Assembly (NCBI GenBank): GCA_029582155.1
Contig: CM055902.1
Span: 20,727,049-20,791,048, forward strand
Source: Panopea generosa
Lineage: Eukaryota; Mollusca; Bivalvia; Adapedonta; Hiatellidae
Length of the DNA: 64,000 bases
Reading direction: 5' to 3'
Shown here: piece after piece, positions 1 through 64,000 of the stretch
Position numbering within the stretch: position 1 is the first letter of the stretch
Layout of the letters: every line of letters starts with the position of its first letter
Position numbers and translations under genes: made by a program
Notes under the pieces: generated by a model
Seen by the model: the letters and a program-made list of their open reading frames with translations, nothing else
What the model was told of the DNA's origin: nothing
Databases searched by the model: none

Positions 1-182
1 GATTACGGGTTCTATAGAAATGGTTTGAGTAACCTTTAAATACAAGTTCAAATCATTTTTTCAACAATACGTTGTAAAACATGTAAAAAATTGGTCACTT
101 GCATTGTAAAACATGTATAAAATTGGTCAATTGAGGAATCAGACAGTTTACATCTACAATACAAAATAATTTAAAATATAAA

Positions 183-294
183 ATGGATTTCCTCGCACTG
201 TTTTACAATGTAAAAACTCAGATGTTTGCAATTATTATTGCTTTGAAGGATTGTCTTAAAGTTCTAAAATCAGGATGTGGACATCAACCATTTG
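183..294 (+). CDS. candidate first coding exon, unknown gene
   Basis: An ATG at 183 opens 37 codons plus one base (begins MDFLALFYNVKTQ) and meets a good donor, TTTG|GTAAGTG, at 295. The exon ends in phase 1. The next candidate exon (767-810) opens with the two bases needed to complete that codon (G+CC, Ala) and stays open, which is the main support. Product not recognised. The conceptual peptide is hydrophobic in the middle (FAIIIALKDCLKVL) and could be a short helix. No upstream promoter was identified. Chance agreement of two short exons cannot be excluded. Confidence 0.28.
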
Positions 295-766
295 GTAAGT
301 GTGTAACAATTTACACTAATTGATTGTATAATATCTTTATGTCTGATGACACTTGTGTACTATCTAATGTTAAGAACATATACTGCTGCGTAGTAGTGTA
401 GAGCTGATGGGTGTGTTGGATTGGTAACACAGTGGAGGATGTGTTTGTATAAAAGGGGATGTTAGGAGTTATTTGGGGTCTTTTTGAGTTTCAGCCTTTT
501 TGAAGTTTAGGCCATCATTTAAAAAATTGTTTGTTTGTAGTGCCCTGACCCAAACTTTTTAGTGTGGGTAGGAAGGTAGGATTTTTTATATATTTTTTTT
601 TTTTATTGTGGGTGCATGTGAATTTAGTCTTTAATAGTATATTGTAACTGTGTTATTAGCATGTATCTGTGATATGTACCTATTGGCTATTAACACTCCT
701 CTGCACTATGCTAACCTGCTTTCTAACATAACTGCATGTCTTGTGGTCTTCGCATTACCATTTCAG

Positions 767-810
767 CCATTTACCAGACAACCATAGTGATAATGGATCC
801 TGGGGTTCAG
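767..810 (+). CDS. candidate second exon, unknown gene
   Basis: A 44-nt segment lies between a pyrimidine-rich acceptor (ttaccatttcag|) and a donor (CAG|GTTAGA). In the frame set by 183-294 it reads IYQTTIVIMDPGVQ without a stop and ends in phase 0. No third exon could be placed with confidence; the next open segments on this strand (5229, 6724, 11382) all need a phase-1 partner. Product unknown. Confidence 0.25.
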
Positions 811-1171
811 GTTAGACACAGACAGCTGCACATAAGACACTTTAAAAAATGCAGGAAATCAAATATTAAAGAAATATCTTTTATCACATTTGAAACTGAA
901 ATTGTAATATGCTTTATATAGCTTTTTTATTTTTTAAATTCAGAACTTCTATGATAAATACTGTCACATTTATTTATAAGTGTCTTTGTTGAAAACAGTG
1001 GGAAACTTAGATTGTTCTACTAGTTTATAGTAAAATAGTGTCTATTTTGAAGCGTGTTGTGATAAACTTACCTTACCTTTAATAGTTTTATTACTTTATT
1101 TACAGTAAGTACACCACTAGCTTTAAAAGTTTTCATCATGCAATAGACATTAGATTTGTTGATTTTTATAA

Positions 1172-1829
1172 CGTATATTCCCTAATTAACGCCCCCGGGG
1201 GCGTTACATTTTACAAGGTGGGGCGTTTATAAAAGATAAAAAAAGCAAATTTAACAACAACAGTTAAAAATACAATAAAACCAATAAAGCCATGGAAAAA
1301 AAAATTAAATCCGGTTTAAATCCCCGAAAAAGTGGTTCAGAATTATTTGAGAGTGAATGAAATTATCAACATAGGATGAAAAAAGCTGAAAATCTGTATG
1401 AAATTACTAGTCTGCGTACTGGAAAATCCGAATTTATGGTCAGTGAACTCTTCACTTTAAATCACTTGGACGCTTACTCTTATCAGCCAGGAACAATGAG
1501 CTTTCAGCGTACACAGATTAACCGCATTTTCCGACGTTTTGTAACGTTTTAATCGGCAGACGGTATTTTTACTAGTATTAAACAGCAAATATGGGAAAGT
1601 ATTTATTCAACCAAAAGTGGTTAAGTGGTCACCCAAGATATAAACAATGGGTTAAAGAGTTCAAAGGTAATAAACATTCCGCTAATTGTTGTCTGTGTAA
1701 CAAAATAATCAATCAGGGAAAGATAGGCGGATACGCACTCAACTCGCATATACGTTTTATTTTTTAATTTTCCAGAAAAATAGGTGGGGGGCGTTTATTA
1801 GATGGGGGGCGTTTATAAGGGAATATACG
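1172..1829 (+). mobile_element. TIR DNA transposon with transposase zinc-finger remnant
   Basis: The ends are inverted: CGTATATTCCCT followed by an AACGCCCCC block on the left, GGGGGGCGTTTATAAGGGAATATACG on the right. The 658-bp unit contains a 58-codon zinc-finger ORF (1591-1767). No clear target-site duplication is visible. The left 400 bp recur in inverted orientation at about 2117-2525 with the same terminus, so two copies lie head to head. The superfamily is uncertain; the zinc finger resembles those at the N-terminus of hAT-like or other BED-type transposases. Confidence 0.6.
1591..1767 (+). CDS. small ORF: N-terminal zinc finger of a transposase (remnant)
   Basis: The ORF has 58 codons, starts ATGGGAAAGTATTTATTC and ends in TAA at 1765-1767. 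It reads KWLSGHPRYKQWVKEFKG, then an A-N-C-C-L-C-N-K knuckle, then YALNSH. The order (K-W-x4-P-x-[YF]-x2-W-hydrophobic, C-x2-C, about 14 residues, H) is that of the BED-like finger at the start of many animal transposases. The catalytic domain is absent. It could be the first exon of a decayed autonomous copy or a captured fragment. Lying inside the 1172-1829 element fits a transposon-encoded DNA-binding domain. Confidence 0.5.
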   Translation: MGKYLFNQKWLSGHPRYKQWVKEFKGNKHSANCCLCNKIINQGKIGGYALNSHIRFIF

Positions 1830-1834
1830 GTACA

Positions 1835-2115
1835 TCACTTTTGTTCCGAATACAAACAGCTTTGGGTAAACATAACAAGAGTTGTCAGAAGACAACAAAG
1901 CTCACCGATGGGATAAAACTCACCACCCATGCAAAGATTAAGATTGGAGGCAAACAACAAAACTTAAATGCATCTAAACGCAAAAGTTTAACCTTGGTGT
2001 CTACAGACGAAAAATCAATTCAAAAAGGGCCATAACTCTGCCACGGCCAGGGATTGAACCCACGACCTTCCGCATGCAAGGCGGATACTCTACCACTAGA
2101 CCACGCCAGGGTCTT
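1835..2115 (-). repeat. tRNA-derived SINE, minus strand
   Basis: Read on the minus strand, 2113-2041 is a tRNA-like head: A-box-like TAGTGGTAGAG, a perfect 5-bp anticodon stem (TCCGC/GCGGA) around CTTGCAT (anticodon TGC, Ala-like), and B box GGTTCAATCCC. A body follows containing 'gagttatggcccttttt', then the 3' tail 'gttgtcttctgacaactcttgtt'. The T-stem is imperfect, so this is a SINE head rather than a working tRNA. It sits between the two inverted transposon arms (1172-1829 and 2117-2525). Confidence 0.65.
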
Positions 2116-2116
2116 T

Positions 2117-2525
2117 AAATCTAGTAAAAAAGTCCTCTGTCGATTAAAACATTACAAAAGTCTTTCCGATGCGGTTAGTCTGTGCAAGCTGAAAGCTCAT
2201 TGTTCTACGTTGATAAGAGCAAGCGTCCAAGTAATTAATAGTGAAGAGTACACTGACCATAAATTCGGATATTCCAGTACGCGGACTAGTAGTTTCATAC
2301 AGATTTTCGGCTTTTTTTTTCATCTTATGTCGATTATTTCATTCACTCTCAAATAATTCTGAACCATTTTTTGGGGGATTTAAACCGGATTTAAGGGTTT
2401 TTCCAGGACTTTATTCGTTTAATTGTATTTTTAACTGTTGTTAAATTTGCTTTTTTTTATCTTTAATAAATGCCCCCATTTTGTAAAATGTTTCGCCCCC
2501 AGGGGCATTTATAAGGGAATATACG
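2117..2525 (-). mobile_element. inverted partial copy of the 1172-1829 transposon
   Basis: Reverse complement of 2117-2525 matches about 1172-1578, including the terminus AGGGAATATACG, the 'ttaaatccggttt' block and the 'ggacgcttgctcttat' block. Together the two arms form an inverted repeat of about 400 bp. The open frames called here are not coding. Confidence 0.6.
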
Positions 2526-4853
2526 GTACCGTTACAACTTTGGATCATAACTTTTTTTTTCTGATGGATTGGTTACTGGTAAAAATCACTTGTCTGTAGA
2601 CAAAAACCAGTCATCAGGACAAACAGACGAGTGCTTTTGCCAGCCCCTGTAATGGCATTTTTAACTGGACAAGTACTTGTGTCGGGTGGTTTTATTCATA
2701 AAGTTAACAGACACTGAAAATGTCACTTCATTAAGGCTACATTTCTCCTTCATGAGAGCGGCCATTTTGAAATGGATACCGAATGCGCTAGAAGCGGAAA
2801 GGTAAAAAATAAACGGAAAGCACACTTTTCAACGGAACTGACAAAAAGTGCAGGAAAAAAAAAATTCCCCTCAAGGAGCTATAAAAAAAATTGAGTCGGG
2901 GGGCCATTTTGACGGGTTGGTCGGGGCACTACAAACAAACAATTTAATGATGGCCTTAGAATAATGTAATTTACTGTATTGTATTATTAAAAGCATATAA
3001 ACTTCACTTGCGTTAAGTCTTCATCAGCCTACTCGGCCAACAGACAAAGTATTTAGTGTCTTACTACTGTAAATTAAGTAAATAACAATTGGTGGCAGCG
3101 GTGGGATTCGAACCAAGCAAAAACGGAACAAAGCTTTAACTATACATTGTCCAAATGATACTACAATGAATAATGATGTAGTCTGAAGTATACATTTTGT
3201 ATATATCTTTATTAAAGGTGATGCTAAAATACAGGTTGTTACAAGAGGGAATGACTACCCCGTGTTTTGAGTGCCTGTAAACGACCGATTTGAAGTTGGC
3301 TTTTGCAAGGACTTCAGTCCTACTAGTGAGATCACTTTGAAATAGTGAAGGCTATTTTGAATACACGAGAGGTAAATTTTACGAATTCTTTACTTAAACT
3401 TTCTAAAGTTCTAGTGTGTGTGTGCGTGAGTGTGAGTTGGTTTACCTAACCTTGTGAGGTATTTTTAGTGGTGCAAAAATGGGTGATTATTTTTAGGGTT
3501 AGGGTCCAAATTAGGATTATTTATGGTAAGGTTTAGGATTCATTCCGTTTTGGGTTAGGATTATGGTTGTCAGACGGTTTTAAGAGTGCTTGATTGTCGT
3601 ACCAAGGTATACCTCGGCAATTTTGTAGGTGTTATTGCATACAAAGTAAGGTATAATTTATACAGGAAAACCTCTGTAAGATAGGTAAACCAGACTGCTT
3701 GTGCATGTGTCTATGTGTACAATGTATCGGACAGTAATAATTTTATTTACACTACCTCGTTCTTTGGATTTAAATAGGTCAGTGCTCCAAGAATAGGATA
3801 GCCCGATGCCCGGGGCTTGTCAAATCTGGATCCGGGCATGTGCCTTTTTCAAAGTAACTTGCCCGTCGGGCTTGTCTGAAAAAATCGGACAAGCTAGTTT
3901 TCACAATACACTGGTCAGCAAATATCTCTATTCGAAACAACACAGGTCAAACTGTTGTTTAAAGACCGTAACTAATCAGTATAAACAATTGACCCCTGCG
4001 GTGTTTATCATACCATATGCCCGATAATGCGACTTTGGTAAACCTCTCATGCATATTCATTTATCTATTTTAATTCCTCTAATGTGATTGGTGGATAGCT
4101 TTGAATATAAAGTAATCTATTTTTAATAACTGCTCTGATTGGTCGGATATCTACGCCCATGGTAAACACGTTTCTTACCACCTACCCGAGCAAAGACTGG
4201 AAAAAAAGACGATGACGTAATTTGCGGGTGTTTCTCAAATTCTCCATTATGAAGAGTATAAAATTACCTCCCTTAGCCAAAATGGTAACGATTGGTAATG
4301 TTTTTGCAGATAATTTGCGTTCGATCGCGTTATGTAAAATGTCAGCGTTAGGTTCTGGTAATTTTATAAATATTTCATAGATTTACAATAATTGGAACTG
4401 TATGTATATAAATTTTCTTCTCTGAAAACGTGAGAGTTGATATTGAAATTGAGTTGACGGTAAAGAAAAATGTGGGTGGGGTATTATAGTAATAAACATT
4501 GCTTTTTGGTTGTGTAGGTTCAGCGTATATTTTTTTGGCATGATTTAAATATGGTATTGAAAACAACAATTAAGATGAATTATGTGGGGTTTTTTTAATA
4601 TTTGAAATATAGTTGACTAGTTGCACTTTCTCGATATTTGAAGGCTATCATAGACTGCATTCATTTATCATATTGCCAAGTTCTCTTGGATAGATTGAAT
4701 AGCTTTGTAGGCTTGGCATTGCCATTATTGTATGTTGTGACAGCAATAATTAGAAAAACAAGAGAAAGATATTTAAAATAATGTTTTAAATATACTCCTG
4801 CTCCCACACTGCCACTGAATCGACAGAACAGAAATGATAGTCAATAAAGAACA

Positions 4854-4889
<36 letters not shown>

Positions 4890-5228
4890 TTTAGCATCTT
4901 TTTTATGCTAATAAAGAACAAAGATTAAATACAACATACTGATAGAGACATAGTCAGTTCTCACGAAATTCTCTCACTTCTCCCGGTCGTATTCAAACTC
5001 TAAAACTGTGATTTAGACATGAATAATGTTATGGGGAGCTTATCCTACATAAAATGAATACATTTAAGTCTATGTTTACATATTTCATATTATACTGCAA
5101 GGTGTATTGGTAATAAAAATCTGGGCATGTGAACCGTTGATCAGGGCAAGTTATTTTTCAGTCAGGAAGTGCAGTGTACAGGAATGTACAGGAAACATAA
5201 CTCTATTCTTGTTTCTATTTACTTTCAG
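2526..5228. other. gene-poor AT-rich stretch with repeat debris
   Basis: No convincing exon is seen. 2925-2955 (ggggcactacaaacaaacaa) is the inverted counterpart of about 507-548. 3095-3125 on the minus strand resembles a tRNA B box (GGTTCGAATCCCACC). 3800-3900 holds GC-rich 'gcccgatgcccgggg' phrases, loosely echoed near 5125-5160. A (GATT)n tract starts at about 4853. Confidence 0.5.
4853..4887 (+). repeat. (GATT)n microsatellite
   Basis: About eight uninterrupted GATT units. Confidence 0.9.
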
Positions 5229-5300
5229 ATGATGTGGTACCTCAAGACAGTCCTGTCAGAGCATATCGAGATTTAAGAATTATCAGACTAATCAATATCT

Positions 5301-6527
5301 TTTTAGCTCGCTGTGAAGAAGTTCAAGGAGAGCTATTGTAATGACCCTGGCATCATCGTCTGTAGACACCCAGGTTAAACTTTTGCGTTTAAGTTTCAGT
5401 TATCTATGCAACCACTCATTGGATGTCAATGAAACTTTGCATGTGTCTTAACCTTCATAATTGGGACACACAGAGATAAGAACCATAACTCTGGATTGCA
5501 TTTTGGCACAGTTATGGCCCTTTTTGGACTTAGACACCCAGTTTAAACTTTGCATTTCTGTTTAAGTTTAAGATATCTATGCAACCACTCATTGGATGTG
5601 AATGAAACTTCACATGTGTGTTCACCATCATCGATGGAACACACATAGACAAGAACCATAACTCTGGATTGCATTTTGGCACAGTTATGGCACTTTTTGG
5701 ACTTGGACACCAAGGTTAAACTTTAGGTTTATGTTAAAGATATCTATGCAACCACTCATTGGATGTGAATGAAACTTCACATGTGTGTTCACCATCACCA
5801 ATGGAACACACAGAGACAAGAACCATAGTTTGGGGTTGCATTTTAACAGAGTTATGACCCTTTTGGAATTAATTTTTCGCCTGTAGACACCAAGGTTAAA
5901 CTTTTGCATTTAGATGCATTTAAGTTTAATATATCTATGCAACCACTAATTGGATGTGAATGAACCTTCACATGTGTGTTCACCATCATCAATGAAACAC
6001 ACACAACAAGAACCATAACTTTGGATTGCTTTTTGGCACAGTTGTGGCCCTTTTGGGACTTAGACACCTAGGTTAAACTTTAGTTGCGTTTAAGATATCT
6101 ATGCAACCACTCATTGGATGTGAATGAACCATCACATGTGTGTTCACCATCATCAATGGAATACACACAGACAAGAACCATAACTCTGGGTAGCATTTTG
6201 GCACAGTTGTGGCCTTTTTCAACTTAATTTTTCAGGTTAAAAGTTTTTTATCATGTAAGATATCTGTGCAACCACTCATTGGATATGAATGAAACTTTGC
6301 ATGTGTGTTCACCATCATCATTGAAACACATAGAGACAAGAACCATAACTCTGGGTTGCATTTTGGCTGAGTTATGGCCTTTTAAGACTTAATTTTTTGT
6401 CTGTAGACACCTAACTTTTGCGTTTAGATGCGTTTAAGTTTTGGTGTTTGCCTCCTGTCTCAATCTTTGCATTGGTGGTGAGTTTTATCCCATCGGCGAG
6501 CTTTGTTGTCTTCTGACAACTCTTGTT
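5301..6527 (+). repeat. array element, about 6 units of 165-190 bp
   Basis: It starts with 'ttttagctcgctg' and ends in 'gttgtcttctgacaactcttgttt'. In between, a unit beginning 'gcaaccactcattggatg' recurs at about 5408, 5581, 5748, 5939, 6103 and 6268; each contains 'acaagaaccataactctgg' and 'cagttatggccctttt'. The tail is the same as that of the SINE at 1835-2115. Short open frames on the minus strand here are repeat artefacts. Confidence 0.8.
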
Positions 6528-6723
6528 TGTGTTACGCCATGCGGTTTAAGTTTTTTAAAACGAACAGATTAACTTGAAATGTATGTGTTTTGAGTGCACA
6601 TTGCCATAATATTTGTTTTTCAACATTTTAAATAGTTTATTGCTTTTATGAATTAAATAAATAAATGTAATATTCATAAAATGTTCATAAAATGTGACTT
6701 ATTTGTTTTGTATGTACTTATAG

Positions 6724-6840
6724 TCCTTCCAACAAAATACTTAATACGTGTTGATTTGTGTGAACATATTGACTTGCTGAAAGTACCATGGGCTTATATA
6801 CCTGCTCAGATTACTCTGTCATTGTTAACACTCATTATTG
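6724..6840 (+). CDS. candidate internal exon, unknown gene
   Basis: Between an acceptor-like TATAG (ends 6723) and a donor ATTG|GTAACA (6841) lies an open frame beginning LPTKYLIRVDLCEHIDLLK and ending SLLTLIIG. It is phase 1 at both ends, so it would join in frame to the exon at 11382 (G+GC, Gly). Unspliced, the frame continues to a stop at 6957. No family recognised. The acceptor is weak and the joining is inferred. Confidence 0.2.
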
Positions 6841-6959
6841 GTAACAAACAATTTGCATTCTACATCAGATCTTATACAAAGGAGTTTGTATTAGGACGTT
6901 CGGTGATTAAGTTGCAGTATCTATTGACCCTTTGTCCCATATCCGGTCCTTGCGGTTGA

Positions 6960-7570
6960 GACCACAAAGAAACGTTGGACATGCAGGCCCCCTTATAGTG
7001 CCAGGCCAGTAGGCACGAAAAGAGGGATTAATCCCTTGTACAAAGATTCTCTCCATCTTTTGTTGGAACGTCTGGTGTTTGCGGTTGCACACACAATAGA
7101 CGGATTAGCTTTGCCATTACGATCATGAGTGACACAGGCGTGATGTTTTCTAAAAGTAAAGTTGCACCTGCGCATTTAAAAATAGTATCATTTTGTCACT
7201 GAACGTCAAGCGGTCCACATCATTCCGAAATTAGTGTTTTTATTTATTTTTTGTTGATTTGTTTACTTTATTAGTTAATTATTATTAACAAGAATTATTA
7301 TTACAAAAAACGGTCGTTATAAATTATTATAGTTGTTATAAAAACATTTTAGTTAATCAATTAATTCAATAAGTAAAGAGTAGTAATAGTTGTTTTATAT
7401 GTCTAGGGCTGAGGGCCTGACCCCTCTAATGTCCGCGACCTTGCCCTAGATTGAGTATACAAGTCAGCTCTGTATACTTTTGAGATGTTCTTATCAAACG
7501 CATGGCTATCCTTTTAAACTTAGATATGATGTCAGTCGGCTTCTGTATTAAAACTGGCAGCACAAAGGAC
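6960..7570. other. intergenic, nothing recognised
   Basis: AT-rich from about 7200 to 7400; no exon, repeat unit or terminal inverted repeat could be defined. Confidence 0.4.
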
Positions 7571-7579
7571 ATTATCTAA

Positions 7580-7730
7580 AATAGCTGCCACGTATGTGCA
7601 ATCGTGTTACCATCAGTAGTCTAAAATGACCGCCTTCCTGGTCGCCGCGCATACCAACACATCCAAAATGGCTGCGACACAATCGCATATAATAGAAACA
7701 AGATGGCCGTTGCGCATGCGCAGTCCGTAT
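7580..7730 (+). promoter_or_regulatory. probable promoter: NRF1 site and YY1-like sites
   Basis: A locally GC-richer stretch carries a perfect palindromic NRF1-type site TGCGCATGCGCA (7711-7722). Just upstream are CCAAAATGGCTGC (about 7660) and ACAAGATGGCCG (about 7699), both YY1-like, plus 'aaaatgaccgcc'. Such a combination is characteristic of animal housekeeping promoters. No TATA box or first exon could be tied to it. The nearest downstream candidate is the exon at 11382. Confidence 0.4.
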
Positions 7731-8199
7731 GTTTAACCGTCCCGTAATACGGTATAATACTAGTATTCAATGCTTAAACTTGGCAGTATTGCTGTTAATT
7801 TATAATATAAAATTTACTTAAATTAAATGTCAAGAAAATGAAGGGTTCCTTAATGGCACAACACAACCATAAGAAACAGGAAGTGCTTTTGTTGTTTAGT
7901 TTCTTATTAAAAAATGCATTTTTCTTATTTTAAAGTTCATTTTGTGATTTGTATGGCATAATTGATGTATTTTTAACAATTTAAAAGCATTAATTTTCAT
8001 GTTTGAGTAATTAAAAAATTAAGTTAAAAATTGATGTTTGGAAATTTGGGTAATTATACATGATTTCTGAAATCTACTTTCACTTTGTCTGTACACTGAA
8101 CAGAAAAATTTCTTGTATAACACATGATCCCTGTTTTTATGGCATATAGTAATTGCAGTGTGCGTCCGTCCATCCTTCCTCTGTCTGTCTGTCCTTCCG

Positions 8200-10080
8200 T
8201 CTGGTATTTCGTTTCCGGTCTGTAACTTGGTCATGCTTATATGGATTTTGTTGATACTTGCTACAAATGATCAACATAACATGGCAATGTGACGCAAGTA
8301 AGACCCACACCCGTACCTCAAAGATCAAGGTCACAATTTGAGTTTGTTCAACAACACTTTTAGTTTGTGTGAGATTTCATTTCTGGCCTGTAACTTTGTC
8401 ATGTAGAGATGGATTTTGTTGAAACTTGCTACAAATGGTCACCATAACATGACAACATGTGAGTAAGACCCACACCCGTACCTCAAAGGTCAAGGTCACA
8501 ATTTGAGTGTGTGAGATTTCGTTTCCAGCCTGTAACTTTGTCATGCAGAGATGGATTTTGTTGATACTTGCTACAAATGATCACCATAACATGAAGACGT
8601 GTCTGAGGAAGACACACACCCATACCTCAAAGGTCAAGGTCACAATTTAAGTTTGTTTGACAACACTTTTGAGTTTGTGTGAAATTTCGTTTCCGGCCTA
8701 AACTTTTTCATGCATAGATGGATTTTGTTGATACTTGCTACAAATGATCAACATAACATGATGACATGTCGCGAGTAAGACCCACACCCGTACCTCAAAG
8801 GTCAAGGTCATAATTTGAGTTTGTTTGAATACACTTTGAGTTTGTGTGAGATTTTGTGTCTGGCCTGTAACTTTGTCATGCATAGATGAATTTTAATGAT
8901 ACTTGCTACAAATGATCAACATTACATCATGACATGTTGCGAGTAAAACCCAGACCTGTACCTCAAAGATCAAGGTCACAATTTTAGTTTGTTTGACAAC
9001 ACTTTGAGTTTGTGTGAGATTTCTTGTCTGGTCTGTTACTTTGTCACGCAAAGATTGGTTTTATAAATACTTGCTACAAATGATCACCATAACATGACGA
9101 CGTGTCGAGAGTAAGACCCATACCTAAATGGTCAAGGTCACACTTTGAGTTTGTTTGACAACACTTTCAGTCTGTTTGAGATTTCGTGTCTGGCCTGTAA
9201 CTTTGTCATGCATAGATGGATTTTGTTAATACTAGCTACCAATGACCAACATAACATGACGATGTGTCGCACGTTACACCCAGAATCCCACATCAACGGT
9301 CGAAGTCCCAGAATCCCACTTCAAAGGTCAAGGTCACAATTTAACTTTGGTTGATGACACTTTCAGTCTGATTGAGATTTCATGTCCGATCTGAAAATTT
9401 GTCACCTATGGGTAAATTTCAAAAACACTTGGCTCAATCCATCAGCATGACATTACAAAGTGTCATGTATAAGACCCACATGCGTACCTCAAAGGTCAAG
9501 GTCACACTTTGAGTTTGTTTGACAACACTTTCAGTCTTTGTGAGATTTGTTGTCCGATCTATAACTTTTTCATTTATGGATATATTTTAAAAACGCTTGG
9601 CTCTGTTGATAAACATGACATAATTAAGTGTCGCATGTATGACCCAGAACCTTTCTTCAAAGGTCAAGGTCACACTTTCAATTTGTTTGATATTGTGTGT
9701 CTGGTCTGTGACTTTGTCTTTAACTTGACTCAATTTATCAAGATGACATGATGACATGTCACAAGTAAAACCTAGACATGGTCACACTTTTGAGTATGTA
9801 TGACAACACTTTGAATCTGTTTGAGATTTCAAGTCTGTCCTTTAACTTTATCATACATGGATGGATTTCAAAAAACACTTGGCGCAATTTATCAATTGAT
9901 CAACAATTGATCTGTAACTTACATTAAGGGATTTTAAAATAGCTTGACACAAGTGATCAGCATGTCATGATAATGTTTCACCTGCATTTAACTGTTGAAA
10001 TACCCAGACCATTACATCAGATGTCAAGGTCAAGGTTACACAAAGGTCAAGGTTATGCTTTAATGTAAAAAAAACCCATG
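8200..10080 (+). repeat. tandem array, ~145-195 bp units with TCAAGGTCA
   Basis: Units share 'atggattttgttgatacttg', 'cctcaaaggtcaaggtcaca' and 'gtgagatttcgt'. TCAAGGTCA occurs at 8325, 8490, 8634, 8802, 8970, 9132, 9328, 9496 and 9664, mostly 162-168 bp apart. The array decays after 9750. A shorter antisense array is at 44690-45670. Open frames inside it are not genes. Confidence 0.85.
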
Positions 10081-10629
10081 AAATTGCATGTCAATCTGAA
10101 ACATTAGTCTAGTTCTCTTGATATTCATGGATACATCGCTACCTATTATATCATATTTTTATTTTTCACAGACCATTTTGGTGGCATGTGACACTTAACA
10201 GTGACATTTCTTGTTCTAAAAATATTTTGGCACTGCAGATGTCGACAAACAATAGAATGTGAGTTTTCCATTTTTGATTTGTGTCTTTCTATGAATGACA
10301 AACCTTTAAAATGTTTCATTCACGAAAGAAATAAGAAAGAAAAACAATGGTGGGCTTCCACCTCATGATCAGGTAATCATACCCAAATTTCCAAACTTCG
10401 ATTTTTTTCTAAATGCATAATTCACACATGGCACTTCTTTCAAAATTTTCAAATACATCAATAATGTCAATCAAATCAAAAAATTAGCAAATGCATTTTT
10501 AAATAAGTAAAAACAAGGAAATTTATCAGTGTCATGTGGCAATCTCATAAAATAACTTTCTGTTTTAAGTGGTTGTGTTATACCTTGAGGAAACACTAAA
10601 TGGCTGAAGAGGAAGAAATTGTTCCAAAT

Positions 10630-10880
10630 ATTATTGAAAGTTAACAACAGAACATGGTCGTAAGTTTGAATCCCCGCCCGGCAACAGTCTTCGCGATTAT
10701 TGATATACGTCATTGTGTCGCTTTATCATTTGTCTCTCACCGCTGATTCAAGTGGGAAAGTTATCAGTTACTTGCGGAGATGGGGTGTGCTTGAGTACTG
10801 GTTAATCCCAGCCAACAGTGGTTAGGTTAACTGACCGTCTGTTTGCCCATGATGGCATAAAAATGATGCTAAATATTAAA
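10630..10880 (+). repeat. tRNA-derived SINE
   Basis: It starts with a B-box-like 'gtttgaatccccgcccgg', then 'ttgtctctcaccgctgattcaagtggga', 'gttatcagttact' and 'gtggttaggttaactgaccg', and ends near 'gatggcataaaaatgatgc'. The same body, with a complete tRNA-like head, is at 59700-59995. The 5' half of the head is missing here. Confidence 0.7.
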
Positions 10881-11381
10881 TATTTGTCAATATAATGCAT
10901 TTATATTGTGATTTTTATGACTATTTTTGCCAGCAAAGCATCTAATTTTCGTATTAGAATTACTGATCAGTAAATGGAGATTTAAAACACTATTTATTCA
11001 CTTAAAAGAGAGGTATCTGCTATTATAAATACTTGGTAGGCGATGAAAATTGACGAAATTATTTGTCATTCATAAACAACTGGTTTATTTCTTTGTAAAA
11101 ATAATATCTTTAGTTGCTGGTTGTGCCATTTAATGCATTGTGCTATAATCTTTTTTAAATTCAGGTGAGCATTTTTCTATGGCCTCATGTTAATTCAAAT
11201 AATTATACAAAAATGATTATTCATGGGAATGCTCATGAATAACCTCAAATGTTAGAATAATGTCTGCAGTATTTATAAATTATGTAGGAATGATATTTAA
11301 TAGATTGACATGCCTGAAAAAGGTATTAAATGTCCTGTTGGAGAAGCTCTTGTGATATATTGTTTGCATGTTTATTTACAG
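10881..11381. other. AT-rich sequence upstream of the 11382 exon
   Basis: Probable intron or 5' flank; it ends in a good acceptor (tgcatgtttatttacag). No other feature seen. Confidence 0.4.
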
Positions 11382-12100
11382 GCTTAAAGACTGGATGGCA
11401 TGGAAACTATGATTTACTACTCCATAATAGTGTGCCTGTTGCAGTTGAATCAGGTCAGGAGGGTCCTACATCTGAGTCCGATTTGTCCAAGTCAGATTCT
11501 GCAGCTTCTTCGAATACTTCAGATTTGGATTCTCCAGATTCGGATTCTTCCAATTCGAGTTCAGTATTGTTATCTTCAGATCAACCATCGCAGGGAGCAT
11601 TTGAAGCGAACTTTAATTCCAGCCAGTTGATTTCCCAGTGCATTGTTTTTTCTTTCTTGAAATATAAAAACAATCCAAATTTAGAGACTGCACTTGTTCC
11701 AGTGATTGGTATATCCACAGATGTATTCACTCTATATTTTTATGACTGTGTAAATGATGTTTTTCTTCAAGTACCTTGTGTAACTTACTTGTTTTCTGGT
11801 AAATTATCAAAAACTTCACTTTTGGCTTTATGGTTAACTGTGAATTACAAATACTTCTGTTCAGGTCTGCCTCAACCCATTCTTGATCTTAATTTCAAAG
11901 CAGATTTTTTCAAAAGAGTAGATGATCGTCTCGAAAGTTACAAAACAGAAATAGAATCTCCATGCCATGTATCAATCTGCCAGTCAAAAAAACAAAAAAA
12001 ACGAGTTAAAAAATCACCTGAAGTGATAGCATTTAGAAAAATAAAAAATATAAACAAAATTACAAGAAGAGAGCTTTACAATAAAGAGGAACCATGGTAA
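11382..12100 (+). CDS. probable terminal exon; PD-(D/E)XK-nuclease-like candidate
   Basis: After a consensus acceptor (tttatttacag, AG at 11380-11381) a frame stays open for 238 codons to a TAA at 12098-12100, with entry in phase 1. The first residues read GLKTGWHGNYDLLLHN then VPVAVES. A Ser/Asp-rich linker follows (about 40 residues, SDLDSPDSDSSNS), then a predicted helix (SQLISQCIVFSF), hydrophobic strands (LVPVIGIS, TLYFYD) and a Lys-rich tail (SKKQKKRVKK). The layout D...V-x-V-E, then a Q-containing helix, suggests the PD-(D/E)XK nuclease fold, but the usual ExK lysine is not present, so catalysis is doubtful. An upstream ATG at 11330 lies in the presumed intron. Upstream exons are not identified; 6724-6840 matches in phase. 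Confidence 0.45.
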
Positions 12101-13444
12101 AACAGTGATATATTGCATCGTTGATACAATTAACATATTCCTATGCATACATTACCTCTATCGTTCATGTTGTCAAAACAGCCTCTGTTTAGGGTGTGTA
12201 TATAATATAAGTACAAATGCCATAGTACCGATACTATTTTGATATGATAAGCAATAAGTGTACGGTTCATATGCAATTTCGGATAACCCCTTGTTTCACC
12301 ATAAATAGCCAAAGTGGCGGGGGATTTTTATTGTAGAGGATTAAAATCATCACATTGTCATAATAAAATGGACTGAATATATAAAGGACTCTAAACTGAA
12401 TGTTAATATCTGTAAAATTGTGAATTTTATGCCCTTGGGTGCACGATTTGAAGGTTGGGATGATGAATATGGCAAATGGTGACACGATTTACTTCGAAGT
12501 CAAACTGTATTGCCTCATAATAGTAGAAAACATATTAAAATGTATTTTAGTTACATATTTAGGTTGAACGATTGAAAATGGCCATCTGGGTCCATCTTGA
12601 TCAGATCAACATATATAGAAAGATGTACATAAAAAGGTAGACAAAATTTACCCAAATGCCTTAAAAAGTATTGGGGTTATCTTTGTATGTCAGTTACATG
12701 TACAATACACATGGAGTCATATCTTGGAAGCATATGATATACAAATTATATAAGTTTCATATATGGTGCATAGCAGAAGAGTCAATCTGTAGGCGTATAA
12801 TGCTGAAAGTAACATATCACTTAAACATAAAATGATAGATGCTGTAAACCAATCATTTCTTATGATCTCTGCAACTTAATCGAACCATGTTCAAGATTGG
12901 AAAGATAGTGAAACTTATATTAGCATTTGCTAAGGGCAACATCTTCAAGATAGGGATGTTTTTCCCTATAATATATGAAGTTTGCTGCACGGTTTGTTTG
13001 TAAATACAAAACAAGACAAAAACATATTTTTGGAAACAAGGAAAGATAAATTAAATTGGCACCTTTTAGTAGTCTGGTAATCAGAAACGAATACATTGTG
13101 CGTTTTACACATAGTGCATAATGTTAACATGTACATGCTTTTATTGTGTGCTCTGACCAATTGCGTTCATGCAATGACCATTCATGGTTCAGATTTGGCA
13201 CCGCATATCTAATTTTCACATAAGATCATAAAGAGAAAATTTTCGCCAATCTGTCTGTCGTCAATAAATATTTCTTTAAAATATATCTGCTTTGAAACCG
13301 CTTGTCCAATTTTGTACAAACTTGGTGTTAATCATCTTTACATGAAGTTCTTGCATGTTTATTCAGATGGTGCGCCTTGTGCCATATATTATATAGAAGC
13401 TTTTTGTGTAAAACGATTATATTGTTACATGTAAATAAATAAAC
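12101..13444. other. intergenic AT-rich sequence
   Basis: No convincing exon. About 13230-13420 contains 'ctttgaaaccgcttgtccaatttt', a repeat phrase echoed at 27150 and 29270. Confidence 0.4.
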
Positions 13445-13446
13445 TA

Positions 13447-14440
13447 CAGTCAAACCTGTATTAAGCAGCCACCAAAGGGAAGTGGCCAGACTGGCATTTT
13501 AACACAGGTGGCTGCTAAATAGAGAGCCTACTTTTACTGGTGAACCTTGAAGTCATGACAGACAAAAAGTGTTCACACATTGTATTGTACCATACATGTT
13601 TGGAATTATGTACTGGGGTCAGTGAGAAAAATCAACAGGAAGAAAACGCTATTTTTTAAAAAGTATTTATATAAAAGTACATATAAATAAATAATTCTAT
13701 TTTAAAATCATTGATTTTCCATTAAATCCAAAATTGATGTTGTCATTTTCAGTTTTCGTTTGCCTAGTATTCTTCTGTTGCCTTGGTTTAACATTTTGAC
13801 ACGTAGTTCACTAGTAATAATCCTACTACTTTTTCCAGAATCTAGAAGTTTAACCACCAAAGTCAAACATTTTCTTTTCCCAGCAGACATTGTTTATATA
13901 AGTTGACAGTTAAACGCAGTATGATATTATTTATTTCTTTATTTCATGATATGAAAAATAGTGTTGTTCCATTGCATTTGCACCCAGTTCCATAGCTGAT
14001 TAAATTTAATTACGGACCAATTGCCATTATCCTTTGATTTTACCCATTAAATATTGTGCAGTGAAAATTAAATCTAATGTGATAACACCAGACAAAACAT
14101 TCTTCATTTTTACCCTGGATAAAAATACACGCTTAAAGTCAAAACTTTCATGAACCCAGCCTAGGTAGCAACATTGCATACAAATTAAAGTCAATGCTCT
14201 AGAAGTGTTGGTTGATTACTGATAACAGGGTAGTAAAATATTATTGGAATAGCAGTCAGACAAAAGGTGTGATCACTATGTGATTATCAGTCAGCCACAT
14301 CAGATAACTTATATCTGACAACAGGCTGCTTGTGGACACAGTTTCAGATGAAAAAAGACCGGCTGCATAAAAGAGGTGACTGCTTTTATGTAGACAATTT
14401 ACACGGGATGGTTTTGAAGTGACCATTTAACACAGGTGAC
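13447..14440 (-). mobile_element. Tigger/pogo-like element, internally deleted
   Basis: The left terminus CAGTCAAACCTGTATTAAG is preceded by TA (13445-13446), as for Tc1/mariner-superfamily elements. The right end, near 14420-14440 ('ttaacacaggtgacag'), is a degenerate inverted version; no flanking TA is seen there and the exact end is uncertain. The minus strand at 13890-13708 encodes a peptide resembling the start of pogo/CENP-B helix-turn-helix proteins. The catalytic domain is missing. Confidence 0.45.
13708..13890 (-). pseudogene. pogo/Tigger transposase N-terminal fragment
   Basis: A 60-codon frame begins MSAGKRKCLTLVVKLLDSG and continues KSSRIITSEL. The pattern K-R-K-x-L-T...L-L-D-x-G-x-S...I...E-L is that of the psq/CENP-B-type helix-turn-helix opening pogo-family transposases. 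No DDE domain follows. It lies inside the TIR-bounded element above. Confidence 0.4.
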
Positions 14441-14464
14441 AGCATGGGCAGGTTATTCCTTCTT

Positions 14465-16380
14465 TTTAGCTCATCTATTCGTAGAATAAGTGGGCTATTG
14501 TAATTGCCTTGGCATCGGCATTGGTTTCAAGTCCATATATCACCAACCACTCAATGTATTAGATTGAATCTTTATGTATGGTTTCGTAGTCTTGAAACCA
14601 ACTAAATCAAGTCAGATAACTCTTGCCAGAATTTTTTTGCAAGTTATGGACCTTGTTTGACTTATTAAAAATCTATATCTCAGCAGCCACTGCATGTATT
14701 GGATTGCATGTATTACAGTTATAACAGCTACTCAGATGAGTAAGTTATATAACTCTTGTCTTCTTGGATTGGTCATCAGTCTCAATCAAATTTGTACTTT
14801 CATGACAAATATTGGAATAATCTTATCGACAGCTCTTGTAATGCTCCCACAAAGGGGGGAAGCATATAGTCGCCGCTTCGTCCGTGCGTCACAAATTCTT
14901 GTCTGGGCTATTTCTCTACAACCTCTAGTTGGAATTTTAAGAAATTTGCTAGGATGCATCATTACCAAGTGCAGATTGGCATATTGTCTTTGTGTTCCGG
15001 TTCGATGATTTTTCACGGAGTTATGGCCCTTTTATTCTGTTTGTGACCAAATTCTTGTCCAGGCTATTTCTCTACAACCTCAGGTTGGAATTTTATGAAA
15101 CTTGCTAAGATGCATCATTACCAGGTGCAGATGCGCATACTGTCTTTGTGTTCCGGTTCGATGATTTTTCTTGGAGAAATGGCCCTTTGATTCTGTTTGT
15201 GACCAAATTCTTGTCAGGGCTATTTCTCTACGTCTGGTTGGAATTTTATGAAACTTGCTAGCATGCATCATTGTCAAGTGCAGATTCGCATACTGACTTT
15301 CTGTTCCAGTTTGATGATTTTTCACGGAGTTTTAGCCCTTTGATTCTATTTGTGACCAAATTCTTGTTCGTGCTATTTCTCTACAATCCCATGTTGGAAT
15401 TTTATGAAACTTCCTAAGATGCATCATTACCAAGTGCAGATGCGCATATTGTTTTTTTGTCCGGTTCAGTGATTTTTCACGGAGTAATGGCCTGTTGATT
15501 GAGTCTGTGACCAAGTTATTGTCTGCACTATATCTCTACAACCCCATGTTGGAATTTTGTGAAACATGCTAGAATGCATTATTACCAAGTGCAGATGCAC
15601 ATTATGTTTATGTTTTACGTTCAATGTTTTTTCACGGAGTTATGACCCTTTGATTGAATCTGTGACCAAGTTATTGTCCATACTATTTTTCTACAACCCC
15701 ATGTTGGAATTTTGTGAAACTTGCTAGGATGCATCATTACCAAATGCAGATGCGCATATTGTCTTTGTGTTCTGGTTTGATGATTTTTCACGGAGTTATG
15801 GCCCTTTGATTCTGTCTGACCAAATTATTGTCTGCGCTTTTTCTCTACAACCTCCCGTTGGAATTTTCAGAAACTTGCTATGTTTGTGTCTCGGTTTGAT
15901 GATTTTTCACGGAGTTATGGCCCTTTGATTCAGTCTGACCAAATTCTTTTCAGCTCTATTTCTCTACATCCTGTGGTTGGGATTTTATGAAATTTGCTAG
16001 GATGCATCATTACCAAGTGGAGATGTGCATATTGTCGTCATGACGCTATTCATACTCTGCTTTTTTCTACTATGAACCATTTGTATTGCTTCAAATTAAA
16101 TTACAATGTTACATCTGTGCGCAAGCGTTTATACGTGTGCGTGAGTGTTTACATGCGTGCGTGAGAGTGTGTGCGTGTTTTAGAGAGAGTGTGTTGAATA
16201 TGTGACATACTGTTTGTAAATTCATTGTTGTATGACTATGTACTATCATGTATATGTCAAATAAAATGTATTTCTGTTCTGTTCAGTTCTGGTATTCTTC
16301 AACCAAGTAGCCCGTACAGAGGCAAACAATCACTTGGGGAGCATCCGTCGGTTCCACCGATATTTCCTTGTTGGTAAATA
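14465..16380 (+). repeat. array element, ~160-bp units
   Basis: The head is 'ttttagctcatctattcgtag'. Units follow with 'gatgatttttcacggagttatggccc', 'tgtgaccaaattcttgtc', 'ggaattttatgaaacttgctag' and 'atgcatcattaccaagtgcag'. The end is 'ggggagcatccgtcggttcc...ccttgtt' (about 16340-16373). A shorter relative, with the same end, is in a SUPT5H intron (62270-62915). Elements with tandem ~160-bp cores are known in bivalves (pearl/CvA type), but identity was not tested. Confidence 0.8.
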
Positions 16381-17460
16381 TGTTTACTCCAAATAATACC
16401 AAAATTTGATTAAAAATAAAACATAAGGATAACTTGGCTTTATTTTAGTCAATAATACGATATTAATTTTGATGAAATATATTCACTTCCCATGACATTA
16501 ATTTTTTATGTAAAATACAACATAATAGCTTGGCTTATTTGAGGCAAAAACAGACCTTCATTTTTTAAGAAATTTGTTCACTCCAAGTGACATCAGTATG
16601 TTATGTAAAATACAACATGACGATAACTTGGCTTATGTGAGACAATAAGACAATATCAAATTTAAAAACATATTTTCACTCCCCATGACATCAATACTTT
16701 AAGTAATATACAGTATTAGGATAACATGGCTAATTTCAGGCAATAACACAATTTTAGTTTTCAAGAAATAAAATCACTCCCCATTAAGTCAATATTTTAT
16801 GTAAAATACAATATTAGGACAACATGGCTTATTTGGGGCAATTTTCAAACAATATGCTCTCTCTCAATTACAATATGCGCATCATTTTTTGTTATGTTCA
16901 TTATTGTGGTAAAATTACCAACACTGTGTGGTTTCAGGTAGCCATATGAGTGATGGCAAGAATAGGATCACTGTGGCTCATGCATGTCATGGGAAGCGAC
17001 AATTTGAGTAATACAATAGACATTGTTAACGCTATGCAGTACTACAAGTATCATGGTTCTAGGTTTATTCTGCATATTCATATGCTGATGTATATATTTT
17101 TAATTTGTATGTTAATTTGTTTTTTGTTCATGTAGAGTTAACCTGGAATCTTCTTTCCTGTTGGTGCAAATAATCTATCGTGCGTTTGTACCCCGTAAAA
17201 CCCCATTCATTCATTTATCCATACATCAATATTTAATGCAAAATACAACATTAGGACAACATGTCTAATTTGAGGAAAGAATACAGTATGTAAATTGTAA
17301 ACTAATATATCATTTTTGAAGAAATATATTCAAGCCTCTTGACAGCAATAATTTATGTAAAATACAACGTTAGGACAACTTGGCTTATTTGAGGCAATAA
17401 CACAATATAAATAAGTTTTCAAGAAATATATTCACTCCCCGTGAAATCATTTTTTCTTTC
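16381..17460 (+). repeat. tandem array, ~95-105 bp units, interrupted
   Basis: Units share 'tttatgtaaaatacaacat', 'aggataacatggcttatttgaggcaa' and 'aagaaatatattcactccc'. The array runs 16381-16860 and 17220-17460; the gap is filled by the insertion at about 16890-17215. Confidence 0.8.
16890..17215 (+). mobile_element. dispersed element inserted in the array
   Basis: It begins near 'gttcattattgtggtaaaattaccaac' and ends near 'gtaaaaccccattcattcat'. An inverted, shorter relative lies at about 45955-46130 and shares 'gtgatggcaagaat' and 'acctggaatcttctttcctgttgg'. This copy carries about 150 extra bp in the middle (about 16985-17135). The 61-codon frame at 16950 is not considered coding. Confidence 0.6.
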
Positions 17461-17950
17461 AATATTGTGAGTTGTGGCCCTTAAATCATCAAAAAATGTA
17501 TATATTTTATGTTGTGTTCACTCTAGCACTTGGCAGTTTTCATTTGAGTTTAACTAAACTTATGAAGTAGTTGCCGGTATATAACCAAAATATCTTGAAC
17601 TGACCAAATCAAATAAGTTATGGCGCTTGAATTGCAAAATTTGCAATGTTTGACCTTCTGTCCACTCTAGCGCTCACAGGTTCATTTGATCTTCATCAAA
17701 CTTCAAAGAAGTTATATATCTCTAATATTTTGAATCGATCAAAATAAAAATATATATTGTAGGAGTTCTGGCCTGTGAATTGTCATTCACATGTGTGCAC
17801 TTAGGCATATGTAGATCTCATTTTGGTCTTCATCAAACTTGCACTTTAGGTGTTAAACCATAAAATCTTGGACAAAGTTTTGAATTGGACAAACTCGATA
17901 ATTAATGTCAGAGTTATGGCTCTTGATGAATACAACTGTTTTTTTGTTTT
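17461..17950 (+). repeat. degenerate tandem repeat, ~150-160 bp units
   Basis: About three diverged units share 'cactctagc', 'catttgatcttcatcaaactt' and 'agttatggc(g/t)cttga'. Confidence 0.6.
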
Positions 17951-18545
17951 TTTGTTTTTTTTGAGGCACCAGATTTTTTGTGTCTTCAGTATTGTAGGAT
18001 GTTGGTAGTTGATAAATGTAGCTCATTTCATATGCACGTAATAATTTTATATGTACCCTCGAACTACTACCTCATGGTTTCAAACTACTCATGAGAGATT
18101 AGTTTTTGATATAACTATGTCGGATGAATGTAACTCTTCAATGTACGAAATATAAAATTATGACGTTCAGACCTGTATAGTACCTTTGATATTTGATGTC
18201 TGTGCAAGATTGCTATTTAATGGAGCTTAGCGAAGGTTTAAATGTAGGAGTGTTCATACTAATTAGCATATCGCATATCAACAATGAAAATAATCCCTGG
18301 AGCAAATGTTATGTTAACGGGCTTCTGCTTGAAAAATTTAACCTGTAAATACAATAATTGATTTTGACTCGACTTTCTATTCAGAAATGTTTAACATTAT
18401 TACAGAAAAGTTCTGTAATAGGCCCTACATCATGTTGATATGGATCAATTAATTTAAAAGTACATAATAAAGTCGTGGACAAGCTGGAACTCGCCACTTT
18501 CGTTGAACTAATTTTAATCATTGATGGCATGTTACAAGACAACAA
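17951..18545 (+). repeat. dispersed repeat, inverted partner at 42255-42815
   Basis: From 'tgaggcaccaga' to 'attgatggcatg' this segment matches the reverse complement of 42255-42815. Shared phrases include 'gcaagattgctatttaatgg', 'gttctgtaataggccctac' and 'atgaaaataatccctg'. The copies are about 24 kb apart and clearly diverged. Confidence 0.7.
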
Positions 18546-19606
18546 AACGATGCATGCGTAAAGGCTTTTCTAAGAATCTTATTTCAACAAAGATAGGATA
18601 AAATCACTAGAAATGGTTTATTTTGTTCATAAATTGAAGAATTTGTTTAAAGTTGACAAAATATGAATATACAGGGAGATCGCCCACCGGATGTTGACTT
18701 AATGTTTACTTTTATAAAATTTATATTTAATGGAAAAACAGATACCTAATGAAAATATACTTCATTACAGAATCAAATATTAAAAATACAAACTTTTCAA
18801 TTGTATTAACTTTGAAATATGACAAGTTGTCTATTTAAAAACACTTTTTTACTATATCTATATGGCAACAATATTCTAATACAGAATAGAAACATACTTG
18901 AAATGCGCCATTAATGCATCTACGGATACCTAAGGGTGTCATTTTTGGCAGGCGAGCTCTGATTTCCTTAGCTGTCGTGCAGCCCTAGCAATCTGTTATA
19001 CAAATTACGTATGGCAGGAACCGCCATATTCATCCGACCGATAAAGTAGTGCACAACTTTCAACACGCAATTACCGTAGCAGAGGACGTATTATACAACA
19101 AAAGTTTCAAAGTTTTTTATTTATTGCGGATATTTTTCTTTACCAAAGTTCAAAAATACGATACGGGAAGCATACAATTTCCATGGAAATGCGGAAGAAT
19201 ACACTTATCTCGCTGTGCTATAAAAAAACGCGGCAATTTCCATTGATAAAAAAAATATTTCCGCATTTAATACTATGTGCATAGTGATGTCATCTGGTGG
19301 GGGTGATATAATCTCTAACACCATTCGACATGTAATAATTAATGGGGTGAAATATTTACATGTTTTCTATATAATAACTCGTAGTTTGAGTAAATAGTGA
19401 TTGTTAGTGAAATTTTATTCACTACAGTTTGTCCTCTTTTCATTTTGATAGTAAAATAACGAAATTAGGCTCGGGGCTTCATTTGTTGTTTATAGAAAAA
19501 CGCGCCAGTCTGTCATCTTATGCAAGCAGTGTATTGATGAACCTATTTAACGGTTAATTAAGTCATCCGACCGTTGTTTGTTGTGTTTCTGTGTTGTATT
19601 TTTTAG
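18546..19606. other. AT-rich sequence upstream of the 19607 exon
   Basis: No repeat unit or exon is certain. A 65-codon frame at 19049-19246 has no start codon or splice support and was left out. Confidence 0.4.
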
Positions 19607-19724
19607 ATTGATTAAATCTAGGTCACATAACACAATTGATAATGCTATTTATTGGTTATTTATATTGTTGATTGAAAGCTATATGAGAATCGAATATAAC
19701 TCAAGTCGATATACACGTATTTCT
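19607..19724 (+). CDS. candidate exon, hypothetical protein (penultimate)
   Basis: A strong acceptor (gtgttgtattttttag|) and a perfect donor (TTCT|GTAAGTAGG) enclose 118 nt open in one frame: one base, then 39 codons reading LIKSRSHNTIDNAIYWLF through YSS-like RYTRIS. It exits in phase 0 into the 19961 exon, which starts in phase 0, across a 236-bp intron. A hydrophobic stretch (AIYWLFILLIE) may be membrane-embedded. Product not recognised and upstream exons not found. Confidence 0.35.
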
Positions 19725-19960
19725 GTAAGTAGGTCATGTTTGTTTTGGTCTAGACGAAGAGTTATGGATATGTGTTGTATATTCTCGGACAATCAGGAAC
19801 ATTTTGTGCTGAATGCGTTTCGTTATCCATAAATCATAACTATTGAACTAGAGATATTACAATTGACTGGAGTTGTACATCACTACTCAATTCTTTCGAT
19901 TTTGGAGAAACATCAGAATATGAAGATTTGTTTGTGAAGCTTTCATATAGGTTGTTTTAG

Positions 19961-20449
19961 TGCGACATATTGCACGTCTCTAAGGAGCCTTTTGACATTT
20001 TTTATTTTTGCGTCTCTCGAGACAGCAGATCAGATATCCAAATAATAAAAAAGCTGTCCATCCACGCCTTATCATATCAGGCTAAGGTTGTTCATGTTGG
20101 TAACTTTTGTGTGGAGATGTGGAAAGGAATCCTGGACCACCACGTTAACAGTTTACAAAGTGTCCTGAAATGGATATTTTCACCAGGGTCATCAAATATT
20201 CAATCAATTTTCACACGGAAGACGGTGTGTACCATGGTGTTTGCATTTTTTTCAAATGCATTATTAAAACCGTTTGATAGCTACTGTTGGAAAAGTATTG
20301 ATATGGACTACTCTGTATTGTATGCAGGATATTATTTATACATATACAAAAAAAAAAAATTAAACACACCACATTCTTTTCTAAATCCCAATGAATTGCC
20401 TTTTAACATATCAGAAATCTTAACTTTCGAACCTTCATTTTCGAATTGA
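19961..20449 (+). CDS. candidate terminal exon, hypothetical protein
   Basis: After an acceptor (aggttgttttag, AG at 19959-19960) the frame is open for 162 codons and stops with TGA at 20447-20449. It reads CDILHVSKEPFDIFYFC, later NFCVEMWKGILDHHVN, and ends EILTFEPSFSN. Composition is protein-like, with no repeat match seen in the window. The poly-A run at about 20349 encodes a short KKKK. Together with 19607-19724 it gives about 200 residues of an unidentified protein. It may be a host gene or part of a mobile element. Confidence 0.4.
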   Translation, partial: CDILHVSKEPFDIFYFCVSRDSRSDIQIIKKLSIHALSYQAKVVHVGNFCVEMWKGILDHHVNSLQSVLKWIFSPGSSNIQSIFTRKTVCTMVFAFFSNALLKPFDSYCWKSIDMDYSVLYAGYYLYIYKKKKLNTPHSFLNPNELPFNISEILTFEPSFSN

Positions 20450-20739
20450 CACAAGCAGCGAACCTTCCCTCAGGCCTTTCAGGCCTTTGATTATACATCA
20501 TGAGCATTGATGGTAGAGAGTATCATAATTGACACCTGGGGGTATAGGACGATGCATTAATTAACACAAAAATTAAAAAAAAAAAAATCAACACAGGATG
20601 GGATACCTATCCAGTACCCGCCACATCTCAATTTTTGTTTCATGCATTTCTGAGAAAAACACAGGAATGTAGCTATGGTTTTTATTTGAATAAGAACGAG
20701 AATTGCTTCATGATTGGTCAATATGAGTATTTCCCCCTG

Positions 20740-20840
20740 TGGCGAGTGTATTACTATCAATCCATGGTTTGTGAGTTTGAATCTCAGTCTGGTCATAGTC
20801 TCCGTGATGATTGATATATGACATTGCGTCTCATATGAAA
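20740..20840 (+). repeat. SINE fragment with B-box-like motif
   Basis: 'gtgagtttgaatctcagtctgg' resembles a tRNA T-arm and B box. It is followed by 'ctccgtgatgattgatatatgaca', matching the 'ctgtgatgattgatttacaac' that follows the head of the SINE at 59700. It runs directly into the foldback element. Confidence 0.5.
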
Positions 20841-21292
20841 TATATATATATATCTGTGTCTATCAGTCCGGTCGTCTCTCTTAATCCCCCCCCCCCCCTT
20901 TCTCCCTATCTCAGTTGTCTATTTGTCTGTTGATCTGTCTTACCACTACTTAACTTGTACATGTATTGGTCTCTACACTATTGCAGCAACACTATAATAT
21001 TGCATGCAACTCCAAGCAAGTAATTTATATCAACTTTACATTATTCATGTGTTTGTAATTCTAAAACTTGAAGTTGTGTTCTTATAACTGTTTAAAGGTG
21101 TCATGTATACCCCATGGTGTCGGGGTAGCATTATACGTGTATGAAAGTTAGTTTCATTTGTAGAGACCAATACATGTACTAGTTAAGTAGTGGTAAGACA
21201 GATGAACAGACGAATAGACAACTGAGATCGGGATAAAGGGGGGATTAAGAGAGGCGACCGGACTGATAGACACAGAGATATATATTTCATGA
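20831..21292. mobile_element. foldback element, ~140-bp inverted arms
   Basis: Arms 20831-20977 and 21160-21292 are reverse complements. Shared phrases include 'tctatcagtccggtcg' / 'cgaccggactgataga', 'taccactacttaac' and 'tacatgtattggtctctac'. The loop is about 180 bp. The left arm holds a C run (20887-20899) facing a shorter G run (about 21238-21243) on the right. No protein is encoded. Confidence 0.75.
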
Positions 21293-21630
21293 CTCTGGTT
21301 GCGTTATCGAACTTAAACATAAATATATGCAGTTTTGATAATTCAGGGCGGAATGAAACCATTATATTTTGATAAATTCATTCTACAATAAGTGGTTGTA
21401 ATACCATTGTCGATTCCTTTAAATGTAGATAACATACGCTTTTTAACTAACTCATTTTTTTAAAATAATACTGCTTGTTTAATAACGATATGAACCCACC
21501 GTGTGATGGCAACACTATCATATTGTTACACAAAGCTAACGATCATTTCATTCAAACTTGATGTTATATTCATTTAATTCATGCGCTACTCTGGTCGACG
21601 GATAGTCTAGCGTAACAATAATAATCAACC

Positions 21631-21711
21631 ATGTCGTACCAAGGGTCTGTTGTTTCCTCCTTTTCATCCGAGTCTGATTCCATATCTGAATCGTCGGTAT
21701 TAGATTTGTCG
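21631..21711 (+). CDS. doubtful Ser-rich first exon (strand ambiguous)
   Basis: The ATG at 21631 opens 27 Ser-rich codons that reach a perfect donor (GTCG|GTAAGT). However, the opposite strand of 21600-21750 is also open and reads as an acidic, typically protein-like segment (for example SDMESDSDEKEET, then DPWYDMVDYY). Only one strand can be real; neither has a matching partner exon. Confidence 0.15.
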
Positions 21712-21896
21712 GTAAGTTCGTCTTTCTTCAGTTCTTCATCGGAACTATCGCCTCTGTGTATGATTTTCTTATATCTTTACGTTTATACTCCTTTTTTGCA
21801 AAGATCACAGGCGAATATCCTCGGCGACAGCAAACTACTGAATGATTTGTTCACTTTTAATGCATTCTTTATATATATACAGTATTGGCATGACCA

Positions 21897-22345
21897 GGGA
21901 GGAGTTAACTCATTTAAATGAGGAGATAAACTAAATCCTCAGTGAGGTTTGAGGAGGCACGCAAGAGTTAAATTTGAAAGACATGAGTGTTACATACTAG
22001 TATACTCCGAGTTACCGCAAACTTTTTATATGGACACAGAATGTGCACATCTCATTTTATTTTGTTGGTTGCATACATTTTGCTTTAGTAACGTTATTTA
22101 ATGTTATCAATTAAGTTTAAAACAATGTGTTATGTTTTATAAATATTCAACCGCTTTTTGTTGACATCTTGTTTCTAATGTCTTTGCATTAGAAGTGCAG
22201 AGTTAACTCATTTAAATGAGGAGTTAAAATAAATCCTCAATCATGTTTGAGGAGGCACGCAAGAGTTAAATTTGAAATACATGAGTATTACATATACTGC
22301 AAGCTACCACGAAGTTTTTATATAGACATAGAATGTGCACACATC
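21897..22345 (+). repeat. direct duplication of ~150 bp, offset ~299
   Basis: 'gagttaactcatttaaatgaggag' starts at about 21901 and 22200; both copies continue with 'tttgaggaggcacgcaagag' and end near 'agaatgtgcaca'. Confidence 0.75.
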
Positions 22346-22846
22346 ACATCTTATCTCACTTTTGGAAGACAAATCTTATTTCACTGTTAAAAGAGGATGT
22401 CCATCATCAATGTTTAATACTTTACACATTGATTCATTTTGTGAACAACAATTTTTTAATTATTTCACTTTGGTAGATAAACTATATTCTCATTTTTTGC
22501 TGCATTTAACACATTTAAAGCAACATATTTATCTGTTTTGTTTAAATATAATTCCTCATCCCAATCTTTTTCTTTAAGATCTTTATGTTTTATTGAACCT
22601 CCAGACTCATCACGTTCTTGAAGTTGAGTTAAAATTTGTACAATTGCCTTGCTCGATTCCTTTATTTTCTCAAGCTCTCCTGTTTAATGTTACTGCTTTA
22701 AGTTAAGCTGATGCAGCTTGTTACTTAAAAGTATACGTATTTCCTCCATTGTAAAGTTTACACAAATACGTATAAGCTTTTTAAGCCAACTGATTTACAA
22801 ATCTGTATTTTGCATTGAAATGCTGCTAATTAAACCTTCGTTCGTT

Positions 22847-23039
22847 TCAATTAAAATGATGTAACAACTCGGATTTGTCCGAAATCATATCCTCTAGAAA
22901 AACAGGTTCCTCCGAATGTGTCAATATTTTAACAGTAAATGTATCTACGTATTCATATTGACGTTTAGCTGTCATCGTTGTAGTTGTATAAACATTTTTT
23001 AAAGATTTCCTCTGTGATTTCAACTGAACCAAGTAACGT
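22847..23039 (-). CDS. candidate terminal exon, unknown gene (minus)
   Basis: On the minus strand an acceptor (tttcatattttatgcag|) is followed by 63 open codons ending in TGA. The peptide begins RYLVQLKSQRKSLKN, continues TAKRQYEYVDTFTVKIL and ends SDKSELLHHFN. Entry is in phase 2. Composition is charged and protein-like; no family recognised. No upstream partner was found. Confidence 0.25.
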
Positions 23040-23163
23040 CTGCATAAAATATGAAACATTTAGTGCAATTTACAACGCGATTCAACTCCTATTAACTCGA
23101 ACTGACTTATAGCGACAACGCCATATCTCCAAATTTACGGCAAAATATTTACACACAATACCA

Positions 23164-23405
23164 GGGGCCGGTTGTTCAAAGCTTGGTTAGCTTAACCGTG
23201 GGTTAAGCGAAATTTTCAAATCACAATATTTTTAGATTTACAACTTTTTAGGTTATTATTTTATTGAACATTATGAAAATATACCATATTGTTTCTAAAA
23301 ATTCATTTAATTTGACATACAATCATTAAGTATAAAAAAATATTGAAGTTACAAAATTTCACTTAACCCAGGGTTAAGCTAACCAAGCTTTGAACAACTG
23401 GGCCC
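23164..23405. mobile_element. palindromic MITE, ~242 bp
   Basis: Terminal inverted repeats of about 45 bp: 'gccggttgttcaaagcttgg' then 'ttagcttaacc' on the left; 'ggttaagctaaccaagcttt' then 'gaacaactgggccc' on the right. The centre is AT-rich. Non-coding; it would fold into a long hairpin. Target-site duplication not clear. Confidence 0.8.
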
Positions 23406-24225
23406 AGAGATTAAACTTTCGCTGTTATGGTTAACGCTCTTTTGCCTTGAACCGATACTCGCTTGACCGTTAAAACCTCGTTAGACTTTGTCTACTATCG
23501 GTATTCTCCGCAATATTTGCAAACTATGTGGCCATTTGCAACAAATGTGGCCCTGTTATCGCTGTCATTTGGCTATCATCGAGGATTTCCGGTATACATT
23601 TAACCTCAGTACGGTGTAGCGTGAGATCCTTCAGCCCCATGAAAACTGTCAGTGCGCGTGTGCATCCTCATTAGCATTTCCGGTGTGATAATCGTCAGAC
23701 AACAAAAAGAGAAAAATATTGTTAAAATAAACTTTTAATATAGTCTATCTCCGCCATTGGAACAGCTGCTCAGTTGTTTTTACCTAGCTTGTTTATTTTT
23801 CACGACTTTGCTGTTGTGTATATTTAACCCGTTGGTTATCAACGACCTTGCCATGTTGCTTTATAAATAAGTCTAATATCGATCTAAATACAGATGCTTT
23901 AAAACTTCCCTGTGTTTATTAACAGCTAGACATTGCTACCTGCAATTACTTTTTTATATATATATTCAAACTACGTTGAAGAATCGATAATCCGTGGGGC
24001 GTTTCGCACACAGTAGCGGGAAATCCCTTAAAAGTCCACAACGTGATTCATATTTGATAGAAATTAAGGCCAAGCATAGGCATTACACATACACGTGCAT
24101 GTGTAATTTGAATAATCAGACCTTGAGTGTGCAGCATGATATGGCAATACATAAGTAATCAGTCATAACGTATATACATGTTTAAAAGAGAAAGTAGGCT
24201 AAAATGAAAAAAATGAATGCAGATT
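23406..24225. other. intergenic, nothing recognised
   Basis: Contains 'ggctatcatcgaggatttccg' (about 23570), also present near 26918; otherwise featureless. Confidence 0.4.
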
Positions 24226-25990
24226 CAAAAAATCTAGCCATGAGATCTGTAAGACAATGCCTTTAATTAAATACTAGACACTATACTGAGAATATCTTCA
24301 TTAATTGGTTGGCAGTTTGAAGAAATCCAGCCGTGAGATCTGTAAGACAGGGCCTATAGTTAAATACTAGACAATATACTGAGAATATCTTCATTAATTG
24401 GTGGGCAGATTCAAGAAATCTAGCCGTGAGATCTGTAAGACAGGGCATATAGTTAAATATTAGACACTACACTGAGAATATCTTCATTTATTGATTGACA
24501 TATAGAAATCTAGCCGTGAGATCCATAAGACAAGGCCTATAGTAACATATTTGACACTACACTGAGAATATCTTCATTTATTGGTTGGCAGATTCAAGAA
24601 ATCTAGCCATGAGATCTGTAAGACAGGGCCTATAGTTACAAATTAGATACTATACTGAGAATATCATTAAATGGTTCACAGATTCAAGAAATCTAGCCGT
24701 GAGATCTGTAAGACAGGGCCTATAGTTACATATTAGACACTACACTGAGAATATCTTCATTTATTGGTTGACATATAGAAATCTAGCCGTGAGATCTGTA
24801 AGACAGGGTTTATAGTTAAATATAAGACACTATACAGGGAATATCTTCATTTACTGGTGGGCAGATTCAAGAAATCTAGCCGTGAGATCTGTAAGACAGC
24901 CTTTAGTTAAATATTACACAATATACAGAGAATATCTTCATTTATTGGTTGACATATAGAAATCTAGCCGTGAGATATGTAAGACAGGGTCTATAGTTTA
25001 ATATTAGACACTACACTGAGAATATCTTCATTTATTGGTTGACAAATAGAAATCTAGCCGTGAGATCTATAGACAAGGCCTATAGTTACATATTTGACAC
25101 TATACTGAGAATATCTTCATTGATTGGTTGGCAGATTGAAGAATCTAGCCGCGAGATCTGTAAGACAAGGCCTATAGTTATATATTAGACAATATACTGA
25201 GAATATCTTCATTTACTGGTTTGTAGATTCAAGAAATGTAGCCGTGAGATCTGTAAGACAATGCCTATAGTTAAATACTAGACAATATACATGTACTGAG
25301 AAAATCTTCATTTATTGGTGGGCAGATTAAAAAAATGTAGCTGTGAGATCTGTAAGACAGGGCCTATAATTAAATATTAGACACTACACTGAGAATATCT
25401 TCATTTATTGGTTGACATATAGAAATCTAGCCGTGAGATCCGTAAGACAAGGCCTATAGTAACATATTATATACTACACTGAGAATATCTTCATTTATTG
25501 GTTGGCAGATTCAAGAAATCTAGCTGAGATCTGTAAGACAAGGCCTATAGTTAAATACTAGACACTACACTGAGAATATATTCATTTATTGGTTGGCTGA
25601 TTCAAGAAATCTAGCCGTGAGATCTATAAGACAGGTCCTATAGTTAAATATTAGACACTGTACTAAGAATATCTTCATTTATTGGTTGACATATAGAAAT
25701 CTAGCCATGAGATCTGTTTTAGACAGGGCCTATAGTTAAATACTAGACACTATACTGAGAATATCTTCATTTATTGGTTGACATATATATAGAAATTTAG
25801 CCGTAAGATCTGTAAGACAGGGTCTATTGTTATATATTAGACACTTTACTGATAATAACTTCATTTATTGGTTGACATATAGAAATCTAGCCATGAGATC
25901 TGTAAGACAAGGCCTATAGTTACATATTATACACTATACTGAGAATAACTTCATTTATTGGTTGGCAGATTCAAGAAATCTAGCCGTGAC
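24226..25990 (+). repeat. ~92-bp satellite, about 20 units
   Basis: The unit reads 'aaatctagccgtgagatctgtaagacagggcctatagtta', then 'gacactacactgagaatatc', then 'ttcatttattggttg'. Units start near 24236, 24331, 24423, 24513, 24605, 24697, 24785, 24879, 24966 and on to 25981. Single-base variants differ between units (for example loss of the 'gcagattcaag' segment, replaced by 'acatatag'), suggesting two alternating subtypes. Confidence 0.9.
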
Positions 25991-27051
25991 TTAGTCCAGA
26001 GGGTCCTCAAAAAAGGTAAAAATTGGAAATTACAAAATTGTTTTCTGAAGAACCGGTGTCATATTTGTTCATATTTGGCTTAAAGATAAGTATTAAGTAG
26101 TTAATATTTATAGATAGGGGACTTAGAATTTTACATAAGGATACTATGAGAAAAGAGAACATTCTCATTTCTATTATTATCAGATTCACTTTATTATCAT
26201 TATTACTTTAATTTAAATGACTATATATTGTTATAAGTATCATCATCATTAGCAGTAGTAGTAGTCATAGAAGTAGTAATAGTAGTAGTAACTTATACCA
26301 ATATGTTTGAAATGCACAGCTGCCAAAAAAGGAAAATAAGTGTGTCATTTTCATTATTTTATCTCGATTATCATTTATTTTTATTATTATCATTTTCATT
26401 ATTATTTGAATTAATTTAAATCATCATTTAATTTAATATTGAATGAAGGTCTCTCTAAAGAGTCCTTTTTTTTATTTTGCGTTTCCCAAGCACGTCGGAA
26501 ATTCAAATAAAACAAAAGTTATCCATCGTCTAACTGCCTTAAAATTCATTGTATAACTCCTATATACGACAGAGTATAAAAAAGTAATAAACTATATGCA
26601 ATATTAACTAAATGTATTGAGATTAATATTATATAAAATTGTCTTACAATTCTCATGACTGACAATATTTACCAGCGCTGTGAGAATCGTAAGACAAAAC
26701 CGGATGTCTGACGAATCTCACGGTCTGAAGAATATCGCGCTACAACGGCCATGCTGCTACAGAGTGCGGCTGCTAAGGTAAAAGTGTACATGTCCATAAA
26801 GAACTTTAATGAGTTCAAACATTATCTAACAAAAAAATGTAACGAAATGAGTTTTAGTTCTAATACTTCTTCTTGATCACCTTTTATTTTGATATATAAA
26901 AAGCTCGCTGTCATTCGGCTATCATCGAGGATTTCCGTTATACATATAAGGCTAATAAAGTGCACGGGTTTAATCTTTTTTTTTAAATCTGTCTTAATAT
27001 TGCTTATTATGTCTACCTACGACGAGAAAACTAATGATGCGGTGATCTCTA
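25991..27051. other. AT-rich sequence between satellite and duplication
   Basis: Contains interrupted (AGT)n at 26250-26290 and 'gctgtgagaatcgtaagac' at 26680, a faint echo of the satellite unit. 26751-26777 is a nine-codon ATG frame ending at a donor (AAG|GTAAAAG). Confidence 0.4.
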
Positions 27052-28104
27052 TATACATTTAACGCTTCAGTAAGATCTGGCTGATAAGATACAAACGTAC
27101 TCAGCTACACCCTACCCTACTTTCACTAACTGTTACTTCAAACAACTTCTCTGAAACCGCTTGACTGATTTACACTCATTTTTTTGCAGCTTGTGAATTC
27201 GTATATTTGTTTCAGTTGCTCAGAGTAATTTTATAAAATATAGGAAAAACACAGTTTTAAACATAACATACTGTAATTTTGCTCAAGTTGTATTATGCAC
27301 ATTTTACCATATCGGTTCTTCTTTTTATTTAAGTTTGTATGTTCGGATTAATATTGATTGCATAGACACGGATTGACACATTCAGTTATGAGCATGGACA
27401 ATTTGAACAGAAAGGTACGTATCGACTAGCTTAAATACTGGTGTTTCGGTTATCAAAATTAGTTCGAAAATACATATCTTCACATACTAAGTTTGATTGA
27501 AACGTAAATACGAAGATACTGTGAAATGGAAGATTCTGTGAATGCAAAAAACCATGTTAAGAACGGTAACTAGATTTACATGAAGAAATAATAATACACT
27601 GTTTTGAATAACTTTCCAATAGGCTGGCTGTCTGTAGCACCGTTTAATGTTAGCATTCCGCTAAATATTAAAACTTGCGCTAAATGATAGAACTTGCGCT
27701 AATTGCTAAACGCTAAATCCTTAGAAGTTATTTTTAACAAGACGGTCAAAATGAAATATTAAACGGTAACTGTTCATACAAGAACATAATATAAGATTTA
27801 ATTGAACAGTGCAACCTCTATGTAATTACGGTTCATATTATATGACCTTGGTTGTTGCTGCTGATGTTGCTGTGAACAGGGTATAAATTTTTTCAAATGA
27901 CATCCACGCTGAAACCGCTTTACATTTTCACCAATCTATATTAAGCATTCTTACATAAGGCTCTCTCAAGTTTGTTCAAGTAGTGACAATGGGGTTGGAT
28001 TTGATCTCGTTCCACGGTCTTATCAAGTTTTTTTTTCTCAAAATACCAAAACTCTCCATCTGTGAAATCGCAAAGCCTGGAGCTTTGGTACTTTCATAAA
28101 ATAT
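27052..28104 (+). repeat. direct segmental duplication, copy A
   Basis: This segment recurs at 29173-30213 in the same orientation, offset about 2.12 kb at the left end, with few substitutions and short indels over its whole length. It contains a copy of the first coding exon (27388-27414) of the glycosyltransferase. Copy A ends where 'ctttcataaaatat' is followed by unrelated sequence. Confidence 0.95.
27388..27414 (+). CDS. alternative first coding exon (copy A) of glycosyltransferase
   Basis: ATGAGCATGGACAATTTG AAC AGA AAG encodes MSMDNLNRK and is followed by a consensus donor GTACGT. It ends in phase 0, as the exon at 32316 requires. A pyrimidine-rich tract ending 'tttatttaag' about 60 bp upstream could be an acceptor for a 5'UTR part. 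It differs from copy B by Asn instead of Lys at residue 7. Whether it is transcribed cannot be told. Confidence 0.5.
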
Positions 28105-28227
28105 TCCTGATTTCAAGTCCACATTTAGACTCTGGTCCTGATTTCAGACTCACATTTAGAATATAATCCAGATTTTAGACCCCCTTTCAGTTTTTAATCA
28201 TGTTTTAGATTTGGCAAAGCAACACTT

Positions 28228-28450
28228 ATGACTAAGTCTAAACTTCGTCTCTATCTCTCTTTTCCTCTTTTAAACTATCATAATATCTATCTTTCTATCT
28301 TTATTCCCTATATCTCCTTTTTAATCCATCCATCCATCCATCCATCCATCCATCCATCCATCCATCCATCCATCCATTCATCTACTCATCCATCTACTCA
28401 TCCATCCATCCATTCATCCATCCGCCACTCTCTTCATCTATCTCTCTTTT

Positions 28451-28526
<76 letters not shown>
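28228..28526 (+). repeat. (CATC)n, (CT)n and (TA)n microsatellite block
   Basis: Consecutive runs: CATC units from about 28326 to 28430, CT from about 28452 to 28496, TA from 28496 to about 28526. The 114-codon open frame across it is a repeat artefact. Confidence 0.9.
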
Positions 28527-28530
<4 letters not shown>

Positions 28531-29085
28531 CTCACTACATGTATACAAATATGGATTAAAAAATTTAAATAAATTCGAACAAATTCGTTTATCATTTATA
28601 CATTGCATAAAACATCTTCTCACATTCACATACGAAAACTTTACATTTTTCTGGCACATGGAATCTCCATTCTAAAAATAGACAGCACTTAAATACTGCT
28701 TGACGACCATCGCCATTCAGACTCTTTCTAAGATGAAGCACATTGTACAACGTGTAAACCTATATGAATCAAATGGAAATAAAAATAAAAACACATGACC
28801 CATTTAACACGACACAAAACATGTAAACCACTTCGCACTGGTTATCGCCTGACTGTCGTGTAAATGAAATAATCACCGACATTGCAAACACCAAGTTCAG
28901 TTTATAGTCCATAATTTAACTACATATTAATCTAATCATGAACACACAGTTGTGTCGTTAAACATTTCTGGAGGAAAACGAACAAAGTTATATGAGACGA
29001 GAAACACAAATAGTGAAATATATATATGACAAGTTATATAAGACGAGTATACACATATAGAAGTGAAGTAATTAGCACAGAAGAA
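28527..29085. other. spacer between duplication copies
   Basis: AT-rich; no exon or known repeat seen. Confidence 0.4.
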
Positions 29086-29087
29086 GA

Positions 29088-29118
29088 CGAATAAGAAGAA
29101 GAAGAAGACGAAGAAGAA

Positions 29119-29163
<45 letters not shown>
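29088..29163 (+). repeat. (GAA)n microsatellite
   Basis: About 24 GAA units with few interruptions (one GAC, one GAG), directly before duplication copy B. Confidence 0.9.
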
Positions 29164-29172
29164 ACCGCCCTG

Positions 29173-30213
29173 TATACATCTAACGCTTCAGTAAGATCTG
29201 GCTGATAAGGTACAAACGTACTCAGCTACACCCTAAACTACTTTCATTAACTGTTACTTCAAACAACTTCTCTGAAACCGCTTGACTGATTTACACTCAA
29301 TTTTTTGCAGCTTGTGAATTCGTATATTTGTTTCAGTTGCTCAGAGTAATTTTATAAAATACAGGAAAAACACAGTTTTAAACATAACATACTGTTTTTT
29401 TGCTCAATTTGTATTATGCACATTTTACCATATCGGTTCTTCTTTTTATTTTAGTTTGTTTGTTCGGATTAATATTGATTGCATAGACACGGATTGACAC
29501 ATTCAGTTATGAGCATGGACAATTTGAAAAGAAAGGTACGTATCGATTAGCTTAATTACTGGTGTTTCGGTTAGTCAAAATTAGTTCAAAAATAAATATT
29601 TACACATACTAAGTTTGATTGAAACGTAAATACGAAGATACTGTGAAATGGAAGATTCTGTGAATGCAAAAAACCATGTTAAGAACGGTAACTAGATTTA
29701 CATGAAGAAATAATAATGCACTGTTTTGAATAACTTTCCAATAGGCTGGCTGTCTGTAGCACCGTTCCGCTAAATATTAAAACTTGCGCTAAATGATAGA
29801 ACTTGCGCTAATTGTTAAACGCTAAATCCTTAGAAGTTATTTTTAACAAGACGGTCAAAATGAAATATTAAACGCTAAATGTTCATACAAGAACATAATA
29901 TAAGATTTAATTGAACAGTGCAACCTTTATGTAATTACGGGTCATATTATATGACCTTGGTTGTTGTTGCTGCTGATGTTGCTGTGAACAGGGTATAACT
30001 TTCTTCAAATGACATCCACGCTGAAACCGCTTTACATTTTCACCAATCTATATTAAGCATTCTTACATAAGGCTCTCTCAAGTTTGTTCAAGTAGTGACA
30101 ATGGGGTTGGATTTGATCTCGTTCCACGGTCTTATCAAGTTTTTTCTCAAAATACCAAAACTCTCCATCTGTGAAATCGCAAAGCCTGGAGCTTTGGTAC
30201 TTTCATAAAATAT
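29173..30213 (+). repeat. direct segmental duplication, copy B
   Basis: Counterpart of 27052-28104. A ~15-bp stretch near 'accgtt(taatgttagcat)tccgc' is absent here, and 'gttgttgctgctg' is one triplet longer. It holds the first coding exon nearest the main exon (29509-29535). Confidence 0.95.
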
Positions 30214-33200
30214 GACCTAATAATTTGCTCTAAGGTTTGTTCAAGCCATGGCATTATGGTTAAAATTGGCCCCACTCCGGAGACGTGTCAGTTTAACAAG
30301 GCAATTTTATTTAATTACCTCCCTTTATGAAATTAAATATATATGAATTCACTGTATCTAAATGATCCAATGGGTTTATAAATCTGTACTTTCTATAGCA
30401 TGTGAATAGTCATGAATCCTTAACTTGATCCTACTCATATAAAGCTATCAGTTCATGTATGTAAATTTGTCCATCCTGTCCAGATGTGTTGCATTCCATA
30501 GTATATAAGTCATGGTCGACACCAAATTTATTGGTTTGGCAGAGGCATTAATTTTGTATCTATGATTTGCATTGTAGTTAGGCGTACTCGCCGTAGTCTG
30601 GTCTGTACATTTTTGTCTTGGTTATTCACAAATAATTATCTCCATATATATATATATCTTTATTTCGCCTCAAACAAGAGTGCAGTGGTCAATACTATGT
30701 CACTGACTTTGCTTTTATTAGAAGAGGTGTGGAACAGTAACTTCTCATGTGGGAGACAGTAACTCCTTATGCGTGTGGGGGATAATTACTTCTCATGTCG
30801 TGGGGTGTAGTAACTTCTCGTGTGTGTGTGTGTGTGGGGGGGGGGGGGGGCAGTAACTTCTCATGTGGGAGGTGACAGTAACTTCTTAATTAAAGACTGT
30901 AACTTCTCATGTTGAGGGGGATATTAACTCATCATGTTGAGGGGGACAGTAACTGCTCATGTGGGGTACAATAACTTCACATGTGGGTGACAGTAACTTC
31001 TCATCGTCATCATTATTACTTAATATCTTATTGTAAACATCCGAGTGTTTCTGTTCGTACTTTTCAACATAAGTCTATACCCTTTTTCAACTTAAAACAG
31101 GAAGAAAGATATGTTGTACTAATGTGCACCGACACTACATAGTCACATGTAAGAACAACATGCACAATGATTTCTAGAAAGAAAAAAAAATGGAAATGCC
31201 ATTTAAGGTACAATGACATGTCCATACACAGGCTCGCATGGGCTCATTAATTCTTATGTTTCGAAAACCTGGCTGTTCTTTGAGAGTTGCACATAGTTAG
31301 AAAGTTCTGTTCTATTTTCAGTTTTACCAATGTTCAATTAAGCTCTTCCCCGTTTAAACAGTCTTAAAATGACTAAATGTGATAGTGTAATTTTACTGTT
31401 TTTAAATATTTTAACGTACTAACACATAAGCATGTTTCCAATATTAACATACACAGAATTATTAGCTTTAAAGTTATACTGGTCAAGGCTGAGTAGCTTT
31501 TGGTGGGAAAATATTGTCACCTGACAGTCTTATGCATCCCCATTGGCCAACATCTATTCTAAGTCACTCTTGGAAAGAAATTTAGTGTGTAAAGTTGTGT
31601 TATAAACTGTCTGTTTATATCTTTCATTCAATAATTTATTTAATTTGCAAGCTGCAAGTTTCACAGTAGTTATAAATTAACTGCCTTGTATGTAGTTATA
31701 AGATATTTGGACAATGTATAGTCTATTGTGCCATTTGTGAGTTATTATTTTACCGCTTGGAGGTAGTGGTCCTTGATATTTGGAATCTGGAGGATTGAAG
31801 GAAATATGTAGTGCTAGAGAGATAGAGATGAGATGATGGTGGAGTTACGATTGTGGAAGAAATTAGAATCTTTGTACCATATACATAGATGTTTGTTTCT
31901 GATATTGACCATCTAGTCAGTGGAATAAACAGTTACATAGAGAGCAGTGTTTTTATTTTACTGACAACCCTTGTTACGGGGTATGGGTAACAGCTAGCCG
32001 GGATCACCCTACAACAAATCCCCTCTCAATTTCTTTTTACTGGCAACATTCTGAAATCTTAACTTTAAACTTTGAATTGTACTTTACATTGTTAGTCATT
32101 GAAACCATGATGTTAATTACTTGGAAAAAAAATCATACAATACGTTGCTTATAATCTCTACAGTATAATATGACTTTTTCTCCTGTACGCCTTTGTAACC
32201 GACAAAGTCATGCTAGAATGGTAATAAGTGTTCGAATACAACATTACTTATTGATTTGTTCTCATATTATAATAGTGGTTTCACTTCATTAAAATGAAAC
32301 TTTTTTTCTTTTCAGTTTGTGCAATTCTTTATTACAATACTTAGTCTAGTCTTCACGTCGTTTATGCTCGCATTCTTGGTGATAAAACCCGAGAACTATA
32401 TACTCCTGCCAGTAGAACCAGCACAGATGACCAATTCTCGAGTTCTGGTAACCAACACGACTACCACTTTAACAAAGGTTCAATATTCTGAAACCTCAAG
32501 TCAGAAAGTTGAGCATCTATTCAGTTCAAATTTGATGAAGCAGATTCCTCCTGCCGACTGTATTAATAAAAACTTTCTTGTGTACAAGTGTGATTCCATG
32601 TGTGGTGGATTGGGGGACCGACAAAAGGGAATTATTACAAGTTTTTTGCTTGCAATATTAACAAACAGAACATTTATATTGGATATGAAGTACCCGTGTA
32701 ATATTGAAACTTTTCTCAAACCAAACATTTATGACTGGATCAAATGCAAAGCTCACATTACAAACTCAATAAGCAGTGAAACTATTAGAGCTATAGATAG
32801 TGGAAACAATTTACAGAAACTAGCAACTGCTACTTTTAACTCGACAAAACGGGTCCTGTATATCCGTACCAATATGCTAATGATCGACACTATCCGGAAG
32901 AATCCAAATGTGCCAAAACTTACCACGTGGTTAATGGACATGCCGAGCGAACTGGTTGTACGATTTGTACAGTATTTATTGTTCCAGCCGAAGGATCGAC
33001 TTTTATCTGACTTAGCACTACAGTTGTCACATGTAGGAGACAAGAAACTCGCATGTACTCATATACGATACGGCAAAAATCCGTCTGTTCCCCGAGACAG
33101 TGAGCTTGGAATGAACAAATCTAAGGTCAACACAATTTTTGATTTCCTTCAACAGTTCAACGATGTTCATAAATATGTTCTGTACGTTGCAACCGACAAT

Positions 33201-33494
33201 TTAGAAGTCCGCCAACAAGCAAAGAAGACATTTGTTAACCTATTGTCTACAGACGGCGTTATCCTACACATTGACAGACCACAATTGACTGGTAATCAAC
33301 TTTGTGAAGGGTTTTATTCAGCATTATTTGAACAATATCTCCTTTCTAAATGCGACATCATTGTATTAACTCCGAGCGGGTTTGGGGCAATGGCGGCTTA
33401 CTCAAGGGGACATTCGGACAACCTCTATTATTACAACAAGAATAATGACAAAGTGCATAATGCTTCATTAGCTGGTATAAAACCATCCATTTGA
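29509..33494 (+). CDS. Golgi-type fucosyltransferase-like glycosyltransferase (2 exons)
   Basis: Coding exons are 29509-29535 (MSMDNLKRK, donor GTACGT) and 32316-33494 (acceptor tttttcttttcag); both boundaries are phase 0 and the product has about 401 residues. Architecture is type II: a nine-residue basic cytosolic tail, one membrane helix (VQFFITILSLVF onward, residues about 11-34), a Thr-rich stem, then a lumenal catalytic region. The region has CGGLGDRQKGI (residue ~105), HIRYG (~255), VATDN (~292) and CEGF...SKCDIIVLTPSGFG (~345-365). The GDR-x2-GI, H-x-R-x-G and SGFG blocks match the general pattern of GT-B fucosyltransferases that use GDP-fucose; acceptor and linkage are unknown. Sequons NRT, NST, NKS and NAS fit lumenal glycosylation. 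A second first exon lies at 27388-27414. The start is chosen by splicing; the main exon has no ATG near its 5' end. Confidence 0.72.
30214..32315. other. intron between first and main glycosyltransferase exons
   Basis: Contains the 30735-31005 minisatellite. 31480-32015 looks promoter-like and poly(A)-like ('ccccattggccaac', 'ttataaac', 'ggaataaacag'), so an old solo LTR is conceivable but unproven. The intron ends in a strong pyrimidine tract. Confidence 0.5.
30735..31005 (+). repeat. degenerate ~25-35 bp minisatellite with poly-G
   Basis: 'cagtaacttctcatgtggg' recurs about ten times with variable spacing; (GT)n followed by about 17 G lies at 30818-30850. Confidence 0.8.
32316..33494 (+). 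CDS. main exon of the glycosyltransferase
   Basis: Single 1,179-nt exon carrying the membrane helix, stem and entire catalytic region, stop TGA at 33492-33494. The intron-poor layout is common for animal glycosyltransferase families that spread by retroposition or tandem duplication. The open frame begins FVQFFITIL directly at the acceptor. Confidence 0.8.
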   Translation, partial: FVQFFITILSLVFTSFMLAFLVIKPENYILLPVEPAQMTNSRVLVTNTTTTLTKVQYSETSSQKVEHLFSSNLMKQIPPADCINKNFLVYKCDSMCGGLGDRQKGIITSFLLAILTNRTFILDMKYPCNIETFLKPNIYDWIKCKAHITNSISSETIRAIDSGNNLQKLATATFNSTKRVLYIRTNMLMIDTIRKNPNVPKLTTWLMDMPSELVVRFVQYLLFQPKDRLLSDLALQLSHVGDKKLACTHIRYGKNPSVPRDSELGMNKSKVNTIFDFLQQFNDVHKYVLYVATDNLEVRQQAKKTFVNLLSTDGVILHIDRPQLTGNQLCEGFYSALFEQYLLSKCDIIVLTPSGFGAMAAYSRGHSDNLYYYNKNNDKVHNASLAGIKPSI

Positions 33495-33684
33495 GCCAAT
33501 TGGACTGCTTCGTCACGTTAAAGAAATTTGCCGAAATTGTTCGATTGTCAATTTCTGTTTTGATCTGTATATATATATATATAAAAGCTTATAGTTGAGC
33601 GTTTCTGATTAAAATGTTGACGGTTTGTATTCAAATTTTGAAATGCTTAACATCATCAAAAATCAAATCAATATCATTTTTGAC

Positions 33685-33690
33685 AATAAA
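33685..33690 (+). terminator. AATAAA polyadenylation signal
   Basis: AATAAA about 190 bp after the glycosyltransferase stop codon, the first canonical signal downstream. Confidence 0.5.
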
Positions 33691-33699
33691 ATGCAAGGG

Positions 33700-34160
33700 A
33701 TTTCATATAATTGAATGCATAAAATAATAACCTCTGGGGGTAACACGTTTGGTTAAATCGGCACAAAAGGCTCAGTGTGTAGCATGTCGAACGGTGAATC
33801 AACTTTCTAAGTCACTAATCCATAATCGGCTGCACAAGAAAATTACAAAATAACACGAAAAATGATGTTTTTTCAATTGATCCTGCGAACCCTGGGTACT
33901 GATGTTCACAAAGATTTAAATAACTTTCCTTCGAAATGTCCACAAACAATGATCATTAAATGGTGCTGTGACCACAAAATACTGCCAGTACTCTTTATTA
34001 ACTACGTCCTCAGCTGAAGCCATGACAAGTGGAACAAGCCAGTCTTGGATATTAGAAACCGACTTCCAGATGAGATACTGAAAAATATATAAAGAACAAC
34101 CGAAAACTTTGTTTTAAAGATACATACATATAGCAATTAAATGTTTTTATCCAAGCTAAT
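33700..34160. other. intergenic, nothing recognised
   Basis: No exon or repeat unit seen. Confidence 0.4.
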
Positions 34161-35035
34161 ATAACAGACCTCAAATGGAGGATTGGCCAACGCACTTCAA
34201 ATGGAAGCGATATGTCGCGCCAACATACAACAAGCACATTATGCACACAATATTTATCTTATCTCAATTATACCAGTATTTTTGCATCGGACATTTTTGC
34301 ATCATAAAACCTCAAATTGAGGATTGGCCAACGCACTTCAAATGGAAGCGTTATGTCGCGCCAACATACAACAAGCACATTATGCACACAATATTTATAT
34401 AGTCTAAAATATACCAGTATTTTTGCATCGGACATTTTTGCATTATAAAACCTCAAATGGAGGATTGGCCAACACACTGCAAATGGAAGCGATATGTCGC
34501 ACCAACATGCAACAAGCTCATTATGCACACAATATTTATCTTATCTCAAATATACAAGTATTTTTGCATCGGACATTTTTGCATTATAAAACCTCAAATG
34601 GAGGATTGGCCAACGCACTTCAAATGGAAGCGATATGTCGCGCCAACATACTACAAGATCATTATGCACGCAATATTTATCTTATCTCAATTATACCAAT
34701 ATTTTTGCATCCGACATTTTTTGCATTATAAAACCTCAAATGGAGGATTGGCCAACGCACTTCAAATGGAAGCGATATGTCGCGCCAACATACTACAAGC
34801 TCATTATGCACACAATATTTATCTTATCTTAATTATACCAATATTTTTGCATCGGACATTTTTGCATTATAAAACCTCAAATGGAGGATTGGGCAACGCA
34901 CTTCAAATGGAAGTGATATGTCGCGCCAACATACATCAAGCACATTATGCCTACAACATTTATCTCAAATGTACTAGTTGTTTTTTTTGTATCAGACATT
35001 TTGCATTATAAAAACTCAAATGGAGGATTGGAAAT
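34160..35035 (+). repeat. ~142-bp tandem array, about 7 units
   Basis: Unit: 'cctcaaatggaggattggcc', 'aacgcacttcaaatggaagc', 'gatatgtcgcgccaacat', 'ttttgcatcggacat'. The key phrase recurs near 34177, 34319, 34457, 34601, 34741, 34881 and 35022. Unit length is not a multiple of three; the overlapping open frames on both strands (up to 184 codons) repeat the same peptide and are artefacts. Confidence 0.9.
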
Positions 35036-35039
35036 CATG

Positions 35040-36590
35040 ACTGCACTTTATCGCCATGACCATTCTGCAGAGGCCAAGGGGGGATTCTTTTATTAGAAGT
35101 TATAAAAACTTGAAGCCCCTGTGTGATTCCATTTAAGAATAGCTTATTACCGCTGTCGGACTAGTGAACACCGTCACTGAAAAGACTCGTATCCGCTTCC
35201 GCAATATCTGGATATCTTATGCATGACCCATTCAATTTAAGGACTTCAGTGGCCACCTTACTATTAACCCTTACCCGTACTTTGTCTAAAGCTTTATGGT
35301 TACTTTCACCCCTCCAGGAAAGGCGAAGTAAAATCTGAGACCAAACTTTTAACACCCCTGGAATTAATTATTTTATAAATTGTAACAACTTTACAATGCT
35401 GTTTCTCAAGTCGGCAGCTGGTATTCGTCCAATATCGTTGCCTCTGACGTGCAATACCAGTATATGTGGAGGGTCCTCCAACGACAACAACAATCTCAGC
35501 GTCCTTCGTAACTGGTAGCAACGCATTTCAACCCTCCCTTGCCACCATAGGCTGGCACCATACCGTCTTAATCCCAAGCTGACGCCAGCTGCTGTGGACT
35601 GCCTCGCAAAAGTAAATGCCCTTTTGATGATAGACGATCCAACAATCCATACTCTAGTACTGACATCTGCAATACTTAACTTGCAGTCAGTAATAAGCCC
35701 ATTAAAACCCTAGCTTTTCGGTAGGTACTCTTATGTATCTTTTAAATGATCTCGACCCTCATCTACCTAGTTCTTTTATGCCACTGTCAGACATACCTTT
35801 ACACATTAACGTACTGCATTCATTGGATTCTTTCCTGCAACCAAACAAAAAATCATCCAAATAATGAAGAACACAACCATGCTCTTCCCTTTGTTTTATT
35901 GCCCACTCCAAAAAGGTTGAAAATGTTTCAAAAAGAGAGCAGGAAATGGAACATCCCATAGAAAGACACATGTCATAAAAGCACTTTCCTCCTAAACTAA
36001 AACCCAGTAGCTCATAGTCTGATGGACTGACTGGCAATAACCTAAATGCCTTAATATCCATTTTTCCTAATAAGGCCCTCCTGTCCAAGGGTACTGACCA
36101 TAGCCACTGCTTCGTCAAATGAGGCGTAATGAACTTTACACAACTCTTCACTAATAAAGTCATTTACGCTTGAACCAAGAGGATGTGACATGTTGTATGA
36201 GTCGAAAAGTTTTATCCTTTTTAGGCACAATACCAATGGGGGATAATCTAATATTGGGAAATGGTTTCTCCCCAAAAGGGCCTGCCATTCTACCTAAAGC
36301 TACTTCTTTATTCACTAAATCAAAGGCAGCTTTTTCGTTACTTTTAACAGAAACTAGGTTTTTACAGTATGTTGGAACCCTTCGACCACTGTAGTACAGA
36401 GGGAAGCCAAATTGTAACCCATCTATTAATTCCTTTTTGACTGCATTCTCTGGATAAAATTCCATAGCTCGACTCAATGACTCAATTCGAATTGGGGTAT
36501 TGCCGAGGGGCGCTATATCTGGGGAAACCACGTGGTAAACGTAGCTTAATATACTATTAGTATTACCCTGTACATCCTCAGTGGTTCCGG
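35040..36590 (-). pseudogene. DIRS-like retroelement: RT and SGNH-hydrolase part, decayed
   Basis: Minus strand, reading from 36590 down. A leader segment is followed by reverse transcriptase blocks: FGFPLYYSGRR, SPIGIVPKKDKTFRLIQHV, then after a frameshift (about 36170) LGSSVNDFI, then after another (about 36085) ALLGKMDIKAFRLLPV, MGCSISCSLFE and the catalytic YLDDFLF (35840-35866). The motif set is that of DIRS/tyrosine-recombinase retroelements. After a deletion the frame resumes as an SGNH-hydrolase-like domain: VWIVGSSI (block I, 35632-35640) to SDGVH (35164-35175), with a stop right after the His. RNase H and tyrosine recombinase were not found. Confidence 0.7.
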
Positions 36591-36623
36591 TGTAACGTTG
36601 TAAACTGACCCCCATCGAATAAT

Positions 36624-36668
36624 GACCGGGGGGGTTCATTATTTTATATAAAATAATGAACCCCCGGT
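36624..36668. repeat. perfect-looking palindrome
   Basis: 'gaccgggggggttcattatt' then 'ttatataaaataatgaaccc' then 'ccggtc': a hairpin around TTTATATAAA, subterminal in the insertion. Related units are at 39230-39365. Confidence 0.8.
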
Positions 36669-36680
36669 CATAATATTATT

Positions 36681-36709
36681 AACCTAACCCAAACCCTAAC
36701 CCTAACCCA
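36681..36709 (+). repeat. short (CCCTAA)n-like tract
   Basis: aacctaacccaaaccctaac followed by cctaaccc: four to five telomere-like units, probably incidental and internal to the insertion. Confidence 0.6.
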
Positions 36710-36719
36710 TCTAAGGTAC

Positions 36720-37010
36720 ACTTACAACATAATTATCCCCTGCCGATAGACATCGGAGGATAATATGGTAATGGCACCCGTCCGTGCGTGCGTCCGTGCG
36801 TGCGTCCGTGCAACATTTTTGTGACCGCAACTCCTCATTCATTATAGGATGGAATCGATTCAAACTTTCAGGGATTACTACTACTAATGCTTAGTTGTGG
36901 AGGAAGAAACAAATCTTGGAATTGCTCAACCCGTTCTGGAGTTATGGCCCTTTTTTCAAATGGCATCGGCGGGAGATATGGCTGTCATTCGACTGCAGCC
37001 CTTGTTTTTT
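36720..37010 (+). repeat. dispersed repeat with 'gccgatagacatcggagg' head
   Basis: Contains (GTGCGTCC)n (36782-36812), 'gtgaccgcaactcctcattc' and 'ctggagttatggcccttttt', ending 'gcagcccttgttttt'. This style of repeat is widespread in bivalves. The 61-codon frame at 36887 is not coding. Confidence 0.55.
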
Positions 37011-37129
37011 TTCTAAGAAGTGTTCCTAGCTTCCCTGGTTTCTTTAAAAACACATTACAACTTTATATATAAGTCGTGACGGGTATCGTAACAGAAACTT
37101 AGTTAACATATTGTGCAATGGCTTTGACT

Positions 37130-37500
37130 GTTATAAAGGGGTATAATTATTGCTCAAGACGTGTTACTTAAAAGCTCTTGAAAAGTGACAAAAATCACCC
37201 AAACCTCCAGGGGAATGCCTATATTTCAATATTATACTGAAATTCGAACAACATCTTATTGTCATGGGCGTCACAGGTCATAAAACATGGGACGTCCCCA
37301 CAACCGATTTGCATATTTTATGCCTTATATTGATATAATTGTTTTTTCTACTTAAAAACGCCTGAAAAGTGACAAAAATACCCAAAATCCAAAGAAGGAT
37401 GTCTCTTCAACAATATACTGACATTTGAATAATTTCTAACGACGAGGAGCGTCACAGGTTATTAAACCACTGGGCTACCCCACACCCGTTTCGACTATTT
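37130..37500 (+). repeat. two tandem ~185-bp units
   Basis: Both copies carry 'ctgaaaagtgacaaaaat(c)accca', 'gcgtcacaggt' and 'cccacacccg'-like ends. Confidence 0.65.
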
Positions 37501-38059
37501 TTGGAGGTATATATGAGTGACATATAAGTGACATAATGAAGGTTAAGGGTATTTGACATCACTTTCAACATTGTGCTTTTCCACGTATAAATTGCCTTTT
37601 TACAATCTTGCACTCCAGAAAATGAACTATTTTACCGTCAATAGCATTTTTTCGTAATAAGCCCGCGAGCCCATGCTACTACGAAATTAGTGCAACATGT
37701 AGGATGCAATAAAAAAATGATGTTTCCTCTAAAATTTCGGACAAAATCACCATAACATAAGTTCCAGAATGCTTACACTACATTGTACAGAGGGTAAATT
37801 AATAAGTATATACATGTATACGTAACATAATTATACGTTATACCTTGCATATAATGCGATGTCACAAAGTTACGAGGCTGTTGAAGGTACTATCTCACCG
37901 AATCTTGGAAAAATCTTGGAAAAATAAAACTTAAGCCTGTTGAAATACTTGAAGCATGAAACTTTTATAGGTAACAAAAAGATTTAGATCTAAAACATGT
38001 TCTAAACAAAAAGTCATGCACCTTTAAAGCAGGAGTTTCGTGATCTATGTTCTAAGTAT

Positions 38060-38205
38060 GTTCTACCGTGTATCTTGAAAGTTGCAGGGGTTCCAAGGTG
38101 CAAAAGGATTCTTTTATGTATCCCTCTTCCATTAGGTCATTTATTTCTATCGGCAAAGGTTTGATACGGCAAAACAATATCCCTTTGGTGAGACCTATCC
38201 ACTTT
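38060..38205 (-). pseudogene. possible LTR-retroelement pol fragment
   Basis: On the minus strand one frame is open for about 45 codons and includes RIKPLPIEINDLMEEGYIKES, shortened here to its core PLPIEINDLMEEG. This resembles the 'I...L...G-x-I-x-x-S' segment before the RT palm in Ty3/BEL-type elements. Too short to assign firmly. Confidence 0.2.
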
Positions 38206-38245
38206 AATAAGCAAGCGCGCTACCATTGCGCCACCGAGGCTCACA
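38205..38245 (-). repeat. tRNA-like 5' half (A box), SINE scrap
   Basis: Minus strand reads GCCTCGGTGGCGCAATGGTAG then CGCGC, an A-box/D-arm-like sequence; no B box follows. Confidence 0.4.
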
Positions 38246-39229
38246 AAAGTGGTAAGTATTTAAAAGAGGATGCGTAGTTCGGCCTCAACCTGGATAGCTG
38301 GTTTTTAAGATGCGTTGTTATGCCACCGCAATTCGAAGAATAGAGTGAATTAAGGTGGCTTGCCAGTCTTCTTTGACGTCGGTCGACGTAATAATGGTCG
38401 AAAAGTAAAGATATCGTATTGCCCTGATATTTGGTATTCATATACAAGGACACCTCCCCTTCATTTTGTACGATTCAGATCTTTTATATTCCTTTTTTGT
38501 TTAGCAAAGGGCTGTTTCGTACAATTAATTAATGAAAAATTGAAGTATCTGGAGTAAAATTGGCTTATTTTTTTCGCTGGATTAATTTCAAAAACAACAT
38601 TCGGATACTCTTGACAAGGGAAACAGAATGATATAAGTCAGTGTTGTCAATCGGAAATTTCATAAAATGTCACTATAAGGGCGTTAAATGTTTTAAAAAA
38701 TGCGCGATTCTTTTGATCTTAGAGTAGCACCATACGAGCTTCGGTGAACGATTTGGTCGGCGGAAAACGATTCAATTTACTAACGACTTACGCAGTCTTT
38801 TTGCTAGGAAAATTCCGAACAAGTTTATGAAATAAAAAAGGGGGTCTTTCCGTGAAATATTTCATGACCAGAATCATTTCAGATGACTAATAAAAGATGA
38901 TAATACACTGTTTGTAAACAAAACCAAATTATCCTCCAGCCTAAATATCGGTTCTCTCTATTTCTATAGTAACCTTAAAACGACTTAGGTATATCTTCTA
39001 TTATTGTAATACTTCTCTTTAAGTACAATAATGATAATTCAAATGAAAACCCTTTTAAATTTCATTTTTCAATAGATGTACGTTTATTTCTTAGCGGGGC
39101 CTCTAAGTTATACTGCTGTTGTGTCAGCTGTAGACGCAGCAGCAGCAGAAACAACAACAACAACAAATAAAAGCAATAGAAACACGACAGTGACTTGAAT
39201 TGATATAGAGTATGTTAGTAATAGGTTAG

Positions 39230-39365
39230 GCGGGGGGTCAATATTTTATAGATAAAATCGGGGGGGGGGGGGGGGGGGGGGGGGCATTATTTTATAAGGG
39301 GTGTCAGTATTTTATAGAAAAGGGGTCATTATTCTATATAAAATAATGACCGGGGTCATTATTCT
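39230..39365 (+). repeat. subterminal repeats and poly-G tract
   Basis: Several copies of 'ggggtcattattttata' plus a run of about 25 G (39259-39284) near the right end of the insertion. Confidence 0.8.
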
Positions 39366-39390
39366 ATGGGGGTCAGTTTACAACGTTACA

Positions 39391-39625
39391 CCGGCAGCTG
39401 TTACATCCGCTGGCACGTCGGTTGCCATTTGAGTACCAAGCGATTGAATTATTTGTGGCGTCACTTGCCGCACGACCTCCCTGACGACCTCTGGCAACAC
39501 TTACTGCTGCTCAACTGTCGCAGGTATGGGGCTGGAGGCTCTGGCACATGGTTTGGGATGGGTCTTGAAGGCCTCCCACGGGCGTAAGGACTCCCACGGG
39601 CGTAAGATGGCCTCTAGCATTGTTA
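39391..39625 (-). pseudogene. DIRS-like retroelement: gag-like 5' part
   Basis: Minus strand segment on the far side of the 2,800-bp insertion. One frame reads VLPEVVREVVRQVTPQ and then TQMATDVPADVTAAG up to the CCGG site, where it continues in frame with the ORF at 36590. Slightly upstream, in another frame, is an Arg/Pro-rich stretch (PYARGRPSRPIPNHVPEPP), so a frameshift separates the two. This fits a retroelement gag C-terminus. Confidence 0.5.
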
Positions 39626-39929
39626 CAGGTTTGATTGTATTCACAATGAAATTCATCGTGCCGACCAATACTGCCCCCAAGCAACTACGACAAGCTACAT
39701 GAAATATCTACTTTAAACCATGTATCATTGATATAAATAATAAACTGCTTCGTTATTTCCAACATTGTTTTAAACCAAAACGGTTGGTAAAGTTTTTCTC
39801 GATGACGAAATCCGATTACGCTACGTCGCGTCTTGTCATTGGTTTTCGTACTTGTTAAAAATCCATCAAAATCAAGGAACAACAGTTATGTACGGTGTTC
39901 CGTTTGGACCATCGCGTTTTTTTATTTCA

Positions 39930-40205
39930 GATTGTATGAAACACTGGTATGCTTGTTTCCAGATGAGCAAAATTCAAACAGATAAAAATATAGTGTGAAG
40001 CGGTCGCGAACAGATTATATGGAACACTGGTATGCTTGTTTCCAGCTGAACAAAATTCAAAACAGACAAAAATATAGTGTGAAACGGTCGCGTACAGATT
40101 GTATGGAACACTGGTATGCTTGTTTCCAGCTGAACAAAATTCAAAACAGACAAAAATATAGTGTGAAACGGTCGCGTACAGATTGTATGGAACACTGGTA
40201 TTGCG
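39930..40205 (+). repeat. 84-bp tandem repeat, about 3.3 units
   Basis: Unit: 'acagattgtatggaacactg', 'gtatgcttgtttccagctga', 'acagacaaaaatatagtgtg', 'aaacggtcgcgt'. 84 is a multiple of three, so both strands show repetitive open frames; neither is taken as a gene. Confidence 0.9.
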
Positions 40206-40689
40206 ATTTAAGAACTTATCAACTTAACACTTACACACCGGGATCACTCCGAAATGTACAACATAATAATCACCCATCAGTGTTGAGGTTGGACTATCAA
40301 GAAAACAAATAAAAATTGCATAAACTTAAAAGAATGTGTAGACTTGTAGCCTGTGTTCCACTTTGTGGTATAAACGTCCTTGTTTAACCTTAAAATTCAC
40401 TGTGCAACTTTCAAATTGAAACGCCACGTGAAAAGGCGAAATATTTATAAATATGTCCAGTATAAATTGAATATACAAAATCCTGGAAACCTAATTGCAA
40501 TCATTCTTAGCAATAGTACTTAGTGTACATGCCGGTCACAATGTATATCTTCCAACATATTTAAGTATACCGGGGCGTGTGATCTTTTAGATGTTGAAAT
40601 GCTTTCTCAAGTATACCCCAGTTAGCGTTTATTTTTCTCCATGTTTTGGAATAGTGTATTTCTTAAAAATATCTTTTAATATATCCTGG

Positions 40690-41290
40690 TTACTTTCACC
40701 AGTTCTTTGAGCGTTTTTTATGTGTGGATATAAAATCATGTACAATGTTATCCATACTTTTGCGATCTTGTAATCCAACGTTTTGCTTGCCGTTACCTTA
40801 ATGAATTTCTGGGGCCATGTAAACTGGGAATCCTCTGTATAAATGTGTTGTTTTTGTTTGAATCAAAATTGCTGTTTGTATTCAAGCGGTCCTACTTTCG
40901 CCAAAATCAGCAAGTTTGGCCGGCAAAGGTTTTGTTTGCCACATATTTTCTTAATCTTCCACAACATTGAAATGTTGATTGGAAACAAGGACGTCATCAG
41001 GCTTAAGATCCCTATGGGCAATGTCTCACTCCTTCAAATACACCAATCCTTTGCAAATATCATTCGAACAAATGTGTAGTGTGCAAACAGTCATTAAGAG
41101 GTGATACTTTGCTCTCATGACCAAAATTACTAAAATCAAAGTACAAATATTCAATCAAACATGAAAAACTCTGATTTGTAAAAGCTGTCAAACTTAACGA
41201 TGTTTTCATGATTAATAGAGCGCCTAGAACAAAATCGCATCGCCTTCAAGCATGTCATTCAGTATCACCTCTTTATTGTCATTTGTCCTA
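40690..41290 (-). pseudogene. protein kinase pseudogene
   Basis: In one minus-strand frame: INHENIVKFDSFYKSEF (alpha-C/beta-4 region), ICKGLVYLKE, catalytic loop HRDLKPDDVLVSN (about 41016-40978), ADFGESR (DFG at 40908-40900), a gap, then TTHLYRGFPVYMAPEI (APE about 40815), in N- to C-terminal order. At least four in-frame stops (for example YLKE-stop-DIAHRD and NVVED-stop) and frame shifts in the N-lobe disable it. No introns interrupt the motifs, so it may be a processed copy. The sub-family is uncertain. The 78-codon + frame at 40843 is its shadow. Confidence 0.72.
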
Positions 41291-41299
41291 CATAGTTTC

Positions 41300-42250
41300 A
41301 TCCCACTATAGCTACCCCTATCGAGTGTCTATAAAATACTGAACGGAACAGCTACATGTGTAGCCCATCCCTTGACATTTATGTTTCTAACTCGCCACCT
41401 GACATTTTATGTATTTTCTCAAAAAGAATCGAAACAATTTCCTCAATTTCTTTGAAATTTTGGTTTGAATAAGAAAGATCCTTTAGGACAACAGAGGCCA
41501 TGTTTGTATTATTTAATTTAAAAAATAATTAACATAAACAAATAGTAATAACCCTACTCCATATTATTACAAAAAATGGAAATACAAAAGTGACGGATTA
41601 GCAGTTCCATTCAGTGTACTTGAATGGCATCTGATGCTGTACCTAGAAAACCAGTTAATCTATTTTCCGCTTCATCTTTGCCGACAAGGAAATCAGTGCT
41701 GGTTATTTAAGCACCATCTGACAGAGGCTTGGGTCTCAACTGTAAAGTATGTGAAAGTGAGGGAAAAGGCACACTTACATTATCATATATAATTGAAAGA
41801 TACACGCTAGATAAATAAGAAGTTTCATATTTAAGCATGGTTTTGATTTTGGTCTTGAAATGTTGACTATTTAGATTACTTTATAGCATGTCATCAGATT
41901 TCTGAGGAATTGTGATCGATTATTTTCCTGTCAGACATAAAATCATATAATTTATCCAAGGTCTTGATCAGTCATAGAAAGATTTTTAAAAGATAATGAA
42001 GCACGTCTGAGAATGATTTTTCTTTCTCTTCAAATTGCGGAGATTATAATTAATCCGAAAAAATGGAAAAGCTATCAAATTAATCATTAGTAAAAATGTG
42101 TTTATAGGACACGGATGTCCCCGCTACGGGTTTTTCTAATTAAATACAATTATTTCGAAAAGGGGCCACCCAGAACTTGGTAGATTGTTACGGAAATCGA
42201 ACTTGACATGAAGTTCATTATTATATAACAAGAAAAATCATGAAAAAACG
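41300..42250. other. intergenic AT-rich sequence
   Basis: No exon or repeat unit could be defined; the first part may include unrecognisable N-lobe remains of the kinase copy. Confidence 0.35.
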
Positions 42251-42254
42251 AGCG

Positions 42255-42815
42255 ACAAGATGAATGCCATCGATAATACACTACGATTAAATTTAGTTCG
42301 ACGAAAGAGGCGATCTTCCGCGACTTTATGTACTTTTAAATGAAATTGTCTGAATCTGAATTTATGCGACGTAGGGCCTATTACAGAACTTTTCTGTGAT
42401 TATACTAAACATTTCTGAATAGAACGCCGAAATCTATATTGGCGACAAGTTTATCTTTTCAAGCAGAAAGCCGGTAACATTTGCTTCAGGGACTATTTTC
42501 ATCGTTGCTATGCGATATTCTAATTAGTATGGACACTCCAGCATTTCAGCATTCGCTACGCTCCATTAAATAGCAATCTTGTGCAGACTGAGACATAAAT
42601 ATTAAAAGTAATGACTCAAACACGTTTGAACGTCATTGTTTTGTTTTTTTTAACATTATAAAGTTACTATCATCCGACAGATACATAAATAATCAAGAAC
42701 TACATTTTCTCGAGTAGTTTGAAACCGTGAGGAAGCAGTTGTTTGGTGCATATGAAATGAGCAAAAGATAATCAACATACGATACTAAATAGATGCCAGA
42801 AAGTCTGGCGCCTCA
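42255..42815 (-). repeat. dispersed repeat, inverted partner of 17951-18545
   Basis: Reverse complement matches 17951-18545 ('gtagggcctattacagaact', 'ctccattaaatagcaatctt', 'tctggcgcctcaaaaa'). Confidence 0.7.
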
Positions 42816-43499
42816 AAAATCAGTTTCCCCAGTAATATTCCTATGTTGAAGTAAATGTCACCTTACAGGGTTCCAATATATCCCAGCCCCTTGATTGCAG
42901 AATATCCAGTCCCTTGCTAATGCTAGGATAATTTATATTGTATATGATCAAGTTTGACATAAAGGTAATTGAGAGGAAGAGAGGAAAATTGTCACGACTT
43001 CAAAACTCAAATTGAATAAAAAAAAATACCATAAATGGATGAAATAAATAGAACTTTTCGTTTTCCATAGTATTCCTATGTAAAACTCAAAGTCCCCTTA
43101 CAGAACCTCTATAAAAACAGACCCGTTGATTTTTAAAAACTTTAAACCCCTACTCATACGGCCGGTCTATATCAAACATGAATAATTTTTTCTGACCTGT
43201 TGTTTAGAAGAAAACTTTTGAAAAGTGTCTATTTTAACACTTTTGTACAAACTTGAAACAACAACTTATGAAAACATAGGCAAACGCAGTTCTATTTAAA
43301 AAAGATATTAATGTTTATTATAATTAAAGTTGAGCATCATTACTACATATATACTTTCAAAATCTGTTGAGCGTTCCATCAGAAGATTTTTTAAGTTTTT
43401 GACAAGTTTTAGTAATGGCGGCCATCTCGAGTTTCAGATTGAAATATAAAAATCTCCTATGCAATAAAAACATCCATGTGAAGTTTAAATTTTAATTGA

Positions 43500-43600
43500 C
43501 ATATTGGTTTCAGAGGAAGTGCTGTTAAATGACAACAGACGACGAACAACGGGCCATCGCGTAAGCCCTTTGCCCAGTAGAGCTAAAAATGATACCCTCA
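43500..43600 (-). repeat. dispersed bivalve-style repeat head, minus strand
   Basis: Minus strand reads 'ttttagctctactgggcaaa', 'gggcttacgcgatgg', the same head as at 58430 ('tttagctctactggccaaag'). Coding frames here are dismissed. Confidence 0.6.
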
Positions 43601-43759
43601 AATGTTATAAAAAAAGGGGGTTTCTGTGGCTCTTTTGGACCCCACTTTGGGTGGTCTGCTTTGAAGAAAATTTATATGGGTTTATACATTCAAAGTGTAA
43701 AAGTATCAAAAGAAATAACAATGAATAAGGTCCTGACGAGGAGCAAAAGTTAACCCCAG

Positions 43760-44260
43760 GGTGGAGAAAAAATGAGTATCATACTTTCAAATGGGCTGTT
43801 CCTAAAAGATAAAAAGAGATACTTTTCCAGTTCCAATAAAATTTTTATTACACAATTTACGATTTGAAATAACGAGTCACAGATGTTAAGTGCAATAACA
43901 TATAGAACAGAATAAAACACAATTACAAGTAAACTAAACATCAACTTCCAAGGTGTTGTTCATAAAACCAATCACACAGACAAGTATGTTAATATTCCAA
44001 ATTAAACTGAAATTCAACACAAAAGTTGAATTAATCAATAAATAACAACTTAAACTATTCATATCTTACCATAAAATCTCAACATTAAAATAATTTAAAT
44101 ACAAAATCTTGTGACAATCTATAAATTCCAAACATATGAAAATTTGTTTTGTGTAACTTTAATTTATGAAAGGAAAAAATTTAACTTATCGAACTGAAAG
44201 AGACAAATAGTGAAAAGGGTATTTTGTACTGTATGAGATTGTACATATATACATCAATGA
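43760..44260. other. AT-rich spacer
   Basis: Nothing recognised. Confidence 0.35.
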
Positions 44261-44319
44261 TTTCATTTCTTCGTTTCTTTTGGAGACTGCATTGTAGTCA
44301 CAAATATATCCATATAAAC

Positions 44320-44515
44320 CTGAAATATCATTTTAAACCAATGATATGCTCTGTACTTATTAGGGACGATTTCTTGACCAATCATTCCATAGTGGTTTAA
44401 CTGCGACCAAGAGCCATGTTGGACATGACCGGTTGCTATCAACAAAACTCCGGTTACCGGGAGTTTATGAATTTCAAGAGTTATATCTAAACTTATTAAA
44501 ATAGCTCGTGTCCAC
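44320..44515 (-). CDS. candidate internal exon, unknown gene (minus)
   Basis: Minus strand: acceptor (tctttattatctgtcag|), then one base and 65 open codons to a donor (TTTCAG|GTTTAT). The peptide includes WTRAILISLDITLEI, then LPVTGVLLIATGHVQHGS and YGMIGQEIVPNKYRAYHW. Composition is strongly protein-like. Family not recognised, neighbouring exons not found; an isolated pseudogene or mobile-element exon is possible. Confidence 0.3.
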
Positions 44516-44689
44516 CTGACAGATAATAAAGAAAAGCAAAACAAAGAATTATTATATCTAAGTGCGAGAAATAAATCGTGTTGTTGATAGATCAAAATCG
44601 GCGTTGGTAATCTTTTTTCCTGTTTACGGTCGGTGGTACCTTACAATATTAGGGATTTGAATGTATCAATGAATATCATGAGTGATGGG

Positions 44690-45670
44690 CCGACGTTTCA
44701 GACAAGACACGCAATTTCATGGGGTTTTTACATTAAAGTGTGACTTTGACATTTGTGTGGGTATTTCTACAGGTAATTGCAAGCGACACATCATCATGAT
44801 ATGTTGATCACTTGTGCCGAGATATTTTAAAAGCCCTCCATGTAAGAAAAAGTTACAGACCAGACATGACATATCCAACAAACTGAAAGTGTGACCTTGA
44901 CCTTTAAGGAAAGGTTCTGGGTCTTACACCAGACTTGTCATGTCATGTTGATCAATTGAGCCAAGTATTTTTTAAATCCGTCCATGTATGACAAAGTTAC
45001 AGACTGGACCTGAAATCTCAAACAGACTGAAAGTGTCGTCAAACAAACTCAGTGTGACCTTCACCTTTGAGGTACTGGTCTGGGGTTTATGTGCAACACG
45101 TCAGCATGTCATGTTGTTCAATTGAGCCAAGTTAAATCCCTTCATATAAGACAAAGTTACAGACCAGACAAAATATCAAATTAAAAGTGACATTGGCCTT
45201 TAAGGAAAGGTTCTGGGTGTTACATGCGACACTTCAACATGTCGTGCTGATCAATTGAACCAAGTGTTTTTTAATCCATCCATGTATGACAAAGTTACAG
45301 ATAGGACACGGAATGTCACACACTCAAAAGTGTTGTTAAACAAACTCAAAGTGTGACTTTGGCCTTTGAGGTACGGTTATGGGTCTTATGCGTGACACGT
45401 CCTCATGACGTGATGATAAATTGAGTCTAGTGTTTTTGAAATCTATCTTTGTGACAAAATTACAGATCAGACACGAAATATCGAACAGACTGAAAGTATT
45501 TTCAAACTTAGTTAATGTGACCTTTACCTTTGAGGCGGGAGTCTGGGTGTTACACATCGCCATGTGATGTTGGTCATTTGTAACAAGTGCTTATAAAATT
45601 CATCTGTGCATGACAAAGTTACAGGCCAAAACTGAACTATCGGACGGACGGGCACTGCGATTACTATATG
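44690..45670 (-). repeat. antisense copy of the 8.2-10.1 kb array
   Basis: The minus strand carries 'tgtcatacatggatggattt', 'aggtcaaggtcacactttga' and 'tgtttgagatttc...gtctg', in units of about 160 bp, matching the later, more diverged units of the + strand array. Confidence 0.8.
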
Positions 45671-45834
45671 CCACCCAAATATTTGAGGGTTTATCATCAA
45701 CAAATTTCAATTTGTTGCCTTTTTCAGTAGTTAAAACATATTATAAACAATTTTTTATAAAATTTGCCGTATAACACTACCTTCCCACTTTAAAAAAAAA
45801 CTGTGTTCATTAAATGTTGAAGCATAGTCAATAT

Positions 45835-45960
45835 ATTTCTATATTAGAGCCATTCTTAAAAAATAATTTGTTTGCCGTGCTCCTACCTACACACTCAAAA
45901 TTGCAGCTACCTACACTCTTTTTTTTTTCACGATTTCTGTCCATTTTTGTTTAATGGAAG
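45835..45960 (-). repeat. dispersed repeat end ('gtaggtag' family)
   Basis: 'ttaaaaaataatttgtttgc' and 'gtgctcctacctacacact' relate to about 500-580 (+) and 57590-57800 (+). Confidence 0.5.
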
Positions 45961-46130
45961 AATTAATGAATAGGGTTTTACAGCGTTACAGCACATTATA
46001 GGTTATTCGTTGCCAACAGGAAGGAAGATTCCAGGTTCACTCTACATTGATCCAATTCTTGCCATCACCCATAAGGCGCCCTGGAACTACACAGGGGTTG
46101 GTAATTTAACCACAATAGCGAACATGACAA
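45955..46130 (-). repeat. relative of the 16890-17215 element
   Basis: The reverse complement shares 'attgtggttaaattaccaac', 'gggtgatggcaagaattgg' and 'cctggaatcttccttcctg' with 16890-17215, without the extra internal ~150 bp. Confidence 0.65.
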
Positions 46131-46599
46131 AATGACAACAACATTTTTTTTGATGGCCTAATCAAATGAATTTTAGCAGATATAAGCAGATAACTACCAG
46201 TAACTAAACAATAAAACCCGACTTGTGTATAAAAGGTATTGTATAAAGAAATAAAAATCATTTACTAGCACTAACAATGAAGACAATGTCTCAGGTGACC
46301 TTAAATTACATAACTTCGTCAAGTACCAAACCATGTTTCTCTGATGTTTCTGACACATATATGCACATTAATCTCAAACCAGTTACCTTACAAAAGTTTA
46401 ATTACTTCAAAATCTTCATTGAAATTAGCGGTATTCATTATATCTTAATTAGCATCATCTACGTGACAATATGTTTGACCCATATATCCAATATTGAATA
46501 TTACCATGTTGTGAAAACTTGACACCAAGTTAAACATTATATCAATAAGCAAACAACAAGCAAACATATCAAAATACCTTGGTTTATTCAACCCTCGTG

Positions 46600-49500
46600 A
46601 AAATACTGATTTATAGAATTCGAGTATACTTGTTGGCTGTTTAAATGAATGACCTCTTCTTTGCTGGGTTGTAGCAAGAGTAAATAGTTCAGAGTAATCA
46701 ATAACGTCAATTTTGTGTAGTATTTTGAAAACTTGTATTGAATATCTCCGTTATCTTCTATATTACAGAAAAGGCAAGTGCAGTCATTCTAATCTTTGTT
46801 TATAATCTAAACTACGGAACTCTGGTATGATCTGGGTAGCTGGACATTTTCAACAATATGTATAGTTTTCTTCAGTGTTGGGTATTGTAACCATATTCTA
46901 ACTGTGGCCTATTCAGTGCTTTATATAATGTAAGAAAGAGATCCTTGTTCATATAAGTGAAACTTCTTTTAATAAGTCCTACAATACTATTTGATTTGTT
47001 AACAACACAGTTTACATTCTGTTCAAAAGCCAATGTGTTAGAAAACAATATACCAAGGGTCTTTTCATAATCCTCAGCTAGTATGCCAAAATACTTGTCC
47101 ACATTGCCAAACATATGATATGTGAATTCAAAATTGTCTTTACTTGTATAAAGTATCTTACATTTTAGTATTAAATTTCAATAACCATTCCTTGCTCCAT
47201 TTACATAAAGCATAAATAAAATTATTATTAAAGAAACTGATCTGTAGTTACTTAGATCCGATTTCTGACCTTTTTAAAAAAATACATGTCACATTTGCTA
47301 GTTTCCAGTCATTTGGGATGCTCCCTTCACGAAAAGATTTCTGAAAAATAGTACTTAATGGTAAAACGATATAATCAGCACATTTTCTAAGTAGCAATGG
47401 GTAGCAACTATCTGGTCCGCAGGCTTTTGGCACATCTAAATATTTCAGTAATTTCAACACAATGACTTGTTTGATGACAATATCACTCAGACAATCTTCT
47501 GGATTTGTTCTATCATCAAACTATGGAGTGTTACCGTTATCTTCTCTTGCGATTACAAATGAGGAAAATATATTTAAAAGTTCTGCTTTGTATATGTCTT
47601 CAGTTACAAAACATCCGTCTATCGTTTGCAGGTCAGCTAGACCACTTTTAGATTTTGTTCTTTAATCATATAGCTCCAGAAAGATTTGTGGTTTGATTTA
47701 GCACTATTTCCAACTGCCTTTTCATGATTTGACTTGGCAAATCTGATTGCTCTTGTTACTTTAATTCTGAGTTTACAGTATTTTTTTATAATCTCTATAG
47801 ATTCTAGTAAACATGTACTGTTTCCATGCATGAAACTTCTTTTTCACTGCTTTTAAACACTAAAAGTTCATCCATTTTGGCTTCTGGATCTGGTGACTGA
47901 CATTCTTCATGGGTACATATGAACAAATATATGTATCTATACGAGTTTGGAAAAATGTCTACGCATTCTCAGTAGTCATATTCTCTAAACACGACCAATC
48001 TATTGTATCACGGTACTCTTTAACTGAAAAAGTTTCTATATGGATTTATCTTAGTGGGATATATCAAAATTACCATTTATATGAAAAGAGATACTAATAT
48101 GGTCACTAGCACCTAATTTGTCCCCATATGTTAATCTGTCTACCGTATTTTCTTCATTATTGAATTTTAAATCCAATAGACTTGGTTGTTGCCCAATACG
48201 ATAGCGAGTGTTTTCACAAACATGATACATAAAATTAGCACAAGCGGTTTCAATAATACGGTAGTATATGCTGGCTTCATTTTGTTCTATAGTAGACCAC
48301 GCGTTCCAGTCAATACTGGGAAAATTCATATCGCCTAAATTAACACAGTGTCTGTACATTCTTATTTCTGCACAGTTAAAAATATGTAAAAGTATTTCCT
48401 GGTTGTTATAATTACTGTTAGGACTTTGTAAATGGTACCAATTAGCAACTTTTCAGTATTATTTATTCGCACTTCGCACCATGAAGATTCCTTAAATTGG
48501 ATATTATTTAGGAAACTACAACTGTCAGCAGGTATGTGATCTTTGACATATATAGCAACTCCTCTACTCTCTTCACTGACCAATCCAGTAAAGCAACTAT
48601 AGCAACTAAGCTTATATTCATTGCAATGAATGTTAGTTACTTTTGCAGACTTATCCAAAACCTCTGTAATAACTATAATATCTGGATTTATGGTTGAAAT
48701 AACCAACTGAAGCAGTCAGCATTTGTATAATAACCCGATAAATTTAAAGAATACTTATCACTATCTCTCGCGGAAAAAAAACTGTGATTTATTAGAATAA
48801 GAATCTGTATCTTCACTCAAAAACATATCGCTGTTCGGGGATGCATTTGAAGTTTCTGCCAACTCTGGGCTATCAGAACTATCCACTATATCATCAGTAT
48901 CTGTCACATTTGTATTTGAGATACTAACTTGTTTAGAACAAAAAACTTTAGGAACATTAACAACTGTAGAAGCTTTACACTTAACACGATTTATCCCTTC
49001 GCCTTCCAAAATAACATTAGAACGTTTAACATGTGCACACGAATCTGAACAGCTCTGTTCAAGACTATAGACGAAAAGGAGACACACTCCTCTCTCCATT
49101 GGATGGAATGGATGTGTATTCTCTACGTGGCGTGGCATAACTATGCTCTCCACGATGAACATTCATGGACTCAACAGTCCTTTCTTTCCTTTTAATGAGG
49201 TAAACCTCACCCACCCTTTCTATCTTTCTCTTTTCTTCACGATGTTAAAAAGTCTCCAGTCTTTGCTTAGGTGTATATTGTCAGGAGTGATAAATACTGT
49301 GGACAAACGCAAATGGTTTTTCAATTTCCTGGCATTGTCCAGAACTGTTCCGTTTTCTTCGAAAGTTTTAACGGTAATTTTCATTGGACGGTGCTTATTT
49401 CTGCACTGAAAGGGCTTTCCAAGTCTCTGGACCTCAGTGATCTCTACATTGCATTTAAGTTCGTCATTCAAAATTTTGTTATTTGCTTGCTTTTATTTTT

Positions 49501-50000
49501 TCTAATTTATAGAGATTCGTCTGAATTATAATGTTTAATTTGCGCCTCTTGACTTCTCTCATCTCCTCCATTTCAATTCTTAGTGTCTGCCTGATCAACA
49601 TTTCCGATACCGAGATCCTATTTACGGAATTACCTTTTGTATTCAAGATCTCCTTCTCTATCCTATTCTCAAACGCCTTTAACTGAGCCACAACATTTAT
49701 CACCCCAGGGAAGACTTTCAAACAAATCTTGCATGCCCAAAGAATGTTCACTGTCTCCGACGGCACGGATGGCTTTGAAGTTTTGGACTTTTAAGTCCGA
49801 GCACTTTAAACACATTCATGATCTGCATATATCACACTCAATTGATTTTCCGTCATTAAGGTCCTGATCACATCCATTACAATTCGAGCTGAGCTTTTTT
49901 GTGACTGTATTTTCCCAAGCGTTTTTTGTTGTTGTTTTTTGTGGAGAATGTTCGCTCCCTCCGGCGGCGTGCTTGGCAGGGCCCTTCTGCATACCTTCAA
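46600..50000 (-). pseudogene. decayed CR1/L2/Jockey-like LINE
   Basis: Minus-strand fragments appear in the order expected for a non-LTR element. 50000-49220 has ORF1-like pieces (NILWACKICLKVFPG, then HRPMKITVKTFEENG), and 49162-48761 a Ser/Asp-rich linker. The apurinic endonuclease follows: PDIIVITEV, RGVAIYVKDHI, SWCEVRINN (48706-48450), GDMNFPSIDW and LGASDHISI (48335-48080). Then come a pre-RT linker (47831-47637), the RT start CGPDSCYPLLLR, SIPNDWKLANVTCIF (47460-47248) and the RT end LEYGYNTQH (46872). The central RT palm with the Y-x-D-D motif is deleted between 47248 and 47114. Several frameshifts and stops; not functional. Confidence 0.75.
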
Positions 50001-50690
50001 AATAAGCTAATTATCACATACATTTTTTAACTGTTCAAAAGAATATTTAGTCAAGCTGCCCATATATTGCATTTTTTCTTTTGTTTTTCTTTATAAAATT
50101 TAAAGTTATTAAGGTAGTTCGCACCGTTCCTATCTGATTTGTTTACATCTGACGTAATTTATCAATAATCTGTACAATTGAGTACGAAGTCTCAACTTTC
50201 GTTTGAGCTTTCTTTAAATATAATCCTGCAGAATCTCATAAACAGTGCCCCCTAGCCGTACATATTCACCTGAAAAGGGATCCCTCTTGTGTTTGAGATC
50301 GGGTTATCGGCATATTTAGCGTGCACTGCACATAATTTTTTCAAGAATCGATATATTTAATGTTAAATTTTAAATTCCCATTCATAATATGTTGATTGTC
50401 TGGATTTTAAAGTCGCAAAATTTCACAACAGATTCCATTGAGACTTCTAGTAGTACAATCGTCTTCAGCGGTTGTATGGCTCGTGAAATGCAAAAAAAAT
50501 TCTTTAAAATGCGCTATAGAGACGTGTAATATGTCTCACTTCCCTTTTCTGGTGTAGCAATCTGAAAGGACACATATCCCTTGTATACCTAATACCGCGA
50601 TATACCTATTACCGCGAGTGCCCGTATAATAACGATCTGGGAAGACATGCGCAAAGCTCCGACATCTTTGAAATATAGTGAATAATTAAG
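50001..50690. other. intergenic with dispersed repeat
   Basis: Around 50110-50290 is a repeat-like phrase ('aaggtagttcgcaccgttcc'); no exon seen. Confidence 0.35.
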
Positions 50691-50759
50691 GTATGGGAGT
50701 TTGGGGGTAGGGGAGGGGTGTACGTCAGGTATCCGAAAAGTAGATCCGCCAGTGGGAAT

Positions 50760-50963
50760 TATCTCGTTTTGTAGAGAAAATCAGTGTGCGCGACGTTGGC
50801 AAAACAACAACAACCACCGCCGTTATCCGGTGTCGTATATTTCACACGTTGCGTGTAGTTAAAACGCTACACCGGAAAAGGTTGTGAAAAGAAAGCATTG
50901 AAATTAAATTGAAAGTCTGTTAATTGTCAGTTTTTTAAGGATTAGTCGTTTTAAGCTCATAAG
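50760..50963 (+). promoter_or_regulatory. possible SUPT5H promoter and non-coding first exon
   Basis: This is a locally CpG-rich stretch (gtgcgcgacgttgg, accgccgttatccgg). It holds an ETS-like ACCGGAAAAG (50871-50880) and ends in a consensus donor TAAG|GTGAGTG (50964). The first coding exon of SUPT5H (57868) begins with an acceptor upstream of its ATG, so a 5'UTR exon must exist; this is the best candidate seen. Intron about 6.9 kb. Confidence 0.3.
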
Positions 50964-51788
50964 GTGAGTGTAATAAAGAATGAATATATACTATTTTTGA
51001 ACTGCACTATTGGCATGAATAGGCCTATTATTGAATATCCAGCATTTAATCTTGATTAAAAATTGAATATTTCAAGGCGGGTGGGGTAACATGGTAATGC
51101 AACTTTCTATTTTCATCAGTGTTCCTATATAAGAAACATGGCTTGTTGACTTGATGATTGTTTTAAAGCATGTTTTATAACTCTGACTAAGGTCTATGCG
51201 GTTTTGTATGAAATTCGAAAGTTGTTATGACATACAGAAAAATTATGGACAGTGCTGTACAAATAGATTTTGAATTGCTTGTCTTGAACCAAAATCCACA
51301 TGTCTTGGACAAAGCCTTAATTATCCTTCATTTTTATTTTACCTGTGTATAACCCAAATCCATCATCAACATTTATTTTGGGGGCGGAGGGAGGTGGAGG
51401 GGAAACCTGGAAATCAAATTAGACATTTTAAATTGTATCTCATTTTAATACTTATTACTGATAACACTTTCTGCGATAAAACTTACTGCGGTAAAACTTA
51501 ATTAGATAAAACTGAATTCAAAGTGATGTGAAGCTTGATGTCCATATTCACTTTGTTTTCCAGTATCAATATCATTGCAGTTTTCTTGAAGCCCCATGAA
51601 CAGTTAAAAAAGTGGCTGGTTCCGTACATTTATAAAAACATTTTAAATAATATTGTGCAATTGCATGAGGGGAAGACATAGTTTTAAGACATAGCCTTAA
51701 GATTAATGACGTCTTTTATTTGTGCATGTTGGCAAAGTGCAAGTTGCAGATAAAACCAATATTTTAATCCACGGATATCGTAAGTGTC

Positions 51789-54032
51789 ACTACACAGAGA
51801 TGCCAACTCCTCCGATTTTGGCGGAGTGAATCCGATTTTTTGTATGAAAAATCTGCTTTCCGATTTTCCATGAATTGTCTCCGATTTTTAAAAAAGTGGA
51901 TAAATTTCACGGGTAAAACAAATAATCAGCACCGTTTACACTGACACTGGTTTTGATGTTTGGACATTTCCGTACGCGCTATGTCACCTTTAGAAGCGTT
52001 ATTAATTAGATTATCCAGAAAATACCTGAGTATTTACGAAAATAATATTGGATGATCCGGAAAGGTCGATCAACAACCTTCAAAATCCAATATGGTGGAT
52101 GCAACACCACAAAAGAAAAAAAAGTACGAACATAAACAAACATTTTTTAAAGGTTACACCGATGCATATCCTTGCTTTTCGACATCGAGGATGGGGGTGC
52201 ATTATTGCATTCTGAAAGGTCTGCAATGCAGAAATTATGTTATCTCATGGTGGGATGGGTGATTTGAAAAAACATTGCTATAAAACAGCACATCACCCAG
52301 GGCCTCCGCTGGGATTCGCCAATGTCGCCAAATGCGAAGGAAATTTTTAATTTGCGAAAGATTTTCCTCTTTTGCGAAAGTGGTTGCGACAAGGAAATCA
52401 ACGGCTGATTCTCATATTCAAATTTGTAGAAATTATCTTGGCTAATCCATTTAACTGTCCCCTCATCCCAATAAACAACCATGACAATTAACAGATAAAT
52501 CAGCACCCAGCTGTGATATCTCCCTGAGGTCATTGCACTGTCACACATCATAAATTACAACACATGTGTAAGATTACCCTAAGCTAAAAATAGCATATGC
52601 TAAAAATAGTCACGTGGTCGCGTAGTGACAACCGACATATTCGTATTTTTAATTATTATATATATTTACATTTTTAAATCATATAGAAATTTAATATGTC
52701 TTAAAATATGCTAAACAGGTTTAGAAAAATTGTTTATGCCAATACACTGTCAACTATACTTTCTAATTTTTTGTCAACAAATAGTTAGTTTCAAAATGGC
52801 GGCTTCCGGGATAAAAACAATAAATGACTGTAGATTTTGTCTGTAAAATAATTTTGTTTATAATGTCAGCGATGACTGTTGGTTGTTTGATATCAATACC
52901 AAGGTTTTACAATAAGTAGATCTGTTTGATCTATATGCTCTGTTGTTATAATGCTTATATTGACCATATTTATAGCGAGTCTGTAGTGACAAAGTGGGTG
53001 GAGTAATAAAGTTATTTAGAAAATGTTGTCGGCAATTTCAGTCAATACGCTAGCTGGAAATCCATAATTTATGTATAAATATTTTAAAATAAATTGATGT
53101 ATGTAAATGTTAAATAATTATAAAATACACTGTATGGGGTTTTGTGAGAATAGCATGCTATAGAAAAAATAAAAGCAAAACAAAATAAGGCTCAAACAGC
53201 TGTTATTTATTTGCACAAACACACAAACATTGACAAAATCAAACAAGTACAGAAACATGACTGGGATCGTTTTGGTTTTTGACTGCACTCCATTTAAACT
53301 AATGAATCATTTGCAATATAAATCAACAACTTACTACCAATCATTGCTTCCCCTAATTATCGACTTTAGGCAATAATAACTCCACGATAATAATAATTTT
53401 TAATAGTATTGCAATATACATTAAAAATTATATTCATAAAAAACGTGTTTAATTCAAATGCTAAAACAAGTAAAAGAAAACATGCAGTAAGTTACAGTAA
53501 CTTATGAGTTGTTTGATAACGATTTAAAGGATGTTGGCCGAGGTACGCAGTTTAGTTGGCTACAAAAATGGCTCTTAATTTGGCTCCATTTTTTTTAATT
53601 TGGTTCCAACTTTTCAAATATGGCGAAAGTAGTGGCGAAAAGAAAAAAATAGCCAGAGGAGGCCCTGTCACCAGCTCAACTTGTCAGTCGTCATCAAGGA
53701 AAATATCGAAAGTGGTTGCGACAACTCAACCAATAGATAAGTCGGTAATTAAATCCCAATAAAGCTTAATTTGAATGTTCAATAAAGCCTTGCTTTTCAT
53801 CAGTTTGTCAGCTTTTTTAATTTATTCTATAAAACTCGATCACTCAATTCTCTTTTTCATCAGGTATTATGAAATATTTCTTAATGAATACATGACTTTT
53901 TATCACTGAAAAGTGCTGAAATGCCGTCTCAGAGCATCTATAACTTAAAAAATTTCAGGGGGGAGAAAAAAAAAACTCGCTTTCGACAACACTCCTATTT
54001 TCAGTAATTTAGGGTTGGCATCTCTGACTACA
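51789..54032. mobile_element. hAT-like element, 13-bp TIRs
   Basis: Termini CAGAGATGCCAAC (51795) and GTTGGCATCTCTG (ends 54026) are perfect inverted repeats, flanked by ACTACA on both sides (51789-51794, 54027-54032). The CAG start is typical for hAT, although 8 bp rather than 6 bp of duplication would be expected. The 2.2-kb interior has short unrelated frames only and an internal repeat ('gaaagtggttgcgacaa' at 52374 and 53708). Transposase not seen. Confidence 0.6.
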
Positions 54033-55818
54033 GGTGACATTGTTAATCAGTCAACAATCAGTCACCTCTGCTACAAATATCTAAGGCAATTTTCGGCATA
54101 TGTGTTTACACTTTGTCAGCTGACTTTATCATATCATATTGTTTCAGAGCTACAGATAGGCTTTTGCAGTAATTGGACATTTACCTCTTAATTCTTTAGG
54201 TAATTGCATATATGGTTTTCTATTGCTTTATTTATTTTATTTTTACCCCATCAAATTTTGCTCAATTGCTTTTTTTTTTATAGACAGCAATAATTTATTG
54301 CTTTTTTAAGAAAATCAATTTTGTACCATACAACATTAAAAAGAAACTTAAATAGTGTTTCCCCTAAAGCGGCAAGACTGGGCAGGTTTTACATACGCAG
54401 CAATTTTAAAAGCAATTGAGTAAAATGATTTCTCGTTGCTTTTCTGTATGCTGATATTCTTTTATAAATTGCTCTTCTGCATGATTTATTTGCGTATTTC
54501 AACAAATACGCAGCTTATCTGTAGCTGTTGGTTGCAAGACAACACAATCGCTCGGCTGATCAAGATCAGTTCTCATAATGATAGGATAAAACATAAAGCA
54601 TTTAATTGACACAGATTAACTGTCAGTCACAGTCTTCCATGAAAATTGGAATTTTCCACATGTGACATAATCAGGCCTTGTGTTTGCCGGAATGCATTAA
54701 TAGTGGGCAGAGTAATTCAATTGCAAATTTTAATTTCAATTGAATAATTAGCACAGTACATGCATTTGATTTACAAATTTCCTTTTATTAAATTGTAGAC
54801 GCATTGAAAATATTATAGAATCATTTAATTGATAGTCAACTTCAGCTACTAAGTAATTGCTACTTTTCTGTTATTCAATTTGTTTATCAGAATATAATAT
54901 ACACATACTTTCCTGAAACCATAATTTTGCAAAATTGGCCGAAATCAGAAGAGCATTTGATCTAAAAATAGAGCTGATGAGACTTGAAGGTTTTCCCAAA
55001 AACAGAAGAGCATATCTAAAAATAGCAATGACTTGTGAGTTCTACCAAAGGATTAAAATGTTACCTGTCCTTGTTAAAATGGTACTGACTTGGAAAATCT
55101 CATTTTGATGTTTGCGTCAGGTCGCATTATGTATGATGTCATAACTTGTTTTTGTTTATGCATAAATAAATTATAATTTTATCATAGTTGGAAATGTATT
55201 TAATTACTAGTTCTACTGTAAAAATGCGAATGAGGCAGTTAAAAATAGTTATGTTTCTGGTGGCCTGACAGATCGTTATTTTTCACAGCCGACCGTAATT
55301 TTTTTATGAATTTATATAATTTGGGAAAACAGAAATTTCTGTTTTTCTGATCTATTTTCGATATTATTTCAATTATCTTCATGATTGGAGCATTGCTTAG
55401 ATATACCAGTTGAGAAAGGGTGCTTTAAAGGGGATTTGATATAAATAAAGGACCAGCATGGGCCCCCTAAAAAATATAAAATTTTGTAACTTCAAAATTC
55501 TTCTTCTCAAAAACTGATCAGATGAGCCAAATATGTGTTGATATTTAGTATAAATGATCCCTATCAGTAGGGTTTCATATTTGTTCAAATGAAAGGGCTG
55601 TGGTGTATTGGGGTCCAATAAGGGGACTTTGATTTTTGCATAGGAATACTATAAAAAACATTTAATTCTATTTCTGTTGGTTATTTTAGGAATAATTTTA
55701 ATCATCTTGAGGTCTGGGATTTTGTTTAGTCATAACAACTGCCACAGGTGAGCGATTTAGGGCCAATCTGGTCCTCTTGATTAAAACAAACTCTGGGAAA
55801 CAAATTTAATAAATATGT
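54033..55818. other. SUPT5H upstream/intron sequence with repeats
   Basis: AT-rich. About 55300-55650 holds repeat phrases ('gaaagggctgtggtgtattg', 'ttttgcataggaatactata') related to 43070-43100. No exon seen. Confidence 0.4.
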
Positions 55819-56850
55819 ATAGATATTAGTGGTGTCCAATCGAAAATTGGTAGGGTTCAGTTGAAGTCGGCGACAATCGATTGTGTTTGCTCACAATCAA
55901 TTGTTGCCATATTATAACCATTTTGGTTATTTTCATGCAGTCCGCTAATTTCCGAAAAAGGGAGATCACTCTTATTCACATGCGTTAAAAAACAAGCGAC
56001 TTGAAATGAGTGAAGAAAATCACGATAATTTATTCCCTTATCCGGGGGGTGTAAAGTAAAGTCTCCAGTGTTGAAATACTTTCTATTCAAAAAGATAAAG
56101 GATGGAGCTCCATCGAAAACTACGCTGGATATGAAAACCGTGTATTGCAAGTTGTGCAACAAGTTTCAAGCAAATAAAGATTAGCTAGTAAAGATACATA
56201 CTCTTTCCGGTTTTGGGAAAAAATTACAGTTAACAGTTTGAACATTTTTTTGAATTATTAGTTACCAACTTAGTTGAACTTCCACCAACAGCTTTGGACA
56301 TTGTTGAATAAAGTTGCCTACTAAGTTACTAGTATATTATATTATATTACCAGTTAGTTACCATATGCATTGATTAACTTTCAGTTCACTGAAACTTTAA
56401 GATCATGTGATCTCTCGTGGTCATTTTTTGTCTGTCAAGTCTGTCCTAGGATGTTATTCTGTTTTAAAGTTAGTTGCCTCTTGAGAATGAAATATCTCAT
56501 AATCTCAGGCTCATTTATATATATGTATATGTATACATATACATATACATTGTATATGACTATATGGCTAGTAATGTATATCAGCATCTTGGCATCATTA
56601 TATTCACTTATTATGAAAACACACATAAAATAACTTAATCACTAAAAAGCTTTTTAATTTAACAATATTTATTGACAATTTAAATCATATAAACTATTTA
56701 TACAGTACAAAGTAGCATAGTAATGATAAAATGTTCAGATTCCATGTTAATGCCAAATTCAGGGTCATCTCATTGATCGGTTGAACCAAACCGATTGTAA
56801 CTGATTATTGATAGTAAAAATGTCATCCGATTCCCAACACTAATAGATAT
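55819..56850. mobile_element. hAT-like element with perfect 8-bp TSD
   Basis: The element 55827-56842 starts TAGTGGTGTCCAATCG and ends CCGATTCCCAACACTA. ATAGATAT lies exactly on both sides (55819-55826 and 56843-56850). Eight-bp duplications and TAGxG(T/G)TG termini are hAT hallmarks. The 1,016-bp interior contains no transposase; the 101-codon minus frame (55857-56162) is not recognised. Confidence 0.75.
56520..56560 (+). repeat. (TATA/CATA)n microsatellite
   Basis: Alternating tatatg/tacata run; overlapping open frames dismissed. Confidence 0.7.
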
Positions 56851-57589
56851 ATCTTCTAGTCACATAAAGACAAAGTTTGAGATTATAAAGAATAAAGATT
56901 GTTTGTTGAATGCAGTTTGTTAAATATCACCCTATATTAAAAAGATATGTGCATGTGGAGGTTAAAGCATTTAAAACAAAGATTTGCCATTTACTTTCTT
57001 ATTTAATCAAATTATTAACACAAGAACTGTAATGTGGTGTTACAATGTGGCAAACATGACAATATTGATATTTTAAATACTATATAGTATTACAACACAT
57101 ACCTACATGAACATATACTGTTTAAAAAAAACAGTACCTACTGACCCTGTCTTTATTGAGCCATGCCACCAGAAACATAACATTTTTGTTGCCTAATATA
57201 TAGGCTAATTTTAACTCAATATTGTTTGACCTAATGCTGTTCACCCCAAGTTATTGCATGAAACCATTTTTTAACAATTGTCAAGAAAAATAAAATTGAC
57301 TGCAATGAAGAATATGTTCATGGTATTATAATTGTGTTTAATTTGGTCAGTAATAATAAGAAAAATATCAGTAATACAAACTATCAGACTGGTGGGCAAT
57401 AATAAATAATACATGTACAATGTATATATATAAAAACATAAACTCTTTGTATGGGATGCAACCGTTTCTATTATTTATTCGCCCGTAAATGTCTTCTTCA
57501 TTTCTTTCACTTCTCCTTTTTTTTTTTTCGCTAAAATTCAGACCCAGTTTGAACCCAGTTAAGGACATCTTTAAAAATATATGTGTTTT

Positions 57590-57800
57590 GCTGTGTTTCG
57601 ATCCAGTATTTTTTATGTTGGTAGGTAGGTAGTGATTTTTTTATGCCAGATTTTCATTAAAATGCATAGTCATTTTAAAGAATAATGTACCAAAAACGTG
57701 AAAAAAAACCTCAACACTTTGAAAGTCAATACATAATTTGGGTAGCTACAATTTTTAGTGAGCAGGTAGGAGCATGTCAAACAATTTTTTTTAAGGACGG
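57590..57800 (+). repeat. dispersed repeat ('gtaggtaggtag' family)
   Basis: Bounded by 'ggtaggtaggtagtgattt' and 'gcaggtaggagcatgtcaaa'; related to 500-580 and 45835-45960. Confidence 0.5.
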
Positions 57801-57867
57801 CCTAAAGTGTAACAATGACAAGGTTGATATTTTGAGATGATCACAATGACAGTGTTTTTTGTTTCAG

Positions 57868-57922
57868 GTTGTAGGCCATGTCTGACAGTGACATCAGTGC
57901 TAACAGTGATGTGGAGAGTGAG
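57868..57922 (+). CDS. SUPT5H: SUPT5H first coding exon
   Basis: Acceptor tttttgtttcag|, ten UTR bases, ATG at 57878, 15 codons, donor GAG|GTAAAA. Phase 0 exit. Confidence 0.88.
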
Positions 57923-60900
57923 GTAAAAAAACATTTCATTGTTTGAATATTTAAAACATCATTTCCATGCCAAGGAGGGCTAACAGATGGTCAATTAACC
58001 TAACCATGTTTTTCTGGGATCCTGGAAGGTTGACCCATACTAGTAGTACTATCTCCGCAAGTCACTGATAAATTTCCAACTTCAGTCAGCGGTGAGAAGA
58101 ATTACAGTGAGATGAAATGTCGTGACTGTGGCCAGGTGCAGATTTGAACTTGTGATCCTTTGATTGGTAGATATATATGCTACAACTGAGCTAACCTGGC
58201 ACAGCTGTGTTTTTAATCAGTAAATGAAAAACCTGTTAAAATCACACTATGAATCTGCAAAATAACTAAAGATTCAGAAACTAACCAAGTGTTTAGGAAT
58301 GCACATATCTCGCAAAACACTACTGGGATTGTCATGAACATATATTTGAATGTGAAGTATTAAAGAATCAACTCAGAGGGGCATGTTCCATAAAATTTAC
58401 TTGTAATTTGTTACAATTATAACCATTATTTAGCTCTACTGGCCAAAGACCAGAAGTGCTTATGCGATGGCACATTGTCTGTCGTCTGTTAGCAGCACTT
58501 TCTCTGAAATCATTAGGCCAATTAAACTGAAACTTCACATGCATGTTTCTGTTGCATAGGAGACTATACAGAAGTTGTTGTTTTTTCGATCTGAAATTCA
58601 AGATGGCCGCCATTACTAAAAATAGTCCAAAACTTAAAAAATCTTCTTCTCATGAACGGCCCAGCAGATTTTCAAAATGTTTATGTAGTAATGATGACCA
58701 ACAATAGTTTTGTTTGATTTGTTCAAATGGTGTCCCTAGGTTTAAAAATGACTCCGCCCCGATATTTCTATTGCATAGGAGAATTTCAAAAAGTGCTATG
58801 GCCACTATGAGTCAGTAAAGCGTCCTCAGGCCGTCTTGGCCTCTTGTTTTTTTTAATTTTTTAGCATTTTCTTAAATTATCTCAGTTACCACTAGTTGTA
58901 CTGCACAATGATTTTGGAAATTTTTAAAAAATTTCTTAGTATTGTCCAGTCCTGTCATCTGACAGGCAAGCTTTCAAAAGTCAAGCACGCTGTAAGTTGA
59001 TAGCTCTTGTTGAGGACCTAACCAAGCCTAACATCAATTTCTTTGACTGGCTAAATCAGATTGTATTTTTTATATGATCTTCACAAAACCTACACAGTAG
59101 TTATAAAACCATAATAGCTTGGACACCTTTTTTAACTGCATAAATAATATCGGAGTTATAATATCTGAACTGACCAACTTCAAATTTCTGAGGTATGGTC
59201 CTTGCATTATACAAAAATACTATCTTTAGCATTGCACTGCCGCAGTTAAGGGCTTGTGGCCCTCTTGTTTATCTAGATGTTAAATTATCAACTTAAGTCA
59301 TATATATAAAATTTTCACTAAATTTGTTGCTAGGGTGAAGACAACCTCTCCAACAGAGGATCTGAAGAAGATGATGATGAAATGAACAGCCCGGGCAAGA
59401 AGCGTGCGGTTATTGATAGTGATGATGACAGTGATGACGGGCAGAGGAAAAAGAAGCGAAGAGTGGTAGATAGTGATGAAGATGATGAGAGTGAAGTTGA
59501 TGTAAGTTTGTCTTATACTTAGGTAAAAAAATTAATTGACACCATATTTTTATTAGCGTTTGTTAACCAAGAAATGAAATCAATAACACAGTTATATTTT
59601 AAATGATACACATAGTTTAATCATTAGGAACATCTGACTTTCACCTTTATGAAAGGACAGTTGATTCAAATTTACTCAAAGTTCTTCAATTTAAATGTTC
59701 CTTAGATGGGTTCAATTAGCTCAGTCGGTTATGCGGCTGACTATTAGTCCAGGGGTCTTGGGTTCAAATGGCCATCCAGCAGCAATCTCTGTGATGATTG
59801 ATTTACAACATTATTTTCATTATCATTTGTCTCTCATCGCTGATTCAAGTGGGAGAGTTATCAGTTACTGGTGGAGGTTGTGTGTGCTCGAGTACTGGTT
59901 AACATTTCAGAATCCCAGGAAACAGTGGTTAGGTTAACTGATCGTATGTTAGCCCTCGATGGCATGAAAATGACGCTTAATATTCAATCAGTTTGAATGC
60001 TTTGGTTAATTTGAACTGAAAATGCTGTTCCCTTTAACTGTACTAGTCAAAGGCCAAAAGTGCTTATGCAGTGGTGCATCGTCCATCATCTGTCATTGTT
60101 CATTACCAGTAATTTGATTGAAACCACTTGGCCGGTATACCGTACTATATAAAGGTGCTTCACACCATTGTTCTGGAGAGTACCATAACCATGTCAAAAT
60201 ATCACAACAACTTTCATTATTTGTCAGGACATCGATGAAGAAGAGTTGGAAGATATGGAATCTGGGGCCCACAAGAAGAAGAAACCTGCACACAGGGGAT
60301 TTATCCTCGATGAAGCCGGTAAGATGTGCAAACAATGTTTATACAGTTTATTAACAAATAATAAATGCACTAAAATTCACTGTCTATCATGAACCAGGTC
60401 TATTACTAAAAAGATGGCTAAAAAGTTTCATTTCAAGTCGTACAAGCAGTCAGGTCAAACGCCTTTCAAGGATTTTAATTTAACACTGATTCAAAGTTCA
60501 CAATTTGGATAAATAGTTATTATTCTTATGGTTACCCTTAATGTAGAAAGTTGTCAATTAGACATTAATGCCTATTCTTGTGGCCAAACTTAATGTAGAA
60601 AGTTGTCAACATTCATGCCAATTCTTATTGTCACACTTAATGTAGAAAGTTGTCATACATACATACATGCCAATCCTTATGGTCACACTTAATGTAGAAT
60701 GTTGTCATACATAGATGCCCATTGGTATTATAACACTTAATGTAGAAAGTTGTCATGCATAAATGCCCATTCGTATGATAACACTTAATGTAGAAAGTTG
60801 TCATACAAACATGCCAATCCTTATGGACACTCTTAATGTAGAAAGTTGACATACATAAAATAAATTCCCATTCGTATGATAACACTTAATGTATAAAGTT

Positions 60901-63099
60901 GTCAACATACATGCAAATCCTTATGGTCACACCTAATATAGAAAGTTGTCGTACATAAATGCCCATTTGTATTATAACGCTTAATGTAGAAATTTGTCAT
61001 GAGTTGAACCACACTGTTTAGATAAATTGTGCTTCGCAGATTGATTTATTTATTATAAAGCAATTAAGTTGCCATATATAATGTGTTGTTTTTTTTGTGC
61101 TTTAACATGCTAGCATAGAAAATGTTAAGTGTGCATGTATTTTGAACAGGAAATCAAATCATTAGAAATCTGTCATATACATTTGTTGTTTTTGAGATTC
61201 CAAGTAATGATTGTTGATGTTTTGTGAGCAGAGGTTGATGAGGATGACGACGAAGATGATGAGCTGGACTGGGAGGAGGGAGCTGCAGAACTCATCGAAA
61301 GAAAATCCACATATGAGGGGCCTACTGCCAAGGAAATGGAGAGTAATAGACGTCTGAACGAACTCATGAAGTATGTTTCTATCACTTCTTATTAGTACTA
61401 ATTTATGTTGTTACTTGTGGAATGTTTTACATGGATTTATTTATTTGAGTCCAAGATTTTCTTCCAGGAATAAATCCGGTTACATGTACTGGGTCCTGTG
61501 TGGTCAAGTAGAATCAGACACTGTCGTCTAATGGCCACTTTCCCAGGAGCTTGTTGGTTCGAGCCCAGTTTGGGTATGCCATAAAGAGGCTGTCATTTGT
61601 TCAATACCATTATAAAAGGACAACAAAAATGGTTTTTAAAACAAGTTCTTACAGCATCTTGTTTCCATAGATAGTCATTTGTTGATCAAATTATAAGATA
61701 AAAACATGGAGTTGATCAGATTACTTTTTCACAATGTGAACCCCTACTTTTTTGGTCTGTCCATTTGTTATAGTGTATCACTACGCACTTTTAAACCTTC
61801 AAACCTGCATGTTATCATTTGACAGCAACCGTTGTCTTCCAAACTTAGCAGAACTCCTGAAAATGTCCAATGTTTTTCATCAGAATAAATAAAGCAATCA
61901 TTTTAAGCATTTAAGAAAAGCCAACCAATTTTGACCATTTTAATTTTTGAAATTATTATGTAAGAATGAATGAATGATGTTTTATGGCATGTCCCATAAA
62001 TAGGTCAGTTTATGCACTTGTTAAATGAAATCTTGGTCACACGAATCAAATGTCCATGGCCAATACTCTTAACTGTATACCACACATCCCCTAAAAAATC
62101 GATGATGGTAATAATTTATCTAGTACATAATAGATACTAGGTTTAACTTTGGGAAACTTTGCACATAGATAGAGGGCAATAAGGAGATAATGCAGGTCAT
62201 TTTATTTTTTCAGTTGGACAAATAATTGCAGTTGCTACTTGTAAACTGGTAGGGGACTTATGTATTGAATTATAGGAATTTTATGAAACTTGCGAGGATG
62301 CAGTTTTACCAAGTGAAGATGTGCATATTGTCTTTGTTTTCTGGTCCTGTGATTTTTCACGGAGTTATGGCCCTTTGATTCTGTCTGTGACCAAATTCTT
62401 GTCTGCCCTATTTTCTACAACCCCATGTTGGAATTTATGAAACTAGCTAGGATGCGTCACTACCAAGTGGAGTTGTGCATATTGTCATTGTGTTCTAGTT
62501 CGATGATTTTTCACGGAGTTATGACCCTTTAATTGAGTCTGTGAGCAAATTCTTGTCTGCTCTATTTCTCTACAGCCTCAGGTTGGAATTTTATGAAACT
62601 TGCTACAATGTATGTTTGTGTTCTGGTTCGATGTTTTTTCATGAGTTATGGCCCTTTGATTCTGTCTGTGACCAAATTCTTCTCCGCTCTTTATAATGAA
62701 ATCAGTTATATCCATCATTGAATGTATATTTGTAATAACAATTTGATGAAATGTTTGATCACAGTTCATAATGACCTATTTCAAAGTATGGTTAACGATG
62801 TATTATATTAGAACTCTAACAGTTACGTCCCCCATTCAGTATCATTACCATCTGGTACAGGGTCAAACACTCACTTGGGGGAGCATCCATCGGTTCCATC
62901 GATATTTTCTTGTTTAATTTGTTTTACAAAATACCACTTATTAAACTATACCATTTGTACACAACAGTTCCCAGACAGAGGACGAGATTGAAGCATATTA
63001 CAGACAGAAGTATGGGGACAGTTCTGCCATGGACAGGTTTGGTGAAGGAGAGGAAATGTCAGATGAAATTACACAGCAGGGACTCCTCCCTGGTGTCAA
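57878..63099 (+). CDS. SUPT5H: transcription elongation factor SPT5, N-terminal part (5 coding exons, continues)
   Basis: SPT5 pairs with SPT4 to form DSIF, which controls RNA polymerase II pausing and elongation in the nucleus. Coding exons: 57878-57922, 59334-59501, 60228-60318, 61232-61370, 62968-63099; all have GT/AG borders and matching phases (0, 0, 1, 0-relative carry, 2). About 191 residues are covered. They begin MSDSDISANSDVESE, followed by an acidic Ser/Asp region with Lys clusters (KKKRR, KKKK), the signature HRGFILDEAEVDEDD, the DELDWEEGAAELIE stretch, and EIEAYYRQKYGDSS then SDEITQQGLLPGVK, which in the human protein leads into the NGN domain. NGN, KOW and C-terminal repeats lie beyond the window. 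The start matches the family's MSDS(E/D). Introns carry SINEs and array repeats. Confidence 0.92.
58120..58205 (-). repeat. tRNA-like SINE head, minus strand, in SUPT5H intron
   Basis: Minus strand reads GCCAGGTTAGCTCAGTTGTAG (A box) and AAGTTCAAATCTGCACCTGG (B box), about 70 nt apart from end to end. Confidence 0.65.
58425..59275 (+). repeat. bivalve-style dispersed repeat in SUPT5H intron
   Basis: Head 'tttagctctactggccaaag', internal 'gttgcataggagactat' and 'gcataggagaatttcaaaa', then 'ttcacaaaacctacac' and a 'gtggccctcttgttt' end. No coding frame. Confidence 0.6.
59334..59501 (+). CDS. SUPT5H: SUPT5H coding exon 2
   Basis: 56 codons, phase 0 in and out, donor GTTGAT|GTAAGT. Encodes the acidic region with three VIDSDDDSDD-like repeats and an RKKKRR nuclear-localisation-type cluster. 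Confidence 0.9.
59700..59995 (+). repeat. tRNA-derived SINE, near full length, in SUPT5H intron
   Basis: Head 'ttcaattagctcagtcggtt' (A box) and 'ggggtcttgggttcaaatgg' (B box), then the body shared with 10630-10880 ('ctctcatcgctgattcaagt', 'aacagtggttaggttaactg', 'gatggcatgaaaatgacgct'). Confidence 0.8.
60228..60318 (+). CDS. SUPT5H: SUPT5H coding exon 3
   Basis: Acceptor cattatttgtcag|; encodes DIDEEELEDMESGAHKKKK and HRGFILDEA, exit phase 1, donor CCG|GTAAGA. Confidence 0.92.
60530..61005 (+). repeat. ~50-bp minisatellite in SUPT5H intron, ~10 units
   Basis: Unit 'cacttaatgtagaaagttgt', 'catacatacatgcc', 'aatccttatggtca'; starts near 60540, 60592, 60640, 60690, 60740, 60789 and 60838, continuing to about 60990. 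Confidence 0.9.
61232..61370 (+). CDS. SUPT5H: SUPT5H coding exon 4
   Basis: Acceptor gttttgtgagcag|; entry phase 1 (G+AG, Glu), acidic run then DELDWEEGAAELIERK and SNRRLNELM; exit phase 2, donor TGAA|GTATGT. Confidence 0.92.
61510..61620 (+). repeat. tRNA-like SINE head in SUPT5H intron
   Basis: 'cactgtcgtctaatggccac' and B box 'ttggttcgagcccagtttgg' about 45 nt apart, then 'tgtcatttgttcaatacc'. Confidence 0.55.
62270..62915 (+). repeat. short relative of the 14.5-16.4 kb array element, in intron
   Basis: Units with 'gatttttcacggagttatgg', 'ctgtgaccaaattcttgtc' and 'ggaattttatgaaacttgc', ending 'gggggagcatccatcggttc...tcttgttt' as at 16340. Confidence 0.8.
62968..63099 (+). CDS. SUPT5H: SUPT5H coding exon 5
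   Basis: Acceptor tgtacacaacag|; entry AA+T (Asn), TEDEIEAYYRQKYGDSS and EITQQGLLPGV; exit phase 2, donor CAA|GTAAGT. The next exon is outside the window. Confidence 0.92.
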
Positions 63100-64000
63100 G
63101 TAAGTTTCTTCAAAACTTCATAAAAATCTTCAAAAAGAAAGATATTGGCAGTAAGGGTCAAACTATTCAAGCTGCACCTGGGCATATTGGTTTTCAATTA
63201 TCAGACAGTGTCTTCATGATTGTTTTTTTATTTTATTTATTTATTATCTAAATTCAGTCATCGAAACTGATTTTATCTTGAGACATGGCAATTAGTTTAT
63301 TACTAATTGGTAAATGTACAATTTTTTTTCTCTGAGAAGTGTGCTAAAAAGAATGTCATATGAGCGCATAATTGTCTTTAAAATCGATATATTTGTTTAA
63401 TGAATTCAGTTATCAATTGTGAAAGATTCTCAATAACAACACTTCTACTTTTTTCAATTCAATGTCATTATAAAATATTAAAATGATATTAGATTAGTTT
63501 TTAGCTTAGATTAGTGATTGCTGTGTCAATCCTCCGTTCTTCAGTACATCCTTATGGATTCTTGTTTAGGACATAACTCCAAAAGTACTGATGAAATTTC
63601 AGTACATGGGTAGAGGGCAGTGTGTTGAAGTGCAGACAGAAAGAAACGTAACTGTATCTTGAATAATGACAGAATTATCTCCCCTTTTTACTTTATTTTT
63701 GCTGATATAAAGCATAAATGTATCTTCAAAAATATAGAAGGGAAACCTACATGCTTTGGAACATAGATAGAGAGCAATATAATGAAGAACACTTAACTTA
63801 CAATGGAACATGTATGAGGAGCAATATTTTGAGGTGAAGAGAGTAAAATCCATAGCTCTATCTTGAAGATAATCACTGAAATTTCCCTCTTTATTCTTTA
63901 TTTTTGGTTATATTAGCTTCTCTCGAGTGTATTTTCAGAAGTGTAAAAAAGAAACCAATTAGACTTGAAACATTAGAGGGCTACGTGCCATAACTCTTGT
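63100..64000 (+). other. SUPT5H intron to window end
   Basis: No further exon seen. 63535-64000 is repeat-like ('tagagggcagtgtgttgaag', 'atagatagagagcaatataa') and the window ends in 'gccataactcttgt'. Confidence 0.5.

Follow-up and report, generated by a model that had tools for sequence, protein, structure and literature searches.

A probable non-autonomous Ginger1-like transposon nested in a Ngaro-like retroelement of Panopea generosa

A 64,000-nucleotide stretch of Panopea generosa contig CM055902.1 (referred to as the window) contains a non-coding insert of 2,800 bp that is very probably a non-autonomous cut-and-paste transposon of Ginger1-like type, lying in the putative gag frame of a deletion-bearing, apparently Ngaro-like retroelement. 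Overall this is an ordinary nested insertion, and the family to which the insert belongs, a new non-autonomous family within a known transposon group, leaves the view of transposition unchanged. The locus provides a clean worked case, in which boundaries, target duplication and probable superfamily were read from raw sequence and then borne out by empty sites and sister copies. It would also add to Ginger1, a group represented in its 2010 description chiefly by hydra (which accounts for 12 of 16 families in Table 1 of Bao, Kapitonov and Jurka 2010; PMC2836005), a family whose target preference is sharp and has a CpG-containing site at its centre.

Extent of the insert and its target duplication

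The insert and its flanking repeats were delimited as follows (coordinates are those of the window):

36587..36590, no strand, CCGG target duplication, left copy (single 4-mer in all 18 listed uninterrupted relatives)
36591..39390, no strand, probable Ginger1-like DNA transposon, non-coding, 2,800 bp (inverted ends, flanking CCGG, frames of at most 77 aa, sister copies)
36591..36663, plus strand, left terminal inverted repeat, TGTAACGTTG... (gapped alignment of both ends)
36630..36665, no strand, perfect palindrome of 36 nt, just internal to the left end
39322..39390, minus strand, right terminal inverted repeat, ...CAACGTTACA (gapped alignment of both ends)
39391..39394, no strand, CCGG target duplication, right copy (paired flanks; uninterrupted relatives)

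The insert spans 36591-39390, exactly 2,800 bp, and its ends are inverted (TGTAACGTTG...CAACGTTACA), with both reading TGTAA and with CCGG flanking either end. Including CCGG, the arms measure 41 nt and are 98% complementary, which bears out the original prediction of a transposon of this length with inverted ends and CCGG outside both; inside CCGG the inverted repeat covers 37 bp with one mismatch, or about 73 and 69 bp (left and right, respectively) when gaps are allowed. The longest stop-to-stop frame within the insert is 77 aa. A palindrome of the form GGGGTCA...TGACCCC, as found beneath the left end, was present in 20 of 29 sister loci.

When one CCGG was kept, the minus-strand frame of the host ran on without a shift (...DVTAAGTTEDVQGN...), as had been predicted, and with both copies kept it was broken. 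Among spacings of 0 to 8 bases, however, the frame survived removal of either 1 or 7 bases following the insert just as it did removal of 4, so that the frame test narrows the choice of boundary and does not fix it. The claim that the frame fixed boundaries and duplication independently of any database was thus too strong, the frame alone allowing 1, 4 or 7 bases.

As CCGG is its own reverse complement, it could in principle belong to the inverted repeat, and since it flanks most copies, the arms might be taken to extend through it with no target duplication at all. This reading, which we consider highly improbable, conflicts with the frame, which is broken when both CCGG copies are kept and likewise when all 8 of their bases are removed (the second case by arithmetic), and it is refuted by the uninterrupted relatives, which carry one 4-mer at the site. 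A search of the genome with the right flank gave 19 matching places, namely the window and 18 others, eleven of them obtained directly from the flank search and seven as 101-bp pieces. All 18 listed relatives cross the site without the insert, have the expected junction sequence, and show a single 4-mer there: CCAG in 15 and CCGG (L101), CAAG and TCAG in one each. The site in L102 and L103, whose right side has diverged, was read directly from their sequences. The commonest difference, CCAG against CCGG, is a CpG transition that is silent in the gag frame, and the copy that was hit therefore most likely had CCGG at the target. Together with one sister copy flanked by CCGA as a direct repeat (L031), which is not what an inverted repeat would give, the uninterrupted relatives settle the target duplication.

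Sister copies and target preference

A 130-bp query was used to search for sister copies, and from the best 40 of 416 candidates scored, 30 loci were examined, the window's included. Second ends were sought in 23 other copies and found in 20, and none was present in the stretches examined for L027, L030 and L037. Adding the window copy and three short copies that were covered in full (L019, L020 and L036) gave 24 both-ended copies, of which 17 are flanked by CCGG/CCGG and one by CCGA/CCGA, the remaining six being unequal on one side; the equal pairs identify the 4-mer as a target duplication. At a further locus (L021/L063, C15:31088800-31097900), one end with CCGG adjoins an unrelated body and no second end lies within 9.1 kb; it was rejected as a carrier with a different body, the surrounding 9.1 kb having neither a second end nor a frame longer than 138 aa.

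Three of the copies (L019, L020 and L036) have common flanks and all lie in one duplicated region. The other flanks share just 106-292 bp at 69-86% identity, lying at differing distances from the end, a pattern that dispersed repeats would produce. Copy lengths range from 1,195 to 3,238 bp, with 18 of 24 within 2,571-3,078 bp. The median K2P distance was 3.6% and the maximum 17%, as measured over 1.5 kb in 24 of the 30 copies (L017, L019, L020, L021, L029 and L036 being omitted). In a tree of 22 of these (excluding L022 and L037, which differ most from the window copy) there was no well-supported inner branch and the median end branch was 1.6%. Such similar terminal divergence among dispersed copies is as expected from a single burst. 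The exact 20-bp end occurred 134 + 148 = 282 times genome-wide, against 0 + 0 for the reversed control, and the family is for this reason probably a hundred or more copies strong. Two further elements with paired ends (L104 of 3.6 kb and L105 of 2.2 kb) belong to this non-coding family as variants.

A solo remnant, left by an LTR or some other retroelement, is an extremely unlikely alternative to a cut-and-paste element: TGTNR ends occur in Gypsy LTR elements as well (PMC2836005), but the ends observed here are inverted and not direct repeats, and sister copies of 1.2-3.2 kb retain both of them.

Other copies had been expected to show the same ends next to different 4-bp flanks. The ends were indeed the same, whereas the flanks were nearly always CCGG rather than different 4-mers, because the element is target-specific. 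Out of 33 ends found, 30 were distinct by the last 12 flanking bases, and their flanking 4-mers were CCGG (25), CCGA (3), CTGG (1) and CCTG (1). The 4-mer was preceded by G at 27 of the 30 distinct ends; in the both-ended copies G stood before it in 21 of 24 and C after it in 19 of 24, and at the site in the window itself CCGG is preceded by T and followed by C. The flanking bases point to GCCGGC as the preferred target, and the background figure for G before CCGG (33 of 164) includes CCGG inside elements and is no clean control. A literature search found no paper combining Ginger1 with GCCGGC.

The interrupted retroelement

The following parts of the host element were recognised on either side of the insert:

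33875..39884, minus strand, retroelement-like sequence, outer extent, insert included (comparison with one relative)
34168..35031, no strand, tandem array, 141 bp, 6.1 copies
35368..35709, minus strand, remnant of GDSL/SGNH hydrolase region (reads like L076:1836-2510)
35759..36540, minus strand, pol part, reverse transcriptase region in two frames (RVT_1 below the curated cut-off)
36541..36586, minus strand, gag part downstream of the insert (comparison with relatives)
39395..39592, minus strand, gag part upstream of the insert, with in-frame stop codon (identity to relatives)

The upstream gag part (39395..39592) shares 88-94% identity with 16 relatives and 81% with another two. At the position of its stop codon, 10 of 11 relatives encode L (the sequence of L069, the last of them, was read less far), and the stop-to-stop gag frame amounts to 347 aa in L070, L071 and L075. 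At 36540/36541, 46 bp from CCGG, the window copy is without 681-691 bp that are present in 9 of 11 relatives; of the remaining two, L065 is arranged differently and L074 gave one of two pieces. A further 1,688 bp are missing near 35801 relative to L076. The host copy in the window is thus, judging by its sequence, a dead fragment.

The order of the coding regions was taken from relatives L075 and L076, and comprises a 347-aa first frame followed by reverse transcriptase, RNase H, tyrosine recombinase and GDSL/SGNH hydrolase. Matches above cut-off were obtained there for RVT_1, RT_RNaseH, Phage_integrase and Lipase_GDSL_2, the last at 5e-10 in L076:1836-2510; the corresponding hydrolase piece of the window (35368..35709) gave no Pfam match. 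The first frame, in which the insert lies, had no Pfam match either and is gag in our reading. No methyltransferase match was found in L075/L076 when six frames were scanned at E 0.01.

In amphibians, Ngaro-like elements with a hydrolase after the recombinase have been described (PMC9210276), and a relative of the host likewise has gag, reverse transcriptase, RNase H and tyrosine recombinase followed by an SGNH-type hydrolase ORF. The domain set of a Ngaro-like element, with methyltransferase absent, is found in L075/L076, and the window copy lacks much of it. Split direct repeats are a further character of Ngaro-like elements. DIRS1-like elements, which are marked by inverted terminal repeats, internal complementary regions and a methyltransferase, as described (PMC3266345) share reverse transcriptase, RNase H and tyrosine recombinase with the host, but differ in that the host relative has the hydrolase in place of any methyltransferase match. 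Because of the hydrolase downstream in a relative, the host is best read as a deletion-bearing, Ngaro-like tyrosine-recombinase retroelement hit in gag, rather than as DIRS1-like. The original prediction of a split DIRS-like ORF therefore holds in the wide sense of DIRS-like; the element appears Ngaro-like, the hit is in gag, and with its deletions and the gag stop codon the ORF is not otherwise intact.

A difference from Ngaro-like elements as described is the tandem array of 141-bp units at the host's far end, which lies outside the interval of the original prediction. The same array also flanks L076 on the same side (L076:2513-3571), so that it probably belongs to the host element, one relative having been compared. 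No long inverted pair brackets the host in 34500-40200, where the copy is broken and extends past that stretch. A PDB search with two host pieces gave nothing useful, and no Rfam match was found in 34000-41000. Elsewhere in the window, a 398-aa open frame (32298-33494) weakly resembled fucosyltransferase families, with no match reaching the curated cut-offs.

Relation to Ginger1 and candidate sources of transposase

According to the 2010 description (PMC2836005), Ginger1 elements are 2.6-7 kb long, have TGTNR ends and terminal inverted repeats of 40-270 bp, and are flanked by duplications of CCGG (75%) or CCGT/ACGG (24%). Their integrase-like transposases carry H2C2, a DDE core and GPY/F, mostly together with OTU or Ulp1, and non-autonomous copies are known in lancelet (PMC2836005). 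The insert agrees with this in its TGTAA ends, in its length, in its inverted repeat (37 bp ungapped inside CCGG, 69-73 bp gapped, against about 40-270 bp) and in its 4-bp duplications (CCGG/CCGG in 17 of 24 copies, CCGA/CCGA in one, unequal in six). It differs in the possible added preference for a leading G and a trailing C around CCGG, a feature absent from the text of that description, and in having no transposase, none being present in the insert, L104 or L105; nor was an autonomous element with the same ends found. Absence of a transposase is expected of a non-autonomous member.

The lack of any transposase tied to the insert ends would also suit another, or an undescribed, TG...CA superfamily with 4-bp duplications that prefers CCGG by chance. 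TGT...ACA ends occur in some families of IS481EU, as do 4-bp duplications in some, but IS481EU has been reported in parabasalids, where other duplications measure about 15 and 25 bp (PMC10045372), and the literature on CCGG-duplicating transposons with terminal inverted repeats led by title, besides Ginger, to piggyBac, another transpososome, rice elements and carrot Stowaway. Membership in such a superfamily is accordingly judged improbable, and a Ginger1-like origin is preferred.

Ends, 4-bp duplication, empty site, target preference, dispersed copies and the lack of coding capacity were all observed directly, and that the insert works like Ginger1 is well supported; its candidate descent from a known autonomous Ginger1 is unproven. 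DDE transposases act through cutting and gap-repair steps. An enzyme encoded elsewhere in the genome, presumably an integrase-like DDE transposase, would bind the TGTAACGTTG... ends, excise the element and join it to the target at positions staggered by 4 bp around CCGG, preferably within GCCGGC, and gap repair after joining would leave CCGG on either side. A more speculative possibility, which we regard as doubtful, is that integrase-OTU elements resident in the genome, whose outer ends differ, mobilise the GCCGGC-targeting family in trans and would recognise it via shared GGGGTCA...TGACCCC palindromes beneath the ends and not via the terminal repeat.

No transposase was found between TGTAACGTTG ends; among 100 of the 282 end matches, the longest pair by eye was L104, which spans 3.6 kb and has no frame longer than 111 aa. 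In a search for the OTU family, the best 150 of 365 candidates were scored and 18 of the 150 examined (L077-L090 and L093-L096). The insert end with CCGG was found at none of these 18 loci, and L093, L094 and L096 showed loose resemblances to it with three mismatches. L088, in the same genome, has one 545-aa frame with an integrase core (2.1e-13) and OTU (7.9e-12), which indicates by its domains that a Ginger1-type gene exists there. Together with L094 and L095, whose frames are near-identical by eye, it looks like one Ginger1-type group. The TGTAACGTTG end was not seen across the 14 kb made up of L088, L091 and L092. To the left of L088, CCGT is followed by TGTGA, with no matching right end seen, and this could represent a distinct type of end. 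The DNA of L088 matches the insert over 42 bp (86%, E 2e-7), which is taken as a hint because the stretch is rich in G runs. L090 encodes a different OTU protein.

Several further observations were made around the integrase-OTU genes. Across L091, L088 and L092 (C11:34198500-34212500), a long array of 169-bp units lies beside the integrase-OTU gene, with 21 copies in L092 alone, and many of the units carry a palindrome (GGGGGTCAT...ATGACCCCC) resembling the subterminal palindrome of the insert's sisters. By eye, L087, L089 and L096 form a second integrase-OTU group distinct from L088, perhaps with L093 likewise; the integrase match of L087 is weak (rve_3 below cut-off). On the minus strand of L095, from 7001, two open frames adjoin an integrase-OTU remnant, and one of them contains a GQSNAGKT motif, which we take to be nucleotide-binding-like.
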